A stretch of 64,000 nucleotides of DNA from assembly GCF_000755245.1 (NCBI RefSeq), contig NZ_BBMP01000007.1, positions 186,001 to 250,000 on the forward strand, given 5' to 3'. Source of the DNA: Halococcus sediminicola. GTDB taxonomy: Archaea; Halobacteriota; Halobacteria; Halobacteriales; Halococcaceae. The position numbers and the translations under genes were made by a program. The notes beneath the pieces were generated by a model that saw nothing but the letters and a program-made list of their open reading frames with translations, ran no database searches and had not been told where the DNA came from. Below, in pieces: positions 1-64,000 of the stretch (position 1 is the first letter of the stretch; each line of letters begins with the position of its first letter).

Positions 1-446
1 GCATCCGCGACGGTCAGACCCTCCGGATGGAGCGGGAAGGCGCACCCGGCGAGAACGGCGGCCCGAACGGTGATTTGCTCATCGAGATCAGCGTCCGCAA
101 ACATCCCGACTTCGATCGCGAGGGCGACGACCTCGCCCACCGCGCGGCCATCTCCTTCCCGCAGGCGACCTTCGGCGCGACCATCGAGGTGCCCACCCTC
201 GACGGCACGGTGGAGATGGACGTGCCAGCGGGCACACAGAGCGGCGAAACGTTCCGCCTCGAAGGCAAGGGCATGCCCCGCTTACGCCGTCGCGGCACCG
301 GCGACCTGTTCGTCCGGACGCAAGTCGTCACCCCAGAGGAGATGAACGACGAGCAGCGCGAGGCGCTCGAAGCGTTCGCCGAGGCCGGCGGCGAGGAAAT
401 CGAGGTCGAGGAAGGCTTTTTCGAGAAGATCAAGAACTCGCTCTGA
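1..446 (+). CDS. dnaJ: Chaperone DnaJ, C-terminal part (5' end outside window)
   Basis: The visible 147 residues are the end of a DnaJ (Hsp40) co-chaperone, which delivers unfolded clients to DnaK and stimulates its ATPase. What is seen is the second C-terminal peptide-binding domain: the GDLLIEISVRKHPDFDREGDDL segment is followed by the beta-rich core (IEVPTLDGTVEMDVPAGTQ), then GDLFVRTQVVTP and a short acidic tail ending FEKIKNSL. The J-domain and zinc repeats lie upstream of position 1. The frame is open from the window edge to a TGA at 444-446. In haloarchaea dnaJ commonly follows dnaK, which cannot be tested here. Confidence 0.93.
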   Translation, partial: IRDGQTLRMEREGAPGENGGPNGDLLIEISVRKHPDFDREGDDLAHRAAISFPQATFGATIEVPTLDGTVEMDVPAGTQSGETFRLEGKGMPRLRRRGTGDLFVRTQVVTPEEMNDEQREALEAFAEAGGEEIEVEEGFFEKIKNSL

Positions 447-762
447 GAGCGATCGTCCACGTACCGAGGCAACAAAGCCGTCTCGGGGTTCGGACGGATA
501 GTGATGGTCCGACGAGTGATCGAACCCCACCCGTGTTCTGCAGACGAGTGGACGAGCCGTCTCGAATCACGGCCGCTGCGTTTCGCCCGCCATTCCTCGC
601 ACTCGAACGTTCCACACGATCAGCGAGTGGTCGCGTCCCGGTCGACCTCATACGCCGACAGTACACAGTCCAGCGATCGGCCGGCTTTCGAAAATCGAAA
701 CTCAACTACGCATCTCGCAGACTATCGCCGGGCTTATTACGATGTGCGAATTGGCGTGGGTA
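447..762. other. Gene-free gap between dnaJ and carB
   Basis: About 316 bases without a convincing gene. Short open frames exist on both strands, but their products are Arg/Ser-rich, have no family likeness and overlap each other. The only functional element I can support is the carB TATA-like box near the right end. No tRNA-like or clear terminator hairpin was seen. Confidence 0.6.
733..739 (+). promoter_or_regulatory. BoxA (TATA) promoter of carB
   Basis: CTTATTA is centred about 27 nt before the ATG at 763. That spacing fits a leaderless haloarchaeal transcript and supports the 763 start over the in-frame ATG at 742. Confidence 0.6.
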
Positions 763-3999
<3,237 letters not shown>

Positions 4000-4074
4000 A
4001 GGGAATAGTCTGGGGTTGAATCAACGGATTCGGTGACGGAACGTATTTGTCGGTCACCGGAGAACTGCCGGTGA

Positions 4075-5430
4075 ATGAGCCGTCTCAGTCTGTTCGGCGC
4101 TATCCACTTCGACCGCCGTGCGAAGGTCGAAGACGAACTCTCGGAATTCGTCGCGACGGAGGATGCGGACGCGATCTTCATCGAGTGGCCCGAACATGCG
4201 CTTGCACGGCGCGCGGTGTTGCGTGCAATAGTCGCCGTCCCGATCGTCGTGCTCGGTGGCGTCGTTCTCGACCTCGTTCGGTCGCCGTATTATCTCCTGT
4301 TCAACCGACGCTTCGATTCGACCGAGCACGTGATCGCCGAGCGGATCGAACGGCCGACACACGAAATCGACCGGCATCCGTGGGCACTCATGGCCGAGGC
4401 GGGCCTACTGGCGATCGCCCTCAATTGGCTCGTTGGACTCGCTTTTCTCGCGGTCGCACCGTTCGAGACCACAGCGACGACCGTTGCGCTCCTCGTCGCC
4501 GGTGGCGCGGTCAGGGCAGCGGCCACGCGAGACAGAAGTTTCGCAGCGGTCGCCGGCACGCTCGTTCTCGTCGCTCTGGGAAGCATTGGGGCCGTCGTCG
4601 ACCCCTTTATCGGATGGTTTGCGCTCATACTCACCGCGCTACCCGCCGCCACCGCCGTACCGCTGGCCTTCAGCATGAACACGACCATCGCGACCGTCGC
4701 TCGTATCCCCGCGGTCGCCGTCGTGGTCACGATGGCATTTCTCGCGGACTCGACCGTCGGATGGTTCGCGCTCGTGGCGTTCCTCGCCTTCGCGGTGTTC
4801 GCTACCCGAACGCTCGATACACGAAACGAACACATGACCGAGCGCATCGAGACCATCGCCGGCGAGGAGGGATACGACTCGTCGGTGCTCGTGACCGGTG
4901 CGGCCCATCTCCCCGGAATAGTCGAACGCGCGAGCGACGCGGGCCTCGCGCTCGGACGAACGTACACGCCACGCTGGCTCCGCGCGCCGGGGAAGATCGA
5001 AGAGAATCCGGCCGAATCGGCCGAGAGCGCCGTGCGAACGAGCGACACCGTCCCCGTCGAACTCGGCTCGGCAGGTGCGCGGGCGGCCGCGAGCGTGGTC
5101 GATCTCCTCGTGCTCGGTGCGATGGCCCAACTCCTGCTCGATGGCTTCCTTTCAGGCGTGCTCGCCGGGATCATCGTCACGCCGCTCGCGTACTACGTGC
5201 TCCTCGAAGCACACTATGGAAAGACGCTCGGCAAGCATCTCGAAGGGCTGGTCGTCACCGACAGGAATGGGTTGCCGCCCTCGCTTCGGGCGTGTCTGCT
5301 GAGAAATCTCCTGCGTCCGGTCGATTTCGTGGCGTTCTATCTGCTCGGGTTCGTCGTCGTGCTGGCGACCGACCGCGACCAGCGCCTCGGCGACCTCGTC
5401 GCCGGCACGGAGATCAGGGTGAGAAGTTAG
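4075..5430 (+). CDS. TraB/PrgY-like membrane protein fused to an RDD domain
   Basis: A 451-residue polytopic membrane protein. The N-terminus (LFGAIHFDRRAK, then DAIFIEWPEHA, residues 6-42) and a later block (RNEHMTERI...VLVTGAAHLPGI, about 250-282) look like the two conserved pieces of the TraB/PrgY/TIKI-like family. About five hydrophobic segments lie between them (roughly 47-77, 104-130, 134-200, 205-245). After a charged linker, residues about 330-451 form an RDD membrane domain (GARAAASVVD; DRDQRLGDLVAGT). TraB-family proteins include a pheromone-inhibiting factor; RDD domains are of uncertain, probably transport-related, function. A GGTGA ribosome-binding-like sequence lies just before the ATG. 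The last 4 bases overlap the end of carA on the opposite strand. The role is unknown. Confidence 0.75.
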   Translation: MSRLSLFGAIHFDRRAKVEDELSEFVATEDADAIFIEWPEHALARRAVLRAIVAVPIVVLGGVVLDLVRSPYYLLFNRRFDSTEHVIAERIERPTHEIDRHPWALMAEAGLLAIALNWLVGLAFLAVAPFETTATTVALLVAGGAVRAAATRDRSFAAVAGTLVLVALGSIGAVVDPFIGWFALILTALPAATAVPLAFSMNTTIATVARIPAVAVVVTMAFLADSTVGWFALVAFLAFAVFATRTLDTRNEHMTERIETIAGEEGYDSSVLVTGAAHLPGIVERASDAGLALGRTYTPRWLRAPGKIEENPAESAESAVRTSDTVPVELGSAGARAAASVVDLLVLGAMAQLLLDGFLSGVLAGIIVTPLAYYVLLEAHYGKTLGKHLEGLVVTDRNGLPPSLRACLLRNLLRPVDFVAFYLLGFVVVLATDRDQRLGDLVAGTEIRVRS

Positions 5431-6488
5431 TCCGCCGTTGCGACGACGCGCTGGGAGTCGGCCAGTTCGAGCACCTCGTCGAAGAAGTCGAGCGAGTCGT
5501 GCGGACCGGGATTGGCTTCAGGGTGGTACTGTCGGGTGAGCACGCCCAACTCGTCGCTTTCGAGACCTTCGGGCGTGTCGTCGTTGACGTTGATCTGTGT
5601 CACGTCGAGGTCGCCCGGTTCGGTGACGGCGTAGCCGTGGTTCTGCGTGGTCATCACGACTCTGTCGCTGTCGAGATCGCGGACGGGCTGGTTCACGCCG
5701 CGGTGGCCGAAGGCCATCTTCTCGGTGCTGCCGCCGAGCGCCCGTGCGACGACCTGCTGGCCGAGACAGATGCCCGCGATCGGGAGGTCGCCGACGAACG
5801 TGTCGACGAGTTCTTGGGCGGCATCGAAGTTCGCTGGATCGCCCGGGCCGTTCGAGAGGAAGAGCAAGTCGGGGTCAAGCGCGCGCACGTCGTCTGGCGT
5901 CGTGTCGTAGGGCAGGACAGTGACGCTCGCGCCGCGGTCGAGCAGCGAGGAGACGATCGAGCCCTTCGCACCACAGTCGATCAGCGCGATCTCGCAGTCG
6001 CCGCCCTCGTGACGGATCGGCTCGCCGACGCTGACCTCGGCACCGATGTCGGTGTGTTCGCTCATTCCCTTGCACTGTTCGAGCTGCTCGCGTGCGGCCG
6101 CCGGGCTGGCGTCGGGTCCGGCGGCGATGCCACACTTCATCGCGCCCTCCTCGCGGAGTTCGGTCACCACGTCCCGTGTGTCGAGGCGGTCGAGTGCGGG
6201 CACTCCCTCGCTTTCGAGCCACGTTGCCACGTCGTCGGTGAGTTCGCGGGCGAGCACCGCGGTCGGCTGGACGGTCTCGGACTCGAAGCGCTCGTCACGA
6301 ACCCCGTAGTTCCCGATGAGTGGGTACGAAAAGGTCAGGATCTGCTGGGCGTAGGAGGGGTCGGTGAGGCTCTCCTCGTAGCCCGTGTACGCCGTCGTGA
6401 ACACCAGTTCGCCGCGAGCGGTGCCCGGTGCGCGCGAGCGCCCGGTCAACACCGCGCCACCCTCGATGGCGACGTAGGCCTCTGTCAT
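5427..6488 (-). CDS. carA: Carbamoyl-phosphate synthase small (glutaminase) subunit
   Basis: A 353-residue class I glutamine amidotransferase that releases ammonia for CarB. The N-terminal CarA domain starts EAYVAIEGGAVLTG. The GATase domain carries the nucleophile Cys241 in GICLGQQ and the His322/Glu324 pair in YHPEANPGP. Its 3' end overlaps the convergent TraB-RDD gene by 4 bases. Expression probably starts leaderless from a TATTAGG-type box at 6512-6519. A near-palindrome matching one upstream of the divergent Lrp gene covers its start codon, which suggests Lrp control. Confidence 0.96.
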   Translation of the reverse strand: MTEAYVAIEGGAVLTGRSRAPGTARGELVFTTAYTGYEESLTDPSYAQQILTFSYPLIGNYGVRDERFESETVQPTAVLARELTDDVATWLESEGVPALDRLDTRDVVTELREEGAMKCGIAAGPDASPAAAREQLEQCKGMSEHTDIGAEVSVGEPIRHEGGDCEIALIDCGAKGSIVSSLLDRGASVTVLPYDTTPDDVRALDPDLLFLSNGPGDPANFDAAQELVDTFVGDLPIAGICLGQQVVARALGGSTEKMAFGHRGVNQPVRDLDSDRVVMTTQNHGYAVTEPGDLDVTQINVNDDTPEGLESDELGVLTRQYHPEANPGPHDSLDFFDEVLELADSQRVVATAD

Positions 6489-6554
6489 TACGATATGCGT
6501 ACAGACGCACCCCTAATAATCGTTGTGTTCGAAACAACGTTACGATATTCGTAA
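6488..6554. promoter_or_regulatory. carA/lrp divergent control region with paired palindromes
   Basis: TTACGA-TAT-TCGTAA at 6540-6554 is a perfect 6+3+6 palindrome. TTACGA-TAT-GCGTAC at 6488-6502 is a near copy lying over the first base of carA and its upstream edge. Between them sits CGTTGT-N7-ACAACG (6521-6539), a third dyad with TTCGAA at its centre. The carA BoxA (minus strand, 6512-6519) lies inside. The layout fits dimeric Lrp/AsnC binding sites; the binding itself is inferred. Confidence 0.55.
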
Positions 6555-6586
6555 TCGTGAAGTAGCGACGGCCGGTAGCGTGGACG

Positions 6587-7000
6587 ATGGACGACCTCGA
6601 CCGCCGGATCCTCGACGTGCTCCGACGGGACTCACGAACGCCGTACACCGAAATCGCCGCACAGGTCGGTACCTCCGAGGGCACGGTCAGAAACCGTGTC
6701 GAGCGCCTCGTCGAGGAGGACACCATCGAGCGCTTCACCGTGACCACCCGCACGGGGAACATCAAGGCGATGATCGAGGTGAGCGTCGCCGTCGACGTCG
6801 ACACCTCGGCGGTCTCCGAACGGATGGCCGAGTGGCCCGAGGTCGATTTCGTCTGGCAGGTCAGCGGCGAGGACGACGTCGTTTTGATCGTCGATGCGGC
6901 CGATACGGGCGCGGTCAACGGTCTCATCACGCAGGCGCGCGAACTCGACGACATCGTCTCGACGAAAACACGATTGATTCTCGACGAACGGCTGGGCTAG
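6587..7000 (+). CDS. Lrp/AsnC-family transcriptional regulator
   Basis: A 137-residue regulator with the standard two parts. An N-terminal winged helix-turn-helix (DLDRRILDVLRRDSRTPYTE, then IAAQVGTSEGTVRNRVERL) is followed by a C-terminal RAM ligand-binding and oligomerisation domain (about 62-137). Such proteins sense amino acids or related metabolites. It is transcribed away from carA, with two similar palindromes in the intervening 98 bases, so carA and its own gene are the likeliest targets. After its TAG stop the same frame stays open and coding-like for 36 more codons. Confidence 0.9.
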   Translation: MDDLDRRILDVLRRDSRTPYTEIAAQVGTSEGTVRNRVERLVEEDTIERFTVTTRTGNIKAMIEVSVAVDVDTSAVSERMAEWPEVDFVWQVSGEDDVVLIVDAADTGAVNGLITQARELDDIVSTKTRLILDERLG

Positions 7001-7109
7001 TCGTCCTCGGGTGGCGTCCCCACACCGGACGTCGCCCAGTCGGGCGCGCTCTCGCTGCGCGTCGGCGACGGCTACGATCCCGACCCGCCGGCCATCGGCG
7101 AGCGGTAGG
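7001..7109 (+). pseudogene. In-frame coding-like extension after the lrp stop (possible gene remnant)
   Basis: Directly after the TAG at 6998-7000 the same frame runs 35 sense codons to a second TAG at 7107-7109. Third positions are almost all G or C and the composition is typical of haloarchaeal coding DNA (ending GYDPDPPAIGER). Lrp proteins normally end where the first stop falls. This is therefore either the C-terminal stub of a lost gene or, less likely, a readthrough extension. I do not recognise the family. Confidence 0.3.
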
Positions 7110-7152
7110 CCGCAGTCGAAGGCGATATGAACGCACTCCGCGAGACGCCACT

Positions 7153-7722
7153 ATGAGCACACGGGACGCCACCGACGACACCACCGAAACGCACCCGGAC
7201 GCCGACCAGCAGCTCGTCGCGGTCGACGAGAACGACGAGCCGGAGGGGATCGTCCAGCGCCTCGACGCCCACACCGGTGACGGCGTTCGCCACCGCGCGT
7301 TCACCGCGATGTTGTTCGACGAGGCGGGCAACCTCCTGCTCGCCCAGCGCAGCCCCGAGAAACGCCTCTGGGACACCGGCTGGGACGGCACCGTCGCCTC
7401 CCACCCCCGCGAGGGCGAGGACCAACTCGACGCCACGCGCAAGCGCCTCGACGAGGAACTCGGCATCTCGCCCGATCAGTACGACGATCTCCGGGCGACC
7501 GACCGTTTCGAGTACAAGCGCTACTACTACGACGAGGGCATCGAATGGGAGGTCTGTACGGTTCTCAAAGCGACCCTCTCGGACACGACGCTCGACCCCG
7601 ACGACAGCGAAGTTGCCGGGGTCCTCTGGGTGCCCTACGAGCGCCTCCACGAACACCCGCGCTGGTACCGCCAGCTCGACTTCTGTCCGTGGTTCGAGAT
7701 CGCCATGCGCCGCGACTTCTAA
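7153..7722 (+). CDS. idi: Isopentenyl-diphosphate delta-isomerase, type I (Nudix fold)
   Basis: A 189-residue enzyme that interconverts isopentenyl and dimethylallyl diphosphate for archaeal lipid and carotenoid synthesis. The family signature is clear: metal-site His in RHRAFTAML, WDTGWDGTVASHP, the helix DATRKRLDEELGI, and the Glu of EWEVC. The position of the catalytic cysteine of bacterial and eukaryotic type I enzymes (NSVCGHP in E. coli, Cys67) is Ala here (GTVASHP). The start is the ATG at 7153; the longer open frame upstream is only the shadow of lrp. It is followed by the first copy of a structured 3' element. Confidence 0.92.
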   Translation: MSTRDATDDTTETHPDADQQLVAVDENDEPEGIVQRLDAHTGDGVRHRAFTAMLFDEAGNLLLAQRSPEKRLWDTGWDGTVASHPREGEDQLDATRKRLDEELGISPDQYDDLRATDRFEYKRYYYDEGIEWEVCTVLKATLSDTTLDPDDSEVAGVLWVPYERLHEHPRWYRQLDFCPWFEIAMRRDF

Positions 7723-7730
7723 CACGGACC

Positions 7731-7965
7731 TTTTTACTGCGGGGGTGCGCTCCCTCGCGTTGTTCGGTCGCGCACCCCCGCTTGCAAAAAGCTACGCTAA
7801 AAACTCCCGCTCGCTCCCTCCGGTCGCTCACGGTGAACCGCGCTCGTTCCACTCGCGCGGACACCGATGCACCGCTTCCGCACAGCACCGCCGAAGCCCT
7901 CGCTCCCGACGGTCGCTCGCCCTTCATCCGCCGAGGCCCGCACCGCGAGCCGCGAGCGCCGCCCA
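7731..7965 (+). repeat. Structured 3' intergenic element, copy A (after idi)
   Basis: TTTTTA is followed by a 12-bp perfect stem (GCGGGGGTGCGC at 7739-7750 pairing with 7770-7781). Then come blocks shared with a second copy after osmC: CTAAAAACTCCCGCTCGC (7797-7814), CGCGCGGACAC (7854-7864), CAGCACCGCCGAAGCCCT (within 7881-7902), TCGCCCTTCATCCGCC (7917-7932) and GCACCGCG. The stem begins 16 nt after the idi stop. No open frame here looks like a gene. The rest of the gap to 8050 holds G+C-rich sequence with nothing recognisable. Confidence 0.7.
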
Positions 7966-8050
7966 CAATCGCTCCGCGACCGCAACCGTGGGCCGCGGCC
8001 GCAGTCGCCAGACCCCAACCGACTTGACTCACCGGTACCATACGTCACCA

Positions 8051-8962
8051 ATGGCGACGTGCGACGCGTGCGGCAAGAACGAGAACATGCCGTATCACTG
8101 CCGGCACTGCGGCGGGACCTACTGTGGCGAACACCGCCTGCCCGAGAGCCACGACTGTCCCGGTCTCGACGACTGGAACGACCCCTCGGGCGTCTTCGAC
8201 AGCGGGTTCGACGACAGCGTGAACAACCGGGGCGGGTCGTCGAGTCGGTTCTCGGGACTCACCGGTACTGGCGGCCCGCTTGGCTACTTCCGCGGCAACA
8301 TGACGTTCGTCTTCCTCGGGCTGATGTTCATCACGTTCGCGCTGCAGTTCATGGTCTTTCCGCTCTTTGGCGCACCGCCCGGTAGTGGACTCTGGAACGC
8401 GGTGTTCGTGATTTCGCCCCAACATCCGCTCTACGTCTGGACGTGGTTCACGTCGATCTTCGCTCACGGCGGCTTCTTCCACCTGCTGGTCAACGCCATC
8501 GTCATCTACTTCTTCGGGCGCATCGTCGAGAACTACGTCGGATCGCGCGATTTCACCGTCCTCTTTCTCGGCAGCGGCGCGCTCGCCGGGCTCGCCCAGA
8601 TCGGCATCGAGATGCTCCAAGGGGGAATCACGGGCGCACTCGGCGCGAGCGGGGCAGCACTCGCCGTCATGGGCGTACTCACCGTCATCAAACCCGACCT
8701 CAGAGTCTATCTCTACTTCTTCATTCCGGTCCCGATATGGCTGCTCACCGCCGGCTACGTCGTTATCTCGGTTTCGGGCGCGCTCGGCGGCCCGGGCATC
8801 GCCGGCGTCGCCAACGTCGCCCACCTCGTCGGCCTGCTCGTCGGTCTCGCCTACGGCCAGCGCGTCAAGGGTCAAAAACGCATGCCGGGCCAGCTCCAGT
8901 TCGGCGGCGGGCGCGGTGGTGGCGGCATGGGCGGTCCCGGCCGCGGTCGGGGACCGTTCTGA
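8051..8962 (+). CDS. Rhomboid intramembrane serine protease with AN1-type zinc finger
   Basis: A 303-residue membrane protein. The N-terminus is a complete AN1-like zinc finger with ligands C4, C7, C17, C20, C25, H28, H34 and C36. A Gly/Ser linker leads to a six-helix rhomboid domain with the loop HGGFFHLLVN, the catalytic Ser in GASGA and the partner His in HLVGLLVGLAYG. The tail is Gly/Arg-rich and cytoplasmic. Rhomboids cut transmembrane helices; substrates here are unknown. Its TGA shares a base with the ATG of the endonuclease V gene, so the two are probably translationally coupled. Confidence 0.92.
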   Translation: MATCDACGKNENMPYHCRHCGGTYCGEHRLPESHDCPGLDDWNDPSGVFDSGFDDSVNNRGGSSSRFSGLTGTGGPLGYFRGNMTFVFLGLMFITFALQFMVFPLFGAPPGSGLWNAVFVISPQHPLYVWTWFTSIFAHGGFFHLLVNAIVIYFFGRIVENYVGSRDFTVLFLGSGALAGLAQIGIEMLQGGITGALGASGAALAVMGVLTVIKPDLRVYLYFFIPVPIWLLTAGYVVISVSGALGGPGIAGVANVAHLVGLLVGLAYGQRVKGQKRMPGQLQFGGGRGGGGMGGPGRGRGPF

Positions 8963-9726
8963 TGGATCTCGCCAACCCGAAATTCGTTCCTAACCCCGAT
9001 AGTTCGCGCGAGGAGATGGAAACCCTCCAGCGCGATGTCGCGACCGCCGCGATCTTCACCGACGACTTCACGTTCGACGCCGCGACCGTCTCGACGGCGA
9101 ACACCCTCACGGCTGGCGATTCACCTGTCGTGGTCGGCGTCGATCAGGCTTTCCTCGACGACAGGGCCGTAGGCGCGGTCGTCGCCTTGCGCGACGGGGA
9201 AGTCATCGAGCGTGCGAGCGCGGCCGTCGACTGCGATTTTCCCTACATCCCGGGACTGCTCTCCTTTCGGGAGGCCGGAGCCATCGTCGCCGCGCTCGAA
9301 AATCTCGACACCGACCCCGACCTCGCGATCTTCGACGGCAGCGGCCGCATCCACTACCGCGAGGCGGGTCTGGCCACCCACCTCGGCGTCGTCTTCGACC
9401 TCCCCAGTATCGGCGTCGCCAAGGGACTGCTCTGTGGCACGCCTCGCGAACCGCTCGATGGACTCACGGAAGGTACACGGGTCGCCATCGACGCCGACGA
9501 AGACATCGAGGGAACCGACGAAATCATCGGCTACGCACTCCAGACGCGCCAGTACGACTCGGATAGTCGGAAAATCAACCCGGTCTACGTGAGTCCGGGC
9601 CATCGCGTGGGCTGCGAGACGGCCGCAAACCTCGTCGAACAACTGTGCGACGGCTACAAGCTCCCCGAGCCGACGCGGCTGGCAGACGGCCACGCCGACG
9701 CAGTGAAGCGCGAACTCGCGGGATGA
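8962..9726 (+). CDS. nfi: Endonuclease V (deoxyinosine 3' endonuclease)
   Basis: A 254-residue repair nuclease that nicks DNA 3' to deaminated adenine (hypoxanthine). The family motifs are visible: VVGVDQAF with the first catalytic Asp, PYIPGLLSFRE with the catalytic Glu, and DGSGRIHYREAGLATHLG with the next Asp. The start ATG overlaps the rhomboid stop by one base (TGATG). Confidence 0.93.
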   Translation: MDLANPKFVPNPDSSREEMETLQRDVATAAIFTDDFTFDAATVSTANTLTAGDSPVVVGVDQAFLDDRAVGAVVALRDGEVIERASAAVDCDFPYIPGLLSFREAGAIVAALENLDTDPDLAIFDGSGRIHYREAGLATHLGVVFDLPSIGVAKGLLCGTPREPLDGLTEGTRVAIDADEDIEGTDEIIGYALQTRQYDSDSRKINPVYVSPGHRVGCETAANLVEQLCDGYKLPEPTRLADGHADAVKRELAG

Positions 9727-9746
9727 ACCGGCGAGCGAACGGCGGA

Positions 9747-9755
9747 AGTTAACTA
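9747..9755 (+). promoter_or_regulatory. BoxA of the 9780 SDR gene
   Basis: AGTTAACTA is centred about 29 nt before the ATG, in the 53-base gap after the endonuclease V gene. It fits a leaderless transcript. Confidence 0.45.
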
Positions 9756-9779
9756 CCCGGCCCGAGAGAATGGGATAGA

Positions 9780-10601
9780 ATGGCGAAAACCGCACTCATC
9801 ACCGGCTGCTCGTCGGGCATCGGTCGTGCAACCGCCGAAGCCTTCCTCGATGCCGAATGGACCGTCTACGCGACCGCACGCGAGGCATCGGCCATCTCGG
9901 ACCTCGGAACCGCTGGCTGTGAGACCGCCGCGCTCGACGTGACCGACGACGAGCAAGTCGAGAACGTGGTCGAGCAGGTCATCGATGAGACCGGGAGAAT
10001 CGACTGTCTCGTGAACAACGCCGGCTACGGCCAGTTCGGGCCGATCGAGGACGTACCAACAGAACGGGTCCGCGAGCAGTTCGAGGCGAACACCATCGGC
10101 CCACACCGACTCGCGCGGGCTGTCCTCCCGCACATGCGCGACCGGGGTGACGGGCGCATCATCAACGTATCGAGCACCACCGCCCGGTTCGCCACGCCGG
10201 GCCGAGGCGTCTACGCCGGTTCGAAGGCCGCCCTCGAAGCCATGTCCGAAGCACTGCGTGCGGAGGTCACCGACTACGGCATCGACGTCTCGGTGGTCGC
10301 GCCCGGCCCGGTCGATACCTCTTTCGACGAGCGCGCCCGCGCGGAACTCGACGGTGTCGAGCGCTCGGGGGCCTACGAAGTCTTCTACGACTACTTCGAG
10401 GACTATCGTACCGTGGTCGAGGGTGGTGTTGGTACTGTGAGTCCCGGAGCAGTCGCCGAGGCAATCCTCGATGCGGCGGTCTCGCCCGATCCGCCGGCAC
10501 GCTATCCCGTGGGTCCGGTCGCGGGGGCCGCCGAGTACGCCCGCTTCCTCCCTGCCGGCGTGCGCAACTCGCTGTACGGTCTCGTCCGCCGCGTCGTATA
10601 G
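9780..10601 (+). CDS. Short-chain dehydrogenase/reductase (classical SDR)
   Basis: A 273-residue NAD(P)-dependent oxidoreductase. It has the Rossmann motif TGCSSGIG near the N-terminus, NNAG, the catalytic Ser (INVSST) and the Tyr-Lys pair YAGSK, followed by the APGPVDT loop. The long C-terminal substrate region resembles lipid- or steroid-acting SDRs, but the substrate cannot be read from sequence. It stands alone; downstream is a convergent aminotransferase gene separated by hairpin-rich repeats. Confidence 0.88.
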   Translation: MAKTALITGCSSGIGRATAEAFLDAEWTVYATAREASAISDLGTAGCETAALDVTDDEQVENVVEQVIDETGRIDCLVNNAGYGQFGPIEDVPTERVREQFEANTIGPHRLARAVLPHMRDRGDGRIINVSSTTARFATPGRGVYAGSKAALEAMSEALRAEVTDYGIDVSVVAPGPVDTSFDERARAELDGVERSGAYEVFYDYFEDYRTVVEGGVGTVSPGAVAEAILDAAVSPDPPARYPVGPVAGAAEYARFLPAGVRNSLYGLVRRVV

Positions 10602-10689
10602 ATTTACTTGCTATTGCTGGCGACCGCCGAGCGTTCGCCGTCGAGATCCGGACTGAAAGCGTGTTTCGTGAGCGTGGGTACGATCCACG

Positions 10690-10835
10690 AGTCGTGGAGC
10701 GAACGAGAGGCCGCCCTGCATCGCGACAGCCACATCTTCCCCAGCCGACTGCGCTCCTCGCTCGCTACACTCGTGCAGACCTCGCGCGAGTCGCGCGCTG
10801 AAGGCGCGCTCCCGCGCGCCAGCCACGAACCGCAA
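10690..10835. repeat. Hairpin-rich intergenic repeat between convergent genes
   Basis: The 10602-10848 gap lies between two convergent gene ends and codes for nothing recognisable. It contains the perfect palindrome CTCGCGCGAG (10782-10791) and a GCGCGC-TGAAG-GCGCGC hairpin (10794-10810), in sequence of the CGCTCCTCGCTCGCTAC type common in halophile intergenic repeats. It does not share the block order of the idi/osmC element. It may serve as a bidirectional transcript end. Confidence 0.4.
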
Positions 10836-10848
10836 CGCGACCAGACCG

Positions 10849-11949
10849 TCAACCGAAGAATTCGGTCAGCCGGCGGCCCGCTTGCTCGACTTCCGGCGTG
10901 ACGAGCGCGAAGCGGAACCAGTCGGCGCGCGCCTCGCCGAAAGTCTCGCCGGGCATCCCGGCGACGCCAGCCTCGTCGACGAGTCGCTCGGCGTTGTCCA
11001 TCGTGCCCGGAAAGTCGGGAAAGCGCGCCATCACGTAGAACCCGCCGTCGGGGGCGGTGTAGTCGGCTCCAGCGGCGTCGAGCGCGTCGGTGAAGGTATC
11101 GATGCGGCGGGCGAGGCGGTCACGATTTCGCTCGTAGTAGTCGGGACCGGTCGCACGAAGCGCGCGGAGGACGGCGTGCTGGGCGGGCCGACTCCCGGCG
11201 ACGTTCACGAGCATGTGGCGGGTGTGCGCGCCCTCGGCCAGCGCCTCCGGGAAGATTGCATAGCCGACGCGAAAGCCCGTGATGGCCATCGACTTCGAAA
11301 ACGAGTTCGTCACTACGCGATGGGAAGAATCGACCGCGAGCGCGCTGGCAAAGTCACCAGTATAGTCGAAGTGATCGTACACCTCGTCGCTCACGAGAAT
11401 CGCGTCGTGCGCTTCGGCAATATTGACAAGTTCGGCCATCGTCTCCTCGGAGTAGACCGCTCCCGTGGGATTGTTCGGCGTGTTCACGACGATGGCTGCG
11501 GTTTCGTCGCTCGCGCGCTCGCGGACGGCGGCGGGGTCGAGTGAGCCGTCCGCATCGACCGGCACGTACCGGGGGATGCCACCCAGCAGTTGCGTCTTGC
11601 CGGGATAGTACGGATAGACGGGGTCGGTAAGCAACACTTCCTTACCTGCGTCGCGGTCGAGCGCGCCCGCGAGCGCGAGGTAGTTCGCCTCGCCCGCCCC
11701 GTTGGTGACGACGACCGCATCACTATCGACTCCACGCCGGGCCGCGATTTCCTCGCGCAGATCGGCGAGACCCGCACTCGGCGGATATTGGTAGTCGTTG
11801 CCATCGAGATCGGCGTACTCGTGGAAGGCCTCGCCGATTGCGGGCGGCGAGTTCCAGTCCGGACCGCCGCTGACCATCTCGACCACATCACTATCGCTGG
11901 CCGCTGCGTACTGCATCAGTCGGAAGAACTGCGGCGTCTGGTAGTCCAT
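10849..11949 (-). CDS. PLP-dependent aminotransferase, class I/II
   Basis: A 366-residue fold-type I aminotransferase. Visible features are the NTPNNPTGAVYS loop, the DEVYDHF Asp that contacts the PLP ring nitrogen, and the Schiff-base Lys in SFSKSMAITGFRVGYA. An Arg near the C-terminus in FRFALVT would bind the substrate carboxylate. Family members act on aspartate, aromatic amino acids or others; the donor cannot be decided. The ATG at 11949 is followed by a normal N-terminus (MDYQTPQFF). Confidence 0.9.
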   Translation of the reverse strand: MDYQTPQFFRLMQYAAASDSDVVEMVSGGPDWNSPPAIGEAFHEYADLDGNDYQYPPSAGLADLREEIAARRGVDSDAVVVTNGAGEANYLALAGALDRDAGKEVLLTDPVYPYYPGKTQLLGGIPRYVPVDADGSLDPAAVRERASDETAAIVVNTPNNPTGAVYSEETMAELVNIAEAHDAILVSDEVYDHFDYTGDFASALAVDSSHRVVTNSFSKSMAITGFRVGYAIFPEALAEGAHTRHMLVNVAGSRPAQHAVLRALRATGPDYYERNRDRLARRIDTFTDALDAAGADYTAPDGGFYVMARFPDFPGTMDNAERLVDEAGVAGMPGETFGEARADWFRFALVTPEVEQAGRRLTEFFG

Positions 11950-12029
11950 ACGTCAGCCAGACGCGGGTTCGTACTCCGTCTTTCGCCTCCGAACGTGGGT
12001 TTTTGCCCACGGCGGGCGAGCACTCGGGT

Positions 12030-12551
12030 ATGTCATCGCCCGATCCAATCGAGGAACGACTCGGCGACGCCCTGCGGGACGCCGACGCCACCATCGCGGT
12101 CGCCGAGTCCTGTACCGGGGGGTTGGTGGGGTCGCTGCTCACGGATGTGCCGGGGTCGAGCGACTACTTCGACCGCTCGCTCGTGACCTACTCTTCACGG
12201 GCGAAACGCGCGCTGCTCGCGGTCAGCCGCGAATCGCTCGACGCCCACGGCGCGGTGAGCGAACCGGTCGCCCGCGAGATGGCCCGCGGCGCGCGCGATA
12301 CGGCCGACACGACGTGGGGGCTCGCCACCACGGGAATCGCGGGCCCCGACGGCGGTACCGACGAGAAGCCAGTGGGAACAGTTTTCATTGGCGTTGCCCA
12401 CGCAGCGCCGTGGACGACCGGTGACTCGACGAGCAGGGTCGAACACCACGTCTTCGACGGCACGCGGAAGGAAATCAAGGAGAAAATCGCCCGGCGCGCG
12501 CTCGCGGTGATGTGCGAGGCGCTCGACGACCGCGAGCAGGAAACGACTTAG
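12030..12551 (+). CDS. CinA C-terminal-type nicotinamide-nucleotide amidase
   Basis: A stand-alone CinA C-terminal domain of 173 residues. It matches the PncC family, which deamidates NMN to NaMN for NAD recycling. Diagnostic segments are AESCTGGLVGSLLTDVPG, VTYSSRAK and TTGIAGPDGGT. A TTG-started extension to 12003 is possible but overlaps the promoter, so the ATG at 12030 is used. The next gene follows after 27 bases in the same direction. Confidence 0.9.
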   Translation: MSSPDPIEERLGDALRDADATIAVAESCTGGLVGSLLTDVPGSSDYFDRSLVTYSSRAKRALLAVSRESLDAHGAVSEPVAREMARGARDTADTTWGLATTGIAGPDGGTDEKPVGTVFIGVAHAAPWTTGDSTSRVEHHVFDGTRKEIKEKIARRALAVMCEALDDREQETT

Positions 12552-12578
12552 GGACCACACGTCTCGAAGGAATCGAGG

Positions 12579-13067
12579 ATGAACAAGCGCGGGCACGTAC
12601 TCAACGCACTCGTCTTGAGCGTGGGACTGGGCTGTCTCGCCGCCCCCGCACTCGACGTGACGACGCTCTGGACCGTCGTCGCCATCGCCGTCCCTGTGAC
12701 ACTCGGCGCGCTCCTTCCCGACGTCGACACTGCCTTCGGCACCCATCGCAAGACACTGCACAACCTCCCGGTCCTCGCCCTGTTTTTCGTCTACCCCTTT
12801 TATTTCGACAACCTTCGGTTCGTCTGGATCGGCGTCGCCACCCACTACGTGCTCGATCTGCTGGGCTCGAAACGCGGCATCGCCCTCTTTTACCCGTTCG
12901 ACCGCGCCGAGTTCGACGTTCCGGTGGGGGTCTCGGCGCGGAGCCGGTACGCCGGCGGGCTGATGGTGCTCATCACGACGCTCGAACTCGCGGTCGCCGC
13001 CGCGCTCGCCTACGACCTTCCCCGGCGATTGGTGGCGAACGGATTGCGTGCGAGCGGGCTGACCTGA
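12579..13067 (+). CDS. YdjM/LexA-binding-type membrane-bound metal-dependent hydrolase
   Basis: A 162-residue membrane protein of the DUF457/YdjM family. It starts MNKRGHVLNAL and has the characteristic PDVDTAFGTHRKTLHN block with the metal-binding-like Asp and His residues. Four hydrophobic segments surround it. Family members are called membrane-bound metal-dependent hydrolases, but their substrate is unproven. It sits 27 bases after the CinA gene and may be cotranscribed. Confidence 0.8.
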   Translation: MNKRGHVLNALVLSVGLGCLAAPALDVTTLWTVVAIAVPVTLGALLPDVDTAFGTHRKTLHNLPVLALFFVYPFYFDNLRFVWIGVATHYVLDLLGSKRGIALFYPFDRAEFDVPVGVSARSRYAGGLMVLITTLELAVAAALAYDLPRRLVANGLRASGLT

Positions 13068-13110
13068 GAGCAGAACAGGTATCACTCGCGGACGGTTCGG
13101 GACGAACACG

Positions 13111-14124
13111 ATGACTGCAGGCAGAACCGTCGGCGTCTGTGTGGTCGTGCTCGCGCTGGCCGTGGCGGGCGTCGCGGGCACCGCGAGCGCACAGAGCGCG
13201 CCGACGCCCATCGATTCCTGTCGGACCATTGCCGACGACGGCCAGTACGTGCTCACGTCGGACATCGAGAACAGTTCCGGCTCGACGTGCGTCCAGATCC
13301 TCTCGAGCGACGTCGTCTTCGACGGCGGCGGCCACACCATCGAGGGTGCGAACGCCAACGAGAGCGTCGGCGTGAAGGTGAACAACTCGCTGACGAGCCT
13401 CTCGAACGTCACGGTCAAAAACGTCACGACGACCGGCTGGACGGCCGGTGTCTACTACCGCGACGCACAGAACGGCACCGTCGAGAACGTGAACGCGAGC
13501 GCGAACCGCCGCCACGGCGTGCTCCTGCGCGCGGCGAGCGACACCCGGCTCGAAAACGTCACCGCCGTCGAGAACGGCCGCTGGAGCCTCTATGCGGTGG
13601 GGAACACGACGGACGTCCTCGGAACGCGGTTCACGACGCGCTCGACCGACAACGCCTCGTTCAGAGCGAGCGACGTCGCGCTCACGGGCGTCGGCCCGTC
13701 CCCGGGCGGTCTCGAAAACCGCTCGACGGTCGGTCAGCGCATCGGCGCGGCCGGCACGGGTGGGAACAGCTCGCTCCGACTCGGCGTCGGCTACGACGAG
13801 CGGAACGTCACCGAGGCGAACGTGACCGAGAGCAGCCTCCGAATGTGGCGCTTCGAGGGCAACTGGAGCAAGCCATCCGGCGTGAACTTCGTCAACGTCA
13901 AACGCAATCGCGTCGTCGCCGAGGTGCAGGGCGTCGACAACGCGAGCGTCTTCGCCCCGGCGGGCGACGTCGAGACGCCGACGCCCACACCGACCCCGAC
14001 CGCAACCGCGACCGAAACGGCCGCGAACACGACGACCACGAGTTCCGACGACGGACCGGGCTTCGGGGTCGCCCTCGCGCTCGTCGCCGTGCTCGCCAGC
14101 GCGCTCGCCCTCCTACGGCGCTGA
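13111..14124 (+). CDS. Secreted right-handed beta-helix (NosD-like) surface protein with PGF-CTERM-like tail
   Basis: A 337-residue exported protein. It has a cleavable signal peptide (TVGVCVVVLALAVAGVAG, then ASA near residue 29). The body has NosD/pectate-lyase-like parallel beta-helix repeats (FDGGGHTIEGAN, NVTVKNVTTTGW) with many N-glycosylation sequons. A Thr/Pro-rich stalk near 290 (TPTPTPTPTATATET) leads to a C-terminal PGF motif, a hydrophobic helix and a terminal RR. That tail is the archaeosortase A substrate pattern, so it is probably trimmed, lipid-linked and displayed on the S-layer side. The ligand is unknown. Confidence 0.87.
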   Translation: MTAGRTVGVCVVVLALAVAGVAGTASAQSAPTPIDSCRTIADDGQYVLTSDIENSSGSTCVQILSSDVVFDGGGHTIEGANANESVGVKVNNSLTSLSNVTVKNVTTTGWTAGVYYRDAQNGTVENVNASANRRHGVLLRAASDTRLENVTAVENGRWSLYAVGNTTDVLGTRFTTRSTDNASFRASDVALTGVGPSPGGLENRSTVGQRIGAAGTGGNSSLRLGVGYDERNVTEANVTESSLRMWRFEGNWSKPSGVNFVNVKRNRVVAEVQGVDNASVFAPAGDVETPTPTPTPTATATETAANTTTTSSDDGPGFGVALALVAVLASALALLRR

Positions 14125-14144
14125 ACGCGCTCTGGCGAATCGAA

Positions 14145-14909
14145 TCAGTATACGCGCACGTCCGCGAATCGCTTCGCGTAAGTCTCGCGTTCTGGATGTG
14201 TCGGCTCCATCCCCGAGAGCACGAGTCTATCGAACTTCGTCACGCTGTTTTCGTAACCGAGATGGGCGAACTCCGCGGCGCGGCGCAGCCGGTGAATCGC
14301 CCCCGTGCGATGCTCGACGCGACGGGACACTCCCTCGCGGAGCGCCGCGAGCAGGCCGCGCTCGTCGTCGATTCGCTCCTCGATGGCCGTCCAGACCTCG
14401 CCCACGGTCCGCCGGCGGTGGGCGTACGACGACCCGAACGTCGGGAGCCGGAGTCTGGAGGCGATCGAACGCGCGCGACGGTCGTGATAGGCCCACAGCT
14501 TCGGGTTGTACGTCTCGACGGCGTCGATGGCGTCCCGAAAGCGGGCGATGAGTTTCCTATCGAGACTCACGTTCAGGAACTCGGGGTGAGGAGCCAGCAC
14601 GACCGCTTCTTGCCGACGGAGTTCGGCCATCGCCCCTTCGAGCGTGATGAAATCCGGCACGGGGTCACTGAGTCCGAGCGCGAGGACGTGTCGCCGGTTG
14701 CGCCACGACCCCGTGAACAGTTCGCGGCCCGGCACCACCAGCAGATCGTCGTCGGTGAATTCGCGCGCCCGCGACCGGATGTCTGGCAGAGGGGTGAAGT
14801 GAGGGGCGTACACCAGCGCGTCGAGCCCGTACCGCTTGGCCCGGTTCACCACGTGCTCGTCGAGGACTTTGACGTGCAAGTCGACGCGAAACGGCTCGTG
14901 GGACGTCAC
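14145..14909 (-). CDS. PHP-superfamily metal-dependent phosphoesterase-like protein
   Basis: A 254-residue protein with a PHP fold. It has DLHVKVLDEH at the N-terminus (the usual DLHxH with the second His changed), APHFTPLPDI, VVPGRELFTG, the APHPEF motif, AVETYNPKLW and a final GSSYAH. PHP proteins are metal-dependent phosphatases or nucleases; the substrate is unknown. The start codon appears to be GTG at 14907-14909. Divergence from strict DLHxH, plus SSYAH where SDAH is usual, may mean altered metal binding. Confidence 0.72.
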   Translation of the reverse strand: MTSHEPFRVDLHVKVLDEHVVNRAKRYGLDALVYAPHFTPLPDIRSRAREFTDDDLLVVPGRELFTGSWRNRRHVLALGLSDPVPDFITLEGAMAELRRQEAVVLAPHPEFLNVSLDRKLIARFRDAIDAVETYNPKLWAYHDRRARSIASRLRLPTFGSSYAHRRRTVGEVWTAIEERIDDERGLLAALREGVSRRVEHRTGAIHRLRRAAEFAHLGYENSVTKFDRLVLSGMEPTHPERETYAKRFADVRVY

Positions 14910-14981
14910 TTGATTCGAGAGGACGGCCGCCAGCGTATAGCGATTTCCGGTTTGGAACGCGACGGGTACTCCTCGGAGTTC

Positions 14982-15097
14982 TCACGGCGTCGCCGTTCGG
15001 TGTCCGAAGAGCGCTCTCAGCGCGGCGAAGCCGCGCTGACTGCTTGAGGAACGCTTTCAGCGTCTCTCACTGTCCGCTCACGGCGCATTGCGCCGTT
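14982..15097. repeat. Intergenic hairpin cluster after spt5
   Basis: CTCACGGCG...CGCCGTTCG occurs twice, at about 14981-14999 and 15078-15099, on either side of a perfect 8-bp hairpin AGCGCGGC-GAA-GCCGCGCT (15019-15037). The second copy is itself an 8-bp hairpin (15080-15096) lying 15 bases past the spt5 stop. The whole 14910-15111 gap is otherwise empty. It probably marks the 3' end of the ftsZ1-secE-spt5 transcript. Confidence 0.5.
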
Positions 15098-15111
15098 CGC
15101 GTGGTCCGAAG

Positions 15112-15549
15112 CTATCGCTCCTCGCTATCCAACACGCGGATCTGGTCGCCGCGAACGGTGACGGGAATCGGTACCGTCGCCTCGTAGAGTTCGACGGTGA
15201 CTTGATCCTTGCCCTCGTCGATGCGCTGGACCTGTGCCTTCTCGCCTTTGAACGGGCCGGCGACGAGTTCGACGATGTCGCTTTCGGCGATCCCCTCGAC
15301 GTCGGGTTTCGGCGAGAGGAAGTGCTCGACCTCCGCGATCGAGGACTTTCCGGGCACGAGATTTCTGGCGTGAGGGATCTCGTCGAGCACTCGTTCGAGG
15401 ATAGCGTGGTCGTCGGCCTCGACCATGACGTAGCTCGTGAGCGAATCCGGTGCGAGCGCCGCGTGGATGTCCTCGGCCTCGCGCTCCATGATCATGTCCG
15501 CGACGGTGCGCTCCTGGCTCGCGGTGGTCTTGACGGCGTACATCCCCAT
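15112..15549 (-). CDS. spt5: Transcription elongation factor Spt5 (NusG homologue)
   Basis: A 145-residue archaeal Spt5. It has an NGN domain (MYAVKTTASQERTVADMI, about 1-85) that binds the RNA polymerase clamp, and a C-terminal KOW domain (VAGPFKGEKAQVQRID). With Spt4 it raises processivity and couples to ribosomes. It begins one base after secE. An in-frame ATG two codons later (15541-15543) is an equally good start. The ftsZ-secE-spt5 order is a conserved euryarchaeal arrangement. Confidence 0.95.
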   Translation of the reverse strand: MGMYAVKTTASQERTVADMIMEREAEDIHAALAPDSLTSYVMVEADDHAILERVLDEIPHARNLVPGKSSIAEVEHFLSPKPDVEGIAESDIVELVAGPFKGEKAQVQRIDEGKDQVTVELYEATVPIPVTVRGDQIRVLDSEER

Positions 15550-15550
15550 C

Positions 15551-15724
15551 TCAGACCCCTCCGGGGAGGAAGCTCATCAGCGAGAAGATGAGAAAGCCGA
15601 CGACGCCGATGAGGAGGATGCCCGCGCCCGCGATGAGCGCGATGCGCGAGAACTCCTCCCACGAGGGCGTGCTGGCGAGCTTCAGCACGCGCGTGTAGCT
15701 CGACAGGTCGTATTTGATCTCCAT
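15551..15724 (-). CDS. secE: Protein translocase subunit SecE (Sec61 gamma)
   Basis: A 57-residue single-span component of the SecYE translocon. An amphipathic N-terminal helix (YTRVLKLASTPSWEEFSRIA) is followed by one transmembrane helix (IALIAGAGILLIGVVGFLIF) and a short tail ending LPGGV. Length and pattern match archaeal SecE. It lies between ftsZ1 (50-base gap) and spt5 (1-base gap). A weak ACATAGAAAT box about 30 nt upstream could give it its own promoter. Confidence 0.93.
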   Translation of the reverse strand: MEIKYDLSSYTRVLKLASTPSWEEFSRIALIAGAGILLIGVVGFLIFSLMSFLPGGV

Positions 15725-15774
15725 ATCCGCACTACCTACCGCAGGGATTTCTATGTGTTGTTTGCCCGACTCCG

Positions 15775-16902
15775 CTATTCGACGTAGTCGATGTCCGAAT
15801 CGACCTGTCCACCGGTCTCGCCAGCGAGGTCCGAGCGCCCGTAGATCTGGGGCGAGTCAACACCGGTGACGACGATCATCGTCTCCATCTTGCCCGAGAA
15901 GCTCTCGTCGACCGACGCGCCCCAGATGATGCGCGCGTCGGGGTCGATCCGATCATAAATTTCCTCGACGACGCCCTCGGCCTCCTCGATACTCATGTCG
16001 GGACCGCCGACGACGTTGACGAGCGCGGAGCTTGCGCCCTTGAACTCGACATCGAGAAGGGGCGAGCGCAGCGCCGAGCGGATGGAGTCGGTGGCCTTGT
16101 TCTCAGAGTCAGATTCGCCGAGCCCGATCATGGCGACGCCGCCGTTTTCCATCACAGTACGAACGTCGGCGAAGTCGACGTTGACCAGCCCGGGTTTGGT
16201 GATGAGCTCGGTCATGCCCTTGACCGAGCGCATCAAGACTCTGTCACAGATGGTGAAGGCGTCCTGCAGCGGGAGGTTCGGCGCGTATTCGAGCAGGCGG
16301 TCGTTCGGCACGACGATGACGGTATCGGACACTGCTCTGAGCCGTTCGAGACCCGCGTCGGCGTTCGCGCGCCGGCGCTCGCCCTCCGCAGTAAACGGAA
16401 TGGTGGCGATAGCGATGGTGAGCGCGCCGGCCTCTTGGGCGGCCTGAGCGACGACCGGTGCCGCGCCCGTTCCCGTGCCGCCGCCGAGGCCCGCGGTGAC
16501 GAACACCATGTCCGAGCCGTCGATGGTCTCGTTGATGTCGTCGAGCGTCTCGCGGGCGGCCTCCTCGCCGATCTTGGGCACCGAGCCGGCACCACGGCCC
16601 CCCGTCTTCTCGCGGCCCATCAGGATCTTCGTGTCGGCTTGCACCTGCTCGACGAGGTGCTGGGCGTCCGTGTTGGCTGCGACGAGTTTCGCGCCGTGGA
16701 TGCCCTCCTTGGCCATCCGGGTGACGGTGTTCGAGCCGGCCCCGCCACAGCCGACGACCGTGATCTGTGTTCTGAGGTCCTCGACGACGCCCGCGAGCTC
16801 CTCGTCGGTCATCGTCCCCGCCTCGCGCTCACCGGCCGGCGTCTCGCCGTCGGCGCGGTCGTCTTCGGCCTCGTCGATGGCGTCCTCGATGATGGAATCC
16901 AT
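15775..16902 (-). CDS. ftsZ1: Cell division GTPase FtsZ1
   Basis: A 375-residue tubulin-superfamily GTPase that forms the mid-cell ring. The tubulin signature GGGTGTG lies at 140-146, with [10 protein letters not shown] near 49-58 and the T7 synergy loop ([11 protein letters not shown]). A 40-residue acidic N-terminal extension is typical of haloarchaeal FtsZ1, which in Haloferax acts with FtsZ2 and scaffolds the division machinery. The genomic neighbours secE and spt5 support FtsZ1 rather than FtsZ2. An A/T-rich box overlapping the dtdA stop (about 16930) may be its promoter. Confidence 0.95.
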
Positions 16903-16926
16903 TTGTGTGCGAGTGGCGTACGCCGC

Positions 16927-18288
16927 CTATTTATCTTTCCCCTTCCGCTCGACACACCCATCGAAGGAAAAGCGACGCTCGCACTCGACGTGGACGATCT
17001 CGGGGTCGATAGCCCGCCCGTCGACGGTCACGGACTCGCCGTCGGCCAGCCGGCCGAACGCCGGCCCTTCGGGGACGCCCATCTCGTGTGCCCTCTCCGG
17101 CGAGAAGGCCGTTTCGTGGACCACCACTCTCCCGTCCTCCCGCTCGACGTCGTGATATTTCTCGCCGAGGAGTGCGACGAGCGCGTCGAGAATCGCCTCT
17201 CGCCCGGCTTCGTTGACCAGCGCGCGCCCGCCGATGCGGGTTCCCGACTGCTCGGTCTCGAACGCGAGCGCGCGGTGCTCGACTGTCTCGCGCACCGCCG
17301 CGGCGTCGATACCCTCGGCTTCGGCGAGCAGGTCGCCCGGCAGCCGCCAGCGCTCGGCGTCTTCGATTCCTCCCTCCGTGGCGGGCGCGCCGAAGCGAAG
17401 CCCCTGTTCGATAGTCGTGAGCCGTTCTTCCGCCTCGGCGACGACATCGAGCGGGACGCCGGTGGTCTCGCGGAGCCACGTCTCGCCCACGAGTTCGTAG
17501 CCGAGACGCTCGACGGTGCGTTCGAGTTCGGGTCGTTCGCCCTCGACGAGCGCACGGTTCGCGCCGCTCCGCTCGAAGGCCCGTCGCAGCACGTCTTCGT
17601 CCACGCTGCCCATCGCGTCGAGCGCCCAGTCCGCGCCGATGTGGCCCACGGCCCAGTCGGTTTTTCCTACTATGCGCTCGAATCGCGGCACGTAGTGGCC
17701 GCCGCCGAAACCCACGAGCTGGCGCTCGCGCCGTGGCGCGACGTCACGCAGATCGATGACGGCACGGGCGACCGCGCGCGCTCCCGCCGGGTCGCTCCAT
17801 TCGGACTCGCTACTTCCCAACTCGACGAACATCGACGGTACGCCCACCGCGGTCGGGCCGTGATGCGTACACTCCATGCCCACTTCGTAGTTCGCCGGAG
17901 CGTACTCGGCGAGCGAGGCGAGTACCTCGGAGTGGGCGTTCGGACAGGCTGTGGCGAACTCACCATCCTCCCCGCCGGCCTCCGCCGGCCCGAAGTTGCC
18001 GGTGTGGTGGGCGGTGAGGAGGCGACCGGTGTCGCCGGCGTGTTTCGAGACGAAGGCCACCAGCCGCGGGTCGGTGAACGCTTTGGCGACGTTCGTGAGA
18101 TCGAGATGCAACTCGTCGAACTCCCGAAGTTCGATGCCCGGCGCGCGATAGACCGTGCCGCCGCCAGCGCCGTCGGGTCGGGAGTCGTCGGTGATTCGCT
18201 CCCAGTCGATGCACTCGCGGAGTTGTTCACCGATGGTCACCGAGGCGGCGTCGGCGCGGCTGACGACGATTCCGAGGGTTCCGGTCAT
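16927..18288 (-). CDS. dtdA: D-aminoacyl-tRNA deacylase (archaeal DtdA type)
   Basis: A 453-residue zinc-dependent enzyme that hydrolyses D-aminoacyl-tRNA, protecting translation from D-amino acids. The N-terminal DtdA/GEK1 domain is clear: [33 protein letters not shown] and [10 protein letters not shown]. About 180 extra C-terminal residues of unclear role (from about residue 275) are a feature I associate with haloarchaeal versions. Its ATG shares a base with the stop of the upstream exchanger gene (TGATG), so the two form a coupled pair. Confidence 0.9.
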
Positions 18289-19640
18289 CAGTCGGCACGC
18301 TCGGGCTGGGCGGAGCCGCCGACAGCCTCGCGGGCGTTCGTCGCGGTGCGCCCGAGCAGTTCACGCAGGCTCTCGCGGTGGCGGACGAACAGCGCGACGC
18401 CGAGAACGACGTAGAGGGCGGTGTAGGCGTAGAGGATGGTGATAGAGACCTGGTTGGCCGCCTGCTCGCTCATCGTCTGGATGACGTAGAACTCGGCGAG
18501 CACCTGCGAGATGAACAGGACGAACAGGGCGATCGCCTCGCGGACGGACATCTCGAAATTCGCCAGGATGCCGAGCGCGAAGAAGCTCTGAGCCGCCGTG
18601 ATCCAGATCTCGACGGTCTGTTTTTCGTCGAGCGGTAGGCCGCCGATGTGGCCGGCGGAGATGGAGAACACGACCGCGAGGGTCCCGATGAGCAGGGTCC
18701 ACTGGTTGAGTTTCGAGGAGATGAGCGCGTTGAACCCGGCCGTCGAGCGCGCCTTGTTGACGAGGTAGGCCACGACGACGAGTTCGGGGCTCTCGGAGGC
18801 CAGCGGCGCGAGCCACTGCACCATGAAGAACTCGGGGATGCCGTACTGGACACCGAGTCGCTCTAGGCCCGTGGCGAACGGGTGGACGGCCTCGAAGATG
18901 AGCAGGCCCGAGTAGGCGAAGAGCAGGAGCACGACCGCGATGCGGCGCTTCTTGGGGAATTCCTGGAAGTACGCCGGCACGCCGACATGTTCGTCCGTCT
19001 CCTCGACGTCGCCACGGACGATGATGGCGATGTACAGGACGTAGAGACCGACGAGCACGACCGTATCGAGGATGCCGATGGTGCCCCCGAGCGGAACGAG
19101 AAAGGCGAAGGCCGTCGCCGCGAGCAGGAAGGCGATCTCGGTGGCGATGCCGTGGTCGAGCGTCACCACGTCCGCGAGGAAGCCCGAGCGGTGATCGACC
19201 GCCTCGTCGCCGACGTATTTCGCCCGATAGACGGTGAAGACGGCGATGCCGGCCCAGCCGAGACCGATGAGGATGCGGTTCGCGCCGGTCATGTTGGCGA
19301 CCGCGAGCCCGGCGTGGCTGCCCGATCCGCCGAGGCCGGCCTGCCACGCGTAGTAGGCGTCGACGGCGTACTCGGGCGCGACCGCGAGCACCGCGAGCAC
19401 CGCGATAGCGAAGGCGGTCGGAACGTCCTTTTCTGCGGTTTCGGCCCCCCACGCCAGCAGAAAGGATGCGCCGAGGATGGCGAGTCCGCCGACGAGCACC
19501 GCCATCCCCGGCGTGATGTTCGCGCCGGGTGGCTCCGGACTCAGATGGAGGCCGTGGGTGACGAACGTGGCGACGAACGGTATCGTGAGAAGTAGTGCCA
19601 TCGCGACGGCGACGAGCGGATGGCGAAGACGGTCGAACAT
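18288..19640 (-). CDS. Sodium/calcium-exchanger-family membrane protein
   Basis: A 450-residue protein with about 11-12 hydrophobic segments. It has two inverted alpha-repeats typical of the CaCA superfamily: VAPEYAVDAYYAW with VANMTGANRILIG (repeat 1), and WLAPLASESPELVVVAYLV with SSKLNQWTLLIG (repeat 2). The acidic residues in APE and SPE would bind the transported cation, probably Ca2+ against Na+ or H+. The final 30 residues are charged and cytoplasmic. It is translationally coupled to dtdA; the functional reason is unclear. Confidence 0.85.
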   Translation of the reverse strand: MFDRLRHPLVAVAMALLLTIPFVATFVTHGLHLSPEPPGANITPGMAVLVGGLAILGASFLLAWGAETAEKDVPTAFAIAVLAVLAVAPEYAVDAYYAWQAGLGGSGSHAGLAVANMTGANRILIGLGWAGIAVFTVYRAKYVGDEAVDHRSGFLADVVTLDHGIATEIAFLLAATAFAFLVPLGGTIGILDTVVLVGLYVLYIAIIVRGDVEETDEHVGVPAYFQEFPKKRRIAVVLLLFAYSGLLIFEAVHPFATGLERLGVQYGIPEFFMVQWLAPLASESPELVVVAYLVNKARSTAGFNALISSKLNQWTLLIGTLAVVFSISAGHIGGLPLDEKQTVEIWITAAQSFFALGILANFEMSVREAIALFVLFISQVLAEFYVIQTMSEQAANQVSITILYAYTALYVVLGVALFVRHRESLRELLGRTATNAREAVGGSAQPERAD

Positions 19641-19706
19641 GCTCGAAGGCGGCGAGGGACGTACCTATCTCTTTTGCTGTCGGCCGCCGGTCGCACGGAC
19701 CGGCCC

Positions 19707-19714
19707 GCTTATCG
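19707..19714 (+). promoter_or_regulatory. BoxA of aroE
   Basis: GCTTATCG is centred about 27 nt before the aroE ATG, in the 96-base gap between the divergent exchanger and aroE genes. Confidence 0.5.
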
Positions 19715-19736
19715 CGCCGGATCGTGATGGGCACGC

Positions 19737-20555
19737 ATGCAGGTGTTCGGACTCGTCGGCTCACCCGTTTCTCACTCGCTGTCGCCGCCGCTGCACGGGG
19801 CGGCCTACGAGGAGTTGGGGATGGACGCGAAGTACGTGACCTTCGAACCCGATGGCGAGGACCTCGCCCCGGCCATCGAGGGCGCACGCGCGCTCGGAAT
19901 TCGAGGTCTGAACGTCACGATTCCGTTCAAACGCGACGCCCTCGAGTTCTGTGAGCCGGACGACCTCACCGAGCGAATCGGCGCGGTCAACACGCTCGAT
20001 TTCGGCGGGAACGAGATAACCGGCCACAACACCGACGCCGTGGGCGTGACGCGCGCGCTCGCCCACCACCGCGTCTCGCCGTCGGGCCGGGCGGTCGTCG
20101 TCGGCGCGGGCGGGGCGGGCCGGGCGGCGGCCTTCGCGCTCGCCGACGAGGGAACGACCGTCGAGATCGCCAACCGCACGACCGAGCGCGCGACCGATCT
20201 CGCGGGCGAAATCGACGGCGCAACGGGCCACGGTCTCGACGAACTGGAAAACCTCCTCGCCGATGCCGATGTCCTCGTCAACGCCACGAGCGTCGGGATG
20301 GACAGTGACGAAACGCCCGTCCCACCGGAGGCGCTTCATTCGGATCTCGCGGTGCTCGATGCGGTCTATTCGCCGATCGAGACCCGACTGCTCCGGGAGG
20401 CTGCCTCGGCGGGGGCCACGGCGATCGACGGGGGATGGATGCTGCTCTATCAGGGCGTGGCGGCCTTCGAGCGCTGGACGGGCCGTGCGGCCCCCGTGGA
20501 CGTGATGAACGAGGCGCTTCGGGCACGGATACTGTCGGACAACGGTTCGAACTGA
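19737..20555 (+). CDS. aroE: Shikimate dehydrogenase
   Basis: A 272-residue NADP-dependent enzyme of aromatic amino acid synthesis. It reduces 3-dehydroshikimate to shikimate. Motifs present are SPVSHSLSP (9-17), NVTIPFK with catalytic Lys65, NTDA with catalytic Asp100, and the nucleotide loop GAGGAGRA (123-130). It is separated from aroK-aroQ, the next shikimate genes, by about 4 kb. Confidence 0.96.
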
Positions 20556-20622
20556 CGGCCGACGCATCGCCGAACCGTCCATCCGAGCGTCGTCCGCGCC
20601 TTTTCGAACGACCGTCCGACAG

Positions 20623-20630
20623 TATATTTA
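20623..20630 (+). promoter_or_regulatory. BoxA of the acidic helix-hairpin-helix gene
   Basis: TATATTTA is a strong TATA box, centred 28 nt before the ATG at 20655 but only 14 nt before the ATG at 20640. It therefore selects the later start. Confidence 0.6.
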
Positions 20631-20654
20631 ACCCCAGGGATGGTAGGGCCGGCC

Positions 20655-21467
20655 ATGACGCTGCTCGATACCATCAAATCGCTGCTCGGACTCGACGACG
20701 GCCGATCGGACAGCCGACGAAGCGGGCGTTCCGACCCATCCGATTCGGAGACGACCGCGCCGTCGACCGACTCCGAGGACGCCGTCAAGGGAACCGGAAG
20801 CGAGGAACCGGCGGCCGCCGGGGGCGACGCGAGCGCCTCGACCGAATCCATGCTCGACGAGAGCGCCGAGGGCGGTGCCGAACCCGGCGAAGTCACAGGA
20901 CCGGCGTCGGGCAACGACGCGAACGCCGATCCCGACACCGAGGACGACGCTCGGGCGGACGAGGCGGCGGCCGCCGGCGGTGACGCCGCCGGCTCGACCG
21001 GTTCGATGACCGAGGACGGGAGTTCCGAAGGGGCCGCCGAACCCGGTGAAGCGGTCGGACCGACGGACGACGAAGACGACCTCGACCTCGATCACGAGGG
21101 CGACGACGAAGCGACCGATGGCGACGCGACGGGCGACGACACGGCCGAGGACGCGGCCGCGGCAGGTAGTGACGCGACCGGCTCGACCGGCTCCATCACC
21201 GAGGAGACCAACGAGTCAATCTCGGCGACCGAGGACGCCGAAGCGGCTGGTCCCACCGACGCGGACCCAACCGGCGACACCGCCGATCACGACGTCGACG
21301 TGCTCAAGGGCATCGGCCCCTCCTACGCCGAGCGCCTCGGCGAGGCCGGCATCGAGAGCGTCGACGACCTCGCCGACGCCGACCCTGGGGAACTCGCGGC
21401 CGACATCGACGTCTCGGAGAGCCGCGTCGAGCGCTGGAGCGAGCGCGCGAAGGCCCGCCGGCAGTAG
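20655..21467 (+). CDS. Acidic repeat protein with C-terminal helix-hairpin-helix
   Basis: A 270-residue protein of unknown function. A short amphipathic N-terminus (MTLLDTIKSLLGLDD) is followed by a long Asp/Glu/Gly/Ala/Thr low-complexity region. In it three related units of about 37 residues recur (50-86, 102-138, 165-202), each with AAAGxDAxxST near the start and GP near the end. A helix-hairpin-helix domain (213-265, LKGIGPSYAERLGEAGI) ends the protein. HhH domains bind DNA or protein; the acidic arm could act as a tether. The BoxA position favours the ATG at 20655. The next gene starts 3 bases after the stop, so the two are an operon. Confidence 0.75.
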   Translation: MTLLDTIKSLLGLDDGRSDSRRSGRSDPSDSETTAPSTDSEDAVKGTGSEEPAAAGGDASASTESMLDESAEGGAEPGEVTGPASGNDANADPDTEDDARADEAAAAGGDAAGSTGSMTEDGSSEGAAEPGEAVGPTDDEDDLDLDHEGDDEATDGDATGDDTAEDAAAAGSDATGSTGSITEETNESISATEDAEAAGPTDADPTGDTADHDVDVLKGIGPSYAERLGEAGIESVDDLADADPGELAADIDVSESRVERWSERAKARRQ

Positions 21468-21470
21468 CTC

Positions 21471-22340
21471 TTGGAGTACCACCTGAACGGCGTGCTCGTC
21501 CCCGCGAGCGAGGCGAGCGTGAGCGTCCACGACCGGGGCTTTCGCTACGGCGACGCCGTTCGCGTCGGGCTGCGGGCCTACGGTGGCACCGTCTTCGAGT
21601 GGGAGGCGAACGAAAAACGGCTCCGCCGAGTGGCCGAGGGACTGGGCTTGACCGATGCGGTGCCCGAGGACCTCCGCGAGCGCGTCCGCGAGACGCTCGC
21701 CGCCAACGGCCCGGACGACGCGCGCCTCGACGTCTCGATCACACGCGGCACGGACGGCGGGCTGACACCGCCTTCCAACTGCGAGCCGACGGTTCTCGTC
21801 ACCATCGAGGAGCGCCCGCGCGGCGGTCTCGACGGGACACGGACGTGGGACGAGCCGGCGCTCGTCCAGATCGTGAAGACGCGGGCGATCGCCGGGCACG
21901 CGATACCCGCTTCGGGGCTGACCCATGCGCGCCTCGACGGCGTGCTCGCGCGGCGCGAACTCGAACGCGCTAGCACCGACGCTTACCACGCCGACGAGGC
22001 GCTCGTCCGCGATGAGGACGGCCATCTCGTCGGCGGTGCGGCGAGCAGCGTCTTCTTCGTCGCCGACGGCGTCCTCAAGACGCCGCGCGCGGAGGGAGCG
22101 GCCGCCGGCGTGACCCGTGACGTGGTCCTCGACCTCGCGCGCGAGGAGTCGTTCCCGGTCGAGACGGGCGCGTACGCACCGGCGGACGTGCGCGCCGCCG
22201 ACGAGGCGTTTCTCACCAACCCGACGTGGGAGCTACGGCCCATCGCGCGCGCCGACGGCGTGGCGGTCGGCACGGGACCGATGACACAACTGCTGACGCG
22301 ACTGTTCGACGAGCGCATCGAGCGCCATCACTACGAGTGA
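21471..22340 (+). CDS. Class IV aminotransferase homologue (PabC/BCAT fold), probably catalytically altered
   Basis: A 289-residue fold-type IV PLP protein by overall pattern: SVHDRGFRYGDA at the start, YHADEALVRDEDGHL, GVTRDVVLDLA, ADEAFLTN and VGTGPMTQLL at the end. Haloarchaeal relatives are usually called aminodeoxychorismate lyase. The segment that should hold the Schiff-base lysine (K-x-x-N-[YR]-L) reads GLTHARLDG, with Leu150 at the lysine position and Ala153 for Asn. The conserved EG..SN is GG..SS (188-193), and FET after RYGD is RVG. The start is TTG, three bases after the upstream stop. It may bind PLP or substrate without transamination, or do something new. Confidence 0.75.
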   Translation: MEYHLNGVLVPASEASVSVHDRGFRYGDAVRVGLRAYGGTVFEWEANEKRLRRVAEGLGLTDAVPEDLRERVRETLAANGPDDARLDVSITRGTDGGLTPPSNCEPTVLVTIEERPRGGLDGTRTWDEPALVQIVKTRAIAGHAIPASGLTHARLDGVLARRELERASTDAYHADEALVRDEDGHLVGGAASSVFFVADGVLKTPRAEGAAAGVTRDVVLDLAREESFPVETGAYAPADVRAADEAFLTNPTWELRPIARADGVAVGTGPMTQLLTRLFDERIERHHYE

Positions 22341-22403
22341 GTCGCACCGACTCGGGATGCACTCGACCGGCAGTATCTTGACGGCGACCCTCGATGATCG
22401 ATT

Positions 22404-23204
22404 ATGCACGAGGAACTCGATGCGGTCACGGTAGAGTTCGACGCCGAGGAAGGGATCGGCACGCTGACGCTGAACCGGCCGGACGCGCTGAACGCGATGA
22501 ACGGGCAGATGCGCGCGGACATCGAGACGGGTCTCGAACGACTCGCCGAGCGCGACGCGGAAGAAGACGGCGTCGCCGTTCGCGTGGTGGTCATCGAGGG
22601 AGCAGGCGAGAAGGCCTTTTGTGCCGGTGCCGACATCACCGGTTTTTCGGGCGTGTCGCCGGCGGCCTTCGACGCCCACGGGATGCGCGATTCGGTCATC
22701 GAGTTCCCCGCGCCCGTGGTGGCGAAGATCGAGGGCTACTGTCTGGGTGGCGGTCTCGAACTCGCGCTGGCCTGTGATTTCCGTATCGCCAGCGCATCGA
22801 GTCGGCTCGGCTTCCCGGAGGTCGAGCTGGGACTGCTTCCGGGTGCCGGCGGCGTCCAGTACGTCTCGCGGCTGGCCGGCCCTGCATTTGCGAAGGAACT
22901 CGCCATGACCGGCGAGCACGTCAGCGCCGAGCGCGCCGCCGAGGAAGGAGTCATCAATCACGTTCACGATGACGAGGAGTTCGAGGAAGCGGTTCGGGAG
23001 TTCGTCGAGACGCTCGCCGGGAAGCCGCCGCTGGCGATTCGGGCGATCAAGGATTCGGGCAACGTGAGCGTCGAGACCGACCTCCGCGAGGGGCGCAAGT
23101 ACGACCGCCGGGTGTTTTCGACGCTGCTCGAAACCGACGACCACGAGGAAGGCGCACGGGCCTTCGCCGAAGACGACTACGATCCCGAATTCGTCGGGAA
23201 GTAA
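22404..23204 (+). CDS. Enoyl-CoA hydratase/isomerase (crotonase family)
   Basis: A 266-residue crotonase that probably hydrates enoyl-CoA in beta-oxidation. The oxyanion-hole segment KAFCAGADITGFSG and both catalytic glutamates are present, in GGGLELALACDF and PEVELGLLPGAGG. Length and C-terminal helices are normal. It has its own start 63 bases after the class IV gene. The substrate range cannot be told from sequence. Confidence 0.9.
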   Translation: MHEELDAVTVEFDAEEGIGTLTLNRPDALNAMNGQMRADIETGLERLAERDAEEDGVAVRVVVIEGAGEKAFCAGADITGFSGVSPAAFDAHGMRDSVIEFPAPVVAKIEGYCLGGGLELALACDFRIASASSRLGFPEVELGLLPGAGGVQYVSRLAGPAFAKELAMTGEHVSAERAAEEGVINHVHDDEEFEEAVREFVETLAGKPPLAIRAIKDSGNVSVETDLREGRKYDRRVFSTLLETDDHEEGARAFAEDDYDPEFVGK

Positions 23205-23254
23205 GGTCGGAATCGTCGATCTCGGTGGCAAACGCCGCGCCGTCAGGCACAACC

Positions 23255-23263
23255 CTTAATTGA
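23255..23263 (+). promoter_or_regulatory. BoxA of the amphi-Trp gene
   Basis: CTTAATTGA is centred about 26 nt before the ATG at 23284. It supports that start over the in-frame ATG at 23260, which lies inside the box. Confidence 0.5.
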
Positions 23264-23283
23264 AAACCGCCCGTATCAACAGT

Positions 23284-23523
23284 ATGGCAGAAAAGAACAT
23301 CAGCGAGCAAAAACTCGACCGTACCGAGGCCGCCGAGCGCCTGCGGGCGATCGCCGACGACCTCGAATCCGACGAGGAGTTCCACATCGACATCGACAAC
23401 AAGACCATCACGCTGCATCCGCGCGACTCGGTGGGCTTCGAACTCGGCGTGCGCGAGCGCTCGTCGATCCTCCGGGGGAGCCGCGAGTCGGTGACCATCA
23501 AGATGGACTGGAGGGCCAAATAA
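23284..23523 (+). CDS. Amphi-Trp domain protein
   Basis: A 79-residue soluble, charged protein: MAEKNISEQKLDRTEAAERL, then a beta-rich half ending VTIKMDWR. It fits the small amphi-Trp domain family, common in halophiles and of unknown function. Its stop TAA shares a base with the ATG of the following membrane-protein gene (TAATG), so they are coupled. That suggests it works at or with that membrane protein. Confidence 0.75.
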   Translation: MAEKNISEQKLDRTEAAERLRAIADDLESDEEFHIDIDNKTITLHPRDSVGFELGVRERSSILRGSRESVTIKMDWRAK

Positions 23524-23885
23524 TGGCGATCCTCGACAGTCTCGTCATCTTCCTCGTCAGCCTGATCCTCGGAACGATCGGCATCTACGCCGGCGTGCGC
23601 CTCGTCGCCGACCGGGACGTGAGTTACGTCAACGCGGCCATCACCGCCCTGCTGGGCGCGCTCGCGTGGGGGATCGTAAGTTTCTTCGTCGGATTCATCC
23701 CCATCATCGGCGCGCTGCTCGCGCTGCTCATCTGGATCGGCGTCATCAACTGGCGCTACCCGGGTGGGTGGATCACCGCTGCCGGCATCGGCTTCGTCGC
23801 GTGGCTGGTCGTCCTCGTCGTCACTTACCTGCTCGCGACGCTGGGGCTCATCACGCCCGACGCGCTCGGCATTCCCGGTATCTGA
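23523..23885 (+). CDS. Small four-helix membrane protein, unknown function
   Basis: A 120-residue protein made almost entirely of four hydrophobic helices (about 6-27, 36-56, 58-75, 82-108) with short loops (RLVADRDVSY, NWRYPGG). No catalytic motif is visible. It is coupled to the upstream amphi-Trp gene by a one-base overlap and ends three bases before a convergent gene. I do not recognise a characterised family. Confidence 0.7.
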   Translation: MAILDSLVIFLVSLILGTIGIYAGVRLVADRDVSYVNAAITALLGALAWGIVSFFVGFIPIIGALLALLIWIGVINWRYPGGWITAAGIGFVAWLVVLVVTYLLATLGLITPDALGIPGI

Positions 23886-23888
23886 GGC

Positions 23889-24317
23889 TCACTCTCCGGC
23901 GACGATCTCGACGCTGCGTTCTCCCATCTCGTCTTCCTCGAAGACGAACACGCGCCCGCGAGCCGTCTCCGGGTCGGCCGTCACGGTGACGCGATGGCCC
24001 TCGGCGCGCACGCTCACGCCCGGAAAGAGGGTCGTCTCCTCGTTCTCCTCGACCAGCACGCGCCCGACGCCGGTTTGGTCGATGATCTCGTCGACGGTCG
24101 TCCGGTCGTTGACGTAGACGAGCACGCCCTCGGTCTCGGTCGGGTCGGTGACGAGAACGTGAACCTCCTTTCCCGGTGCGGTCGTGTGGCTTTCCTCGGC
24201 TTTCGCCGGGATACCGTGATAGAACGCCTCGCGGCCGTCGGTGTATTCGACGGCGATGCCCGCCTCCGTGAGATCGACCGAGAGCGTGTCGGGCGAGTGT
24301 TCGCTGTGGTAGCTCAT
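23889..24317 (-). CDS. Conserved haloarchaeal protein of unknown function (DUF5796-like)
   Basis: A 142-residue acidic, beta-strand-rich protein (SVDLTEAGIAVEYTDGREAFYHG; KEVHVLVTDPTETEGVLVYVNDRTTVDEIID). From memory it resembles a halophile-specific family labelled DUF5796; this is unverified. It has no membrane segment or metal motif. It is divergent from aroK across an 85-base gap. Confidence 0.65.
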   Translation of the reverse strand: MSYHSEHSPDTLSVDLTEAGIAVEYTDGREAFYHGIPAKAEESHTTAPGKEVHVLVTDPTETEGVLVYVNDRTTVDEIIDQTGVGRVLVEENEETTLFPGVSVRAEGHRVTVTADPETARGRVFVFEEDEMGERSVEIVAGE

Positions 24318-24402
24318 GCGGTGACTACTGCCGTGCGAGTCAAAAACGGCGTGTTCCGCACGGACCGCTACCGGTAAGGTCGCCGGCGCGCGACGCCGCT
24401 AC

Positions 24403-25266
24403 ATGGATGGACGCGCGAGCGCGCCGGCGGCGGGCACGATCGTGAACGCACTCGCCACCGGTAGGGGGAGTGCGTTCGCCATCGACCGTGAGACGACTGC
24501 ACGAGTGGAGCTCTCGGGCGGTGGCGACGTGACCGGCACGATCGCCGGTGCGCCCGATGCTGATACACGCCTCGTCGAGCGGTGTGTCGAACTCGTCGTC
24601 GATGAATACGGCGACGGCCAGGGCGGCTGGGTCGAAACCGAGAGCGAGGTGCCGATGGCCGCCGGCCTGAAGAGTTCGAGTGCCGCAGCCAACGCAGTAG
24701 TACTAGCGACCTGCGACGCGCTCGGCGTGGCCGTCGGCAAGGACGGTGCGCTCTCGCGTGCGGATGCCGCCAGGCTCGGCGTGCGCGCCGCCCGCGACGT
24801 GGGCGTCACGGTGACGGGCGCGTTCGACGACGCGAGCGCGAGCATGCTCGGCGGCGTCACCGTCACCGACAACACGACCGACGAGCTGCTCGCGCGCGGA
24901 ACGGTCGACTGGGACGTGCTGGTGTGGACGCCCGACGAGCGTGCGTTCAGCGCCGACGCCGACGCCGCACGCTGTGAGCGCGTCGCACCCGTCGTGGATG
25001 TCGCCCTCGAAAAGGCGCTCGCCGACGAGTACGAGCGCGCGATGACGATCAACGGGCTGGCGTTCTGTGCGGCGCTCGACTTCCCCACCGAACCGGCGAT
25101 AGTGGCGCTCGAATACGTCTCGGGTGTCTCGCTGTCGGGCACCGGGCCGAGCTACGTCGCGGTCGGCGAGCACGAGGAACTAACGAAGGTACAAGAAGCG
25201 TGGAACGAGTACGATGGGGATACATGGCTGACGACGAGCCGGACCGACGGCGCACGGACGGAATGA
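24403..25266 (+). CDS. aroK: Shikimate kinase, archaeal GHMP type
   Basis: A 287-residue GHMP-family kinase, unrelated to bacterial AroK, that phosphorylates shikimate. The ATP loop is PMAAGLKSSSAAANAV, the N-terminus has APAAGTIVNALATGRG, and a C-terminal glycine-rich motif SLSGTGPSYVAVG closes the site. Its 3' end overlaps the chorismate mutase gene, so the two aromatic-pathway genes form one unit. Confidence 0.94.
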   Translation: MDGRASAPAAGTIVNALATGRGSAFAIDRETTARVELSGGGDVTGTIAGAPDADTRLVERCVELVVDEYGDGQGGWVETESEVPMAAGLKSSSAAANAVVLATCDALGVAVGKDGALSRADAARLGVRAARDVGVTVTGAFDDASASMLGGVTVTDNTTDELLARGTVDWDVLVWTPDERAFSADADAARCERVAPVVDVALEKALADEYERAMTINGLAFCAALDFPTEPAIVALEYVSGVSLSGTGPSYVAVGEHEELTKVQEAWNEYDGDTWLTTSRTDGARTE

Positions 25267-25529
25267 GCCTCGACGAGCTGCGCGAGGAGATCCAAACTAT
25301 CGACCGCGAGATCGTCGAGCACATCGCCCAGCGCACCTACGTCGCCGACGCCATCGCCGAGGTCAAACGCGAGCAGGGGCTGCCGACGACCGACGAATCC
25401 CAAGAACAGCGCGTGATGGACCGGGCCGGCGAGAACGCACAGCGCTTCGACGTCGACGACAACCTCGTGAAGGCGATGTTTCGATTACTCATCGAACTGA
25501 ACAAGGTCGAACAGCGCGAGAGTCGATAA
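25224..25529 (+). CDS. aroQ: Chorismate mutase (AroQ type)
   Basis: A 101-residue all-helical enzyme converting chorismate to prephenate for Phe/Tyr synthesis. The AroQ pattern is LDELREEIQTIDREIVEHIAQR, AIAEVKREQGLP and LFRLLIELNKVEQRESR, with the Arg, Lys and Glu side chains that line the active site. Two starts are possible. The ATG at 25224 gives a 13-residue acidic leader, as I recall for other haloarchaea. The ATG at 25263 makes a classic ATGA overlap with the aroK stop. I chose the first with modest confidence. Confidence 0.9.
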   Translation: MADDEPDRRRTDGMSLDELREEIQTIDREIVEHIAQRTYVADAIAEVKREQGLPTTDESQEQRVMDRAGENAQRFDVDDNLVKAMFRLLIELNKVEQRESR

Positions 25530-25571
25530 CGAATCGTCACTCCCTTCGCTGGCTGTCGAGCCGTAGAAAAC

Positions 25572-25577
25572 GGTTTA
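25572..25577 (+). promoter_or_regulatory. BoxA of the vapBC-like pair
   Basis: GGTTTACA is centred about 28 nt before the small antitoxin ATG at 25602, the leaderless spacing seen elsewhere in this window. Confidence 0.45.
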
Positions 25578-25601
25578 CAGGCACGGCGACAACGGCCAGC
25601 T

Positions 25602-25757
25602 ATGGGAAGCTATGCGATGCCACCGACCGCAGACGACGGTTCGTCGGACGAAGATGGCGACGAATCCTCGCGGCTCGGCGACCGGCTTGCCGGTCGGTTC
25701 TCGGACGTGGATATCGACTCCGTCGAAGCGGTGCGCGACGAACGCGAGTGCGAATGA
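25602..25757 (+). CDS. Putative VapB-type antitoxin (51 aa)
   Basis: A 51-residue acidic protein too short for an automatic call. A Ser/Asp/Glu-rich middle is followed by RLGDRLAGRFSDVDIDSVEAVRDERECE. That tail resembles the toxin-binding ends of small haloarchaeal antitoxins. The N-terminal DNA-binding half seen in full-length VapB is missing, so repression may be weak or absent. It overlaps the toxin start by ATGA (25754-25757) and has a BoxA at leaderless distance. Confidence 0.65.
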   Translation: MGSYAMPPTADDGSSDEDGDESSRLGDRLAGRFSDVDIDSVEAVRDERECE

Positions 25758-26146
25758 AGCTGTTCATCGATAGCAACGTCTTCGTCGCCAGTCTCACCGA
25801 CGAACCACAGCGTGGCGAAGCGGCCACACGCCTCCTCAATCGCAACGACGAGTTCTGTACCTCGATTCTGAATCTCATGGAGATTCGCTCCGTGCTGACG
25901 AAGAAAAAGCACGTTGAGCAGGAACGAGTCGAAGGTGTGCTGTCCGACATCTATACCGAGGTCGAGATCTATGCGCCCGAGATCAGCGACCAAATATCGG
26001 CGTACGAGCGCCAGCGAGACACGCTCCTCTATACGCTCGATTGCGTTCTTCTGGCGTTGGCTGACGACGTGGATGCGACGATGGTCTCGTTCGATGGCGA
26101 ACTGCTCGACAACGGTGCAATCTCCCCGTCGGACGTTCTCGACTGA
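25754..26146 (+). CDS. PIN-domain ribonuclease toxin (VapC family)
   Basis: A 130-residue PIN domain. The four acidic metal ligands are in place: Asp6 (FIDSN), Glu43 (NLMEIRS), Asp96 (YTLDCVLLALA) and Asp114 (VSFDGEL). VapC toxins cut tRNA or rRNA and are blocked by the cognate antitoxin, here the overlapping 51-residue gene. A GTG two codons upstream (25748) is possible, but ATGA coupling favours 25754. Confidence 0.87.
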   Translation: MKLFIDSNVFVASLTDEPQRGEAATRLLNRNDEFCTSILNLMEIRSVLTKKKHVEQERVEGVLSDIYTEVEIYAPEISDQISAYERQRDTLLYTLDCVLLALADDVDATMVSFDGELLDNGAISPSDVLD

Positions 26147-26195
26147 AATCGAGTCGCGGTCTCCGCTTCCCGTTCCGAAATCAGCCCAAGGAGGA

Positions 26196-26288
26196 ATGAG
26201 GAGCCGTACGGATGAGCCGCTCGGGATCGGAATCTTCGCTGAGACGGATGATGTCCTCACCGACGATTTATGCCGGTCGCGGTCGTAG
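26196..26288 (+). other. Very short open frame after the vapC-like gene
   Basis: An AAGGAGGA run immediately precedes an ATG opening a 30-codon frame (MRSRTDEPLGIGIFAETDDV...). The ribosome-binding-like sequence is only one base from the ATG, too close for normal use, and the frame runs into the next gene's promoter. Recorded because of the purine run; I doubt it is a gene. Confidence 0.15.
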
Positions 26289-26297
26289 CCCGCGGCG

Positions 26298-26861
26298 ATG
26301 ACAGAGACAGACGTCGCAGTCGTCGGCGGCGGTCCCGCAGGGCTTAGCGCGGCGCTATTCACAGCGAAAAACGGTCTCGATACGCAAACGTTCGACACCG
26401 ACGGGACGTGGATGCACAAGGCTCACTTGTTCAATTACTTGGGAATCGAGAGCGAGGACGGCTCGGCGTTCATGGACGACGCCCGCGAACAGGTCGAGTC
26501 CTTCGGGGTCGAACGCCACGAGGAAACGGAAGTCACCGGCGTCGAGGCGAACAACAACGGGTTCACCGTCAGCACGGACGAGGGCGACCACGAGGCGAAC
26601 TACCTGATCCTGGCGACGGGCGCGAAGCGCGACCTCGCCAACGAACTGGGCTGTGACTTTACTGATGAGGACATCGTCGACGTCGACGTGACGATGGAGA
26701 CCAGCGTCGAGGATGCCTACGCCACGGGCGCGATGGTGCGCGCCGAGGAGTGGCAGGCGGTCATCTCGGCGGGCGACGGCGCGGCCGCGGCGCTCAACAT
26801 CCTCACCAAGGAGAAGGGCGAGCATTTCCACGACTTCGACACCCCGGCCGACGCGGAGTAA
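26298..26861 (+). CDS. Short FAD-dependent oxidoreductase (thioredoxin-reductase-like, no CxxC)
   Basis: A 187-residue flavoprotein with the FAD dinucleotide motif VVGGGPAGLSAALFTAKNG, a second strand-turn LILATGAKRDLA and a C-terminal FAD contact (YATGAMVRAEEWQAVISAGDGAAAALNI). It has the FAD-domain halves of thioredoxin reductase but lacks the NADPH domain and the CxxC redox pair. It therefore cannot be a normal thioredoxin reductase. A BoxA (GATTTATG, 26265-26272) gives a leaderless start. Confidence 0.8.
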   Translation: MTETDVAVVGGGPAGLSAALFTAKNGLDTQTFDTDGTWMHKAHLFNYLGIESEDGSAFMDDAREQVESFGVERHEETEVTGVEANNNGFTVSTDEGDHEANYLILATGAKRDLANELGCDFTDEDIVDVDVTMETSVEDAYATGAMVRAEEWQAVISAGDGAAAALNILTKEKGEHFHDFDTPADAE

Positions 26862-26904
26862 CCCGAATCACAACCGGTAAGCGCTCCCTCGCCATCGAAT
26901 CGGC

Positions 26905-27801
26905 GTGAGCAACGCCCTCGGTCGCATCGAGCGTGCGACGCCGCCGTTCGCGGCGCTCGCAGTCGCCGTCGTCGCCGTCAGCACGAGCGCCATCCTCGTT
27001 CGGTATAGCTCCGCGCCGAGCATCGTGAAGGCGCTCTATCGCGTGCTGTTCACCACCCTTCTGCTCGCGCCGCTCGCCGTCACGCGCCACCGCGAGGCGT
27101 TCGGGAGGTTGACGAGCCGAGACTGGCTCGTTGCGGGCGCGGGCGGGGTCGCGCTGGCGATCCACTTCGCGTCGTGGTTCGAGAGCCTCGAATTCACCAG
27201 CGTCGCCGCCTCCGTCACCATCGTTCAGTCGCAGGTCCTGTTCGTCGCCATCGGCGCGTCGTGGCTGCTCGCCGAGCACGTCACCCGCCGAACGTTCGCC
27301 GGCATGGCGCTCGCGCTCGTCGGCATCGCGGTGCTGTCGGTCGGCGACTCCATCACCGGGGCAGTCGCCGGCCCAGCCCCGCTCTACGGCAACGCCTTGG
27401 CGCTCGTCGGCGCGGTCTGTGCGGCGGGCTACGTGCTCGCCGGGCGCTCGCTGCGCCAACGGATCCCCCTCATTCCGTACGTCATCGTCGTCTACTCGGT
27501 CTGCACGGTCGTCCTGTTCGCGCTCACGCTCGCCGACGGCGCGGCGCTCGTCGACTACCCAGCCAGCGAGTGGCTGCTCTTCGTCGGCATGGCGGTCGGC
27601 CCAGGGATCTTCGGCCACACGGTGTTGAACTGGGCGCTCGCCCACCTCGAATCAAGCGTCGTCAGCGTTTCGTTACTAGGTGAACCGATCGGCAGCGCGC
27701 TGCTCGCGCTCGTCCTGCTCGGTGAGGCTCCCAGTACCGTCACCGTCGTCGGCGGGACGGTCATCCTCCTCGGCATCACCGTCACCGCACGGTCAGCGTG
27801 A
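26905..27801 (+). CDS. EamA/DMT-family transporter
   Basis: A 298-residue membrane protein with ten hydrophobic helices in two EamA repeats (about 12-146 and 156-296). Family landmarks are ALYRVLFTTLLLAPLA, SVTIVQSQVLFVAIGASWLLAEHV and the repeat-2 motif LLGEPIGSALLALVLLGE. DMT proteins export or import metabolites such as amino acids; the substrate is unknown. The start is GTG at 26905. Confidence 0.87.
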   Translation: MSNALGRIERATPPFAALAVAVVAVSTSAILVRYSSAPSIVKALYRVLFTTLLLAPLAVTRHREAFGRLTSRDWLVAGAGGVALAIHFASWFESLEFTSVAASVTIVQSQVLFVAIGASWLLAEHVTRRTFAGMALALVGIAVLSVGDSITGAVAGPAPLYGNALALVGAVCAAGYVLAGRSLRQRIPLIPYVIVVYSVCTVVLFALTLADGAALVDYPASEWLLFVGMAVGPGIFGHTVLNWALAHLESSVVSVSLLGEPIGSALLALVLLGEAPSTVTVVGGTVILLGITVTARSA

Positions 27802-27821
27802 TCGCCACGGCGGCCGTGGTG

Positions 27822-28325
27822 TCAGTCGATGCACTCCGACGATCGGTCGTGGCGCTTGGCCAGTTCGACGTAGTGTTCGCCGGCGTGGGTCCACGGCGAG
27901 TTTGGGACCTCTTTGTGGACCTCGGCGGGCGTGCCGGCGACGAGCACCGCCGGTGGAACGTCCATGTCTTCGGTGACGACGCTCCCGGCGGCGACGAGGC
28001 TCTCCTCGCCGACGTGTGCGCCGTCCAGTACCGTCGCACCCATCCCGACCATCGCGCGCCCGCCGACCGTCGCCGCGTGGACGATGGCCGTGTGGCCGAC
28101 GGTCGCTCCGGGGCCGATCTCACAGCCCTCGTGGCAGACAGCGTTGTCTTGGACGTTCGCGCCCTCGCGGAGGACGATTGCGCCCGAATCACCACGAAGC
28201 GTGACGTTCGGCCAGACGCTCGCCTCGGCCTCGACGGTGACGTCGCCGATGACGACCGCCGACTCGTCGACGCGCGCCGACTCGTGGACGTCCGGTGTCG
28301 TACCCTCGAACGAGCGGATGACCAT
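27822..28325 (-). CDS. Gamma-class carbonic anhydrase-family protein (left-handed beta-helix)
   Basis: A 167-residue hexapeptide-repeat protein of the gamma-carbonic-anhydrase/YrdA type. It has GDVTVEAEASVWPNVTLRGD, then the zinc-ligand pattern NVQDNAVCHEG...VGHTAIVHAATVG with three histidines. It probably hydrates CO2 or is a related metal-dependent enzyme. The start is the ATG at 28325, set by a TTTATG box (28348-28357) 27 nt upstream. A longer open frame beyond it is spurious. Confidence 0.85.
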   Translation of the reverse strand: MVIRSFEGTTPDVHESARVDESAVVIGDVTVEAEASVWPNVTLRGDSGAIVLREGANVQDNAVCHEGCEIGPGATVGHTAIVHAATVGGRAMVGMGATVLDGAHVGEESLVAAGSVVTEDMDVPPAVLVAGTPAEVHKEVPNSPWTHAGEHYVELAKRHDRSSECID

Positions 28326-28347
28326 GCGCGTGGATGGATCCACGGAC

Positions 28348-28381
28348 GCATAAATCCACGAGGGTTCGGGGGAAGTTATAC
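28348..28381. promoter_or_regulatory. Divergent BoxA pair (carbonic anhydrase / FAH hydrolase)
   Basis: Minus-strand GGATTTATGC (28348-28357) serves the carbonic anhydrase gene. Plus-strand AGTTATAC (28374-28381) serves the FAH-family gene. Each lies 27-28 nt from its ATG, so both transcripts look leaderless. Confidence 0.55.
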
Positions 28382-28405
28382 GTGGACGGCCTCGGGTGTT
28401 CAGCC

Positions 28406-29374
28406 ATGAAACTCGCCACCTTCGAGGTCGAGACGCCATTCGGTCCCGAACGGCGCGTCGGCATCAGTAGTAATGGGAGACTCATCGACGCGACCACCGG
28501 CTACGCCTGCGTACTCGACGAGCGGGGCGAGCCATCGCCCGTGGAACTCGCCGACGCCATCGCGCCGCCCGAGATGCTCGCCTTTCTCGAACGCGGCGAA
28601 CGCGCCATCGAGGCCGCTCGCGAGGTGGTCGCGTTTGTCGAGAGCGCCGGGCGCGAGCGCGGCCCGAACGGCGCACGGATCGTTTTCGACCCCGCGGAAA
28701 TCGATCTCCTGAGTCCGCTGCCGCGTCCGAACTCGCTGTGCGACTGCATGGCGTTCGAAGAGCACGTCACGAACACGATGGGCGAGGACGTCCCCGACGT
28801 CTGGTACGAGCAACCTATCTACTACAAAGGCAACCCCGATTCGGTCCGTGGCACCGGCGAGACGGTCGTCTGGCCCGATAGCTCGGACTTGATGGATTTC
28901 GAACTCGAACTCGCCGCGGTCATCGGCCGCGAGGGTCGTGACATCCCAGTAGCGGAGGCCGATTCGTATATCGCGGGCTACACGATATTCAACGACTTCA
29001 GCGCGCGCGACGTGCAGGGCCGCGAGATGGAGGGGAACCTTGGTCCCGCGAAGGGCAAGGACTTCGCCAACGCGCTCGGGCCGTACCTCGTCACGCCCGG
29101 CGCCATCGACATCGAGAGTGCGACTATGATCGCCGAAGTCGATGGCGAGACGTGGTCGTCCGGCACACCGGGCGAGATGGAGCACACCTTCCCCGAAATC
29201 GTCGCCCACGTCTCACGGGACGAAACCATCCATCCCGGCGACGTCATCGGCAGCGGCACAGTAGGAGAGGGCTGTGGTCTCGAACTCGGGCGCTTCCTCG
29301 ACGACGGGGACCGGGTCGCGCTGTCGGTCGAGGGCATCGGCACGCTCGAAAATCAGGTCATCATGTCGTCGTGA
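28406..29374 (+). CDS. Fumarylacetoacetate hydrolase-family protein
   Basis: A 322-residue FAH-superfamily enzyme. The N-terminal domain is KLATFEVETPFGPERRVGI. The catalytic core contains LCDCMAFEEHV, then YYKGNP, ELELAAVIG (metal Glu), IAGYTIFNDFSARDVQ and GVLELG-type ends (GSGTVGEGCGLELGRFL). Family members cleave or isomerise beta-diketones in aromatic catabolism. It leads the catabolic stretch of the window; the substrate is not assignable. Confidence 0.85.
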   Translation: MKLATFEVETPFGPERRVGISSNGRLIDATTGYACVLDERGEPSPVELADAIAPPEMLAFLERGERAIEAAREVVAFVESAGRERGPNGARIVFDPAEIDLLSPLPRPNSLCDCMAFEEHVTNTMGEDVPDVWYEQPIYYKGNPDSVRGTGETVVWPDSSDLMDFELELAAVIGREGRDIPVAEADSYIAGYTIFNDFSARDVQGREMEGNLGPAKGKDFANALGPYLVTPGAIDIESATMIAEVDGETWSSGTPGEMEHTFPEIVAHVSRDETIHPGDVIGSGTVGEGCGLELGRFLDDGDRVALSVEGIGTLENQVIMSS

Positions 29375-29390
29375 CCCGATAGCCGCACGC

Positions 29391-30278
29391 TTACCGCGTC
29401 CGCCGGACGAACGCGACGATCTCTTCGGCGATCTCCTTGCCGGCGTCCTCCTGAAGGAAATGCATCGCGCCTTCAACCCAGATATCGGGCTGGTCGCTCG
29501 CCGTCGGGATGAGGTCCCGAAGCGGGTCACGGTCCCCGCTCGTGATGGGGTCCGAATCAGCGAAAAGGACGAAGGCCGGTTTCTCCCATTCGGCGAGGCG
29601 TTTGGCGGCGGCCTGCGTGACGTCCGCGCCGTCGCCACCGTTCTTTCTGGGAACCATGTCGGGCCACTCCCGCGCGCCGGCTTTGTGTTCCTCTTCGGGG
29701 AACGGAGCCTCGTAGGCCGCGAGGGTCTCCTCGGAGAGTTCCGTTGCGGTGGCGTTCTGAATGAGCATTCCGATGGGGAGTTCGTCGGCGCGCTCGACGA
29801 AACTCCGAAAGTCCTCCCACGCTTCGGGCATCTCCTGATTGCCGCTCGGGACGCCGGTGTTCATCGGCACGAGGCGCGCGAATCGGTCGGGATGGTTCGC
29901 CGCGACCGGCAGTCCGAGAATGCCGCCCCAATCCTGACAGATCAGCGTGATATTATCGAGGTCGAGTGCCTCGATGAACGCCACGAGCGAGTCGTAATGC
30001 ATCGCATAGCTGTACTCCTCGCGGTCGGTATACTTGTCCGAGCGGCCGAAACCGACGAAATCCGGGACGACGACTCTCCCCTCCTTGGCGAGGGTCGGTA
30101 TCATCTTCCGATAGAGGTAGCCCCACGTCGGCTCGCCGTGCAGACAGAGAAACGTCTCGTCGCCGCTTCCCTCGTCGATATAGGCCATCTCCGGTCCGCC
30201 GACGTCGACGAACTGCGGTTCGTAGGGGTAGCCGTCGATGTCGGCGAATCGTTTCTCGGGGGTGGAAACGAGTCCCAT
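29391..30278 (-). CDS. Haloalkane dehalogenase-like alpha/beta hydrolase
   Basis: A 295-residue alpha/beta hydrolase close in pattern to subfamily-I haloalkane dehalogenases (DhlA): LHGEPTWGYLYRKMIP, VPDFVGFGRSDKY, and the nucleophile Asp116 in CQDWGG with halide-binding Trp117. The acid is Asp241 or Asp243 (FADSDP) and the base is His273 (AMHFLQED). If active it would swap halogen for hydroxyl on alkyl halides. Epoxide hydrolases share the Asp nucleophile, but the HGEPTW/QDWGG pairing argues for dehalogenase. Upstream open frame before the ATG at 30278 is spurious. Confidence 0.83.
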   Translation of the reverse strand: MGLVSTPEKRFADIDGYPYEPQFVDVGGPEMAYIDEGSGDETFLCLHGEPTWGYLYRKMIPTLAKEGRVVVPDFVGFGRSDKYTDREEYSYAMHYDSLVAFIEALDLDNITLICQDWGGILGLPVAANHPDRFARLVPMNTGVPSGNQEMPEAWEDFRSFVERADELPIGMLIQNATATELSEETLAAYEAPFPEEEHKAGAREWPDMVPRKNGGDGADVTQAAAKRLAEWEKPAFVLFADSDPITSGDRDPLRDLIPTASDQPDIWVEGAMHFLQEDAGKEIAEEIVAFVRRTR

Positions 30279-30403
30279 CACACCGACGTACCACGACCGG
30301 CCACAAGTGCTTGTCCCCGCTCGCCGCCCACCGCGAGCAGCCCGTCGGCCGAGAATCTGCCGCGACAGGTACGCATATCCGTGCGTCGGGCGGGGATTCG
30401 TCC

Positions 30404-31183
30404 ATGTCATCCACACGGGAGCCGGCACTCATCACGGGCGCATCGGCGGGCATCGGGCGGGCGCTCGCAAACCGCTTTGCCCGCGCCGGCCACGACGTGG
30501 TACTCGTCGCCCGCCGCGAGGCGACACTCCGAGAACTGGCCGATGCGCTCGAAGAGCGATACGGGATCACCGCGTCGGTCGTCGTACAGGACCTCGCCGC
30601 ACCCGACGGTCCCGAGCAACTGTACGAGACCGTCACCGAACGCGACCTCGATGTCGGCGTGCTGGTGAACAACGTCGGCATCGCCACACAAGGCAAATTC
30701 ACCGACATCGACCTCGATCGCGAACGCGACCAGCTCCGTCTCGATGTTGAGACACCCACAGTTCTCTCGAAACTGTTCGGGCGCGAGATGGTCGCCCGTG
30801 GTCGCGGGAAGATCCTCAACGTGGCGTCGAGCGCCGCCTTCCAACCCGGTCCGTTCATGGCCGTCTACTACGCCTCGAAGGCCTACGTGCTCTCCTTTTC
30901 GGAGGCCATCGCCGAGGAACTCCGCGAGGACGGAGTCACGGTATCGGTGCTCTGTCCCGGCCCGGTCGATACCGAGTTCCAAGAGCGCGCGTCGATGACC
31001 GACACGCCGCTCGGCAGCGGCCCGATGCAGGACGTGACGGCGGTGGCCGACGCCGGCTACGAGGGGCTGATGGCTGGCGATACCGTCGTCGTGCCCGGCA
31101 TCGGCTACAAACTGCTCTGGCACACCGTCGGAGTGATGCCGCGCCCATTGGTCAGGAAGGTGGCGCGCTGGCTGAACGAGTGA
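30404..31183 (+). CDS. Short-chain dehydrogenase (DltE/YqjQ-like SDR)
   Basis: A 259-residue classical SDR. It has TGASAGIGRALANRFA, VLVARREATLRELA, NNVGIAT, the catalytic Ser in NVASSAAFQ, YYASKAYVL with the Tyr-Lys pair, and CPGPVDTEF. The arrangement resembles the DltE-type subgroup that acts on ketones or acyl chains. The 126-base divergent gap to the dehalogenase-like gene holds a CGCATATCC box about 29 nt before the ATG. It converges with the acyl-CoA dehydrogenase gene. Confidence 0.88.
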   Translation: MSSTREPALITGASAGIGRALANRFARAGHDVVLVARREATLRELADALEERYGITASVVVQDLAAPDGPEQLYETVTERDLDVGVLVNNVGIATQGKFTDIDLDRERDQLRLDVETPTVLSKLFGREMVARGRGKILNVASSAAFQPGPFMAVYYASKAYVLSFSEAIAEELREDGVTVSVLCPGPVDTEFQERASMTDTPLGSGPMQDVTAVADAGYEGLMAGDTVVVPGIGYKLLWHTVGVMPRPLVRKVARWLNE

Positions 31184-31184
31184 G

Positions 31185-32351
31185 TCAGTACGAGCGGGGC
31201 AGTCCGAGGTGGTGTTCGGCGATGAAGTTCTTGGCCATCTCGTTCGAGACGGGCGCGGTCTGGGTAAGGCGGGCGTTCTGCCAGAGGTCGTACACCTCGT
31301 ACTCGGGTGTGAACCCGTTGCCACCATGGGTTTGAATGGCCTGTGAGGCCGCCTCGGTTGCGAACTCGCTCGTGAGGAGTTTGGCGGCGTTGGCCTCCAT
31401 GCCGCAGTCGTCTCCATCGTCCCACTTCGCGGCGGCGTCGTAGGTGAGCTGCTGGGCCGCGGTGAGTTTGGCGTAGTGTTCGGCCAATGGATGCTGAATC
31501 GCCTGATGGGCACCGATTGGCTGGCCGAACACGTCCCGGTCCTTCGCGTAGTCGACCGCGAGATCGATGGCGCGCAACCCCCCTCCGAGGGCGCTCGCCG
31601 CGCCGCCGATGCGCTCGGTGTTGAGGGTGTCGAACAGGAGATAGAGGCCGCCGTCCTCGGCCCCAAGAATCCGGTCCTCGTGGACGCGCAGCCCGTCGAT
31701 GTCGACCTGATACTGGATCTCGAACCACGGGACCGTGGTTTCGATGGGGGTGAGCGAGATGCCGGCCTGTTCGGCCGGGTCGGGCACGAGGAACATCGAG
31801 ACCCCATGGGTGGGATTCGAGCGGTCGAACTCCGCGGTGCGCGCGATCAGGAGCATCTCGTCAGCGTTCTCGACGCCGCTGATGAACGTCTTCTGGCCTT
31901 CGAGCACGAACTCGTCCCCGTCCCGCTCGGCGTGCGTGTCGATGTTGAGTGTATTCGTGCCCGCCCGCGGCTCGGTCAGACCCATACAGAAGCGCATCTC
32001 GCCGTTGGCTATCTTCGGAAGATACTGTTCTTTCTGTTCTTCGGTCCCGTGGCGTTCGATGCCGATGCCACCGAAGACGGGTGTGAGGACGAAGATGATT
32101 CCCCCCTGACCGCCGCCCCGCGAGAGTTCCTCGATGACGATGGCCATTTCGAGCATGCCCATTCCCTCGCCACCATAGGCCTCCGGGATGGCGACGCCGA
32201 GCCAGCCGTTGTCCGCGAGGTCCTGCCAGTATTCCTCGGGGAACTCCTTTTCGTTGACGCACTCGCGCCAGTATTCGGCGTCGTACTTGGCGGCGATCTC
32301 CCGTGTCGCCTCCCGAATCATCCCGTGCATCTCCGTCTCGAAGGCGGCCAT
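31185..32351 (-). CDS. Acyl-CoA dehydrogenase
   Basis: A 388-residue FAD enzyme that introduces the alpha-beta double bond in acyl-CoA. It has FCMGLTEPRAGTN (FAD/substrate), KTFISGVENAD, the RDVFGQPIGAHQAIQ helix and QTHGGNGFTPEYEV. At the position of the medium-chain-type catalytic Glu (IYEGT) it has TAPVS, with Pro367. A Glu at 246 (TLNTERIGG) falls where isovaleryl- and long-chain acyl-CoA dehydrogenases carry theirs, suggesting branched or long substrates. The start is the ATG at 32351. It lies downstream of two acyl-CoA ligase genes on the same strand. Confidence 0.92.
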   Translation of the reverse strand: MAAFETEMHGMIREATREIAAKYDAEYWRECVNEKEFPEEYWQDLADNGWLGVAIPEAYGGEGMGMLEMAIVIEELSRGGGQGGIIFVLTPVFGGIGIERHGTEEQKEQYLPKIANGEMRFCMGLTEPRAGTNTLNIDTHAERDGDEFVLEGQKTFISGVENADEMLLIARTAEFDRSNPTHGVSMFLVPDPAEQAGISLTPIETTVPWFEIQYQVDIDGLRVHEDRILGAEDGGLYLLFDTLNTERIGGAASALGGGLRAIDLAVDYAKDRDVFGQPIGAHQAIQHPLAEHYAKLTAAQQLTYDAAAKWDDGDDCGMEANAAKLLTSEFATEAASQAIQTHGGNGFTPEYEVYDLWQNARLTQTAPVSNEMAKNFIAEHHLGLPRSY

Positions 32352-32452
32352 GCTCACTGTGAGCGTTCACCAACCATAGTGGTTGTGCCGGTCATCACAG
32401 GCGAATGCGGTTGGTGACCCGCTTCGATCACATCCGGTGATGCCCGCCGTTC

Positions 32453-34099
32453 TCAGAGTTCCTCGCCGGTCGAGCGCAGGGGTTCGTCGAGCCGTTCGTC
32501 CACGTTGGCTTCGAGTTTGTATCGCTGGACCTTCTGGGTCGCGCTCCGGGGGAGTTCCTCGACGAAGAACACCCGGCGCGGGTGAGCGTAGCTCGCTACG
32601 TGCTCCAGCGCGAACCGGCGGAGGGATTCCTCAGTAAGGCCGGCCCCCTCTTCGGCGACGACGAACGCGACCGGTGCGGCTCCCTTCACCTCGTGGGGGG
32701 CGGCCACCACGGCGGCCTCGGCCACGTCGGGATGGGCGTAGAGGGCGTCCTCGACCTCGGCGGGATAGACGTTCTCGCCGCCGACGATGAGCATGTCGTC
32801 GATGCGGTCGACCATCCAGAAGTAGCCATCACTATCGACGCGTGCAACGTCGCCGGTGTAGAACCAGCCCTCGTCATCGAAGACCGATGCGGTTTCTTCG
32901 GGTCGCCGGTAGTACCCCTCAAACACCTGCGGGCCGCGAACCGCGATCTCGCCGGTGACGCGCTCGTGGTTCGAAAAGTCGATGTCCGGGTTCACGAACG
33001 GGGTCAGATCCTCGGGGCCGACGAGCGTCTCGCGGGTTTCGGGGTCGGCGATTTTACACTCGATGTTCGGGACCGGCGGGCCGATACAACCTGCCGCCTT
33101 GCGCACCCCGCGGGAGGGTTCGGTCGTGCCCGCGGGTGCGGTCTCGGTCATTCCCCAGCCCTCGGTCATCGGGACGTTCCACGTTTCCTCGATCTCGCGG
33201 CGCGTCGAATCCGCGAGCGGCGCGGCCGCACAGGTCACGTTTTTGAGCGACGAGAGGTCGTATTCGTCCGGATGCTGGCGGTATTCCCGGAACATCATCG
33301 TGTACATCGCCGGGACACCCGCGAACTGCGTGATGGAATGCTCGGCGATGGCATCGAGCATCGGTGCGGCCTCCGGCTGTGGCTGGAGCACCATTTTCGC
33401 GCCCGTGTAGAGGAAGGTTCCCATGATGGCGTTCAGCGCGTAGATATGGAACAGGGGGAGGACGAGCAAAATCGAGTCCTCCGCATCGACGTTCAGTCCA
33501 CCGGTGTCGTACGATTCGATGGTCGAAAGGAGGTTTCGATGCGAGAGGAGGACACCTTTGGGCTTGCCGGTCGTGCCCGACGTGTAGGGTTGGCAGGCCA
33601 CGTCGTCGAAATCCCGCTCCGGGCCGTCGAACTCGCTGCTCGCCTCGCCGATGGCGTGCGAGTAGTTGACGATTCCGTCCTCGGAAACGCCCGGCAGGAA
33701 AGTCGTTGCCAGCCCGGCGGCGTCGGCCAGTCCCCTCGCCTCATCGGCGAGCAGCGGCGAGGCGACGATCGCATCGACGCCCGCATCGTCGAGGACGAAC
33801 ACCAGCGTTTCGGGGTCCATCCGCAGGTTGAGCGGAATCGGGACCGCCCCCGCACGGATGGTGCCGAAGTACGCGCTCGGGAACTGGAGTGTGTTCGGCA
33901 CGAACAATCCGACGCGCTCGTCCGGTTCGATGCCGTGCTCGACGAGAACGTTCGCCACCCGGTTCGCCTCGCTGTCGAGGTCCGCGAACGACTGCTCCTC
34001 GCCGAAGGCGACGAACGCCGTCTTGTCGCCGTAGCGATGGGCGGCCATCGCCGGGAGGTCGCCCATCTGTCGAAGAGGTCCGCCGTCGTGATATTCCAT
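32453..34099 (-). CDS. AMP-dependent acyl-CoA synthetase
   Basis: A 548-residue ANL-superfamily ligase forming acyl-CoA from acid, ATP and CoA. Core motifs are YTSGTTGKPKGVLLSH, GWGMTETAP, the hinge TGDVARVDSDGYFWMVDR and the C-terminal catalytic Lys in PRSATQKVQRYKL. Overall likeness is to medium- or long-chain fatty-acid ligases. Start is the ATG at 34099; a TTG four codons earlier is less likely. A GTATTAAACG box at 34129-34138 is its probable promoter. It precedes the acyl-CoA dehydrogenase gene by about 100 bases. Confidence 0.92.
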   Translation of the reverse strand: MEYHDGGPLRQMGDLPAMAAHRYGDKTAFVAFGEEQSFADLDSEANRVANVLVEHGIEPDERVGLFVPNTLQFPSAYFGTIRAGAVPIPLNLRMDPETLVFVLDDAGVDAIVASPLLADEARGLADAAGLATTFLPGVSEDGIVNYSHAIGEASSEFDGPERDFDDVACQPYTSGTTGKPKGVLLSHRNLLSTIESYDTGGLNVDAEDSILLVLPLFHIYALNAIMGTFLYTGAKMVLQPQPEAAPMLDAIAEHSITQFAGVPAMYTMMFREYRQHPDEYDLSSLKNVTCAAAPLADSTRREIEETWNVPMTEGWGMTETAPAGTTEPSRGVRKAAGCIGPPVPNIECKIADPETRETLVGPEDLTPFVNPDIDFSNHERVTGEIAVRGPQVFEGYYRRPEETASVFDDEGWFYTGDVARVDSDGYFWMVDRIDDMLIVGGENVYPAEVEDALYAHPDVAEAAVVAAPHEVKGAAPVAFVVAEEGAGLTEESLRRFALEHVASYAHPRRVFFVEELPRSATQKVQRYKLEANVDERLDEPLRSTGEEL

Positions 34100-34128
34100 G
34101 GTATATGCCAACGTGTATTTTCCGGCCG

Positions 34129-34138
34129 TATTAAACGT
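34129..34138 (-). promoter_or_regulatory. BoxA of the 32453-34099 acyl-CoA synthetase
   Basis: Minus-strand CGTTTAATAC is centred about 34 nt before the ATG, implying a very short leader. It means this gene can be expressed apart from the ligase gene upstream. Confidence 0.45.
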
Positions 34139-34178
34139 TGGTGCGCCCGACAGCGGTGCCGTGTGCGGCCGGCGTCGT

Positions 34179-35696
34179 TCAGTCGGCGTCGAATTCCTCG
34201 CTCACCCGCTCTGCGAGCGCCACCTTGTCGATTTTCTGGCTACCCGTCCGCGGGAACGACTCGACGACGCTGACCCGGCGCGGGCGCTCGTAGCCCGCGA
34301 GGCCCTCACGCGATTCACAGAACGCCTCGACTCCCTCGACCGTGCAGTCGCCGACGATGGCGGCCGTGACGGTCTCGCCGAGTCGCTCGTGTGGCGTGCC
34401 GAAGACCGCGACTTCCTCGACGCCGTCCATCCCCGAGACGACGTTCTCGACTGTGCTTGGCGCGACCTTCTCGCCACCCGAGAGGATCATGTCGTCGAGG
34501 CGGTCGCGGTAGTAGAGATAGCCCTCCTCGTCCCGCACCACGACATCGCCGGTGTGGAGCCAATCGTCGGTGAACGCCTCTGCGGTGCGTTCGGGTTGTT
34601 CCCAGTACCGGGGAGTGATGGTGTCGCCACGGAGGCACAACTCGCCGGATTCGTTCGGCGGGAGGGAATCACCGGATTCGATGTCGACCACCCGCGCCTC
34701 GACGCCGGGGATGGGGCGGCCCATCGAACCGGGTCGGCGCTCGTCGGCGATGTCGTAAGTGACGCTCACGCCCGCGTTCTCGGTCTGGCCGTAGTAATCG
34801 AGGAGTGCATCGAGTCCAAACGTCTCCTCGAACCGTTCGAGGACTGGTTCGGGCGTCGGACTCCCACCATAGAAGCAGACCCGGAGCGAGTCGGTGTCGT
34901 ACTCGCGCGTGGAATCGGTGTTGAGCACGTCGACGAGCATCGCACTCACAAGACCCGCGAAGGTCGCACCCGTCTCCTCGACCATGCGCGCCCAGCCATC
35001 CGCGTCCCAGGCCGACTGAATCCCCAGCGAGCCGCCCACGAACAGCGACATCAGCGTCGAGCCGTGTAGCCCACCGACGTGAAAGAGGGGGACGGCGGCG
35101 AGCGCGGTGTCCTCGCTGGTGAGATCGAACAGGACGATGCCCGCATCGACCTGCGCGCCGATATTCCTGTGAGTCTGGACGACGCCTTTCGGCTCGCCGG
35201 TCGTCCCCGAAGTGTGCATCACGATGGCGGTCTCGCCGTCAAGTCGGGTGACCGCTTCGGGCGCGTCCTCGGGGTCGGCGAAGGCGTCGCCATCGAACTC
35301 CCCCTCTGAGTGACCGTGGACGACGTGCTCGACCGCCGCGACCCGCTCGGCGACGTCTTCGGCGTTGTTGACAAAGGTGTCGTCGGCCACGAGCACGCTG
35401 GGCCGGACGTCGTCGAGGACGTACACGACCTCGTCGAGACCGAAACGGTAGTTGATCGGCGTGAGCACCCGGCCCGCGCGCCACGTCCCGAGTGCGACGG
35501 CGACGTAGGTCGGGTTGTCCAGCATGTAGACCGCGACGCGGTCACCCCTGTCGGTGTGTTCTCCGAGCCACGCCGCAACCCCTCGGGCCTGCCGGTCGAG
35601 GTCGCGGTAGGTGAGGTCTTCGTGTTCGGAGCGGTGTATCGCCGGATTATCGGGTGTCGTGTCGACCCAGTGGCCGAAATACTCGTAGAGATTCAT
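34179..35696 (-). CDS. AMP-dependent acyl-CoA synthetase (second ligase)
   Basis: A 505-residue ANL-superfamily ligase. It has HTSGTTGEPKGVVQTHRN, DYYGQTENAG, the hinge TGDVVVRDEEGYLYYRDR and the C-terminal FPRTGSQKIDKVAL with catalytic Lys. It is shorter than its downstream neighbour and closer in pattern to FadD3/CaiC-like or benzoate-type ligases. The pair probably arose by ancient duplication or handles different acids. The ATG at 35696 is preferred over one five codons upstream. Confidence 0.92.
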   Translation of the reverse strand: MNLYEYFGHWVDTTPDNPAIHRSEHEDLTYRDLDRQARGVAAWLGEHTDRGDRVAVYMLDNPTYVAVALGTWRAGRVLTPINYRFGLDEVVYVLDDVRPSVLVADDTFVNNAEDVAERVAAVEHVVHGHSEGEFDGDAFADPEDAPEAVTRLDGETAIVMHTSGTTGEPKGVVQTHRNIGAQVDAGIVLFDLTSEDTALAAVPLFHVGGLHGSTLMSLFVGGSLGIQSAWDADGWARMVEETGATFAGLVSAMLVDVLNTDSTREYDTDSLRVCFYGGSPTPEPVLERFEETFGLDALLDYYGQTENAGVSVTYDIADERRPGSMGRPIPGVEARVVDIESGDSLPPNESGELCLRGDTITPRYWEQPERTAEAFTDDWLHTGDVVVRDEEGYLYYRDRLDDMILSGGEKVAPSTVENVVSGMDGVEEVAVFGTPHERLGETVTAAIVGDCTVEGVEAFCESREGLAGYERPRRVSVVESFPRTGSQKIDKVALAERVSEEFDAD

Positions 35697-35771
35697 GTGA
35701 CATCCTAGCACTCCGGTGTTCGCTCATAATCGTTTCGGCGGTTCGTATCGGTGCTCGCCGCGGTTCGGCGG

Positions 35772-36740
35772 CTATCGAGTGTGGTAGCGAACGACGCCAT
35801 CGTCAAGTTCCGCCTCGATTCTGTCGACGGATTCGAGGTGGGCGAGCGCGGCGACCGTCTCGGGCAGGATGTAGGTGGTGTCGTTTGCGCCCGTTCGCTG
35901 GTCGGCGATGTCGGCGGCCGTCCGCGGTTCGTCGAGCGCTTCGACCGTTCGGTCGAGCAGTCGGTCGAGGCTCCGGCGGTCGCGCTCGATGGTATGCTCG
36001 AAATCGGTGTGCACCGGTCCATGACCGGGATAGACGCGGTCGGGGTCGAGCGAGGCGAGTCGGTCGAGCGCGCCGTAGAACATCCCGATGGCTTCCTCCA
36101 CACCCCGGTCGAGACCGGTATGGAGTGTGACGGGACGGAACGGTTCGATAGCCATGTCGCCAGCGACGAGCGCGCGTTCGTCGCCGAGCGCGACCGAAAA
36201 ACAGCAGTGGTCTGCCTGATGGCCGGGCGTGTGCAGTGCCTCGACCGGTGTGCCGCCGACCTCGTAGGTTTCCCCGCCCTCGATCCAGACGTCGACCGCC
36301 GCCGGCGGGAGCAGGTCACGATTCCGTTCGAGCGACTCGACGGCCATGTCGATTGCTCGCTCGCGCTCGTCGCCCGCGAGACCCGCGCGCGTCGCGTTCT
36401 CGCGGACCACGGCGGCGAGGTCGTTGGCGTCGCGTGCGAAGCGCTCGCGGACGCCGACCGGTGCGTAGACGGTGGGGTCGGCCGCCGCGAGCACGGTGTT
36501 GGTCTGTCCGATGTGGTCGACGTGCGGATGCGTGAGAACGAGGTTCTCGATGTCCGCGGGCTCGTAGTCGATGTCGGCGAGCGCCTCGCGGAGTCGGGTC
36601 TCACAGTCGGCACCGGGCATGCCGGCGTCGACGAGCGTCGGCCGCTCGCAGTCGATGAGATAGCTCGCGGCGTGGCCGGGCGGCCAGTCGACGTCGAACT
36701 CGATGCGGTGGACGGGCACTGCCCGCTCGCGCTGGGCCAT
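35772..36740 (-). CDS. MBL-fold metallo-hydrolase
   Basis: A 322-residue metallo-beta-lactamase-fold protein. The dinuclear zinc motif is THPHVDHIG, with further ligands in LHTPGHQADHC, AGDMAI and YPGHGPVH. A helical C-terminal region (from about 245) is typical of the glyoxalase-II-like/LACTB2-like branch with a winged-helix end. It probably hydrolyses thioesters or related bonds, which suits the CoA-ligase context. The start is the ATG at 36740, with TTTATTCG 27 nt upstream; the longer open frame is a shadow of the carboxyltransferase gene. Confidence 0.87.
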   Translation of the reverse strand: MAQRERAVPVHRIEFDVDWPPGHAASYLIDCERPTLVDAGMPGADCETRLREALADIDYEPADIENLVLTHPHVDHIGQTNTVLAAADPTVYAPVGVRERFARDANDLAAVVRENATRAGLAGDERERAIDMAVESLERNRDLLPPAAVDVWIEGGETYEVGGTPVEALHTPGHQADHCCFSVALGDERALVAGDMAIEPFRPVTLHTGLDRGVEEAIGMFYGALDRLASLDPDRVYPGHGPVHTDFEHTIERDRRSLDRLLDRTVEALDEPRTAADIADQRTGANDTTYILPETVAALAHLESVDRIEAELDDGVVRYHTR

Positions 36741-36762
36741 TACGCCCGAGAGTCGCGTGGCG

Positions 36763-36830
36763 CGAATAAACGTGCCGCCCCCGACGTGAAGCGGAGCGAT
36801 CCCTCGGATACGGCGCAGTAGTTTGAAAAC
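36763..36830. promoter_or_regulatory. Divergent BoxA pair (MBL hydrolase / carboxyltransferase)
   Basis: Minus-strand CGTTTATTCG (36763-36772) and plus-strand GTTTGAAAAC (36821-36830) sit 26-27 nt from the ATGs at 36740 and 36852. Confidence 0.5.
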
Positions 36831-36851
36831 ATGGGGGTGAGAGACACGGGT

Positions 36852-38552
36852 ATGGAGATCGACGTCGGTGAGGATATCGACGACGAGACCGCCCGCGCGA
36901 TCGCCACCGCCGTCGCGGAGCATCTCGGGCGGTCGGTCGAAGTCGTTACGGACGGCGAGCGGATCGCCGACGCCGGCGAGGGCGACTGGAACGATGCCGG
37001 GACGGTGATGACCGACCGCGAGGAACAACTCCGTGGAGAGATCGAAGACATCCTCTCGGGCGGTCCCGAGCGCGGTCACGAGAAAATCGAGACACTGGGC
37101 AAGGCGTTCGTCCGCGACCGCCTCGACATGGTCTTCGATACCATCGAGTACGAGGACGGTACCTTCGCCCGGCACAACGACGATGACGACCTCGCGGCTG
37201 ACGGTCTGTTGACCGGAATCGGGAAAATCGACGGTCGGCGAGTGGCCTTCACCGCGAACGACTATACCGTGAAAGCCGGCTCGCTCGGCACCGAGGGAGT
37301 CGAGAAGGTCATCCGCATCGAGGAGCGGGCGATGGATCTCGAAATCCCGATGCTCAGGCTCATCGACTCGACGGGCGCGCGCCTCGACGCCGCCGAGCGC
37401 GAACCGGGCGACACCCACATGGGTCGCTACCACGGCGGGAAAATGTTCTACAACCAGTGTCGGCTCTCGGGTCAAGTCCCCCAGATCGGCGTGCTCTACG
37501 GGCCCGACATCGCCGGATCGGCCTATACGCCCGTGTTCTGTGATTACCTCATCATGGTCGACGGTATCTCGGGGATGGCCATCGCCTCGCCGCGCATCGT
37601 CGAAGCGATGACCGGCGAGCAGGTGGACATGCAGGCCCTCGGCGGTCCCGACGTGCACGCCACCGAGAGCGGGAGCGCCGACCTCGTGGTCGAAGACGAG
37701 CGAGCCGCCGCCCAGAAGGCCCGCGAACTCCTCTCGTATCTCCCGCAGAACTACGCCGAAAAACCGCCCGAAAGCGCGTCGAAACCACCCATGAAGAATC
37801 CGAAAAGTCTCGACAGCGTGATTCCCGAGGCTCCCAACAGAGGCTACGACGTCCACGAGACCATCGACCGGCTCGTCGACCGCGAATCGTTTTTCGAACT
37901 CATGCCCCGCTTTGCGCCCGAACTCGTGACGGGGTTAGCGCGCATCGACGGCCAACCGATGGGAATCGTGGCGAACCAACCAAAGCACATCAGCGGGGCC
38001 ATATTCCCCGATTCGGCCGACAAGGGCGCGGGCTTCGTATGGACCTGTGACGCCTACAACATACCCCTGATTTATCTCTGCGATACGCCCGGCTTCATGA
38101 TCGGCTCGCAGGTCGAGCGCGAGGGCGTGCTCCGCAAAGGGCGGAAGTTCATCTACGCGACCGCCAATGCGCAGGTTCCGAAGTTCTGCGTCATCACGAG
38201 GAAGGCTTACGGGGCCGGTATCTACGCGATGTGCGGGCCCGCCTTCGGAGCCGACGCGACGCTCGCGCTCCCGAGTGCCGAGATCTCCGTGATGGGTCCC
38301 GACGCGGCAGTCCACGCCCTCTTCGGCGAGCAGATAGCGGGGATGGATGGCGAGGCACGCGAGCAGTTCGTCGAGAGCGCGAAAGAGCAGTTCGAGGAGT
38401 ACGTCGACATCGAGGCCCAAGCCTCGAACATGGAGGTCGACGAACTCGTTCCCGCCGGCGACCTCCGCGAGCAACTCGAAGCGCGCCTCGCGGCGTTCGC
38501 CACGAAACGCCGAAGCGAACGCCCGCGCCACCACGGCACCGTGCTATTTTAG
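36852..38552 (+). CDS. Acyl-CoA carboxylase carboxyltransferase subunit with extra N-terminal domain
   Basis: A 566-residue carboxyltransferase of the propionyl/methylmalonyl-CoA family. The two crotonase-like halves are visible: RLIDSTGARLD...GRYHGGKMFYNQ (N) and PLIYLCDTPGFMIGSQVEREG...RKAYGAGIYAMCGPAFG (C). The first about 48 residues (DIDDETARAIATAVAEHLG) are extra. They resemble the small PccX/epsilon-type accessory subunit of haloarchaeal propionyl-CoA carboxylase, here apparently fused. No biotin carboxylase or carrier gene is nearby. The BoxA position supports the ATG at 36852 over 36831. The last 4 bases overlap a convergent gene. Confidence 0.9.
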   Translation: MEIDVGEDIDDETARAIATAVAEHLGRSVEVVTDGERIADAGEGDWNDAGTVMTDREEQLRGEIEDILSGGPERGHEKIETLGKAFVRDRLDMVFDTIEYEDGTFARHNDDDDLAADGLLTGIGKIDGRRVAFTANDYTVKAGSLGTEGVEKVIRIEERAMDLEIPMLRLIDSTGARLDAAEREPGDTHMGRYHGGKMFYNQCRLSGQVPQIGVLYGPDIAGSAYTPVFCDYLIMVDGISGMAIASPRIVEAMTGEQVDMQALGGPDVHATESGSADLVVEDERAAAQKARELLSYLPQNYAEKPPESASKPPMKNPKSLDSVIPEAPNRGYDVHETIDRLVDRESFFELMPRFAPELVTGLARIDGQPMGIVANQPKHISGAIFPDSADKGAGFVWTCDAYNIPLIYLCDTPGFMIGSQVEREGVLRKGRKFIYATANAQVPKFCVITRKAYGAGIYAMCGPAFGADATLALPSAEISVMGPDAAVHALFGEQIAGMDGEAREQFVESAKEQFEEYVDIEAQASNMEVDELVPAGDLREQLEARLAAFATKRRSERPRHHGTVLF

Positions 38553-38962
38553 GGTGCGAACGCCCGGTGTGCGCCCCGCATCGCCCGCCACAGCCGCTCG
38601 CGGTCGTCGCTGTACGCCAGATGTGACTCGCAGCCACAGTCCGACGCACCGAACCCCACGACCGGCTGGCCAGAGAGCGCACCGGCAACCGCACATTCGA
38701 CGTCCGCGTCGGCCGTCCGTGCGACCGCCACGACGGTCGTCTCGGGCTGGCCGAGGAGATAGTCGATGTGCCAGTGGCGGGTGTCGTTCTCACCGGTGGC
38801 GACCGCGCGGTGGCGCTCGACCCGCGCGAACCCGCCCGTGCCGAGCGCACTGCCGGTGTAGGCGTACCAGCCCCGCTCGAAGGTGTGTTCGCCGAGCGCA
38901 CCCACGGCGATGACCGCGCGCTCGGGCAACTCGACGAGCAAGGTGTACGTTCCGCCGGGCAT
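38549..38962 (-). CDS. DUF123 / GIY-YIG-like nuclease-family protein
   Basis: A 137-residue protein with the DUF123 pattern: GTYTLLVELPERAVIAVG, the GWYAYTGSALG segment (GIY-YIG-like), ERHRA, and RHWHIDYLL. A cysteine/histidine cluster near the end (DCGCESH) could hold metal. DUF123 is sometimes fused to endonuclease III, so a DNA-repair link is plausible but unproven. It converges with the carboxyltransferase gene with a 4-base overlap. Confidence 0.82.
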   Translation of the reverse strand: MPGGTYTLLVELPERAVIAVGALGEHTFERGWYAYTGSALGTGGFARVERHRAVATGENDTRHWHIDYLLGQPETTVVAVARTADADVECAVAGALSGQPVVGFGASDCGCESHLAYSDDRERLWRAMRGAHRAFAP

Positions 38963-39006
38963 GATCGGGCGTCGACCGCGACCCGCCTAACGGTCACGAA
39001 ATCGTC

Positions 39007-39813
39007 TCAGAACGGCGTCGGCGCGAGCAACTGGCCGCCATCGACGGTGAAATACCCACCAGTAACGTAGGCGGCCGCGGGGCTGGCGAGAAACAATACT
39101 GTGGGCACGCAGTCGGCGGGCGTCCCGAAGCGTCCTGCAGGGACGTCGTCGAGAAACGTCTCGGGCAGTTCGCCGCCGGCAGCCTCGGTCACGCCTTCTG
39201 TTTCGACGATGCCCGGTGCGACCGTGTTCGCCCGGATGTCGTGCTCGCTCCACTCGCTCGCCACGGTCTGCATCAGGCTGTGGACGCCGGCCTTTCCTGC
39301 ACCCGAGTGGGCGTGATACGGTGCGCCCCTGACGGAGTTGGTCGCGCCCATCGAGAGGATTGCACCGCCGCCGGTTTCCATCATCTGCTCGCCCGCGGCG
39401 AAGGTGCAGTAGGCCGTCCCGTCGAGGATGGTGCCCACGACCGCGCGCCAGCCGTTCGGCGTGAGCGATTCGGTGGGCGCGAGGAAGTTCGCGCCCGCGT
39501 TGTTCACGAGGATGTCGATACCGCCGAGGTCCGTGACCACTTCCTCGACCATCGCCTCGACCGCCTCGTACTCACGGATGTCGACGGTGGTCGCACACGC
39601 CCGCGCGCCCCGCGCTTCGATTTCCTCGGCCACCGGCTCCAAGTGACTCATCTCGCGGCTGGCGATGGCGACATCAGCGCCACAGTCGGCGAACGCGAGC
39701 GCGATTGCCCTGCCGATCCCTGTGCCACCGCCGGTCACGAGCGCCACCTCGCTCGCGAAGAGGTCCTCGGCGAACAGTGTCTCTACTGGGGGCGTCTCGC
39801 CGAGACCCGCCAT
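39007..39813 (-). CDS. SDR of the 2,4-dienoyl-CoA reductase type
   Basis: A 268-residue SDR: TGGGTGIGRAIALAFA, VAIASREMSHLEPVAEEI, NNAGANFLAPTE. Where classical SDRs have YxxxK it has HSGAGKAG, followed by ASEWSEHDIRANTVAPGIV and TEGVTEAAGG. That departure and the flanking residues match peroxisomal-type 2,4-dienoyl-CoA reductases, which reduce dienoyl-CoA from unsaturated fatty acids with NADPH. Its ATG shares a base with the stop of the BKACE gene upstream (TGATG), so it is the third gene of a crotonase-BKACE-SDR operon. Confidence 0.85.
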   Translation of the reverse strand: MAGLGETPPVETLFAEDLFASEVALVTGGGTGIGRAIALAFADCGADVAIASREMSHLEPVAEEIEARGARACATTVDIREYEAVEAMVEEVVTDLGGIDILVNNAGANFLAPTESLTPNGWRAVVGTILDGTAYCTFAAGEQMMETGGGAILSMGATNSVRGAPYHAHSGAGKAGVHSLMQTVASEWSEHDIRANTVAPGIVETEGVTEAAGGELPETFLDDVPAGRFGTPADCVPTVLFLASPAAAYVTGGYFTVDGGQLLAPTPF

Positions 39814-40694
39814 CAGTCCAACTCCATGATGGCGCGCGCCTCGTCCGGTGTCGCCGGCTCGCGGCCCACAGTACGAGAGAGTTCGGCGGCTTTGCCGACG
39901 AGTTCGGGATTCGTCGCCATCTCCTCGTTCGGAAGATAGAAGTTGTCTTCGAGTCCCACGCGGACGTTGCCGCCCATCGAGAGTGCGGCGGCGACGAGCG
40001 GCCACTGGTCTCTACTGATCCCGATGACCTGCCAGTTCGCGCTCGCGGGCAACTGGCGCACCTGATGGGCCAAGTTCTCGACGGTGGCCGGAACCCCGCC
40101 GAGAACGCCCATGATGAGGCTGAACTGCAAGGGATGACCGAGTTCGCCCTGTTTCAACAGCGGTCGCGTGTTGGCGATGTGGCCGGTGTCGAAGCATTCG
40201 AGTTCGGGCCGAACCCCTGAGTCCTCCATCGCGGTGACGAACTGGCGGATCTCGTCGAAGGAGTTCTCGAAGACCATGTCGAAGACGAACTCCTCGCGGC
40301 TGTCAGAATACTTCGCGTAGTTCATCGACCCCATGTTGAGCGCCGCGATGTCGGGCTGGACCTCTTTCACATAGTCGATGCGCTCCTCGGGTGGCGCGTG
40401 GAGCGCGCCGGTAGAGAAATTGACGACGATATCGGTACGGTCGCGGATTTCGTCGTGGATTTCTTGATAGATTTCCGTGTCGTAGGTCGGGCTGCCGTCG
40501 TCGGTGCGGGCGTGGATGTGGGCGATGGCCGCCCCCGCCTCGCGCGCCGCGGCGGCGTCCTCGGCGATCTCTTTCGGTGTATAGGGAATCGCCTCACACT
40601 GGTCGCGGGTGGTGAGCGCGCCCGTGAGCGCCGCCGAAATCACGGTTGTATTGGGGTCGTTGCCCTTTATCGACTCTTGGTCTCGTATCGTCAT
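39813..40694 (-). CDS. Beta-keto acid cleavage enzyme (BKACE, DUF849 family)
   Basis: A 293-residue TIM-barrel zinc enzyme. BKACE proteins condense a beta-keto acid with acetyl-CoA and release acetoacetate plus a new CoA ester. The zinc histidines are His59 and His61 in IAHIHART. Other family blocks are VNFSTGA, NMGSMNYA, ECFDTGHIAN, FSLIMGVLGG and GNVRVGLEDNFYLP with the conserved Glu. The exact keto acid cannot be read. It follows the crotonase gene by 12 bases and overlaps the SDR gene by one. Confidence 0.92.
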   Translation of the reverse strand: MTIRDQESIKGNDPNTTVISAALTGALTTRDQCEAIPYTPKEIAEDAAAAREAGAAIAHIHARTDDGSPTYDTEIYQEIHDEIRDRTDIVVNFSTGALHAPPEERIDYVKEVQPDIAALNMGSMNYAKYSDSREEFVFDMVFENSFDEIRQFVTAMEDSGVRPELECFDTGHIANTRPLLKQGELGHPLQFSLIMGVLGGVPATVENLAHQVRQLPASANWQVIGISRDQWPLVAAALSMGGNVRVGLEDNFYLPNEEMATNPELVGKAAELSRTVGREPATPDEARAIMELD

Positions 40695-40706
40695 AATTCA
40701 TCCATC

Positions 40707-41513
40707 TTATCGACCGCTCCAGTCGGGTTCTTCGTCCATCAGGAAGGCGTTGATGCCTTCCTCGGTGTCCTCGCTCATGGCGATAAGCGCGATGATCTCG
40801 CGCATATAGGACAAGGCCTCGCCGAAGCCCATGTCGCGCTGGGTGTAGTAGGCCCGCTTGCCCATCTCTATCATCACCGGCGAGGACGAGGCGAGGTCCG
40901 CGACGAGGCTATCGAGTTCGGTCTCGAACTCACCCTCGGGGACCACATCGGTCGTCAGGCCCATCTCGTGGGCGCTCGTGGCGTCGATGTGCTCGCCGGT
41001 GAAGAGGAGTTTCAGGCCGCGCTTTTCGGTGACGGTGCGCATGATCGGTACCAAGGCCTGTGCGGGGAACAGGCCGATATCCACTTCGGGCGTGCCGAAG
41101 GTCGCTTCCTCGCTTGCGAGAAGCATGTCACACGCGGCCGCGAGACCCATCCCACCGGCCAGACAGTAGCCCTCAACGGCCGCCACCGTCAGCGCGCGCG
41201 TTGCGACCAACCGCTCCATCAGGGTCGAAAGCCCCGAGAACCCCTCACGATAGGCCTGTGGTCCCTCGCCGAAGTTCGCGGCCATGCTCTTGAGATCCCC
41301 TCCCGAGCAGAAGGTTCCGCCCACACCGCGGATGACGACCACCCGCGCCGGGCCCTCGTCGGCGGCCGCAAGCACGTCCAGCAGCCCTTCGATGACGCTC
41401 TCGTTCAGCGCGTTGCGCTCGTCGTGTCGGTCGATGGTCGCGCGTATCACCAGTCCGTCGTCGCTTTCGCGCACGTTGAGGTCCGCGTTGCTCTCAGCTG
41501 TTCGGTCGGTCAT
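40707..41513 (-). CDS. Crotonase-family protein (enoyl-CoA hydratase/isomerase)
   Basis: A 268-residue crotonase-fold protein. The oxyanion-hole region GTFCSGGDLKSMAANFG and CLAGGMGLAAACDMLLAS are clear, as is TPEVDIGLFPAQ. The first catalytic Glu of true hydratases (GGxELA) is Gly here (GGMGLA), while the second (PEV) is kept, so an isomerase or other CoA reaction is possible. First gene of the operon with BKACE and the dienoyl-CoA reductase-like SDR. Start is the ATG at 41513; a GTG two codons upstream is an alternative. Confidence 0.88.
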   Translation of the reverse strand: MTDRTAESNADLNVRESDDGLVIRATIDRHDERNALNESVIEGLLDVLAAADEGPARVVVIRGVGGTFCSGGDLKSMAANFGEGPQAYREGFSGLSTLMERLVATRALTVAAVEGYCLAGGMGLAAACDMLLASEEATFGTPEVDIGLFPAQALVPIMRTVTEKRGLKLLFTGEHIDATSAHEMGLTTDVVPEGEFETELDSLVADLASSSPVMIEMGKRAYYTQRDMGFGEALSYMREIIALIAMSEDTEEGINAFLMDEEPDWSGR

Positions 41514-41634
41514 CGCCACCCGCTCGATTGCCCGTTTCGACTGTCGTTCATCCTCTCACGAGTCTCCCGTTCGTGAACGACACTCACGGGCGAGTGATAA
41601 CTGTACCCCGTCGAATGTGCGGGCGCTTTTGTGC

Positions 41635-42036
41635 TCAGGCCGGACTCGGCGTCTGGACGTGCGAGAGATAGGCCGCGAGGTCCGAGGAGGTTATCATGCC
41701 GATAACGCCGTCCTCGTCGCTGACGACCGGCACGTGGTGGAAGCCGTGTTCAGTCATCGCGTCGGCGACCGCACGGATGGGGTCCTGTGCGGCCGCCGTG
41801 ACGATGTCGGTGCTCATGTAGTCCGAGACCGGTGTCTCGGCTTTCGGACGGCTTTTGGCGACGATATCGACGAAATCCGTTCTGGTGAGGATGCCCCGCA
41901 GCGCACCGTCTTCGACGACCACGACCGATCCGATGTCGTTGTCGAGCATCAGTTCGGCCGCGTCGGCGACGAGCGTCTCCGGGGTGACCGTGTGCAGCTC
42001 CGACGACATCAACTGTCCGACGAACACGTCGTCCAT
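41635..42036 (-). CDS. Two-CBS-domain protein
   Basis: A 133-residue protein made of a CBS pair (about 5-62 and 70-128): ELMLDNDIGSVVVVEDGALRGILTRTDF, then AVADAMTEHGFHHVPVVSDEDGVIGMITSSDLAAYL. Such modules bind adenine nucleotides and regulate partner enzymes. No effector domain is attached. The minus-strand TATA-like box CGTTTATCAG (42058-42067) lies 27 nt before the ATG, so the much longer open frame upstream is spurious. Confidence 0.9.
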   Translation of the reverse strand: MDDVFVGQLMSSELHTVTPETLVADAAELMLDNDIGSVVVVEDGALRGILTRTDFVDIVAKSRPKAETPVSDYMSTDIVTAAAQDPIRAVADAMTEHGFHHVPVVSDEDGVIGMITSSDLAAYLSHVQTPSPA

Positions 42037-42057
42037 GATGGTAAACCGTGTGGGTGA

Positions 42058-42130
42058 CTGATAAACGTTGACTCCGTGGTGAAATCCGCCGGCCCGTCGA
42101 GCGCCGATGCGCGCGACCGGCCGATTTATC
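42058..42130. promoter_or_regulatory. Divergent BoxA pair (CBS protein / VOC protein)
   Basis: Minus-strand CGTTTATCAG (42058-42067) and plus-strand CGATTTATC (42122-42130) sit 27-28 nt from the starts at 42036 and 42154. Confidence 0.5.
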
Positions 42131-42153
42131 CGCGGCGGGGCGCTCGACGGCGC

Positions 42154-42528
42154 ATGGACCTGCTCCACACCTGTCTCAACGTCACGGACATCGAGCGCGC
42201 GGTCACCTTCTACACCGAGGAACTCGGCTTCACCGAGTCGTGGTCGTTCGAGACGCCCGACGGCGAGACCGAAAACCGGTACGTCGCCGCCGAGAACGGC
42301 GTCGAACTCCAACTGTCGAAGACCGATGGGCAGACCGAAGTCGAGGGCGGCACCGCGTGGGACCACCTCGCCGTGGGCGTCGACAGCGTCGACCGCGCGT
42401 TCGAGGATGTCGACCACTACGGCGTCGTCCAGGAACCGGCCGACCAACCCGCCGCCGGGGCACGAACGGCGTTCGTCGAGGACCCCGACGGCCACGTCGT
42501 CGAGTTCGTCGAACCGCTCGACGACTGA
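42154..42528 (+). CDS. VOC-family (glyoxalase/bleomycin-resistance fold) protein
   Basis: A 124-residue protein with two beta-alpha-beta-beta-beta modules. The glyoxalase I-like pattern includes HTCLNVTDIERAVTFYTEELGF, VELQLSKTDGQ, WDHLAVGV and the end DPDGHVVEFVE. The metal residues (His5, Glu/Gln53, His70, Glu121 region) match lactoylglutathione-lyase relatives. It could detoxify methylglyoxal or act on another small molecule. Confidence 0.85.
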   Translation: MDLLHTCLNVTDIERAVTFYTEELGFTESWSFETPDGETENRYVAAENGVELQLSKTDGQTEVEGGTAWDHLAVGVDSVDRAFEDVDHYGVVQEPADQPAAGARTAFVEDPDGHVVEFVEPLDD

Positions 42529-42587
42529 GAAGCCCACAGAAGCTCGGAGCGCAAGTCGTTTGTCGGTAGCGGCGTTCGATTATAGCA

Positions 42588-44402
42588 GTGACGAACGCGA
42601 ACGACACCGAAGAGACCGCCATCACCGCAGCCGAGTTCCGGGCGGCGCTCGAAGAGCTAGCAATGCCCGTGGCGACGGCGAGCGCGGTGGCGCGCACCCT
42701 CGATTGCACCCAGACCGAAGCGAGCGACGCGCTCGATTCGCTGGTCGCATCGGGGAAACTCGAACGGATGGACGTGAGCGACGACCCCGTGATATGGTAT
42801 CCCTGCGAGTTCGCCGACTTCGTCGATCCCGAGCATATCATTCCATTTCCCGAACGCCGCGAACTCGTCGTCGAACATCCCGAGCAGTTCACGCGCGCCC
42901 AACTCACGCAGTTCGCCCACCTCGTCGATTCGTCCGACGAGGCCTACATCTACGAGATACGTGAGGAGGACGTCTGGTGGGCTCCCTACGACCACATCGA
43001 CGGACTCGTCGGGACGATGCGTGACGTGTTGGGCGAGTCCGTGCCGGAGTTGGAGGAGTGGGTGGAACGCCAGTGGACGCGCGCCCGGAAGTTCGCGCTG
43101 ACCACCCACTCCGATGGGTACACGGTGCTGGAAGCCGAAAGCCCCGAACTCATGGGCAACGTCGCCCGCCAGAAACTCGATTCGGACCAGCTCCACGGAC
43201 CGATTTCGGATACCGAGAGCTGGGTGGTCGAGGGGAACGAAGGCGACATCAAGCGCACGCTCTACGAGGCGGGCTACCCGGTTCAGGACCAGCGCGAACT
43301 CGAAGGCGGCGCGGAGCTCGACATCGACCTCGGCGTCGATCTGCGCGAGTACCAGGAAGACTGGCTCGATCGCTTCCTCGACACCGGTGCGGGCGTGCTC
43401 GTCGGGCCGCCGGGCAGCGGCAAGACGATCGCCGCCATCGGCGCGATGGCCGAGGTCGGCGGCGAGACGCTGATCCTCGCGCCGGGGCGCGAGCTCGCCG
43501 GCCAGTGGCACGAACAGCTGCTCACTCACACCTCGCTCGCTCCCGACCAGATCGGCGAGTACCACGGCGGCGAGAAATCGATCCGTCCGGTGACCATCGC
43601 CACCTATCGAACGGCGGGCATGGACCGCCACCGCAAGCTGTTCGACGAGCGTCGCTGGGGGCTCATCGTCTACGACGAGGTGCATCACGTGCCGGCGACC
43701 ATCTACCGCCGCAGCGCCGACCTCCAAGCCAAACACCGCCTCGGGCTGTCGGCAACGCCCATCCGCGAGGACGACAAGGAGGGTGAGATCTTCACGCTCA
43801 TCGGCCCACCCATCGGCACTGACTGGGCAAAATTATTTGAAGCGGGCTTCGTCGCCGAGCCCGAAATCGAACTCCGCTATGTCCCGTGGCGCTCGGAGGA
43901 AGACCGTACCGAGTACGCGAGCGTCGAGGGCCACGAGCGCCGGCAGGTCGCCGGCACGAACCCCGCGAAACTCGACGCCGTGCGCTCGCTGCTCGCCGAC
44001 CACGAGGGGGCAAAGGCACTGATCTTCGTCGAGTGGCTCGCTCAGGGCAAGAAGTACGCGGAGACGCTCGGGATTCCGTTCATCAGCGGCGAGACGCGCT
44101 ACGCCGAGCGCGAGCGGCTGTTCGACGAGTTCCGGCGCGGGGCACGGGATCGGCTCATCGTCTCGCGGGTCGGGGACGAGGGCATCGACCTACCGAGCGC
44201 GGAGGTCGCCATCGTCGCCTCCGGTCTCGGTGGCTCGCGCCGGCAGGGCTCCCAGCGCGCCGGGCGGACGATGCGCCCGACCGGCAACTCACAGGTCTAC
44301 GTGCTCGCCACGCGGGGCACCCGCGAGGAGGAGTTCGCCAGAAACCAACTGCGCCACCTCGCCGGCAAGGGCGTTCGCCTGCACGAGACCGAGACGGGCT
44401 GA
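42588..44402 (+). CDS. XPB/Rad25-like superfamily II DNA helicase
   Basis: A 604-residue helicase. An N-terminal winged-helix-like part (about 12-75) and an uncharacterised middle (about 80-245) precede the core: Walker A GPPGSGKT (273-280), DEVHH (363-367), SATPIRED (388-395), and motif VI QRAGRTMRP near 557. The DEVHH box and gapped layout match archaeal XPB, which works with nucleases in excision repair or with transcription. Bax1, the usual partner nuclease, is not next to it. Start is GTG at 42588. Confidence 0.88.
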   Translation: MTNANDTEETAITAAEFRAALEELAMPVATASAVARTLDCTQTEASDALDSLVASGKLERMDVSDDPVIWYPCEFADFVDPEHIIPFPERRELVVEHPEQFTRAQLTQFAHLVDSSDEAYIYEIREEDVWWAPYDHIDGLVGTMRDVLGESVPELEEWVERQWTRARKFALTTHSDGYTVLEAESPELMGNVARQKLDSDQLHGPISDTESWVVEGNEGDIKRTLYEAGYPVQDQRELEGGAELDIDLGVDLREYQEDWLDRFLDTGAGVLVGPPGSGKTIAAIGAMAEVGGETLILAPGRELAGQWHEQLLTHTSLAPDQIGEYHGGEKSIRPVTIATYRTAGMDRHRKLFDERRWGLIVYDEVHHVPATIYRRSADLQAKHRLGLSATPIREDDKEGEIFTLIGPPIGTDWAKLFEAGFVAEPEIELRYVPWRSEEDRTEYASVEGHERRQVAGTNPAKLDAVRSLLADHEGAKALIFVEWLAQGKKYAETLGIPFISGETRYAERERLFDEFRRGARDRLIVSRVGDEGIDLPSAEVAIVASGLGGSRRQGSQRAGRTMRPTGNSQVYVLATRGTREEEFARNQLRHLAGKGVRLHETETG

Positions 44403-44429
44403 CCGCGCCGCTTTCGACGGGGAGACAAC

Positions 44430-44555
44430 TCAGAACGTGAGATAGCCGAGATGCATCCCGCCGAAGACCAGCCCGAACACCACCACGAGTATCAACAGCA
44501 GTCCGATCATGTACTGGTAGGCCCCGTCGACCGTCGTCAGCTGTGGAACGTTCAT
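44430..44555 (-). CDS. Small single-span membrane protein (41 aa)
   Basis: A 41-residue protein: a polar start (MNVPQLTTVDGAYQY) and one transmembrane helix (MIGLLLILVVVFGLVFGGMHLG). Minus-strand CACTAAAAGG lies about 27 nt before the ATG at 44555, so the longer open frame is not needed. Function unknown. Its convergent neighbour is the helicase gene. Confidence 0.6.
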   Translation of the reverse strand: MNVPQLTTVDGAYQYMIGLLLILVVVFGLVFGGMHLGYLTF

Positions 44556-44617
44556 GGATGAGCCGTTGCGGCCGAACCTTTTAGTGCTACCGTCCTCCGC
44601 TCGTGAGGGACCCGCCA

Positions 44618-45724
44618 TCACAGCGCCTCGCAGAGCGCGTCGACGTCCTCGGCGGTGTTGAACGCGTGGACCGAAACCCGGACGGCCGCCGGCGACGGCA
44701 GCGACCGAATCACGATATCCTCCTCGGCGAGGCGCGAGACGGTGGCTTCAGGATTGTCGGCCGCAACCGTCACCAGCCCGGATTCGTATTCTCGGGGACT
44801 CAGCAGTCGGTCGTCGTCGAGACCCGCCTTGAGCCGGTCGGTGAGTCGCTCGATGCGTCCCTCGATGGTGTCGGTCCCGATAGATTCGATACAGTCGATG
44901 GCTGCCTGTAGCCCCGCATACGGTGCGGGCGAGGTCGTGCCGATTTCGAGGCGTTTCGCGCCCGCCGCGAACTCGTACTCGTCGGCGTTCGGGTCCGTGA
45001 CGCTTCGATAGCCCACCCGGTCGGGGTCGAGCGCGGCGGTCGCCTCGTCGGCGACGTAGAGGAAGCCAGCGCCCCACGGCCCGCAGAGCCATTTGTGGCC
45101 CGCGCCGACGGCGAAGTCGGCACCCCACTCACCGACGTCGACGTCGACCTGTCCCGGCGACTGGACGGCATCGACGAGCACGCGCGCGCCAGCGTCGTGG
45201 GCGATGTCGGTGAGGTCGGCGATGGGCAATCGAGTTCCGTAGTTCCACGTAATGGAACTCAGACAGAGCAGGTCGGCTCCCGCGAGCACCTCGATTGCCT
45301 CGTCGCGGTCGATGCGTCCCGCGTCGGTTTCGAGGACTCGGATCTCGATGCCGTAGCGGTCGCGCAGTCGCTTCCAGGGAAGGATGCCAGCCGAGTGCTC
45401 GCAGTCGGTGCGCACAACTACGTCACCCTCATCCCACGGGAGCGCCGCTGCGACACGGCTGATGCCGTCGGCGGTGCTCTGTGTCAGCGCGATCTCGTCC
45501 GTTTTGGCATCGAGAAATCCGGCGACCCGTTCGCGGGTGTCCTCGAAGGTCCCGAACAGGGCGGGATAGGCTCCCTCGCCCGCGGGGGCGACGTACTGCT
45601 GGCGCTCGATTTCGTCGGTCGCGGCCTCGACGACGCTCGTCGGTGCGGGGCTTGCAGCGCCCGTGTTCAAGTAGGTCACGTCGTCGAGCACCGGAATCTC
45701 CTCCCGGAGGTCGAGCGGGTCCAT
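44618..45724 (-). CDS. Class V aminotransferase (cysteine desulfurase / isopenicillin epimerase-like)
   Basis: A 368-residue PLP enzyme of the class V fold: YLNTGAASPAP at the start, ITWNYGTRLPI, LVDAVQSPGQ with the ring-nitrogen Asp, and the Schiff-base Lys in GAGHKWLCGPWG. A catalytic-loop Cys as in SufS desulfurases is not evident, so a lyase, epimerase or kynureninase-like role is as likely. The start is the ATG at 45724. Confidence 0.87.
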   Translation of the reverse strand: MDPLDLREEIPVLDDVTYLNTGAASPAPTSVVEAATDEIERQQYVAPAGEGAYPALFGTFEDTRERVAGFLDAKTDEIALTQSTADGISRVAAALPWDEGDVVVRTDCEHSAGILPWKRLRDRYGIEIRVLETDAGRIDRDEAIEVLAGADLLCLSSITWNYGTRLPIADLTDIAHDAGARVLVDAVQSPGQVDVDVGEWGADFAVGAGHKWLCGPWGAGFLYVADEATAALDPDRVGYRSVTDPNADEYEFAAGAKRLEIGTTSPAPYAGLQAAIDCIESIGTDTIEGRIERLTDRLKAGLDDDRLLSPREYESGLVTVAADNPEATVSRLAEEDIVIRSLPSPAAVRVSVHAFNTAEDVDALCEAL

Positions 45725-45811
45725 AAGTGGGAAAATGGCGGCCCCATAGAAGGGTGTTCCCGTTCGTTCCCGATTAAACACCGTTATCCCGTGGCCCGGC
45801 CGATTCCCGGT

Positions 45812-46579
45812 ATGTACCTCGCGGACCGGACGTGGCCGGAACTCGACGACATCGACGAGCGGTCGCTCGCGGTCGTGCCCGTGGGTTCAACCGAACAGCA
45901 CGGCCCACACCTCCCGCTGGCGACCGACCACCTCATCGCCGAATCGCTCGCCCGCGAGGCCACCGACCGGGCCGACGTGCTCTGCACACCGACGGTACAC
46001 GTCGGCGTCAGTCCCCATCACCGCCAGTTCAACGGGACGATGTGGGTCGACCCGCCGGCCTTCCGTGACTACATGGCAAGCCTCGCACGCAACCTCACGT
46101 ATCACGGTATCGACAGAATCGTCTTCGTCAACGCCCACGGCGGCAACATCGTCCACCTCCGGGAAGTGGGCCGCCGCCTGCGCGACGCGGGCGACGCCTA
46201 CGCCATCGAGTGGATGTGGAACGATTCGATTCCCGATCTCGTCGACGACCTCTTCGAGACGAACGGTCCCCACGGCGGGCCGAAGGAGACGGCCATGATC
46301 CAGCACATCGCGCCCGACCTCGTCCGCGAGGATAAATTGGAGACTGCCCGCGACGGCGGATTGCTCGACTTCGAGGCGGACGGAATGACGGTTCATGGCT
46401 CACGGACGTTCTACGACTCCATCGACAACACCGAGAACGGAGTCCTCGGCGACCAGACCGACGCCACCGCCGAAAAGGGCGAGCAACTGTTCGAGGCTGC
46501 GACAGACCAGTTGGTTCAGTTGCTCGATTGGCTCGGCGACCAACCGCGCGACGCGCTGATGGCGAAGCCACACGTCTGA
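45812..46579 (+). CDS. Creatininase-family amidohydrolase
   Basis: A 255-residue zinc/manganese enzyme of the creatininase fold: VGSTEQHGPHLPLATDH (Glu28, His30, Asp39), GTMWVDP, FVNAHGGN and GPHGGPKETA. Relatives include creatininase, MftE and the ArfB formamidase of archaeal flavin synthesis. The sequence does not decide among them. An ACCGTTATCC box lies about 27 nt before the ATG. Confidence 0.87.
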   Translation: MYLADRTWPELDDIDERSLAVVPVGSTEQHGPHLPLATDHLIAESLAREATDRADVLCTPTVHVGVSPHHRQFNGTMWVDPPAFRDYMASLARNLTYHGIDRIVFVNAHGGNIVHLREVGRRLRDAGDAYAIEWMWNDSIPDLVDDLFETNGPHGGPKETAMIQHIAPDLVREDKLETARDGGLLDFEADGMTVHGSRTFYDSIDNTENGVLGDQTDATAEKGEQLFEAATDQLVQLLDWLGDQPRDALMAKPHV

Positions 46580-46718
46580 TTCGTCGGCGGCAGCCCCGAT
46601 CGCTTCCCATGTCTCGTTCGACCACCGAATCCGATTCGGGCGGAGCGACCGCTCTCGAACTTCGTGGGCCGCGTCCACACGGGACAACCTACTTACGCGC
46701 GAGCGCGCTATACGGAGC

Positions 46719-47867
46719 ATGCGAGACGCGTTCATCGTCGATGCGGTGCGAACACCGTTCGGCAAACGCAGCGGTCAGTTCCGCGACACCCACCCACAGG
46801 ACCTCGCGGCCGCACCCCTGACGGCGCTCGAAGAGCGGATCGGCTTCGACCCGGAAATCGTCGAGGACGTGATCTACGGCTGTGTGACGCCGGTCGACGA
46901 GCAGGGGATGAACATCGCGCGGCTCGCACCGATGGTCGCCGGTTGGGGCGACGGCGTGCCCGGCGTGCAGCTGAATCGGATGTGTGGCTCGGGCCAACAG
47001 GCAATCAATTTCGCCGCCGCACAGGTCCAATCGGGGAGTCAAGACGTCGTGGTCGCCGGCGGCGTCGAGCACATGTCGCGGGTGCCGATGGGGTCGGACG
47101 GGAACAGTCTCACCGAAACCTACTTCGACCACTTCGACGAACTCACCACGCAGGGCGAGGGAGCCGAGCGCATCGCCGAGCAGTACGACATGACCCGCGA
47201 GGAAGTCGACCAATTGGGAGTGGACTCCCAGCGGCGCTGGGGCGAGGCGTGGGACGACGGCCGCTACGACTCACAAATTGCGCCTGTGGAAACCGAACTC
47301 GACGGCGAATCCGTCACTGTCGAACGCGACGGCCACCCGCGACCGGACACCGACCGCGAGACGCTCGGCGAACTTCCTCTCTCCTTCCGCGAGGAGGGCA
47401 ACGGCGTCCTCCACGCGGGCAACTCGTCGGGTATCGTCGACGGTGCGGGCGCGCTCGTCGTCGCCAGCGGGGAAGCGGTCGAGGCACATGGATGGAAGCC
47501 GATGGCGCGCATCGTCGCACGGGAGGTAGTCGGTGTCGACCCCATCACGATGCTCACGGGTCCTATCCCCGCCACCGAGAGAGTGCTCGACGAGGCTGAT
47601 ATGACTGTTGGGGACATCGACCTGTTCGAGGTGAACGAGGCGTTCGCGCCGGTCGTGCTCGCGTGGCTCGACGAGACGGGAGCCGACTGGGCGCGGACGA
47701 ACGTCAACGGCGGCGCAATCGCCCACGGCCATCCCCTCGGCGCGACCGGCGCGGCGCTCGTGACGAAACTCGCCCACGAACTACAGCGCACGGGACAGGA
47801 GTACGCGCTCTCGACGATGTGCATCGGGTTCGGACAGGGCATCGCCACGATCATCGAGCGCGTGTAG
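46719..47867 (+). CDS. Acetyl-CoA C-acetyltransferase (thiolase)
   Basis: A 382-residue thiolase that cleaves or forms acetoacetyl-CoA and related 3-ketoacyl-CoA. The acyl-enzyme Cys89 is in RMCGSGQQAIN, the catalytic His in GHPLGATGAAL, and the second Cys in MCIGFGQGIA near the end. Full length. It could take the acetoacetate-derived products of the upstream BKACE operon back to acetyl-CoA. Confidence 0.94.
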   Translation: MRDAFIVDAVRTPFGKRSGQFRDTHPQDLAAAPLTALEERIGFDPEIVEDVIYGCVTPVDEQGMNIARLAPMVAGWGDGVPGVQLNRMCGSGQQAINFAAAQVQSGSQDVVVAGGVEHMSRVPMGSDGNSLTETYFDHFDELTTQGEGAERIAEQYDMTREEVDQLGVDSQRRWGEAWDDGRYDSQIAPVETELDGESVTVERDGHPRPDTDRETLGELPLSFREEGNGVLHAGNSSGIVDGAGALVVASGEAVEAHGWKPMARIVAREVVGVDPITMLTGPIPATERVLDEADMTVGDIDLFEVNEAFAPVVLAWLDETGADWARTNVNGGAIAHGHPLGATGAALVTKLAHELQRTGQEYALSTMCIGFGQGIATIIERV

Positions 47868-47927
47868 GAGCAGGCCGTTTCGGCCGCCGGCCGCAGGGTC
47901 GAAGTGGATTCGGCTCTCAGAGGTTCC

Positions 47928-48359
47928 ATGAAACCGTACGAGCGAAAACAGCTCCTCGCGCGCCTCGACCGCGAGGGCGCGACCGTCGGGGCGACGATTC
48001 CCGACGAAATCACCGTCCAGGGCGAGCGACTCGCGCTCGCCGAGTTCGTCTTCGAGACGCGGTCGCGCGGGTCAGTGCCGGCCGACGAGCGCGAGACCGT
48101 CGAGCAGGCCAAGCGAAACCTCCGGCGCGAGCGCCTCGCGCGCCGACAGCGCATCGAGGAGGGTGACATTACGCGCGAGCGCGGCGAGGAACTCGTCGAG
48201 AGCATCATCGGCATCGAGCGCGCGCTGCACGCACTCGGCGACCTCGGGACCGCCGACATCGAGCGCGAGGCGACGGCGAAAGAGGCCGCCGACCAAAAGC
48301 GCTGGATGAACTTCCTGCAACAGGCGCTCGGACGGGACGAATCGAGGGCACGCCGATGA
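47928..48359 (+). CDS. Conserved haloarchaeal protein (DUF5788-like)
   Basis: A 143-residue, strongly charged, mostly helical protein (KPYERKQLLARLDREGATVG; AKRNLRRERLARRQRIEEGD; ADQKRWMNFLQQALG). From memory it matches a halophile family labelled DUF5788, unverified here. Its last 4 bases overlap the polX start (ATGA), so the two are translationally coupled and it may serve the polymerase. Confidence 0.72.
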   Translation: MKPYERKQLLARLDREGATVGATIPDEITVQGERLALAEFVFETRSRGSVPADERETVEQAKRNLRRERLARRQRIEEGDITRERGEELVESIIGIERALHALGDLGTADIEREATAKEAADQKRWMNFLQQALGRDESRARR

Positions 48360-50098
48360 GTACGAACGACACCGTCGCCGACCGCTTCGAGGAGTTCGCC
48401 GACCGCCTCGAAGCCACAGGTGTCGAATACAAACCACAGTCCTACCGTCGGGCGGCCGAGAACGTCCGCGCCCATCCCGAATCCGTCGAATCGCTGGTCG
48501 CCGATGGGCAGGCGGCCGTCGAGGAAATCGAGGGCGTCGGCGAGGCACTCGCCGAGAAAATCGTCGAGTTCGTCGAGACGGGCGACATCGAGGAACTGGA
48601 TGAGCTACGCGCCGAACTACCTGTTGAGATGGCCGAACTCACGCGGGTCGAGGGCGTCGGACCCAAAACCGTGGGGACGCTCTACGAAGAACTCGGCGTC
48701 GAGGACCTGGACGACCTCGAAACGGCCGCGCGCGAGGAGCGCATTCAGGAGGTCGAGGGCTTCGGCGCGAAGACCGAGGAGAACATCCTGTCGGGTATCG
48801 ACTTCGCCCGGCAGGCCGGCGAGCGCGCGCTGCTCGGCGACGCACGGCCGCTCGGCGAGGAACTGAAGAACTACGTCGCGGGGCCGGGGGCGGTCGCCAA
48901 CTGCGAACTCGCGGGGTCGCTGCGGCGCTGGCGCGAGACCATCGGCGACGTCGACGTGCTGGTTGCGAGCGACGAGCCCGAAACCGTCGTCGAGCGATTC
49001 ACCGACTGGGAGCGAACTGACGAAATCATCGAGGCCGGCACGGGCAAGGCCAGCATCCGCTCGAAAGGAGTACGGGTCGATCTGCGAGTGGTGGTTCCCG
49101 AGGAGTTCGGCAGTGCGCTCCAGTATTTCACCGGGAGCCGCGATCACAACATCGGCTTTCGCAATCGCGCCATCGAACAGGAGTTGAAAGTCAACGAGTA
49201 CGGCGTCTTCGATGTGTCGGATGTCGGGGACATCGAGGCGGGCCAGCGCGTCGGCGAACGCGTCGCGGGCAATACGGAGGAGGGCATGTACGATGCCGTG
49301 GGACTACCGTGGATTCCACCCGAACTCCGCGAGGACGGTGGCGAACTCGCCGCCGCGGCCGCCGGCGAACTGCCCGACCTGCTCACCGAGGGGGACGTTC
49401 GCGGCGACCTCCACGTCCACTCCGAGTGGTCCGACGGTGACTACACGATCACGGAGATGGTCGCAGGCGCGGCCGAATTCGGCCACGAGTACGTCGCCAT
49501 CACCGACCACGCGAGCGGGCCGGGAATCGTCGCCGACACGGGTCTCTCGGACGACGACCTCGAATCCCAGCGCGCGGCCATCGAAGAGGCTGCCGAGAAT
49601 GCCGACATCGATGTGTTCGCGGGCGTCGAGGCGAACATCGACGCCGATGGCGGGGTTTCGGTCGGCGACGGCGTTCTGGAGGCTCTCGACATCGTGGTCG
49701 CCTCACCGCACAGCGCGCTCGACGGCGACGGCACCGAGCGGGTCGTCAGCGCCATCGAACACCCACACGTCGATATCATCGGTCATCCGACCGGGCGCTA
49801 CCTGAACCAGCGCAGCGGTCTGGACCTCGATTTCGAGCGGGTCGCCGCAGCGGCCGCCGAACACGACGTCGCGCTCGAAGTGAACGCGAACCCGCAACGG
49901 CTCGACCTCTCGGGCGGTGCGGTCCGGACGGCGATCGAGGCAGGAGCCACGGTCGTCATCGACACCGATGCCCATCGACCGGCGAACTACGACCTCCTCG
50001 GGTACGGGGTTCACACCGCCCGGCGCGGCTGGGTCGAAGCGGATAACGTGCTCAACACGCACGATTACGGCAGGGTACGGGAGTTTCTCGACGGGTAA
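48356..50098 (+). CDS. polX: DNA polymerase/3'-5' exonuclease PolX
   Basis: A 580-residue family X polymerase joined to a PHP domain, for short-patch base excision repair. Order: an 8-kDa-like N-terminal domain with helix-hairpin-helix motifs (VEGVGPKTVGTLY, VEGFGAKTEENIL), the nucleotidyltransferase palm with GSLRR...IGDVDVLV and RVDLRVV (three catalytic Asp), and the PHP domain from about residue 345 (GDLHVHSEWSDG, ITDHASG, GVEANI, ASPHSA, HPTGR, DTDAHR), all metal residues intact. It overlaps the DUF5788-like gene by ATGA. Confidence 0.94.
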   Translation: MSTNDTVADRFEEFADRLEATGVEYKPQSYRRAAENVRAHPESVESLVADGQAAVEEIEGVGEALAEKIVEFVETGDIEELDELRAELPVEMAELTRVEGVGPKTVGTLYEELGVEDLDDLETAAREERIQEVEGFGAKTEENILSGIDFARQAGERALLGDARPLGEELKNYVAGPGAVANCELAGSLRRWRETIGDVDVLVASDEPETVVERFTDWERTDEIIEAGTGKASIRSKGVRVDLRVVVPEEFGSALQYFTGSRDHNIGFRNRAIEQELKVNEYGVFDVSDVGDIEAGQRVGERVAGNTEEGMYDAVGLPWIPPELREDGGELAAAAAGELPDLLTEGDVRGDLHVHSEWSDGDYTITEMVAGAAEFGHEYVAITDHASGPGIVADTGLSDDDLESQRAAIEEAAENADIDVFAGVEANIDADGGVSVGDGVLEALDIVVASPHSALDGDGTERVVSAIEHPHVDIIGHPTGRYLNQRSGLDLDFERVAAAAAEHDVALEVNANPQRLDLSGGAVRTAIEAGATVVIDTDAHRPANYDLLGYGVHTARRGWVEADNVLNTHDYGRVREFLDG

Positions 50099-50099
50099 C

Positions 50100-50480
50100 T
50101 CAGAACGGCGCGTCGGTCGCGTCGCTGGCGGTGGCCGTGCGGTCGTCGGTGGTCGTGCGTTCGACGGCGGCGTCGAGCGGGCCGTCCCACGCTTCGAGAC
50201 CGCCGGCGAGACTCTCGACGGTGGCGTCGTCGATCGCTTCGGCCGAGCGGAGCAACTGGACGGCCTGCAAACTTGCCTTGCCGTGCGGACAGACGGTCAC
50301 GATGCGCTCGGCGTCGGCGAAGCGCTCGACGCTCCGGGGTAGTTCGGCGAAAGGAACGTTCTCGCTGTCGGGAATGTGGCCGCGCTCGAAGGCAGCCGAC
50401 GAGCGGATGTCGACGACGCGAATCGCTTCGTCGCCATCGAGACGGGATTCGAGTTCGTCGGGCGTGATTTCGTCGCTCAC
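50100..50480 (-). CDS. Rhodanese-domain sulfurtransferase
   Basis: A 126-residue single rhodanese domain: VVDIRSSAAFERGHIP, NVPFAEL and the active-site Cys in VCPHGKAS. The loop after Cys has seven residues with charged and polar side chains, as in sulfurtransferases of the GlpE/PspE type. A Thr/Asp-rich tail of about 25 residues follows. The start is GTG at 50478-50480, backed by TTTATTCG 27 nt upstream (50503-50510). It ends one base from polX, convergently. Confidence 0.87.
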   Translation of the reverse strand: MSDEITPDELESRLDGDEAIRVVDIRSSAAFERGHIPDSENVPFAELPRSVERFADAERIVTVCPHGKASLQAVQLLRSAEAIDDATVESLAGGLEAWDGPLDAAVERTTTDDRTATASDATDAPF

Positions 50481-50521
50481 AGGGAGCGGTAGCGGTTTCG
50501 GGCGAATAAAACCGCCGTTCG

Positions 50522-51061
50522 TCAGAGCAGACCCTCCTCGCGCGCGAGCAGCAGCCCCTCGATGGTGGCGTCGTTTGCGGGTTCTTCGCGCGCCACCGCG
50601 AGCGCTTCATCGATTGGTATCGTCGTCACGGTCAGAAACTCGTTGTCGTCGAGGTCGCGGTCAGTGGGGGTAAGTCCCTCCGCGAAGACGATGGCGCGGC
50701 GATGCCGGAGCACGCCAGTAGCGACCCAGAACTCGGAGAGCAGCGAGATGCCTGCGGCCTCGAAGCCGGTCTCCTCGCGGAGTTCGCGCGCGCCCGCCGT
50801 GGTGGCCGATTCGCCGTCCTCGACGATACCGGCCGGGAGTTCGAGACACTGCTCGCCGATAGCTGGCCGATACTGGTCGACGAACACCAACTCCTTGTCG
50901 CTGCGAGCGACCACCACGACCGCCGCCGGGAGTTCCGCCCAGTAGTACTTCTTTTCCGTTCCATCGGGCTGTTCGACGCGGTCGTAGCCACCGGTGTACC
51001 AGCCGGTCTCGTACTCGGTGACCGATTCGAGAACCGGCCAGTCGTGGTCGGTGTTGCTCAT
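50522..51061 (-). CDS. Nudix hydrolase (ADP-ribose pyrophosphatase-like)
   Basis: A 179-residue Nudix enzyme with a perfect box, G-x5-E-x7-RELREETGF, starting at GIVEDGE. The preceding VEQYRPAIGEQCLELPAG-type segment (VDQYRPAI, LELPAGI) is the ADP-ribose/sugar-nucleotide pyrophosphatase pattern. The start is the ATG at 51061, with ACCGTTTAGC (51084-51093) 27 nt upstream. The rhodanese gene follows in the same direction after 41 bases but has its own box. Confidence 0.9.
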   Translation of the reverse strand: MSNTDHDWPVLESVTEYETGWYTGGYDRVEQPDGTEKKYYWAELPAAVVVVARSDKELVFVDQYRPAIGEQCLELPAGIVEDGESATTAGARELREETGFEAAGISLLSEFWVATGVLRHRRAIVFAEGLTPTDRDLDDNEFLTVTTIPIDEALAVAREEPANDATIEGLLLAREEGLL

Positions 51062-51120
51062 ATCGCATATGCGCACGCCGGGCGCTAAACGGTGGCGCTC
51101 GGCGATGTCGTGAGATTGAC

Positions 51121-52866
51121 CTACTCCACCTCGTGGAGGCGCTCGCCACGGTGCAGCCGCGTCGCAATCGAGAAGGTCTGCTCGTTCGAACGCCGCGTCG
51201 GGAAGTGGGCGGCCATGTAGCGTGCGGTCGCCATCAGCGCCGTCCGCTGCTCGCTCTCCTCGTCGACGTATTCGAAACGCTCGATGGCCGCCGTCAGGTT
51301 CTGGAGGGTGTGGAAGTCGGCGTCCTCGCGGAGCAATCCGCGCCCGAGCGTACGTTTCAAATCATCAGAGTCGCCGTCGGCATCGAAATGTTCGCTCACG
51401 AGGCTGGCCGCACGATTGGTGTTGCCCTGTTCGTCGAACGCGCCGAGCAGGTCGGCGCGGACATCCGCGGGCGCGCGATCGGTCTCGCCGGGATCGGGCA
51501 CCGGCGCGCGCGGCGAGTTGAGGAACCGATCGAGATAGACCGACATCGCGCCGTCGAAGCAGGTCCGATAGAGTTCGGTCGCGTCGGTCTTCTGGGTCGC
51601 GCGGTGGAGGGCGTTCGCGTAGGTGAAGGTGTGATGGACGGTGTTCCAGTCGTTGAACTCGTTGTTCGTGGCGAACCAGAGCACCCGGCGGGTGGCCGCG
51701 CGCGCGACCGCGTCGGCGAGCTGTTCGGTCGTCGCACCCGATTTGATGGCGTCGGTCAGCGCGTCGATGATCGCCTCCGCATCGTCGGCGAGTAGCGTCT
51801 CGACGAATCCCTCGGGGCGCTCCCACTCTTTGCCCTCGCCGGCAGCCACGAGATCGGAGAGGCGATCGTTCGCATCGGTACACAGCCCTGCGATGTCCAC
51901 GGGTTGACGCCACGAGGAGAGTTCTTCACTTCTGGTGGCGTCGGTGATCTGGGCGACCGTCGAGGCGAGCGCGGCATCGGCATGTTCCTCCCAGCCGAGG
52001 TGTTGTGCCGTCTCGAAGGCCGTGTTGATGAAATCCAGTGTGTGCCCGGCGTTCATGTAGCGGTGGTCGGTCGCGGCCGAAAAGACCATCTCCGCGACGT
52101 CTTCCGGCGGGAGCGTGTCGATAGCCGTGAGTAGACAGCGCTCCGCGCCGTCGGTGTCGCGCACCTCGCAGGTATTCCGGAACCACGACTTGAGACGTTC
52201 CTTCGAGAGGTCGCGGTTGTCGAAGGCGTACTGCTGGAAGCGTGGTGGTTCGCCGGCCGAATCGTCGGCGACCTCGCGGACGCCCGTGAACATCGCTCGG
52301 CGCTTGTCCCGGCTGCCGACGTGGTCGTAGAGGTTCGCCATGCAGCCCAAGGTAGTGAGACCGCGTCCCCAGCCCATCGCGCGGTAGCGCGTGCCGAAGT
52401 TGACGGCGGTTTCGAGCGGCGTGTAGAACCCCTCTCCCTCCTCATCTAAGCCGATCACCGACTTCGCCATCACAAGCGAGATGTCTTCCTGCAGGCCGTC
52501 GGCGAGTCGGTTGCGAAATCGTGTCGCGGGCGGGACGTCGGGTTCGGGGTCGGGGTCGAGATACACCTCGCCGTCGTCGATTGCGGTCGGGAAGGTCTGG
52601 ACGTCGTCGGCGAAGAGGTCGAAGGTGTCGCCCTCCTCCAGTTCGAAGCGTGCGTGATGCCAGTGGCAAGTGAGGATGCCGTCCTCGACGGTCCCGCGGG
52701 TCAGCGGGAAGCCCATGTGCGGACAGCGGTTGTCGACGGCGTAGACTGCGCCCTCGTGGTGGAAGAGCGCGATCGGCCGGCCGTCGCTGCTGACGACTTT
52801 TCGGCCTTCGGCTTCGAGGTCCGACAGCGATGCGACCTGTACGTAGCCCGTGTCTTCGACCGCCAT
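51121..52866 (-). CDS. Rieske [2Fe-2S] domain fused to a large helical domain of unknown function
   Basis: A 581-residue soluble protein. The N-terminal about 105 residues are a ferredoxin-type Rieske domain with both ligand motifs, C48-P-H50 and C67-x-x-H70. The remaining 470 residues are mostly helical and not a known oxygenase alpha domain. They hold His-rich segments (HRYMNAGHTLDFINTAFE, HHTFTYANALH, MAAHFPTRRS) that could bind another metal. No NADH-reductase partner gene is nearby. I recall similar fusions in other halophiles and actinobacteria but no proven role. Confidence 0.8.
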   Translation of the reverse strand: MAVEDTGYVQVASLSDLEAEGRKVVSSDGRPIALFHHEGAVYAVDNRCPHMGFPLTRGTVEDGILTCHWHHARFELEEGDTFDLFADDVQTFPTAIDDGEVYLDPDPEPDVPPATRFRNRLADGLQEDISLVMAKSVIGLDEEGEGFYTPLETAVNFGTRYRAMGWGRGLTTLGCMANLYDHVGSRDKRRAMFTGVREVADDSAGEPPRFQQYAFDNRDLSKERLKSWFRNTCEVRDTDGAERCLLTAIDTLPPEDVAEMVFSAATDHRYMNAGHTLDFINTAFETAQHLGWEEHADAALASTVAQITDATRSEELSSWRQPVDIAGLCTDANDRLSDLVAAGEGKEWERPEGFVETLLADDAEAIIDALTDAIKSGATTEQLADAVARAATRRVLWFATNNEFNDWNTVHHTFTYANALHRATQKTDATELYRTCFDGAMSVYLDRFLNSPRAPVPDPGETDRAPADVRADLLGAFDEQGNTNRAASLVSEHFDADGDSDDLKRTLGRGLLREDADFHTLQNLTAAIERFEYVDEESEQRTALMATARYMAAHFPTRRSNEQTFSIATRLHRGERLHEVE

Positions 52867-52964
52867 ATCTGCGAATTAGTGACACGCCCACAAAACGGTT
52901 CCCTGAAACGATGTTTTGTAACCGAATCGACTATTTCGTCTGAGTGATCGACGAGTCGTGACTG

Positions 52965-53241
52965 AAGGTGCGTGGCGGCGCGGCCGCCGCGGTGCGGACC
53001 TGGCGGATGAAGGGCGAGGCGCGCCGGCACGAGCGGAGCGAGTGCCGCGACCGAAGGGAGCGCGCCGAGGGCTTCGGCGGTGCTGTGTGGTTGGCGGTTG
53101 CGGTGTGAAACAGTCGTGTCCGCGCGAACGCAGTGAACGGGGTTCGCCGCGAGCGCCGAAGGCGCGAGCGGGAGTTTTTAGTCCAGGTTTTTGGTCGGGG
53201 GTTGAGCGCGCGAAGCGCGCGATGCCCCCGTCTAAAAAGTG
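52965..53241 (-). repeat. Structured 3' intergenic element, copy B (after osmC)
   Basis: Read on the minus strand it starts 16 nt after the osmC stop. It has TTTTTA, then a CGGGGG/CCCCCG stem (53196-53201 with 53225-53230) enclosing a GCGCGC-GAA-GCGCGC hairpin. Blocks identical to copy A follow in the same order: at 53164-53181, 53116-53126, 53066-53087 and 53002-53017. Between those blocks the two copies diverge and differ in length (about 180 versus 136 nt). The rest of the 52867-53246 gap has nothing recognisable. Confidence 0.7.
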
Positions 53242-53246
53242 GGTGC

Positions 53247-53642
53247 TTAGAACGCGCCGCTCTCGACCGAGATGTCGGCGTGGAGGTCCTCGCGCAGCGC
53301 CGAGTGGACGTGACAGATCTCCTCGCCGCGTTCGACGAGTTCGTCTTCCTCGCCGCTGATGTCGGCCTCGACACGCATGTCGAAGCGGATGGCTTCGAGG
53401 TCGTCGTCATCGTCGAGGTCGGCCTCGGCGTCGATCTCGATCTTCCCGAGGTCGTCGTGGTCGCGCTGCTGACCGGCGACGCGGAAGGCCGGGATGTAGC
53501 AGGAGGCGTAGTCGGCGACGAGCGTTTCGTTCGGGTCTGGTCCCGTCTCGTTGGTGGCGTCGATGGTGAGTTCGAAGTCACCGAGTCGACTGGTAGTGGC
53601 GAATCCCTCTTCGGACGTGCTGCTGACGGTGATGTCTGCCAT
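53247..53642 (-). CDS. OsmC-family protein
   Basis: A 131-residue OsmC/Ohr-fold protein. The two redox cysteines are in VADYASCYIPAF and EEICHVHSAL. Such proteins reduce organic hydroperoxides using dithiols. The start is the ATG at 53642. Directly after the stop lies copy B of the structured element, which may influence its mRNA end. Confidence 0.9.
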   Translation of the reverse strand: MADITVSSTSEEGFATTSRLGDFELTIDATNETGPDPNETLVADYASCYIPAFRVAGQQRDHDDLGKIEIDAEADLDDDDDLEAIRFDMRVEADISGEEDELVERGEEICHVHSALREDLHADISVESGAF

Positions 53643-53708
53643 TGCACCTGTTCTGGGAGCGCCGCGACCGTAAGCGTCCCGGTCGTGCAGGTGGTCTACA
53701 CGATCGAT

Positions 53709-54419
53709 TCAGTCGAGCGTGAACGAGCCGTCGTCGTCGAGGACGTGGACTTCGCTGTCGGGCGCGCGCTCGGCGACCGCATCGGCGAACTCCTGTGGGT
53801 CGGCTTCGAGCGGCGGCATGGTATCGTAGTGCATCGGGAACACGTGGGGCGCTTCGAGCCACTCGGCGGCGATGGCGGCCTGCCAGATCCCCATCGTGAA
53901 GTGGTCGCCCATCGGGAGTGCCACGGCATCGGGCTGAAGGTACGGAGCGATGACGTCCTTCATCTCGCTCATCAAACCTGTGTCGCCGGCGTGATAGAAC
54001 GAGGTCCCCGTGCCGTCGGGACCCGGCTGTTCGTCGCTGACGAGATAGCCCGCGGGATTGCCGAGTTCGTACTCGTAGCCCATGTCGATGCCGCTGGTGT
54101 GATCGGCCCGGTGCATCGTCACGTAGGCGTCGCCACATTCCACAGTTCCCCCGATGTTCATCCCGATGGTGTCGTCGGCACCCATCTCCGCTTCGACGTA
54201 GGCGGCGACTTCGACCGGGGCGACCACCGTCGCATCCGTGAATTCGCCGACGTGGGCGATGTGGTCGGCGTGGCCGTGGGTCAGGAGTACGTAGTCGGGT
54301 TGGTCGATGTCCGCCGGCTCCATTTCGGTATGCGGGTTGTCGAAGAAGGGGTCGATGAGCAGACTGGTGTTTCCGACTTCGAGATACCACGTCGAGTGAC
54401 CGTGCCAGGTGAGTTCCAT
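53709..54419 (-). CDS. Metal-dependent hydrolase, UPF0173 (MBL fold)
   Basis: A 236-residue metallo-beta-lactamase-fold protein of the UPF0173/UlaG-like group: [68 protein letters not shown] and HYDTMPPL. All metal-binding residues are present. Relatives act on lactones or phospho-esters; the substrate is unknown. The minus-strand box GTATTAAGTG (54445-54454) supports the ATG at 54419 over the longer frame. Confidence 0.9.
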
Positions 54420-54496
54420 TGCACTCCGGAGTTCTCGCGTCACGCACTTAATACTGTAGGCGAGCGTGTGGACGGAGAACACGGACGGATGCGTGT

Positions 54497-54505
54497 GTAT
54501 TTATC
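54497..54505 (+). promoter_or_regulatory. BoxA of the 54529 FAH-family gene
   Basis: GTATTTATC is centred 28 nt before the ATG at 54529. It rules out the in-frame start at 54466. Confidence 0.55.
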
Positions 54506-54528
54506 AGGGCCGGCGACGAGAGGCGGCC

Positions 54529-55296
54529 ATGCACCGCGTCAGGTTCCGCGACCCCGAGGGTGAGGTTCGCACCGGCGAGTGGGATGCCGAGGAAAGTCGC
54601 ATCACCGCCAACGCCGGTCCGACGGGGAGAGTCGCCTTTCCGGACGACACGTTTTCGCCGGGGGAAGTCGACGTACTCGCCCCGACCGAACCGTCGAAGA
54701 TCGTCTGTGTCGGTCTCAACTACGAGGATCACGCCGAAGAGCAAGGTAGTGAGATTCCCGAGCGCCCGATGCTCTTCTTGAAGGGACCGAACGCCGTGGC
54801 GAGCCACAACCAGACCGTGGAACTCCTCCCGGGGAAGGAGCGCATCGACTACGAGGCCGAACTCGGCGTCGTTATCGGCACCGAGTGTCGCAACGTCGCC
54901 GAGGACGATGCGATGGACGTCGTGGGCGGCTACACGTGTGTCAACGACATCTCGAACCGCGACGACCAGTCGATCGAGCAGAACTGGGTGCGCGGGAAGG
55001 CCTTCGACGGCGCTGCGCCGATGGGACCGCTACTCGCCACTCCCGACGAGGTGCCAGAAGACGCGAGCATCGAACTCCGGGTCAACGGCGAGCGCAGACA
55101 GCACTCTTCGAGGGATCAGTTCATCTTCTCGATACCCGAACTCGTCGCGGAGATCACCGCCTATATGACCCTCGAACCGGGCGACGTCATCTCGACGGGA
55201 ACGCCCGCCGGCGTCGGACCGCTGTCGGACGGCGATCGCGTGGCCGTCGAGATCGAGGGCGTCGGCACGCTCTCGCATTCGGTCACGATTCCATGA
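54529..55296 (+). CDS. Fumarylacetoacetate hydrolase-family protein (acylpyruvase/HHDD isomerase-like)
   Basis: A 255-residue FAH-fold enzyme. Its N-terminal small domain precedes the core KIVCVGLNYEDHAEE, RPMLFLKGPNAV, ERIDYEAELGVVIG (metal Glu pair), GGYTCVNDISNRD and ISTGTPAGVGPL. This is the shorter, bacterial acylpyruvate hydrolase/HpcE-like type, different from the longer family member at 28406. It may act in oxaloacetate tautomer or aromatic ring-fission metabolism. Its last 14 bases overlap a convergent membrane-protein gene. Confidence 0.9.
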   Translation: MHRVRFRDPEGEVRTGEWDAEESRITANAGPTGRVAFPDDTFSPGEVDVLAPTEPSKIVCVGLNYEDHAEEQGSEIPERPMLFLKGPNAVASHNQTVELLPGKERIDYEAELGVVIGTECRNVAEDDAMDVVGGYTCVNDISNRDDQSIEQNWVRGKAFDGAAPMGPLLATPDEVPEDASIELRVNGERRQHSSRDQFIFSIPELVAEITAYMTLEPGDVISTGTPAGVGPLSDGDRVAVEIEGVGTLSHSVTIP

Positions 55297-55750
55297 CGGA
55301 CTCGAACCAGCGCCGGAGGGTAGGGCTGACGTAGGCGATGGCTCCGAGCGCGACCAGCGCCACCCCGAGCGGGAAGACGAGCGGGTCGATGACGACACAC
55401 TGGTTCAACGACCCGATGGCCGCGTAGTAGCGCTCGCCCTGATAGGTGACGACCGCGCCCTTGCGCAGTGCGTCCGTCCGAATCGGCCCGTCGATTTCGC
55501 TCTCGCTCGTGGGGGTCCCGATGGCCTCGACGAACGCCGTGCGCTCGGGACCGGAGAGGTCGCCCGCGGCGACCGTGGGACTCCCGGTCGTGTCGCTCGG
55601 CGAACTGACTTCGAGGATCGGGTCGCCACAGAGACCGAAGTCCTCCTGAATCAGCGCGTAGCCGCCGACGACGGCCGCACCGATGCCGATGGCGAACAGC
55701 AGCGCACCCAGAAAGCGCATCGTGAAGGCGATAGCGTCCGTACGATTCAT
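55283..55750 (-). CDS. Two-span membrane protein, unknown function
   Basis: A 155-residue protein with a transmembrane helix near each end (about 12-33 and 122-143). The outer loop of about 90 residues has two cysteines (FGLCGDP, NQCVVID) that could form a disulfide. The loop contains GAVVTYQGERYYAAIG. No family recognised. The 3' end overlaps the FAH gene by 14 bases. Confidence 0.7.
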   Translation of the reverse strand: MNRTDAIAFTMRFLGALLFAIGIGAAVVGGYALIQEDFGLCGDPILEVSSPSDTTGSPTVAAGDLSGPERTAFVEAIGTPTSESEIDGPIRTDALRKGAVVTYQGERYYAAIGSLNQCVVIDPLVFPLGVALVALGAIAYVSPTLRRWFESVMES

Positions 55751-55843
55751 TCGATACCGGCCTCTCGCCCGGGTCGATTATGTGCTTTCGGATGTCAGCA
55801 ACCGGGCGATGGGGGACGAACCACGCCCGGAGGCGTGTGAGTA

Positions 55844-55853
55844 CGCTTAAACC
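55844..55853 (+). promoter_or_regulatory. BoxA of the hisC operon
   Basis: CGCTTAAACC is centred 27 nt before the hisC ATG. Confidence 0.55.
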
Positions 55854-55874
55854 CCGTCACCCGTTTTTCGAACC

Positions 55875-56963
55875 ATGCAGCCACGCGACCTCTCGAATCA
55901 CACCGTGTACGCGGCGGGCCGAGGTAGCGAGGAGGTCGCCCGCGAGCTGGATCTCGCGCCCGACGAACTGGTGACACTCTCCTCGAACGAGAACCCGCAC
56001 GGCCCGAGTCCGGCGGCGGCCGCCGCCATCCGCGACGGTGCCGAAACGGTCCACACCTACCCCAAGAGCGTACACACCGACCTCACGGAGCGCATCGCCG
56101 AGCGCTGGGCGGTCGATCCAGCACAAATCTGGCTCGCCAACGGCGGCGACGGCGCGCTCGATTACCTCTCGCGCGCGCTGCTCGACCCCGGCGATTCGGT
56201 ACTCGTCTCTCGCCCCGGATTCGCCTACTACGCGATGAGCGCGCGCTATCATCACGGTCGTGTGAACACCTACGAACTGGAGCGATCGAACGGGTTCGCA
56301 CAGACACCCGAGACCGTCCTCGACGCCTACGACGGCGAGCGTATCGTCTATCTCACGAGCCCGCACAACCCGACCGGCACGACCGCGAGCCTCGACACCA
56401 TAGAGCAGGTGGCCGAAGAAACCGACGAGGAAACCTTGATAGTGGTCGACGAGGCTTACGGCGAGTTCGCCGACGTTCCGAGCGCGCTCGCGCTCGTCGA
56501 GGGTCGAGAGGGATGGAACGCCCGCGATGACGTCGCCGTGCTCAGGACGTTCTCGAAGGCCTACGGGCTGGCGGGCGTGCGACTCGGCTACGCCGTGGTG
56601 CCCGACGAATGGGCCGGGGCGTACGCGCGCGTGAACACGCCGTTCGCGGCCAGCGCGCTCGCCTGTCGGGCGGGTCTCGCTGCGCTCGACGACCGCGAAC
56701 ACGTCGAAAAAACCGTCGAGACGGTCCGGTGGGCGCGCGAGTTCGTGATGGACGAACTCGACGCAGACACATACCCGAGCGCGGGCAACTTCGTGCTCGT
56801 CGACGTGGGCGACGCCACGACGGTCGCGGAGGCCGCCAAACGGAAGGGCGTGATCGTCCGGGACTGTTCGAGTTTCGAACTCACCGACTGCATCCGGATC
56901 TCCTGTGGCACGCGCGAGGAGACCCAGCGCGCGGTCGAGGTGATAAACGAGGTGCTCGCATGA
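55875..56963 (+). CDS. hisC: Histidinol-phosphate aminotransferase
   Basis: A 362-residue fold-type I aminotransferase for histidine synthesis. HisC features are SSNENPHGPS near the start, YPKSVHTDL, LANGGDGALDYL, SPHNPTGT, VDEAYGEF and the Schiff-base Lys in RTFSKAYGLAGVRLGY. First gene of a tight operon: it overlaps the kinase gene by ATGA (56960-56963). Confidence 0.94.
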   Translation: MQPRDLSNHTVYAAGRGSEEVARELDLAPDELVTLSSNENPHGPSPAAAAAIRDGAETVHTYPKSVHTDLTERIAERWAVDPAQIWLANGGDGALDYLSRALLDPGDSVLVSRPGFAYYAMSARYHHGRVNTYELERSNGFAQTPETVLDAYDGERIVYLTSPHNPTGTTASLDTIEQVAEETDEETLIVVDEAYGEFADVPSALALVEGREGWNARDDVAVLRTFSKAYGLAGVRLGYAVVPDEWAGAYARVNTPFAASALACRAGLAALDDREHVEKTVETVRWAREFVMDELDADTYPSAGNFVLVDVGDATTVAEAAKRKGVIVRDCSSFELTDCIRISCGTREETQRAVEVINEVLA

Positions 56964-57490
56964 GTATGCGGGTCGCTATCACCGGCACGCCCGGCACGGG
57001 CAAGACGACCGCGACCGAACGCCTCGATCACGAAGTAGTACATCTGAACGACGTCATCCGCGCGGACGGACTCGATACAGGGACCGACGAGAGTCGGGAG
57101 AGTCTGGTCGCGGATATGGACGCGGTCGCGGCAGCCCTCGACGAGCGAGAAAAGGACGAAATCGAACTCGTCGAATCCCATCTCGCCCACCGGCTGCCGG
57201 CTGACCGGGTGGTCGTGCTGCGCTGTCATCCCGACGAACTCGGCGAGCGCCTCGCCGCCCGCGGTGAGTCCGAGAGGACGGTCGAGGAGAACCGCGAGAG
57301 CGAGGCGCTCGACGTGATCCTCGCCGAAGCCGTCGAGAGCCACGGACTCGATAGCGTCTACGAGATCGACGCGACCGAGCGCACTCCCGAGGAGACCGCC
57401 GCCGAAATCGAGCGGGTCGTCGCCGGCGAGCGCGAACCGAGCGCCGGGACGGTCTCGTTTCTCGACGCGGTGTCGGTAGAGCGCCGATGA
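56960..57490 (+). CDS. AK6/Fap7-type adenylate kinase-ATPase
   Basis: A 176-residue P-loop kinase of the AK6 (Fap7/hCINAP) family: GTPGTGKTTATERL Walker A, HLNDVIR, VESHLAHRLPADRVVVLRCHP and ENRESEALDVIL. Family members phosphorylate AMP and, in eukaryotes and archaea, help small-subunit ribosome maturation. It is sandwiched between hisC and a CDP-alcohol transferase with ATGA overlaps on both sides. An ATG two codons in (56966) is also possible. Confidence 0.88.
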   Translation: MSMRVAITGTPGTGKTTATERLDHEVVHLNDVIRADGLDTGTDESRESLVADMDAVAAALDEREKDEIELVESHLAHRLPADRVVVLRCHPDELGERLAARGESERTVEENRESEALDVILAEAVESHGLDSVYEIDATERTPEETAAEIERVVAGEREPSAGTVSFLDAVSVERR

Positions 57491-58104
57491 CGCTCGACCA
57501 GTACCGCTCGCTCGCCGACAGACTGTTGGAGCCGTTCGTCGGCTTGGCCGTGCGCGCGGGGCTGACGCCGAACGCGGTGAGTGTATTGGCGTTCGCCCTC
57601 GCGGGCGGGGCTGGGGTCGCCTACACCCTCGTGGGCGGCGAGTCAGTGTGGTATTTCGTCGGCGCAGTACTCGTGGGCCTGAACGGCGCGCTCGACCTGC
57701 TCGACGGGGCGCTCGCCCGCCGGCTCGACACGGCATCACGGGCCGGCGATCTGCTCGACCACGTGCTCGACCGGTACGCCGATATCGTGCTGGTCGTCGG
57801 ACTCGCGGTGGGTATCGACAGGGAGGTTCTGGGCATCGTGGCCGTCACCGGTGTCTTGATGACCTCCTATCTCGGCACACAGGCGCAGGCGGTCGGTCTC
57901 GACCGGGTGTATGGGGGACTGCTCGGTCGCGCGGATCGCCTCGCGCTCATCGGCATCGTCACCGGACTGGCGGCGTTCGTCCAGTTCTCGATTCTCGATG
58001 TGAGCCTTGTCGGCTGGCTGCTGGTCGTGCTGGCCGTCGTCGGCCATCTGACGGCGCTCCAGCGCCTCTCGCACGCGTGGAGCGCGCTCTCGCCGGGCCG
58101 CTGA
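57487..58104 (+). CDS. CDP-alcohol phosphatidyltransferase-family protein
   Basis: A 205-residue membrane enzyme with about six helices and the full family motif D-x2-DG-x2-AR-x8-G-x3-D-x3-D (DLLDGALARRL...GDLLDHVLD). It transfers a CDP-activated archaeol to a polar alcohol. In archaea the closest proven role is archaetidylinositol-phosphate synthase; the acceptor here is inferred. Third gene of the hisC operon, overlapping the kinase gene by ATGA. Confidence 0.88.
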   Translation: MTLDQYRSLADRLLEPFVGLAVRAGLTPNAVSVLAFALAGGAGVAYTLVGGESVWYFVGAVLVGLNGALDLLDGALARRLDTASRAGDLLDHVLDRYADIVLVVGLAVGIDREVLGIVAVTGVLMTSYLGTQAQAVGLDRVYGGLLGRADRLALIGIVTGLAAFVQFSILDVSLVGWLLVVLAVVGHLTALQRLSHAWSALSPGR

Positions 58105-58115
58105 GCACGGCGGAC

Positions 58116-58125
58116 GTTTTATACG
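58116..58125 (+). promoter_or_regulatory. BoxA of the aMBF1 gene
   Basis: GTTTTATACG is a strong TATA box centred about 27 nt before the ATG. Confidence 0.6.
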
Positions 58126-58146
58126 CGCGGGTGGCCTTCTCCCGAT

Positions 58147-58668
58147 ATGGTTCAGTGTGAGATGTGCGGTGCGGAGACGGCTTCTCCGACGACGGTGAAA
58201 ATCGAAGGTGCTGAACTCGACGTCTGTGACGACTGTACGGACTTCGGTACCGAGGTCGAACAGCAGTCGACCGGGAGTGCATCCACGAAATATTCGACCG
58301 GGTCGTCGGACGGCACCAACGAATCGTCGAGCGCCGGCGATTCGGGGAGCGCGGGCGGTTCGCGCCGGCGGGACATGTTCGACGACATGGACGAGGTGGT
58401 GCAAGATTACGACGAGCGCATCCGCACCGCGCGCGAGGCGGCGGGACTGAGCCAGAAGGAACTGGCCCAGGAACTCAACGAGAAGGCGAGCCTCATCAGA
58501 AAACTCGAACGCGGCGCGAGCCTCCCGAGCGACAGCGTCCAGAGCAAGCTCGAACGCAAACTCGACATCACGCTCACCGAGGGCGGCGTCTCCGATACCG
58601 AGTGGGAGGGTGGAGCCTCCACCGGCGAGTACACCCTCGGCGACGTCGTGCAGCGCAAGGATTCCTGA
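58147..58668 (+). CDS. Archaeal multiprotein bridging factor 1 (aMBF1)
   Basis: A 173-residue transcription/translation factor. An N-terminal zinc ribbon (CEMCGAE...CDDC) is followed by a Ser/Gly-rich linker and a Cro-type helix-turn-helix (about 95-150, [28 protein letters not shown]). aMBF1 is an archaeal homologue of the eukaryotic TBP-bridging factor and binds 30S subunits. It has a strong promoter of its own. Confidence 0.93.
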
Positions 58669-58714
58669 ACGACTCTACGCCGGGGCTCGTCCGGCATCGC
58701 GACCAACCTCGCAA

Positions 58715-58724
58715 CCTATTTGTC
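58715..58724 (+). promoter_or_regulatory. BoxA of tpiA
   Basis: CCTATTTGTC is centred about 27 nt before the ATG at 58746. Confidence 0.5.
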
Positions 58725-58745
58725 CGTCGCGGCTCCCCTCCAACC

Positions 58746-59393
58746 ATGTTCGTCCTCGTCAATCTGAAAGCCTACGCCACCGATCCGGTCGAGATCGCGG
58801 CCGCCGCACGTGAAGTGGCCGACGAATCGGGTGCGCGGATCGCCGTCGCGCCTCAAGCGGCCCGGCTCGCAGCGGTCGCCGACACGGGCGTCGAGACGTG
58901 GGCACAGCACGTCTCCGCCGTGGAACACGGCAGTCACACGGGAAGTACGCTCGCCGAGGCGGTGGCGGAGGCGGGTGCGACTGGCACACTCATCAACCAC
59001 TCCGAGCACCGGCTCCGCCTCGCCGACGTCGACGGGGCACTCGCCGCCGCCGACCGCGCAGGTCTCGAAACGGTCGTCTGTGCGAACAACCCCGCGCAGG
59101 TGGGTGCGGCGGCGGCGCTCGGGCCGGATGCGGTGGCGGTCGAGCCGCCGGAACTCATCGGCGGCGACCAATCGGTGAGTCAGGCCGATCCCGATATCGT
59201 CACCGAGGCGGTCACGGCGGCCGAAGCGGTCGATGACTCGGTGGACGTGCTCTGTGGGGCCGGCATCTCGTCGGGCGACGACCTCGATGCGGCGGGCGAG
59301 TTGGGTGCGGAGGGCGTGCTACTCGCCAGCGGCGTGGCGAAGGCCGACGACCCACGGGCGGCGCTTGCCGAACTGGTCGAACCGCTCTCCTGA
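58746..59393 (+). CDS. tpiA: Triosephosphate isomerase
   Basis: A 215-residue enzyme interconverting dihydroxyacetone phosphate and glyceraldehyde 3-phosphate. Catalytic Lys8 (LVNLKAY), His (NHSEHR) and Glu (VEPPELIG) are present, as are the phosphate loops [10 protein letters not shown] and LLASGVAKA. The short length is typical of archaeal TIM. The start is set by the box at 58715-58724, and the upstream in-frame region belongs to the aMBF1 shadow. Confidence 0.95.
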
Positions 59394-59473
59394 CACCGGC
59401 CACCGTGTCTCGCCCGTGGAGATGTCACTTCGGCATGAACACCATTGATGGTGGCCGTGACAGTAATCGAGGT

Positions 59474-61144
59474 ATGGCAACGCACAACTTGCCCGATTAC
59501 GAGGCCGCGCGCGGGGAGTTCTCGTGGGACGATATCTACGCCGAGGCCGACTGGGACGCCCCTGAGGAGTTCAACATCGGCCACGAGGTCTGCGACCGCC
59601 ACGCCGACGGCACAGGGAAAGTGGCACTGGAGTACGCCGGCACCGACGGCGAGCGCGAGACGCTGACGTTCGATGACCTCGCCGAACGGTCCAATCAGTT
59701 CGCAAACGTGCTCGAAAGCGAGGGCATCGAGCGCGGCGACCGGGTGTTTACCTATCTGCCACGGGTTCCGGCCCACTACGTCGCGCTGGTGGGAACCCTG
59801 AAGCGCGGCGCGGTCTTCGGCGGCGTCAACGAGCGCTTCGGTCCCGACGGCATCGCCTATCGACTCGGCGACTGCAACGGGCGCGCGGTCGTGACCACCT
59901 CCGAGAACCGCGAGACGGTCGAACGCGCGCTTGAAGACGTCCCGAGCGTCGAGACCGTTATCACGGTCGACCGGGGCGATGGCATCGCCGACGGCGACGT
60001 GGATTTCGAGGAAGCAATGGCCGACGCGAGCGCCGAATACGAGGCGGCGAAGACGGGCAGCGAGGACAACGCCCTGCTCTACTACACCAGCGGCACGACC
60101 GGGCTGGCGAAGGGTGTCCTCCACAAACACCGGTGGGTCGCCGGCGTCGCGGCCACCCAGCGCTACGCGGTCGATCTGCAAGAGGACGATCTCTACTGGT
60201 CGACCGCCGACCTCGGCTGGCTCACGGGCCCCATCAACGCCCTCGGCGCGTGGTTCTGGGGCACGAGCCAGCTCGCCTACGAAGGTGAGTTCAGTCCTGA
60301 AAAATGGGCCGACCTTCTGGACGAGTTCCCGATCAGTGTATTATTCTCGGTGCCGACTGCCTACCGGATGCTCAGGACAAACGAGGACGTGCTCTCGGGC
60401 GTCGACCTCGACCTGCGCCACGCGCTCTCGATCGGCGAGCCGCTCTCGGCCGGCGTCGTCGAGTGGGGTGAACAGGCATTGGACGTGACGATTCTGGATA
60501 CCTACGGCCAGACCGAGACCGGCAATATGGTCATCAACAACTATCCGATGATGGAACTCAGACCGGGGAGCATGGGCAAACCCCTTCCGGGTGTTGAGTC
60601 GGCCATCGTCGACCCCGAAACCGGCGAGGTGCTCGACCCCGGCGAGACGGGCGAGATCGCCCACCGGGGTGAGTTCCCCTGCTTCTTCGCCGAATACTGG
60701 GAGAACCCCGAAAAGACCGACGGCTGCTTCGTCGAGGGAAGCGATGGTGAATGGTATCTCTCGGGCGACCTCGCCCATCTCGATGAAGATGGGTATTTCT
60801 GGTTCGAGGGCCGCGCCGACGACGTGATCCTCTCCTCTGGCTACCGCATCGGTCCCTTCGAGGTCGAATCCTCGCTCGGCGAGCATCCCGCGGTGGCGGA
60901 GGCCGCGGTCGTCCCGAAACCCGACACCGAGCGCGGCAACATCGTCAAGGCCTACGTCGTGCTCACCGGCGACCACAGTGGTTCGGAAGACCTCGCCGAG
61001 GAACTGCAAACACACGTCCGCGAGGAACTGTCGGCCCACGAGTATCCCCGCGAGGTGGAGTTCGTGGACGACCTCCCCAAGACGGTGACCGGCAAGATCC
61101 GACGCACCGAACTGCGCGACAGGACGGCGGACCCGACCGAATGA
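59474..61144 (+). CDS. AMP-dependent acyl-CoA synthetase (acetate/medium-chain type)
   Basis: A 556-residue ANL-family ligase with an N-terminal Acs-like segment (FSWDDIYAEADW). Core motifs are YYTSGTTGLAKGVLHKHRW, LDTYGQTETGN, the hinge SGDLAHLDEDGYFWFEGRADDVI and the C-terminal PKTVTGKIRRTEL with catalytic Lys. The pattern is closest to medium-chain (AcsM-like) or acetate ligases. Start is the ATG at 59474. It stands apart from the two ligases at 32-36 kb. Confidence 0.92.
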   Translation: MATHNLPDYEAARGEFSWDDIYAEADWDAPEEFNIGHEVCDRHADGTGKVALEYAGTDGERETLTFDDLAERSNQFANVLESEGIERGDRVFTYLPRVPAHYVALVGTLKRGAVFGGVNERFGPDGIAYRLGDCNGRAVVTTSENRETVERALEDVPSVETVITVDRGDGIADGDVDFEEAMADASAEYEAAKTGSEDNALLYYTSGTTGLAKGVLHKHRWVAGVAATQRYAVDLQEDDLYWSTADLGWLTGPINALGAWFWGTSQLAYEGEFSPEKWADLLDEFPISVLFSVPTAYRMLRTNEDVLSGVDLDLRHALSIGEPLSAGVVEWGEQALDVTILDTYGQTETGNMVINNYPMMELRPGSMGKPLPGVESAIVDPETGEVLDPGETGEIAHRGEFPCFFAEYWENPEKTDGCFVEGSDGEWYLSGDLAHLDEDGYFWFEGRADDVILSSGYRIGPFEVESSLGEHPAVAEAAVVPKPDTERGNIVKAYVVLTGDHSGSEDLAEELQTHVREELSAHEYPREVEFVDDLPKTVTGKIRRTELRDRTADPTE

Positions 61145-61150
61145 GCGCGA

Positions 61151-61774
61151 TCAGCGGACGAGATACGGTTCGTCGCCGGGCATGAACCGCCCGAGTTCGG
61201 CCTCGCGGCGGTAGTCGGTGCCGAGCAGCGTTTCGAGCGCCTCCCGCAATCGCTCGGCGTGGCCGTCGTTCCAGCCTCCGGGATCGGCTATCGGAACGAC
61301 GAGCCAGCCGCTCCCCCGCAGCTCGGTCGCGTGAAGGGCGTCCATGTCGAGCGGTTGCGGTGGGGTACGGGCGGTGTAGGTCCGCAGGACGTGTTCGGTC
61401 GCGCGCTCGCCGACGGGAAGCAGGACGTGAGCGCCGATGGCGCGGAGTTCGGCGTCGAAAAATCGCTCGCAGTCGGCGTACGACTCCGGGGTCGGGTCGC
61501 CGGCACAGAGGTGGAGGTACGAGAGGAAGAGATCGTCGAGGGCGGGGGCGTCGGCGTCGGGATCGTCGAGCAACCCTATGTCGGCGAAGACGGCGAGCAG
61601 GCGGCGACCGGCGGCGTTCGTGAACGGGACGCCCGTATCGAGACCGCCGTGAACACCGGGATGGTCGCCGACGAGGTGCAACGCCGCGTTGGCGTCGCCG
61701 TAGCCCGCCACGAACCGTTCGCACGGCGGGCGCATGCCGAAGGGATTGCTCGTGCGGTCGGTGACGTTTTCCAC
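61151..61774 (-). CDS. Uracil-DNA glycosylase-superfamily protein
   Basis: A 207-residue protein with UDG-fold signatures: NPFGMRPPCERF, GYGDANAALHLVGDHPGVHGG (motif A) and GVPFTNAAGRRLL. Where active family-4/5 glycosylases end with an HPS motif it reads ADPGGWNDGH, and the acidic catalytic residue of motif A (GEAPG) is Asp-His-Pro. Specificity, or even activity, is uncertain. The likely start is GTG at 61774 (VENVTDRTSNPFG); a TTG-started 20-residue extension to 61834 is Arg-rich and unlikely. Confidence 0.75.
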   Translation of the reverse strand: MENVTDRTSNPFGMRPPCERFVAGYGDANAALHLVGDHPGVHGGLDTGVPFTNAAGRRLLAVFADIGLLDDPDADAPALDDLFLSYLHLCAGDPTPESYADCERFFDAELRAIGAHVLLPVGERATEHVLRTYTARTPPQPLDMDALHATELRGSGWLVVPIADPGGWNDGHAERLREALETLLGTDYRREAELGRFMPGDEPYLVR

Positions 61775-61834
61775 GACACGCGTACGACGGCGGCGGACAA
61801 AGGCGTACGGATTTCGGTCGCGGGCGGACGACAA

Positions 61835-62392
61835 TCAGTAGACGACGTACGACAGCAGATAGACGACGATGCCGAGTGCGAACGAGGTCATCCACAGCGA
61901 GGCGGCGACGCGACCGACTCGTGGATGGTTCGTTGCCGAGAGCGCCTCGACGGGCCGGGTGAGCGCGAGCAGCAGGACGTAGTAGAGCAGCGGGATGCAG
62001 ACGATGGCGAGCGAGACGTGGATGGCGAGCGTCGGGAGATAGACGAACCGATATATACTATCGGGACCCGGAAACGGTGCCGGCCCGAGCAGCGAGACGC
62101 GGTAGAGATAGAGGACGAGGAAGGTGACGAACAGTGCGAGCGAGACACCCATCAACGTGCGATGGCGGCGGACTGCGCCGCGCCTGATGGCTCGCCAGCC
62201 GGTGGCGATAGTGACGATGGCGAGGGCGCTGACGAGAACGTTCACGAGGGGAATCGCGTCGAGCACCGCCGTCGGGGCACGTGGAAGCGTTCCCTCGAAC
62301 GCTCCGAGAACGGCCCCGAAGACGAGCGCGAGCGATACCGCAGAGAGCAGTCCCGCAAGCGCCGGCACGTGATTTCGTGCGCGAAGCTCCAT
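61835..62392 (-). CDS. DUF420-family membrane protein
   Basis: A 185-residue protein with five hydrophobic helices. DUF420 landmarks include HVPALAGLLSAVSL, RRHRTLMGVSLALFVTFLVLYLYR and YLPTLAIHVSLAIVCIPLLYY, with conserved His residues that may bind heme or copper. DUF420 genes often lie near cytochrome oxidase genes, but none is present here. Confidence 0.83.
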   Translation of the reverse strand: MELRARNHVPALAGLLSAVSLALVFGAVLGAFEGTLPRAPTAVLDAIPLVNVLVSALAIVTIATGWRAIRRGAVRRHRTLMGVSLALFVTFLVLYLYRVSLLGPAPFPGPDSIYRFVYLPTLAIHVSLAIVCIPLLYYVLLLALTRPVEALSATNHPRVGRVAASLWMTSFALGIVVYLLSYVVY

Positions 62393-62428
62393 ACCTCGGG
62401 CTTGGGTGGTGGCCCGCTTGTAGTTTGG

Positions 62429-63721
62429 TTATTCGTCCGCGAAATCGTCGAAGCGTGCCTGACCGTCGGTCGGTTCCGGGACCGACGCCGACCGATCGGC
62501 CGTCTCGTCCGCATCCGTCTCTCCTGTTCGCTCGATCCCGCCGTCGGCCCGCTCACCCTCGTGGGCGTCGAACCCGTCGAGGCTAGCCTGTTCACCGGAT
62601 TCGAAGGCGAGGTTCGAAACCCTGACGCCGACTTTCCTGACTGCCGTGTCGTCGAACTCCCCAAGGAGGTCGAGCGCCACGGTCCGGAGGAGATCGGCAT
62701 CGGCCACCGGGCCGGGCAGCGAGCGCGCGCGGGTGTTGACGTCGAACGGCGGGGTGACGACCTTGATGCCGATGGTGCGATAGAGCGCCTCCTCGCGCTC
62801 TGCGCGCTCGGCGACGGCGGTTGCGAGCGCCGCGACACGCTCGCGGAGGTCGTCCACGTCCTCGGTAGCCTCGGTGAACGCCGACTCGCGCGAGAGACTC
62901 TTCGGGCGGCCGACGGGCGTCACCGCTCGGGTGTCGTCGCCGCGGGCGAACGCACGGATCTCCCGGCCGCGCTCGCCGAACCGTTCGTCGAGCCTGCTCG
63001 GGGCGGTCTCCGCGAGGTCGCCCGCCGTCTCGATGCCCATCTCCCGGCATTCGCGGGCGGTCACGGGACCGACGCCGTGGACAGATTCGATGTCGAGTGG
63101 CGCGAAGAACTCGGCTACCTCGCCGGGTTCCACAGTCACGAGTCCGTCCGGTTTGTCGCGGTCGGCGGCGACCTTCGCGGCGCTCATGTTGGGGGCGACG
63201 CCGATGCTCGCGACGACGCCTACTTCCTGGAGGATGCGCTCTTTGACGTGACGGGCGTAGCCCTCGGCGAGCGTCCGGCCGTCGACGCGCTGCCACGAGG
63301 TCCGCTCGGTGACGTCGAGGGCCGCCTCGTCGATGCTCACCTCGCGGACGATGTCGGCACAGTCGTGTAGAACCTCCCGAACCTCCTCGCCGACGGTCTC
63401 GTAGTAATCGAGATCGACGGGGAGATAGTGACCAGTGACCTCGTCTGCGTTCGCATCCTCGACGCGAGGCAGTCGATCGAGCGCCGTCGAGATGGCCTGT
63501 GCGCTCTCGATGCCCTCGGCGCGGGCTTCGTAGCTCGCGGTGGCGACCGCGCCGTGGCTCTCGCCGGCCTCGTAGCCCATGCCGACGACGACCGGTTCGC
63601 TCTCCAAGTCGGGATTGCGGCGGCGCTCACAGGCGGCGTAGAAACAGTCCATATCGACGTGGAGGACAATGGAATCGTCCTCGGCGACGCCGGGCAGCCG
63701 CGAGCCGCCGCGCTCGACCAT
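62429..63721 (-). CDS. dinB: DNA polymerase IV (Y-family, DinB)
   Basis: A 430-residue translesion polymerase. It has VLHVDMDCFYAACE (steric gate and first Asp), VSIDEAALDVT (catalytic Asp-Glu), SIGVAPNMSAAKVA, the helix-hairpin-helix VHGVGPVTARE and a little-finger domain. Two PCNA-binding-like motifs occur in the tail: QASLDGF and, at the very end, QARFDDF. Length and motifs are complete. Confidence 0.95.
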   Translation of the reverse strand: MVERGGSRLPGVAEDDSIVLHVDMDCFYAACERRRNPDLESEPVVVGMGYEAGESHGAVATASYEARAEGIESAQAISTALDRLPRVEDANADEVTGHYLPVDLDYYETVGEEVREVLHDCADIVREVSIDEAALDVTERTSWQRVDGRTLAEGYARHVKERILQEVGVVASIGVAPNMSAAKVAADRDKPDGLVTVEPGEVAEFFAPLDIESVHGVGPVTARECREMGIETAGDLAETAPSRLDERFGERGREIRAFARGDDTRAVTPVGRPKSLSRESAFTEATEDVDDLRERVAALATAVAERAEREEALYRTIGIKVVTPPFDVNTRARSLPGPVADADLLRTVALDLLGEFDDTAVRKVGVRVSNLAFESGEQASLDGFDAHEGERADGGIERTGETDADETADRSASVPEPTDGQARFDDFADE

Positions 63722-63800
63722 ACACGACGTCGGTGCGGCGAGCCAATGAGCGTTGGCAAACGAGGGGTGGGCAATCGCCGATCAGTCAGTTCGACACAAA

Positions 63801-63808
63801 GTTTATTA
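63801..63808 (+). promoter_or_regulatory. BoxA near the right end of the window
   Basis: GTTTATTA is a strong TATA box. It predicts a start site near 63830, just before the small open frame at 63844. Confidence 0.45.
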
Positions 63809-63843
63809 CAGACACTGTGAAAGAATGACGTGCGTCAGACAGC

Positions 63844-63942
63844 ATGACGACAATCAGAGATCCCCTCCGGCGGCTCCGATGCGCGCTCGAACTCAGCTAC
63901 ACCGCAGAGGAAAGCAATACCGGCTGGGTCGACGACCTGTAA
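63844..63942 (+). CDS. Small open frame (32 aa), unknown
   Basis: MTTIRDPLRRLRCALELSYT... ending GWVDDL, 32 residues, with G/C-rich third positions and an acidic end as in real halophile proteins. The box at 63801 is positioned to give a transcript with a leader of about 13 nt. An overlapping frame from 63825 to 63983 gives an Arg/Gln-rich product that looks less real. No family is recognised. Confidence 0.35.
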   Translation: MTTIRDPLRRLRCALELSYTAEESNTGWVDDL

Positions 63943-64000
63943 CGACGACGAGACAGCCCCGTTCCGCGATTTCGGATGCGTAGCTCGACGATTCGAATGT

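Follow-up and report, generated by a model that had tools for sequence, protein, structure and literature searches.

The DNA behind the gene for isopentenyl-diphosphate delta-isomerase (idi) in Halococcus sediminicola raises the question of what a structured, apparently non-coding element does at the end of a gene. The initial annotation described a two-copy element following idi and an osmC-like gene, and read it either as a selected transcript-end module or as a mobile element that targets gene ends. The stretch analysed, called here the window, comprises 64,000 nucleotides and corresponds to contig positions 186001–250000 of a 3.76 Mb draft genome (the source genome).

Copies in the window

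Both copies are real as described, and every named block is shared exactly between them (Table 1). The sequence CAGCACCGCCGAAGCCCT has two exact matches in the window, where chance would give 0.1 hits even at three or fewer mismatches. A spacer of exactly 16 nt had been reported between stop codon and hairpin; this is the distance to the C-G5 hairpin base in copy B, whereas in copy A it is 17 nt. The offset between stop codon and T tract is identical in the two copies (exactly 8 nt), and within the window a T5 close after a stop is found at these two genes alone. The name of the osmC-like gene is that of the initial annotation, and no NCBIfam match was found for it at E ≤ 1e-15.

The element extends past the blocks marked originally into an ACCGC-rich tail. 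It was said to code for no protein, and this holds, since the lengths of its M3 hairpin vary without a period of three and no conserved ORF is present; a conserved small protein was rejected because the hairpin lengths are not multiples of three. No Rfam match above the gathering threshold lies within the window.

Table 1. Parts of the two element copies and the stop codons before them (positions of the window)
Feature	Positions	Strand	Remarks
idi stop codon	7720–7722	+	isopentenyl-diphosphate delta-isomerase, CDS 7153–7722
Copy A sense T5 tract	7731–7735	+	8 nt past idi stop
Copy A module M1	7731–7790	+	T tract, G5/C5 hairpin 7741–7779, A tract
Copy A twin T5 tracts	7786–7803	-	7786–7790 and 7799–7803, 8 nt apart
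Copy A hairpin M2a	7807–7833	-	on minus-strand reading, immediately upstream of the twin T tracts
Copy A hairpin M2b	7838–7860	-	clade type I, CCGCGC...GCGCGG
Copy A hairpin M3	7893–7925	-	GAAG...CTTC base; minus-strand tandem G.A pairs
Copy A ACCGC-rich low-complexity tail	7930–8000	no strand	end approximate; from sequence inspection
osmC-like gene stop codon	53247–53249	-	CDS 53247–53642
Copy B sense T5 tract	53234–53238	-	8 nt past osmC-like stop
Copy B module M1	53188–53238	-	
Copy B twin T5 tracts	53175–53192	+	53175–53179 and 53188–53192, 8 nt apart
Copy B hairpin M2a	53147–53172	+	
Copy B hairpin M2b	53119–53142	+	
Copy B hairpin M3	53009–53075	+	long nested form

Copy number and anatomy of the family

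The family to which both copies belong numbers about 55–60 per Halococcus genome. Copy A as a BLAST query gave 50 matches at 40 sites of the source genome; BLAST combined with pattern searches, the latter run with reversed-pattern controls, gave 62 sites where one or more modules could be recognised and 41 with all three.

The element is a multi-hairpin unit of about 230 nt. In the orientation of the gene, a stop codon or tRNA end is followed after 3–11 nt by T5-6 (mostly then AC), hairpin M1, A5, an 8-nt linker, a second A5, hairpins M2a and M2b, an ACCGC-rich spacer, M3 and an ACCGC-rich tail. M3 is bounded by GCACCGCCGAAGCCCT and GCCCTTCATCC; its conserved blocks are largely the arms of its base stem, and its foot on the opposite (bottom) strand is GGAT-GAAG. 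Past M3 on the right, GC-rich sequence follows, and an AT peak resembling a promoter is missing.

Read on the bottom strand, the two A tracts form twin T tracts. These are found in 82 of the 88 M1 copies, and their spacing is 8 nt in 77 of the 82, with variable linker sequence. In inverted form the linker repeats the bases preceding the T tract, matching at 233 positions where shuffled pairing gives 163 (maximum 188 in 2000 shuffles), so that the M1 palindrome reaches past the T tract. M2a is followed on the bottom strand by TTTTTAG within about 5 nt.

Several variants were observed. In L031, L037, L048, L087 and L094 the stop codon itself lies inside the T-tract inverted repeat (TGAACC TTTTT ... 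AAAAA GGTTCATC or near variants). A second repeat of two hairpins, TTCGAGAGAGC..GCTCTCTCGTCATCACGAAAGGCGC..GCGCCTTTCGAACGAC, is nested within element hairpin loops at L054, L063, L065, L067 and L095 of the source genome and at L126, L135 and L136 of G157, a congener with a single-contig assembly; TCTGCTCRCGGGC..GCACGG and CAGGAGAGCAAACTCTCCTGAGCCTGCGGTCGC are further units nested in such loops. A variant M2, AAAAGCCTC(G/C)TC...CTCGGCCCGCTC, substitutes the usual M2 in L047, L049 and L057 and also occurs at the idi site of two other genomes, G073 and G044 (L104, L106). In L084 and L035, M2 is split by GTGTTCTCGTGAACGACCGCAAGGAGTGAACGAGA and an extra hairpin, possibly a separate mobile hairpin unit.

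Placement at transcript ends

At most callable-gene sites of both genomes examined, a same-strand stop codon lies 3–11 nt before the T tract, and across copies the orientation is that of the preceding gene, as had been noted for the first two. In the source genome three copies lie 6–8 nt after tRNA-Pro, tRNA-Leu and tRNA-Arg genes, which indicates that the transcript 3' end matters and not the translation stop as such. A T5 lies within 40 nt past the stop in 31 of 37 element genes; among 300 other genes the number is 12, and among 23 opposite-strand gene ends beside elements it is 0. A few copies (e.g. L038, L050, L058) adjoin gene 5' ends, with M1 away from the stop.

Of an estimated 3000+ genes, no more than about 60 carry the element. 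These host genes are core genes, including those for EF-2, thermosome, aconitase, citrate synthase, succinate dehydrogenase (SdhA), PCNA, RadA, DNA polymerase B (PolB), CDC48, HemA and ferredoxin.

The folding strand

The strand that folds is the antisense (bottom) strand relative to the preceding gene. As RNA, it has the lower predicted energy in 92 of 92 copies (-103.2 vs -75.9 kcal/mol). Palindrome mismatches on the gene's strand are T.C in 178 cases and G.A in 10, a ratio of 17.8 where composition predicts 2.1, and these T.C mismatches are tandem G.A on the bottom strand. The core CTC-xy-NNN-y'x'-TCG is paired 196 times and unpaired 74 times within elements, and is never paired in the opposite orientation; the loop of the paired core is TNC in 162 of the 196, that is, GNA on the bottom strand.

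Among equal-length M3 hairpins the non-Watson-Crick pairs of the bottom strand are G.U (12) and A.C (2), and the tandem G.A positions are substituted almost solely by Watson-Crick pairs. Compensatory stem changes are present. Covariation scores 0.447, compared with 0.165 when letters are shuffled and 0.09 or less for slid partners; the structure was read from the same sequences, which gives it an advantage over the slid versions in the number of paired cells, but would not give one this large in double changes. M1 has the same bottom-strand bias, although on either strand it lies past the T tracts.

A sense-strand 3'-UTR structure was rejected, the top strand being less stable in all 92 copies and the mismatch types favouring the bottom strand. 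For idi and osmC in particular, a classical 3'-UTR structure fails because on the gene's strand the T tract precedes the hairpins and every strand-specific folding mark belongs to the opposite strand.

Conservation and homogenisation in Halococcus

In G157, 20 of 28 callable-gene copies follow orthologs of genes that bear a copy in the source genome. The osmC copy is present in 10 of 10 Halococcus genomes examined and the idi copy in 8 of 10, one of the eight consisting of M3 and a degenerate remnant. The idi element is absent in G249 and G255, where the sites look rearranged and no clean empty site was found.

At the sequence level the copies behave differently. M3 identity is 52% between orthologous sites versus 50% between unrelated sites, where the proteins are 87% identical, and pairing is kept. 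M2b type I occurs 29–36 times per genome in four genomes and 2–8 times in the other six; type II occurs 9–24 times in four genomes and 0–2 times in the other six; in two Halococcus genomes neither type is present in numbers. The split of types between the two main clades (Fisher p about 1e-28) is descriptive only, the copies not being independent. Stems change fast but keep their pairing, and the homogenisation of copies takes place within each clade. The positions are inherited, but a module has been exchanged at nearly all of them within a clade.

These data bear on the suggestion of a mobile element that targets gene ends. Conservation at orthologous sites weakens it, but the homogenisation throughout a clade shows that sequence does spread between copies. 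Gene conversion is probably the route of the clade-wide homogenisation. Strong gene conversion is known from Haloferax, a polyploid haloarchaeon (PMC8223754), so that conversion is plausible for the Halococcus element.

Distribution beyond Halococcus

The framework is present in numbers in Halococcus morrhuae and H. thailandensis. In a search of 292 genomes of the class, each of eight Halococcus genomes had 28–46 occurrences of the M3 pattern, a single genome from another family had five, and every remaining genome had 0–1; the reversed control gave zero. Among 116 genomes of the class from 45 genera, the twin-A linker was found in 39 genomes and 20 genera, with none for the control, and the order T tract, hairpin, A5, linker, A5 follows genes or tRNAs in Halorhabdus, Halobacterium, Haloarcula, Haloferax and others. 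Counting CTCGCTTCGCTCG in relatives is uninformative, its reversed control being nearly the same word. Judged from these patterns, M3 is nearly specific to Halococcus and the frame of M1 and linker is widespread in haloarchaea.

Gene tails are repeated beside M1 in Natrinema, Halorientalis, Natronococcus, Haloferax and Natronolimnohabitans, where the final ~30–100 nt of the neighbouring convergent gene form a direct repeat that flanks the unit. These gene-tail repeats (L229, L224, L209, L212, L238, L239, L192) look as if terminator and tail had been tandem-duplicated.

A putative two-way terminator

The anatomy of the element, its strand asymmetry and covariation, its fixed spacing and placement and its conservation at orthologous genes are shown; taken together, they make a strand-asymmetric two-way transcription terminator, a fence at the gene end, the best reading, with a probability of about one half. 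The reading of a selected transcript-end module made in the initial annotation is borne out by the many copies, the spacing from the stop, the orientation and the compensatory stem changes.

The sense transcript would be stopped at T5-6, 3–11 nt past the stop codon or tRNA end and ahead of the hairpins. RNA entering from downstream, either from a convergent gene or as antisense RNA from the next promoter, would fold M3, M2b and M2a and would next meet two U5 tracts exactly 8 nt apart, an arrangement resembling an FttA-type site. The main role would be fencing off transcription from downstream. According to gene calls that are home-made and approximate, the next gene is co-directional at about 35 of the 62 sites and convergent at about 27; at the former, the bottom-strand RNA would have to be a putative antisense RNA. 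We infer that transcription is actually terminated here, that FttA could be used for it, and that genes may be protected from antisense transcription.

The T-rich tract past the gene end on the coding strand is that of archaeal U-tract terminators (Haloferax T5C; aCPSF1/FttA), which the element resembles in having T5-6 just past gene ends. In Haloferax volcanii, T5C gives ~95% termination in vivo (PMC7237163). In Methanococcus maripaludis, aCPSF1 binds efficiently only to RNA with two U4+ tracts, and two-tract reporters terminate best (PMC8716108). Two U tracts of at least four residues, the rule from M. maripaludis, are present on the bottom strand of the element, and this pair is likened to the twin U tracts of aCPSF1/FttA termination; the bottom-strand 18-mer UUUUUAGUCCAGGUUUUU is a candidate aCPSF1 site. 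Unlike the known archaeal terminators, the element places its tract within a 230-nt repeat of several hairpins, keeps the twin spacing fixed and is structured on the antisense side, and its termination is predicted.

Bacterial bidirectional intrinsic terminators (A tract, hairpin, T tract) share with the element a palindrome that serves both strands, but the order in M1 is inverted (T tract, hairpin, A tract). The GC hairpin followed by a U tract of bacterial terminators is absent from the gene's strand and present on the opposite strand only, at M2a.

Confidence in the two-way terminator is limited to one half chiefly by the strand bias of M1, which lies past the T tracts on either strand and where a terminator has no need of it. 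The co-directional sites, the missing AT peak right of M3, the copies beside gene 5' ends and the small share of genes that carry the element also weigh against this reading. The more specific proposal, that the fence acts mainly against antisense transcription at orthologous core genes throughout the genus, with its sequence homogenised genome-wide by concerted evolution, is offered tentatively, the odds being somewhat against it.

Alternative explanations

A DNA family resembling REP/BIME, whose one-strand ssDNA hairpins are spread by an enzyme or by gene conversion and are harmless after genes, is the strongest alternative, though an unlikely one. The element shares with REP/BIME/REPIN sequences and their TnpA-REP (RAYT) partners the dispersed multicopy intergenic palindromes, the mismatches in stems and homogenisation within the genome; the exchangeable hairpin cassettes, the nested two-hairpin inserts and the clade-wide M2b types at nearly all sites also fit. 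GNA triloops with tandem G.A are a known stable form of DNA hairpin, which counts for the same explanation. Unlike those families, the element has a fixed distance from the stop (3–11 nt), a fixed orientation and sites retained across the genus, and G073 and G044, both with full element sets, lack a Y1 transposase (Pfam PF01797). In a 2018 survey archaea had IS200-type TnpA only, and class 2 TnpA was not seen (PMC6006769). A phage or plasmid origin was rejected: phages gave no match, and haloarchaeal plasmids gave only two weak ones.

It is rather improbable that each element encodes an antisense structured small RNA of ~200 nt, read off the bottom strand with its end at the twin T tracts. The stable covarying bottom-strand fold, the conserved M3 blocks and the terminator-like end would suit such an RNA, but the promoter-like AT peak expected right of M3 is missing, no Rfam family is recognised in the window, and the M3 blocks are explained largely as base-stem arms.

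Still less probable is that structure is not selected at all and that complementarity is maintained by template-switch correction of quasi-palindromes in replication. The linker inverts the bases before the T tract, in some copies including the stop codon, hairpins turn over completely between orthologs, and gene tails are tandem-duplicated in other genera, all of which accords with template switching. Such correction should, however, erase mismatches, whereas the tandem T.C stay put and are replaced only by Watson-Crick pairs; the asymmetry of G.U and A.C and the 8-nt spacing are also left unexplained.

A site acting at the DNA level is improbable to the same degree, be it one that organises the chromosome through a cruciform or an array of bound proteins, or one that blocks the polymerase on the template strand. 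M1, between convergent T tracts, is perhaps never transcribed yet is structured, and DNA folding parameters also prefer the bottom strand (91 of 92 copies), but the G.U wobbles and T tracts indicate RNA and the placement at transcript ends is strict.

Significance

A search for haloarchaeal intergenic repeats and for the element sequences found no published description in the library covered, which does not by itself establish novelty. Accounts of termination in archaea usually present it as a bare T tract. The family offers a natural library of about 60 aligned putative terminators in each genome of at least ten species: the stems are free to vary as long as they pair, the twin U spacing is 8 nt and one strand is structured. 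With such a library, the roles of RNA structure and of twin U tracts in FttA-type termination, as well as archaeal antisense control, would become directly testable. That a single module is exchanged clade-wide while its sites stay fixed is also unusual among cases of concerted evolution in regulatory DNA.
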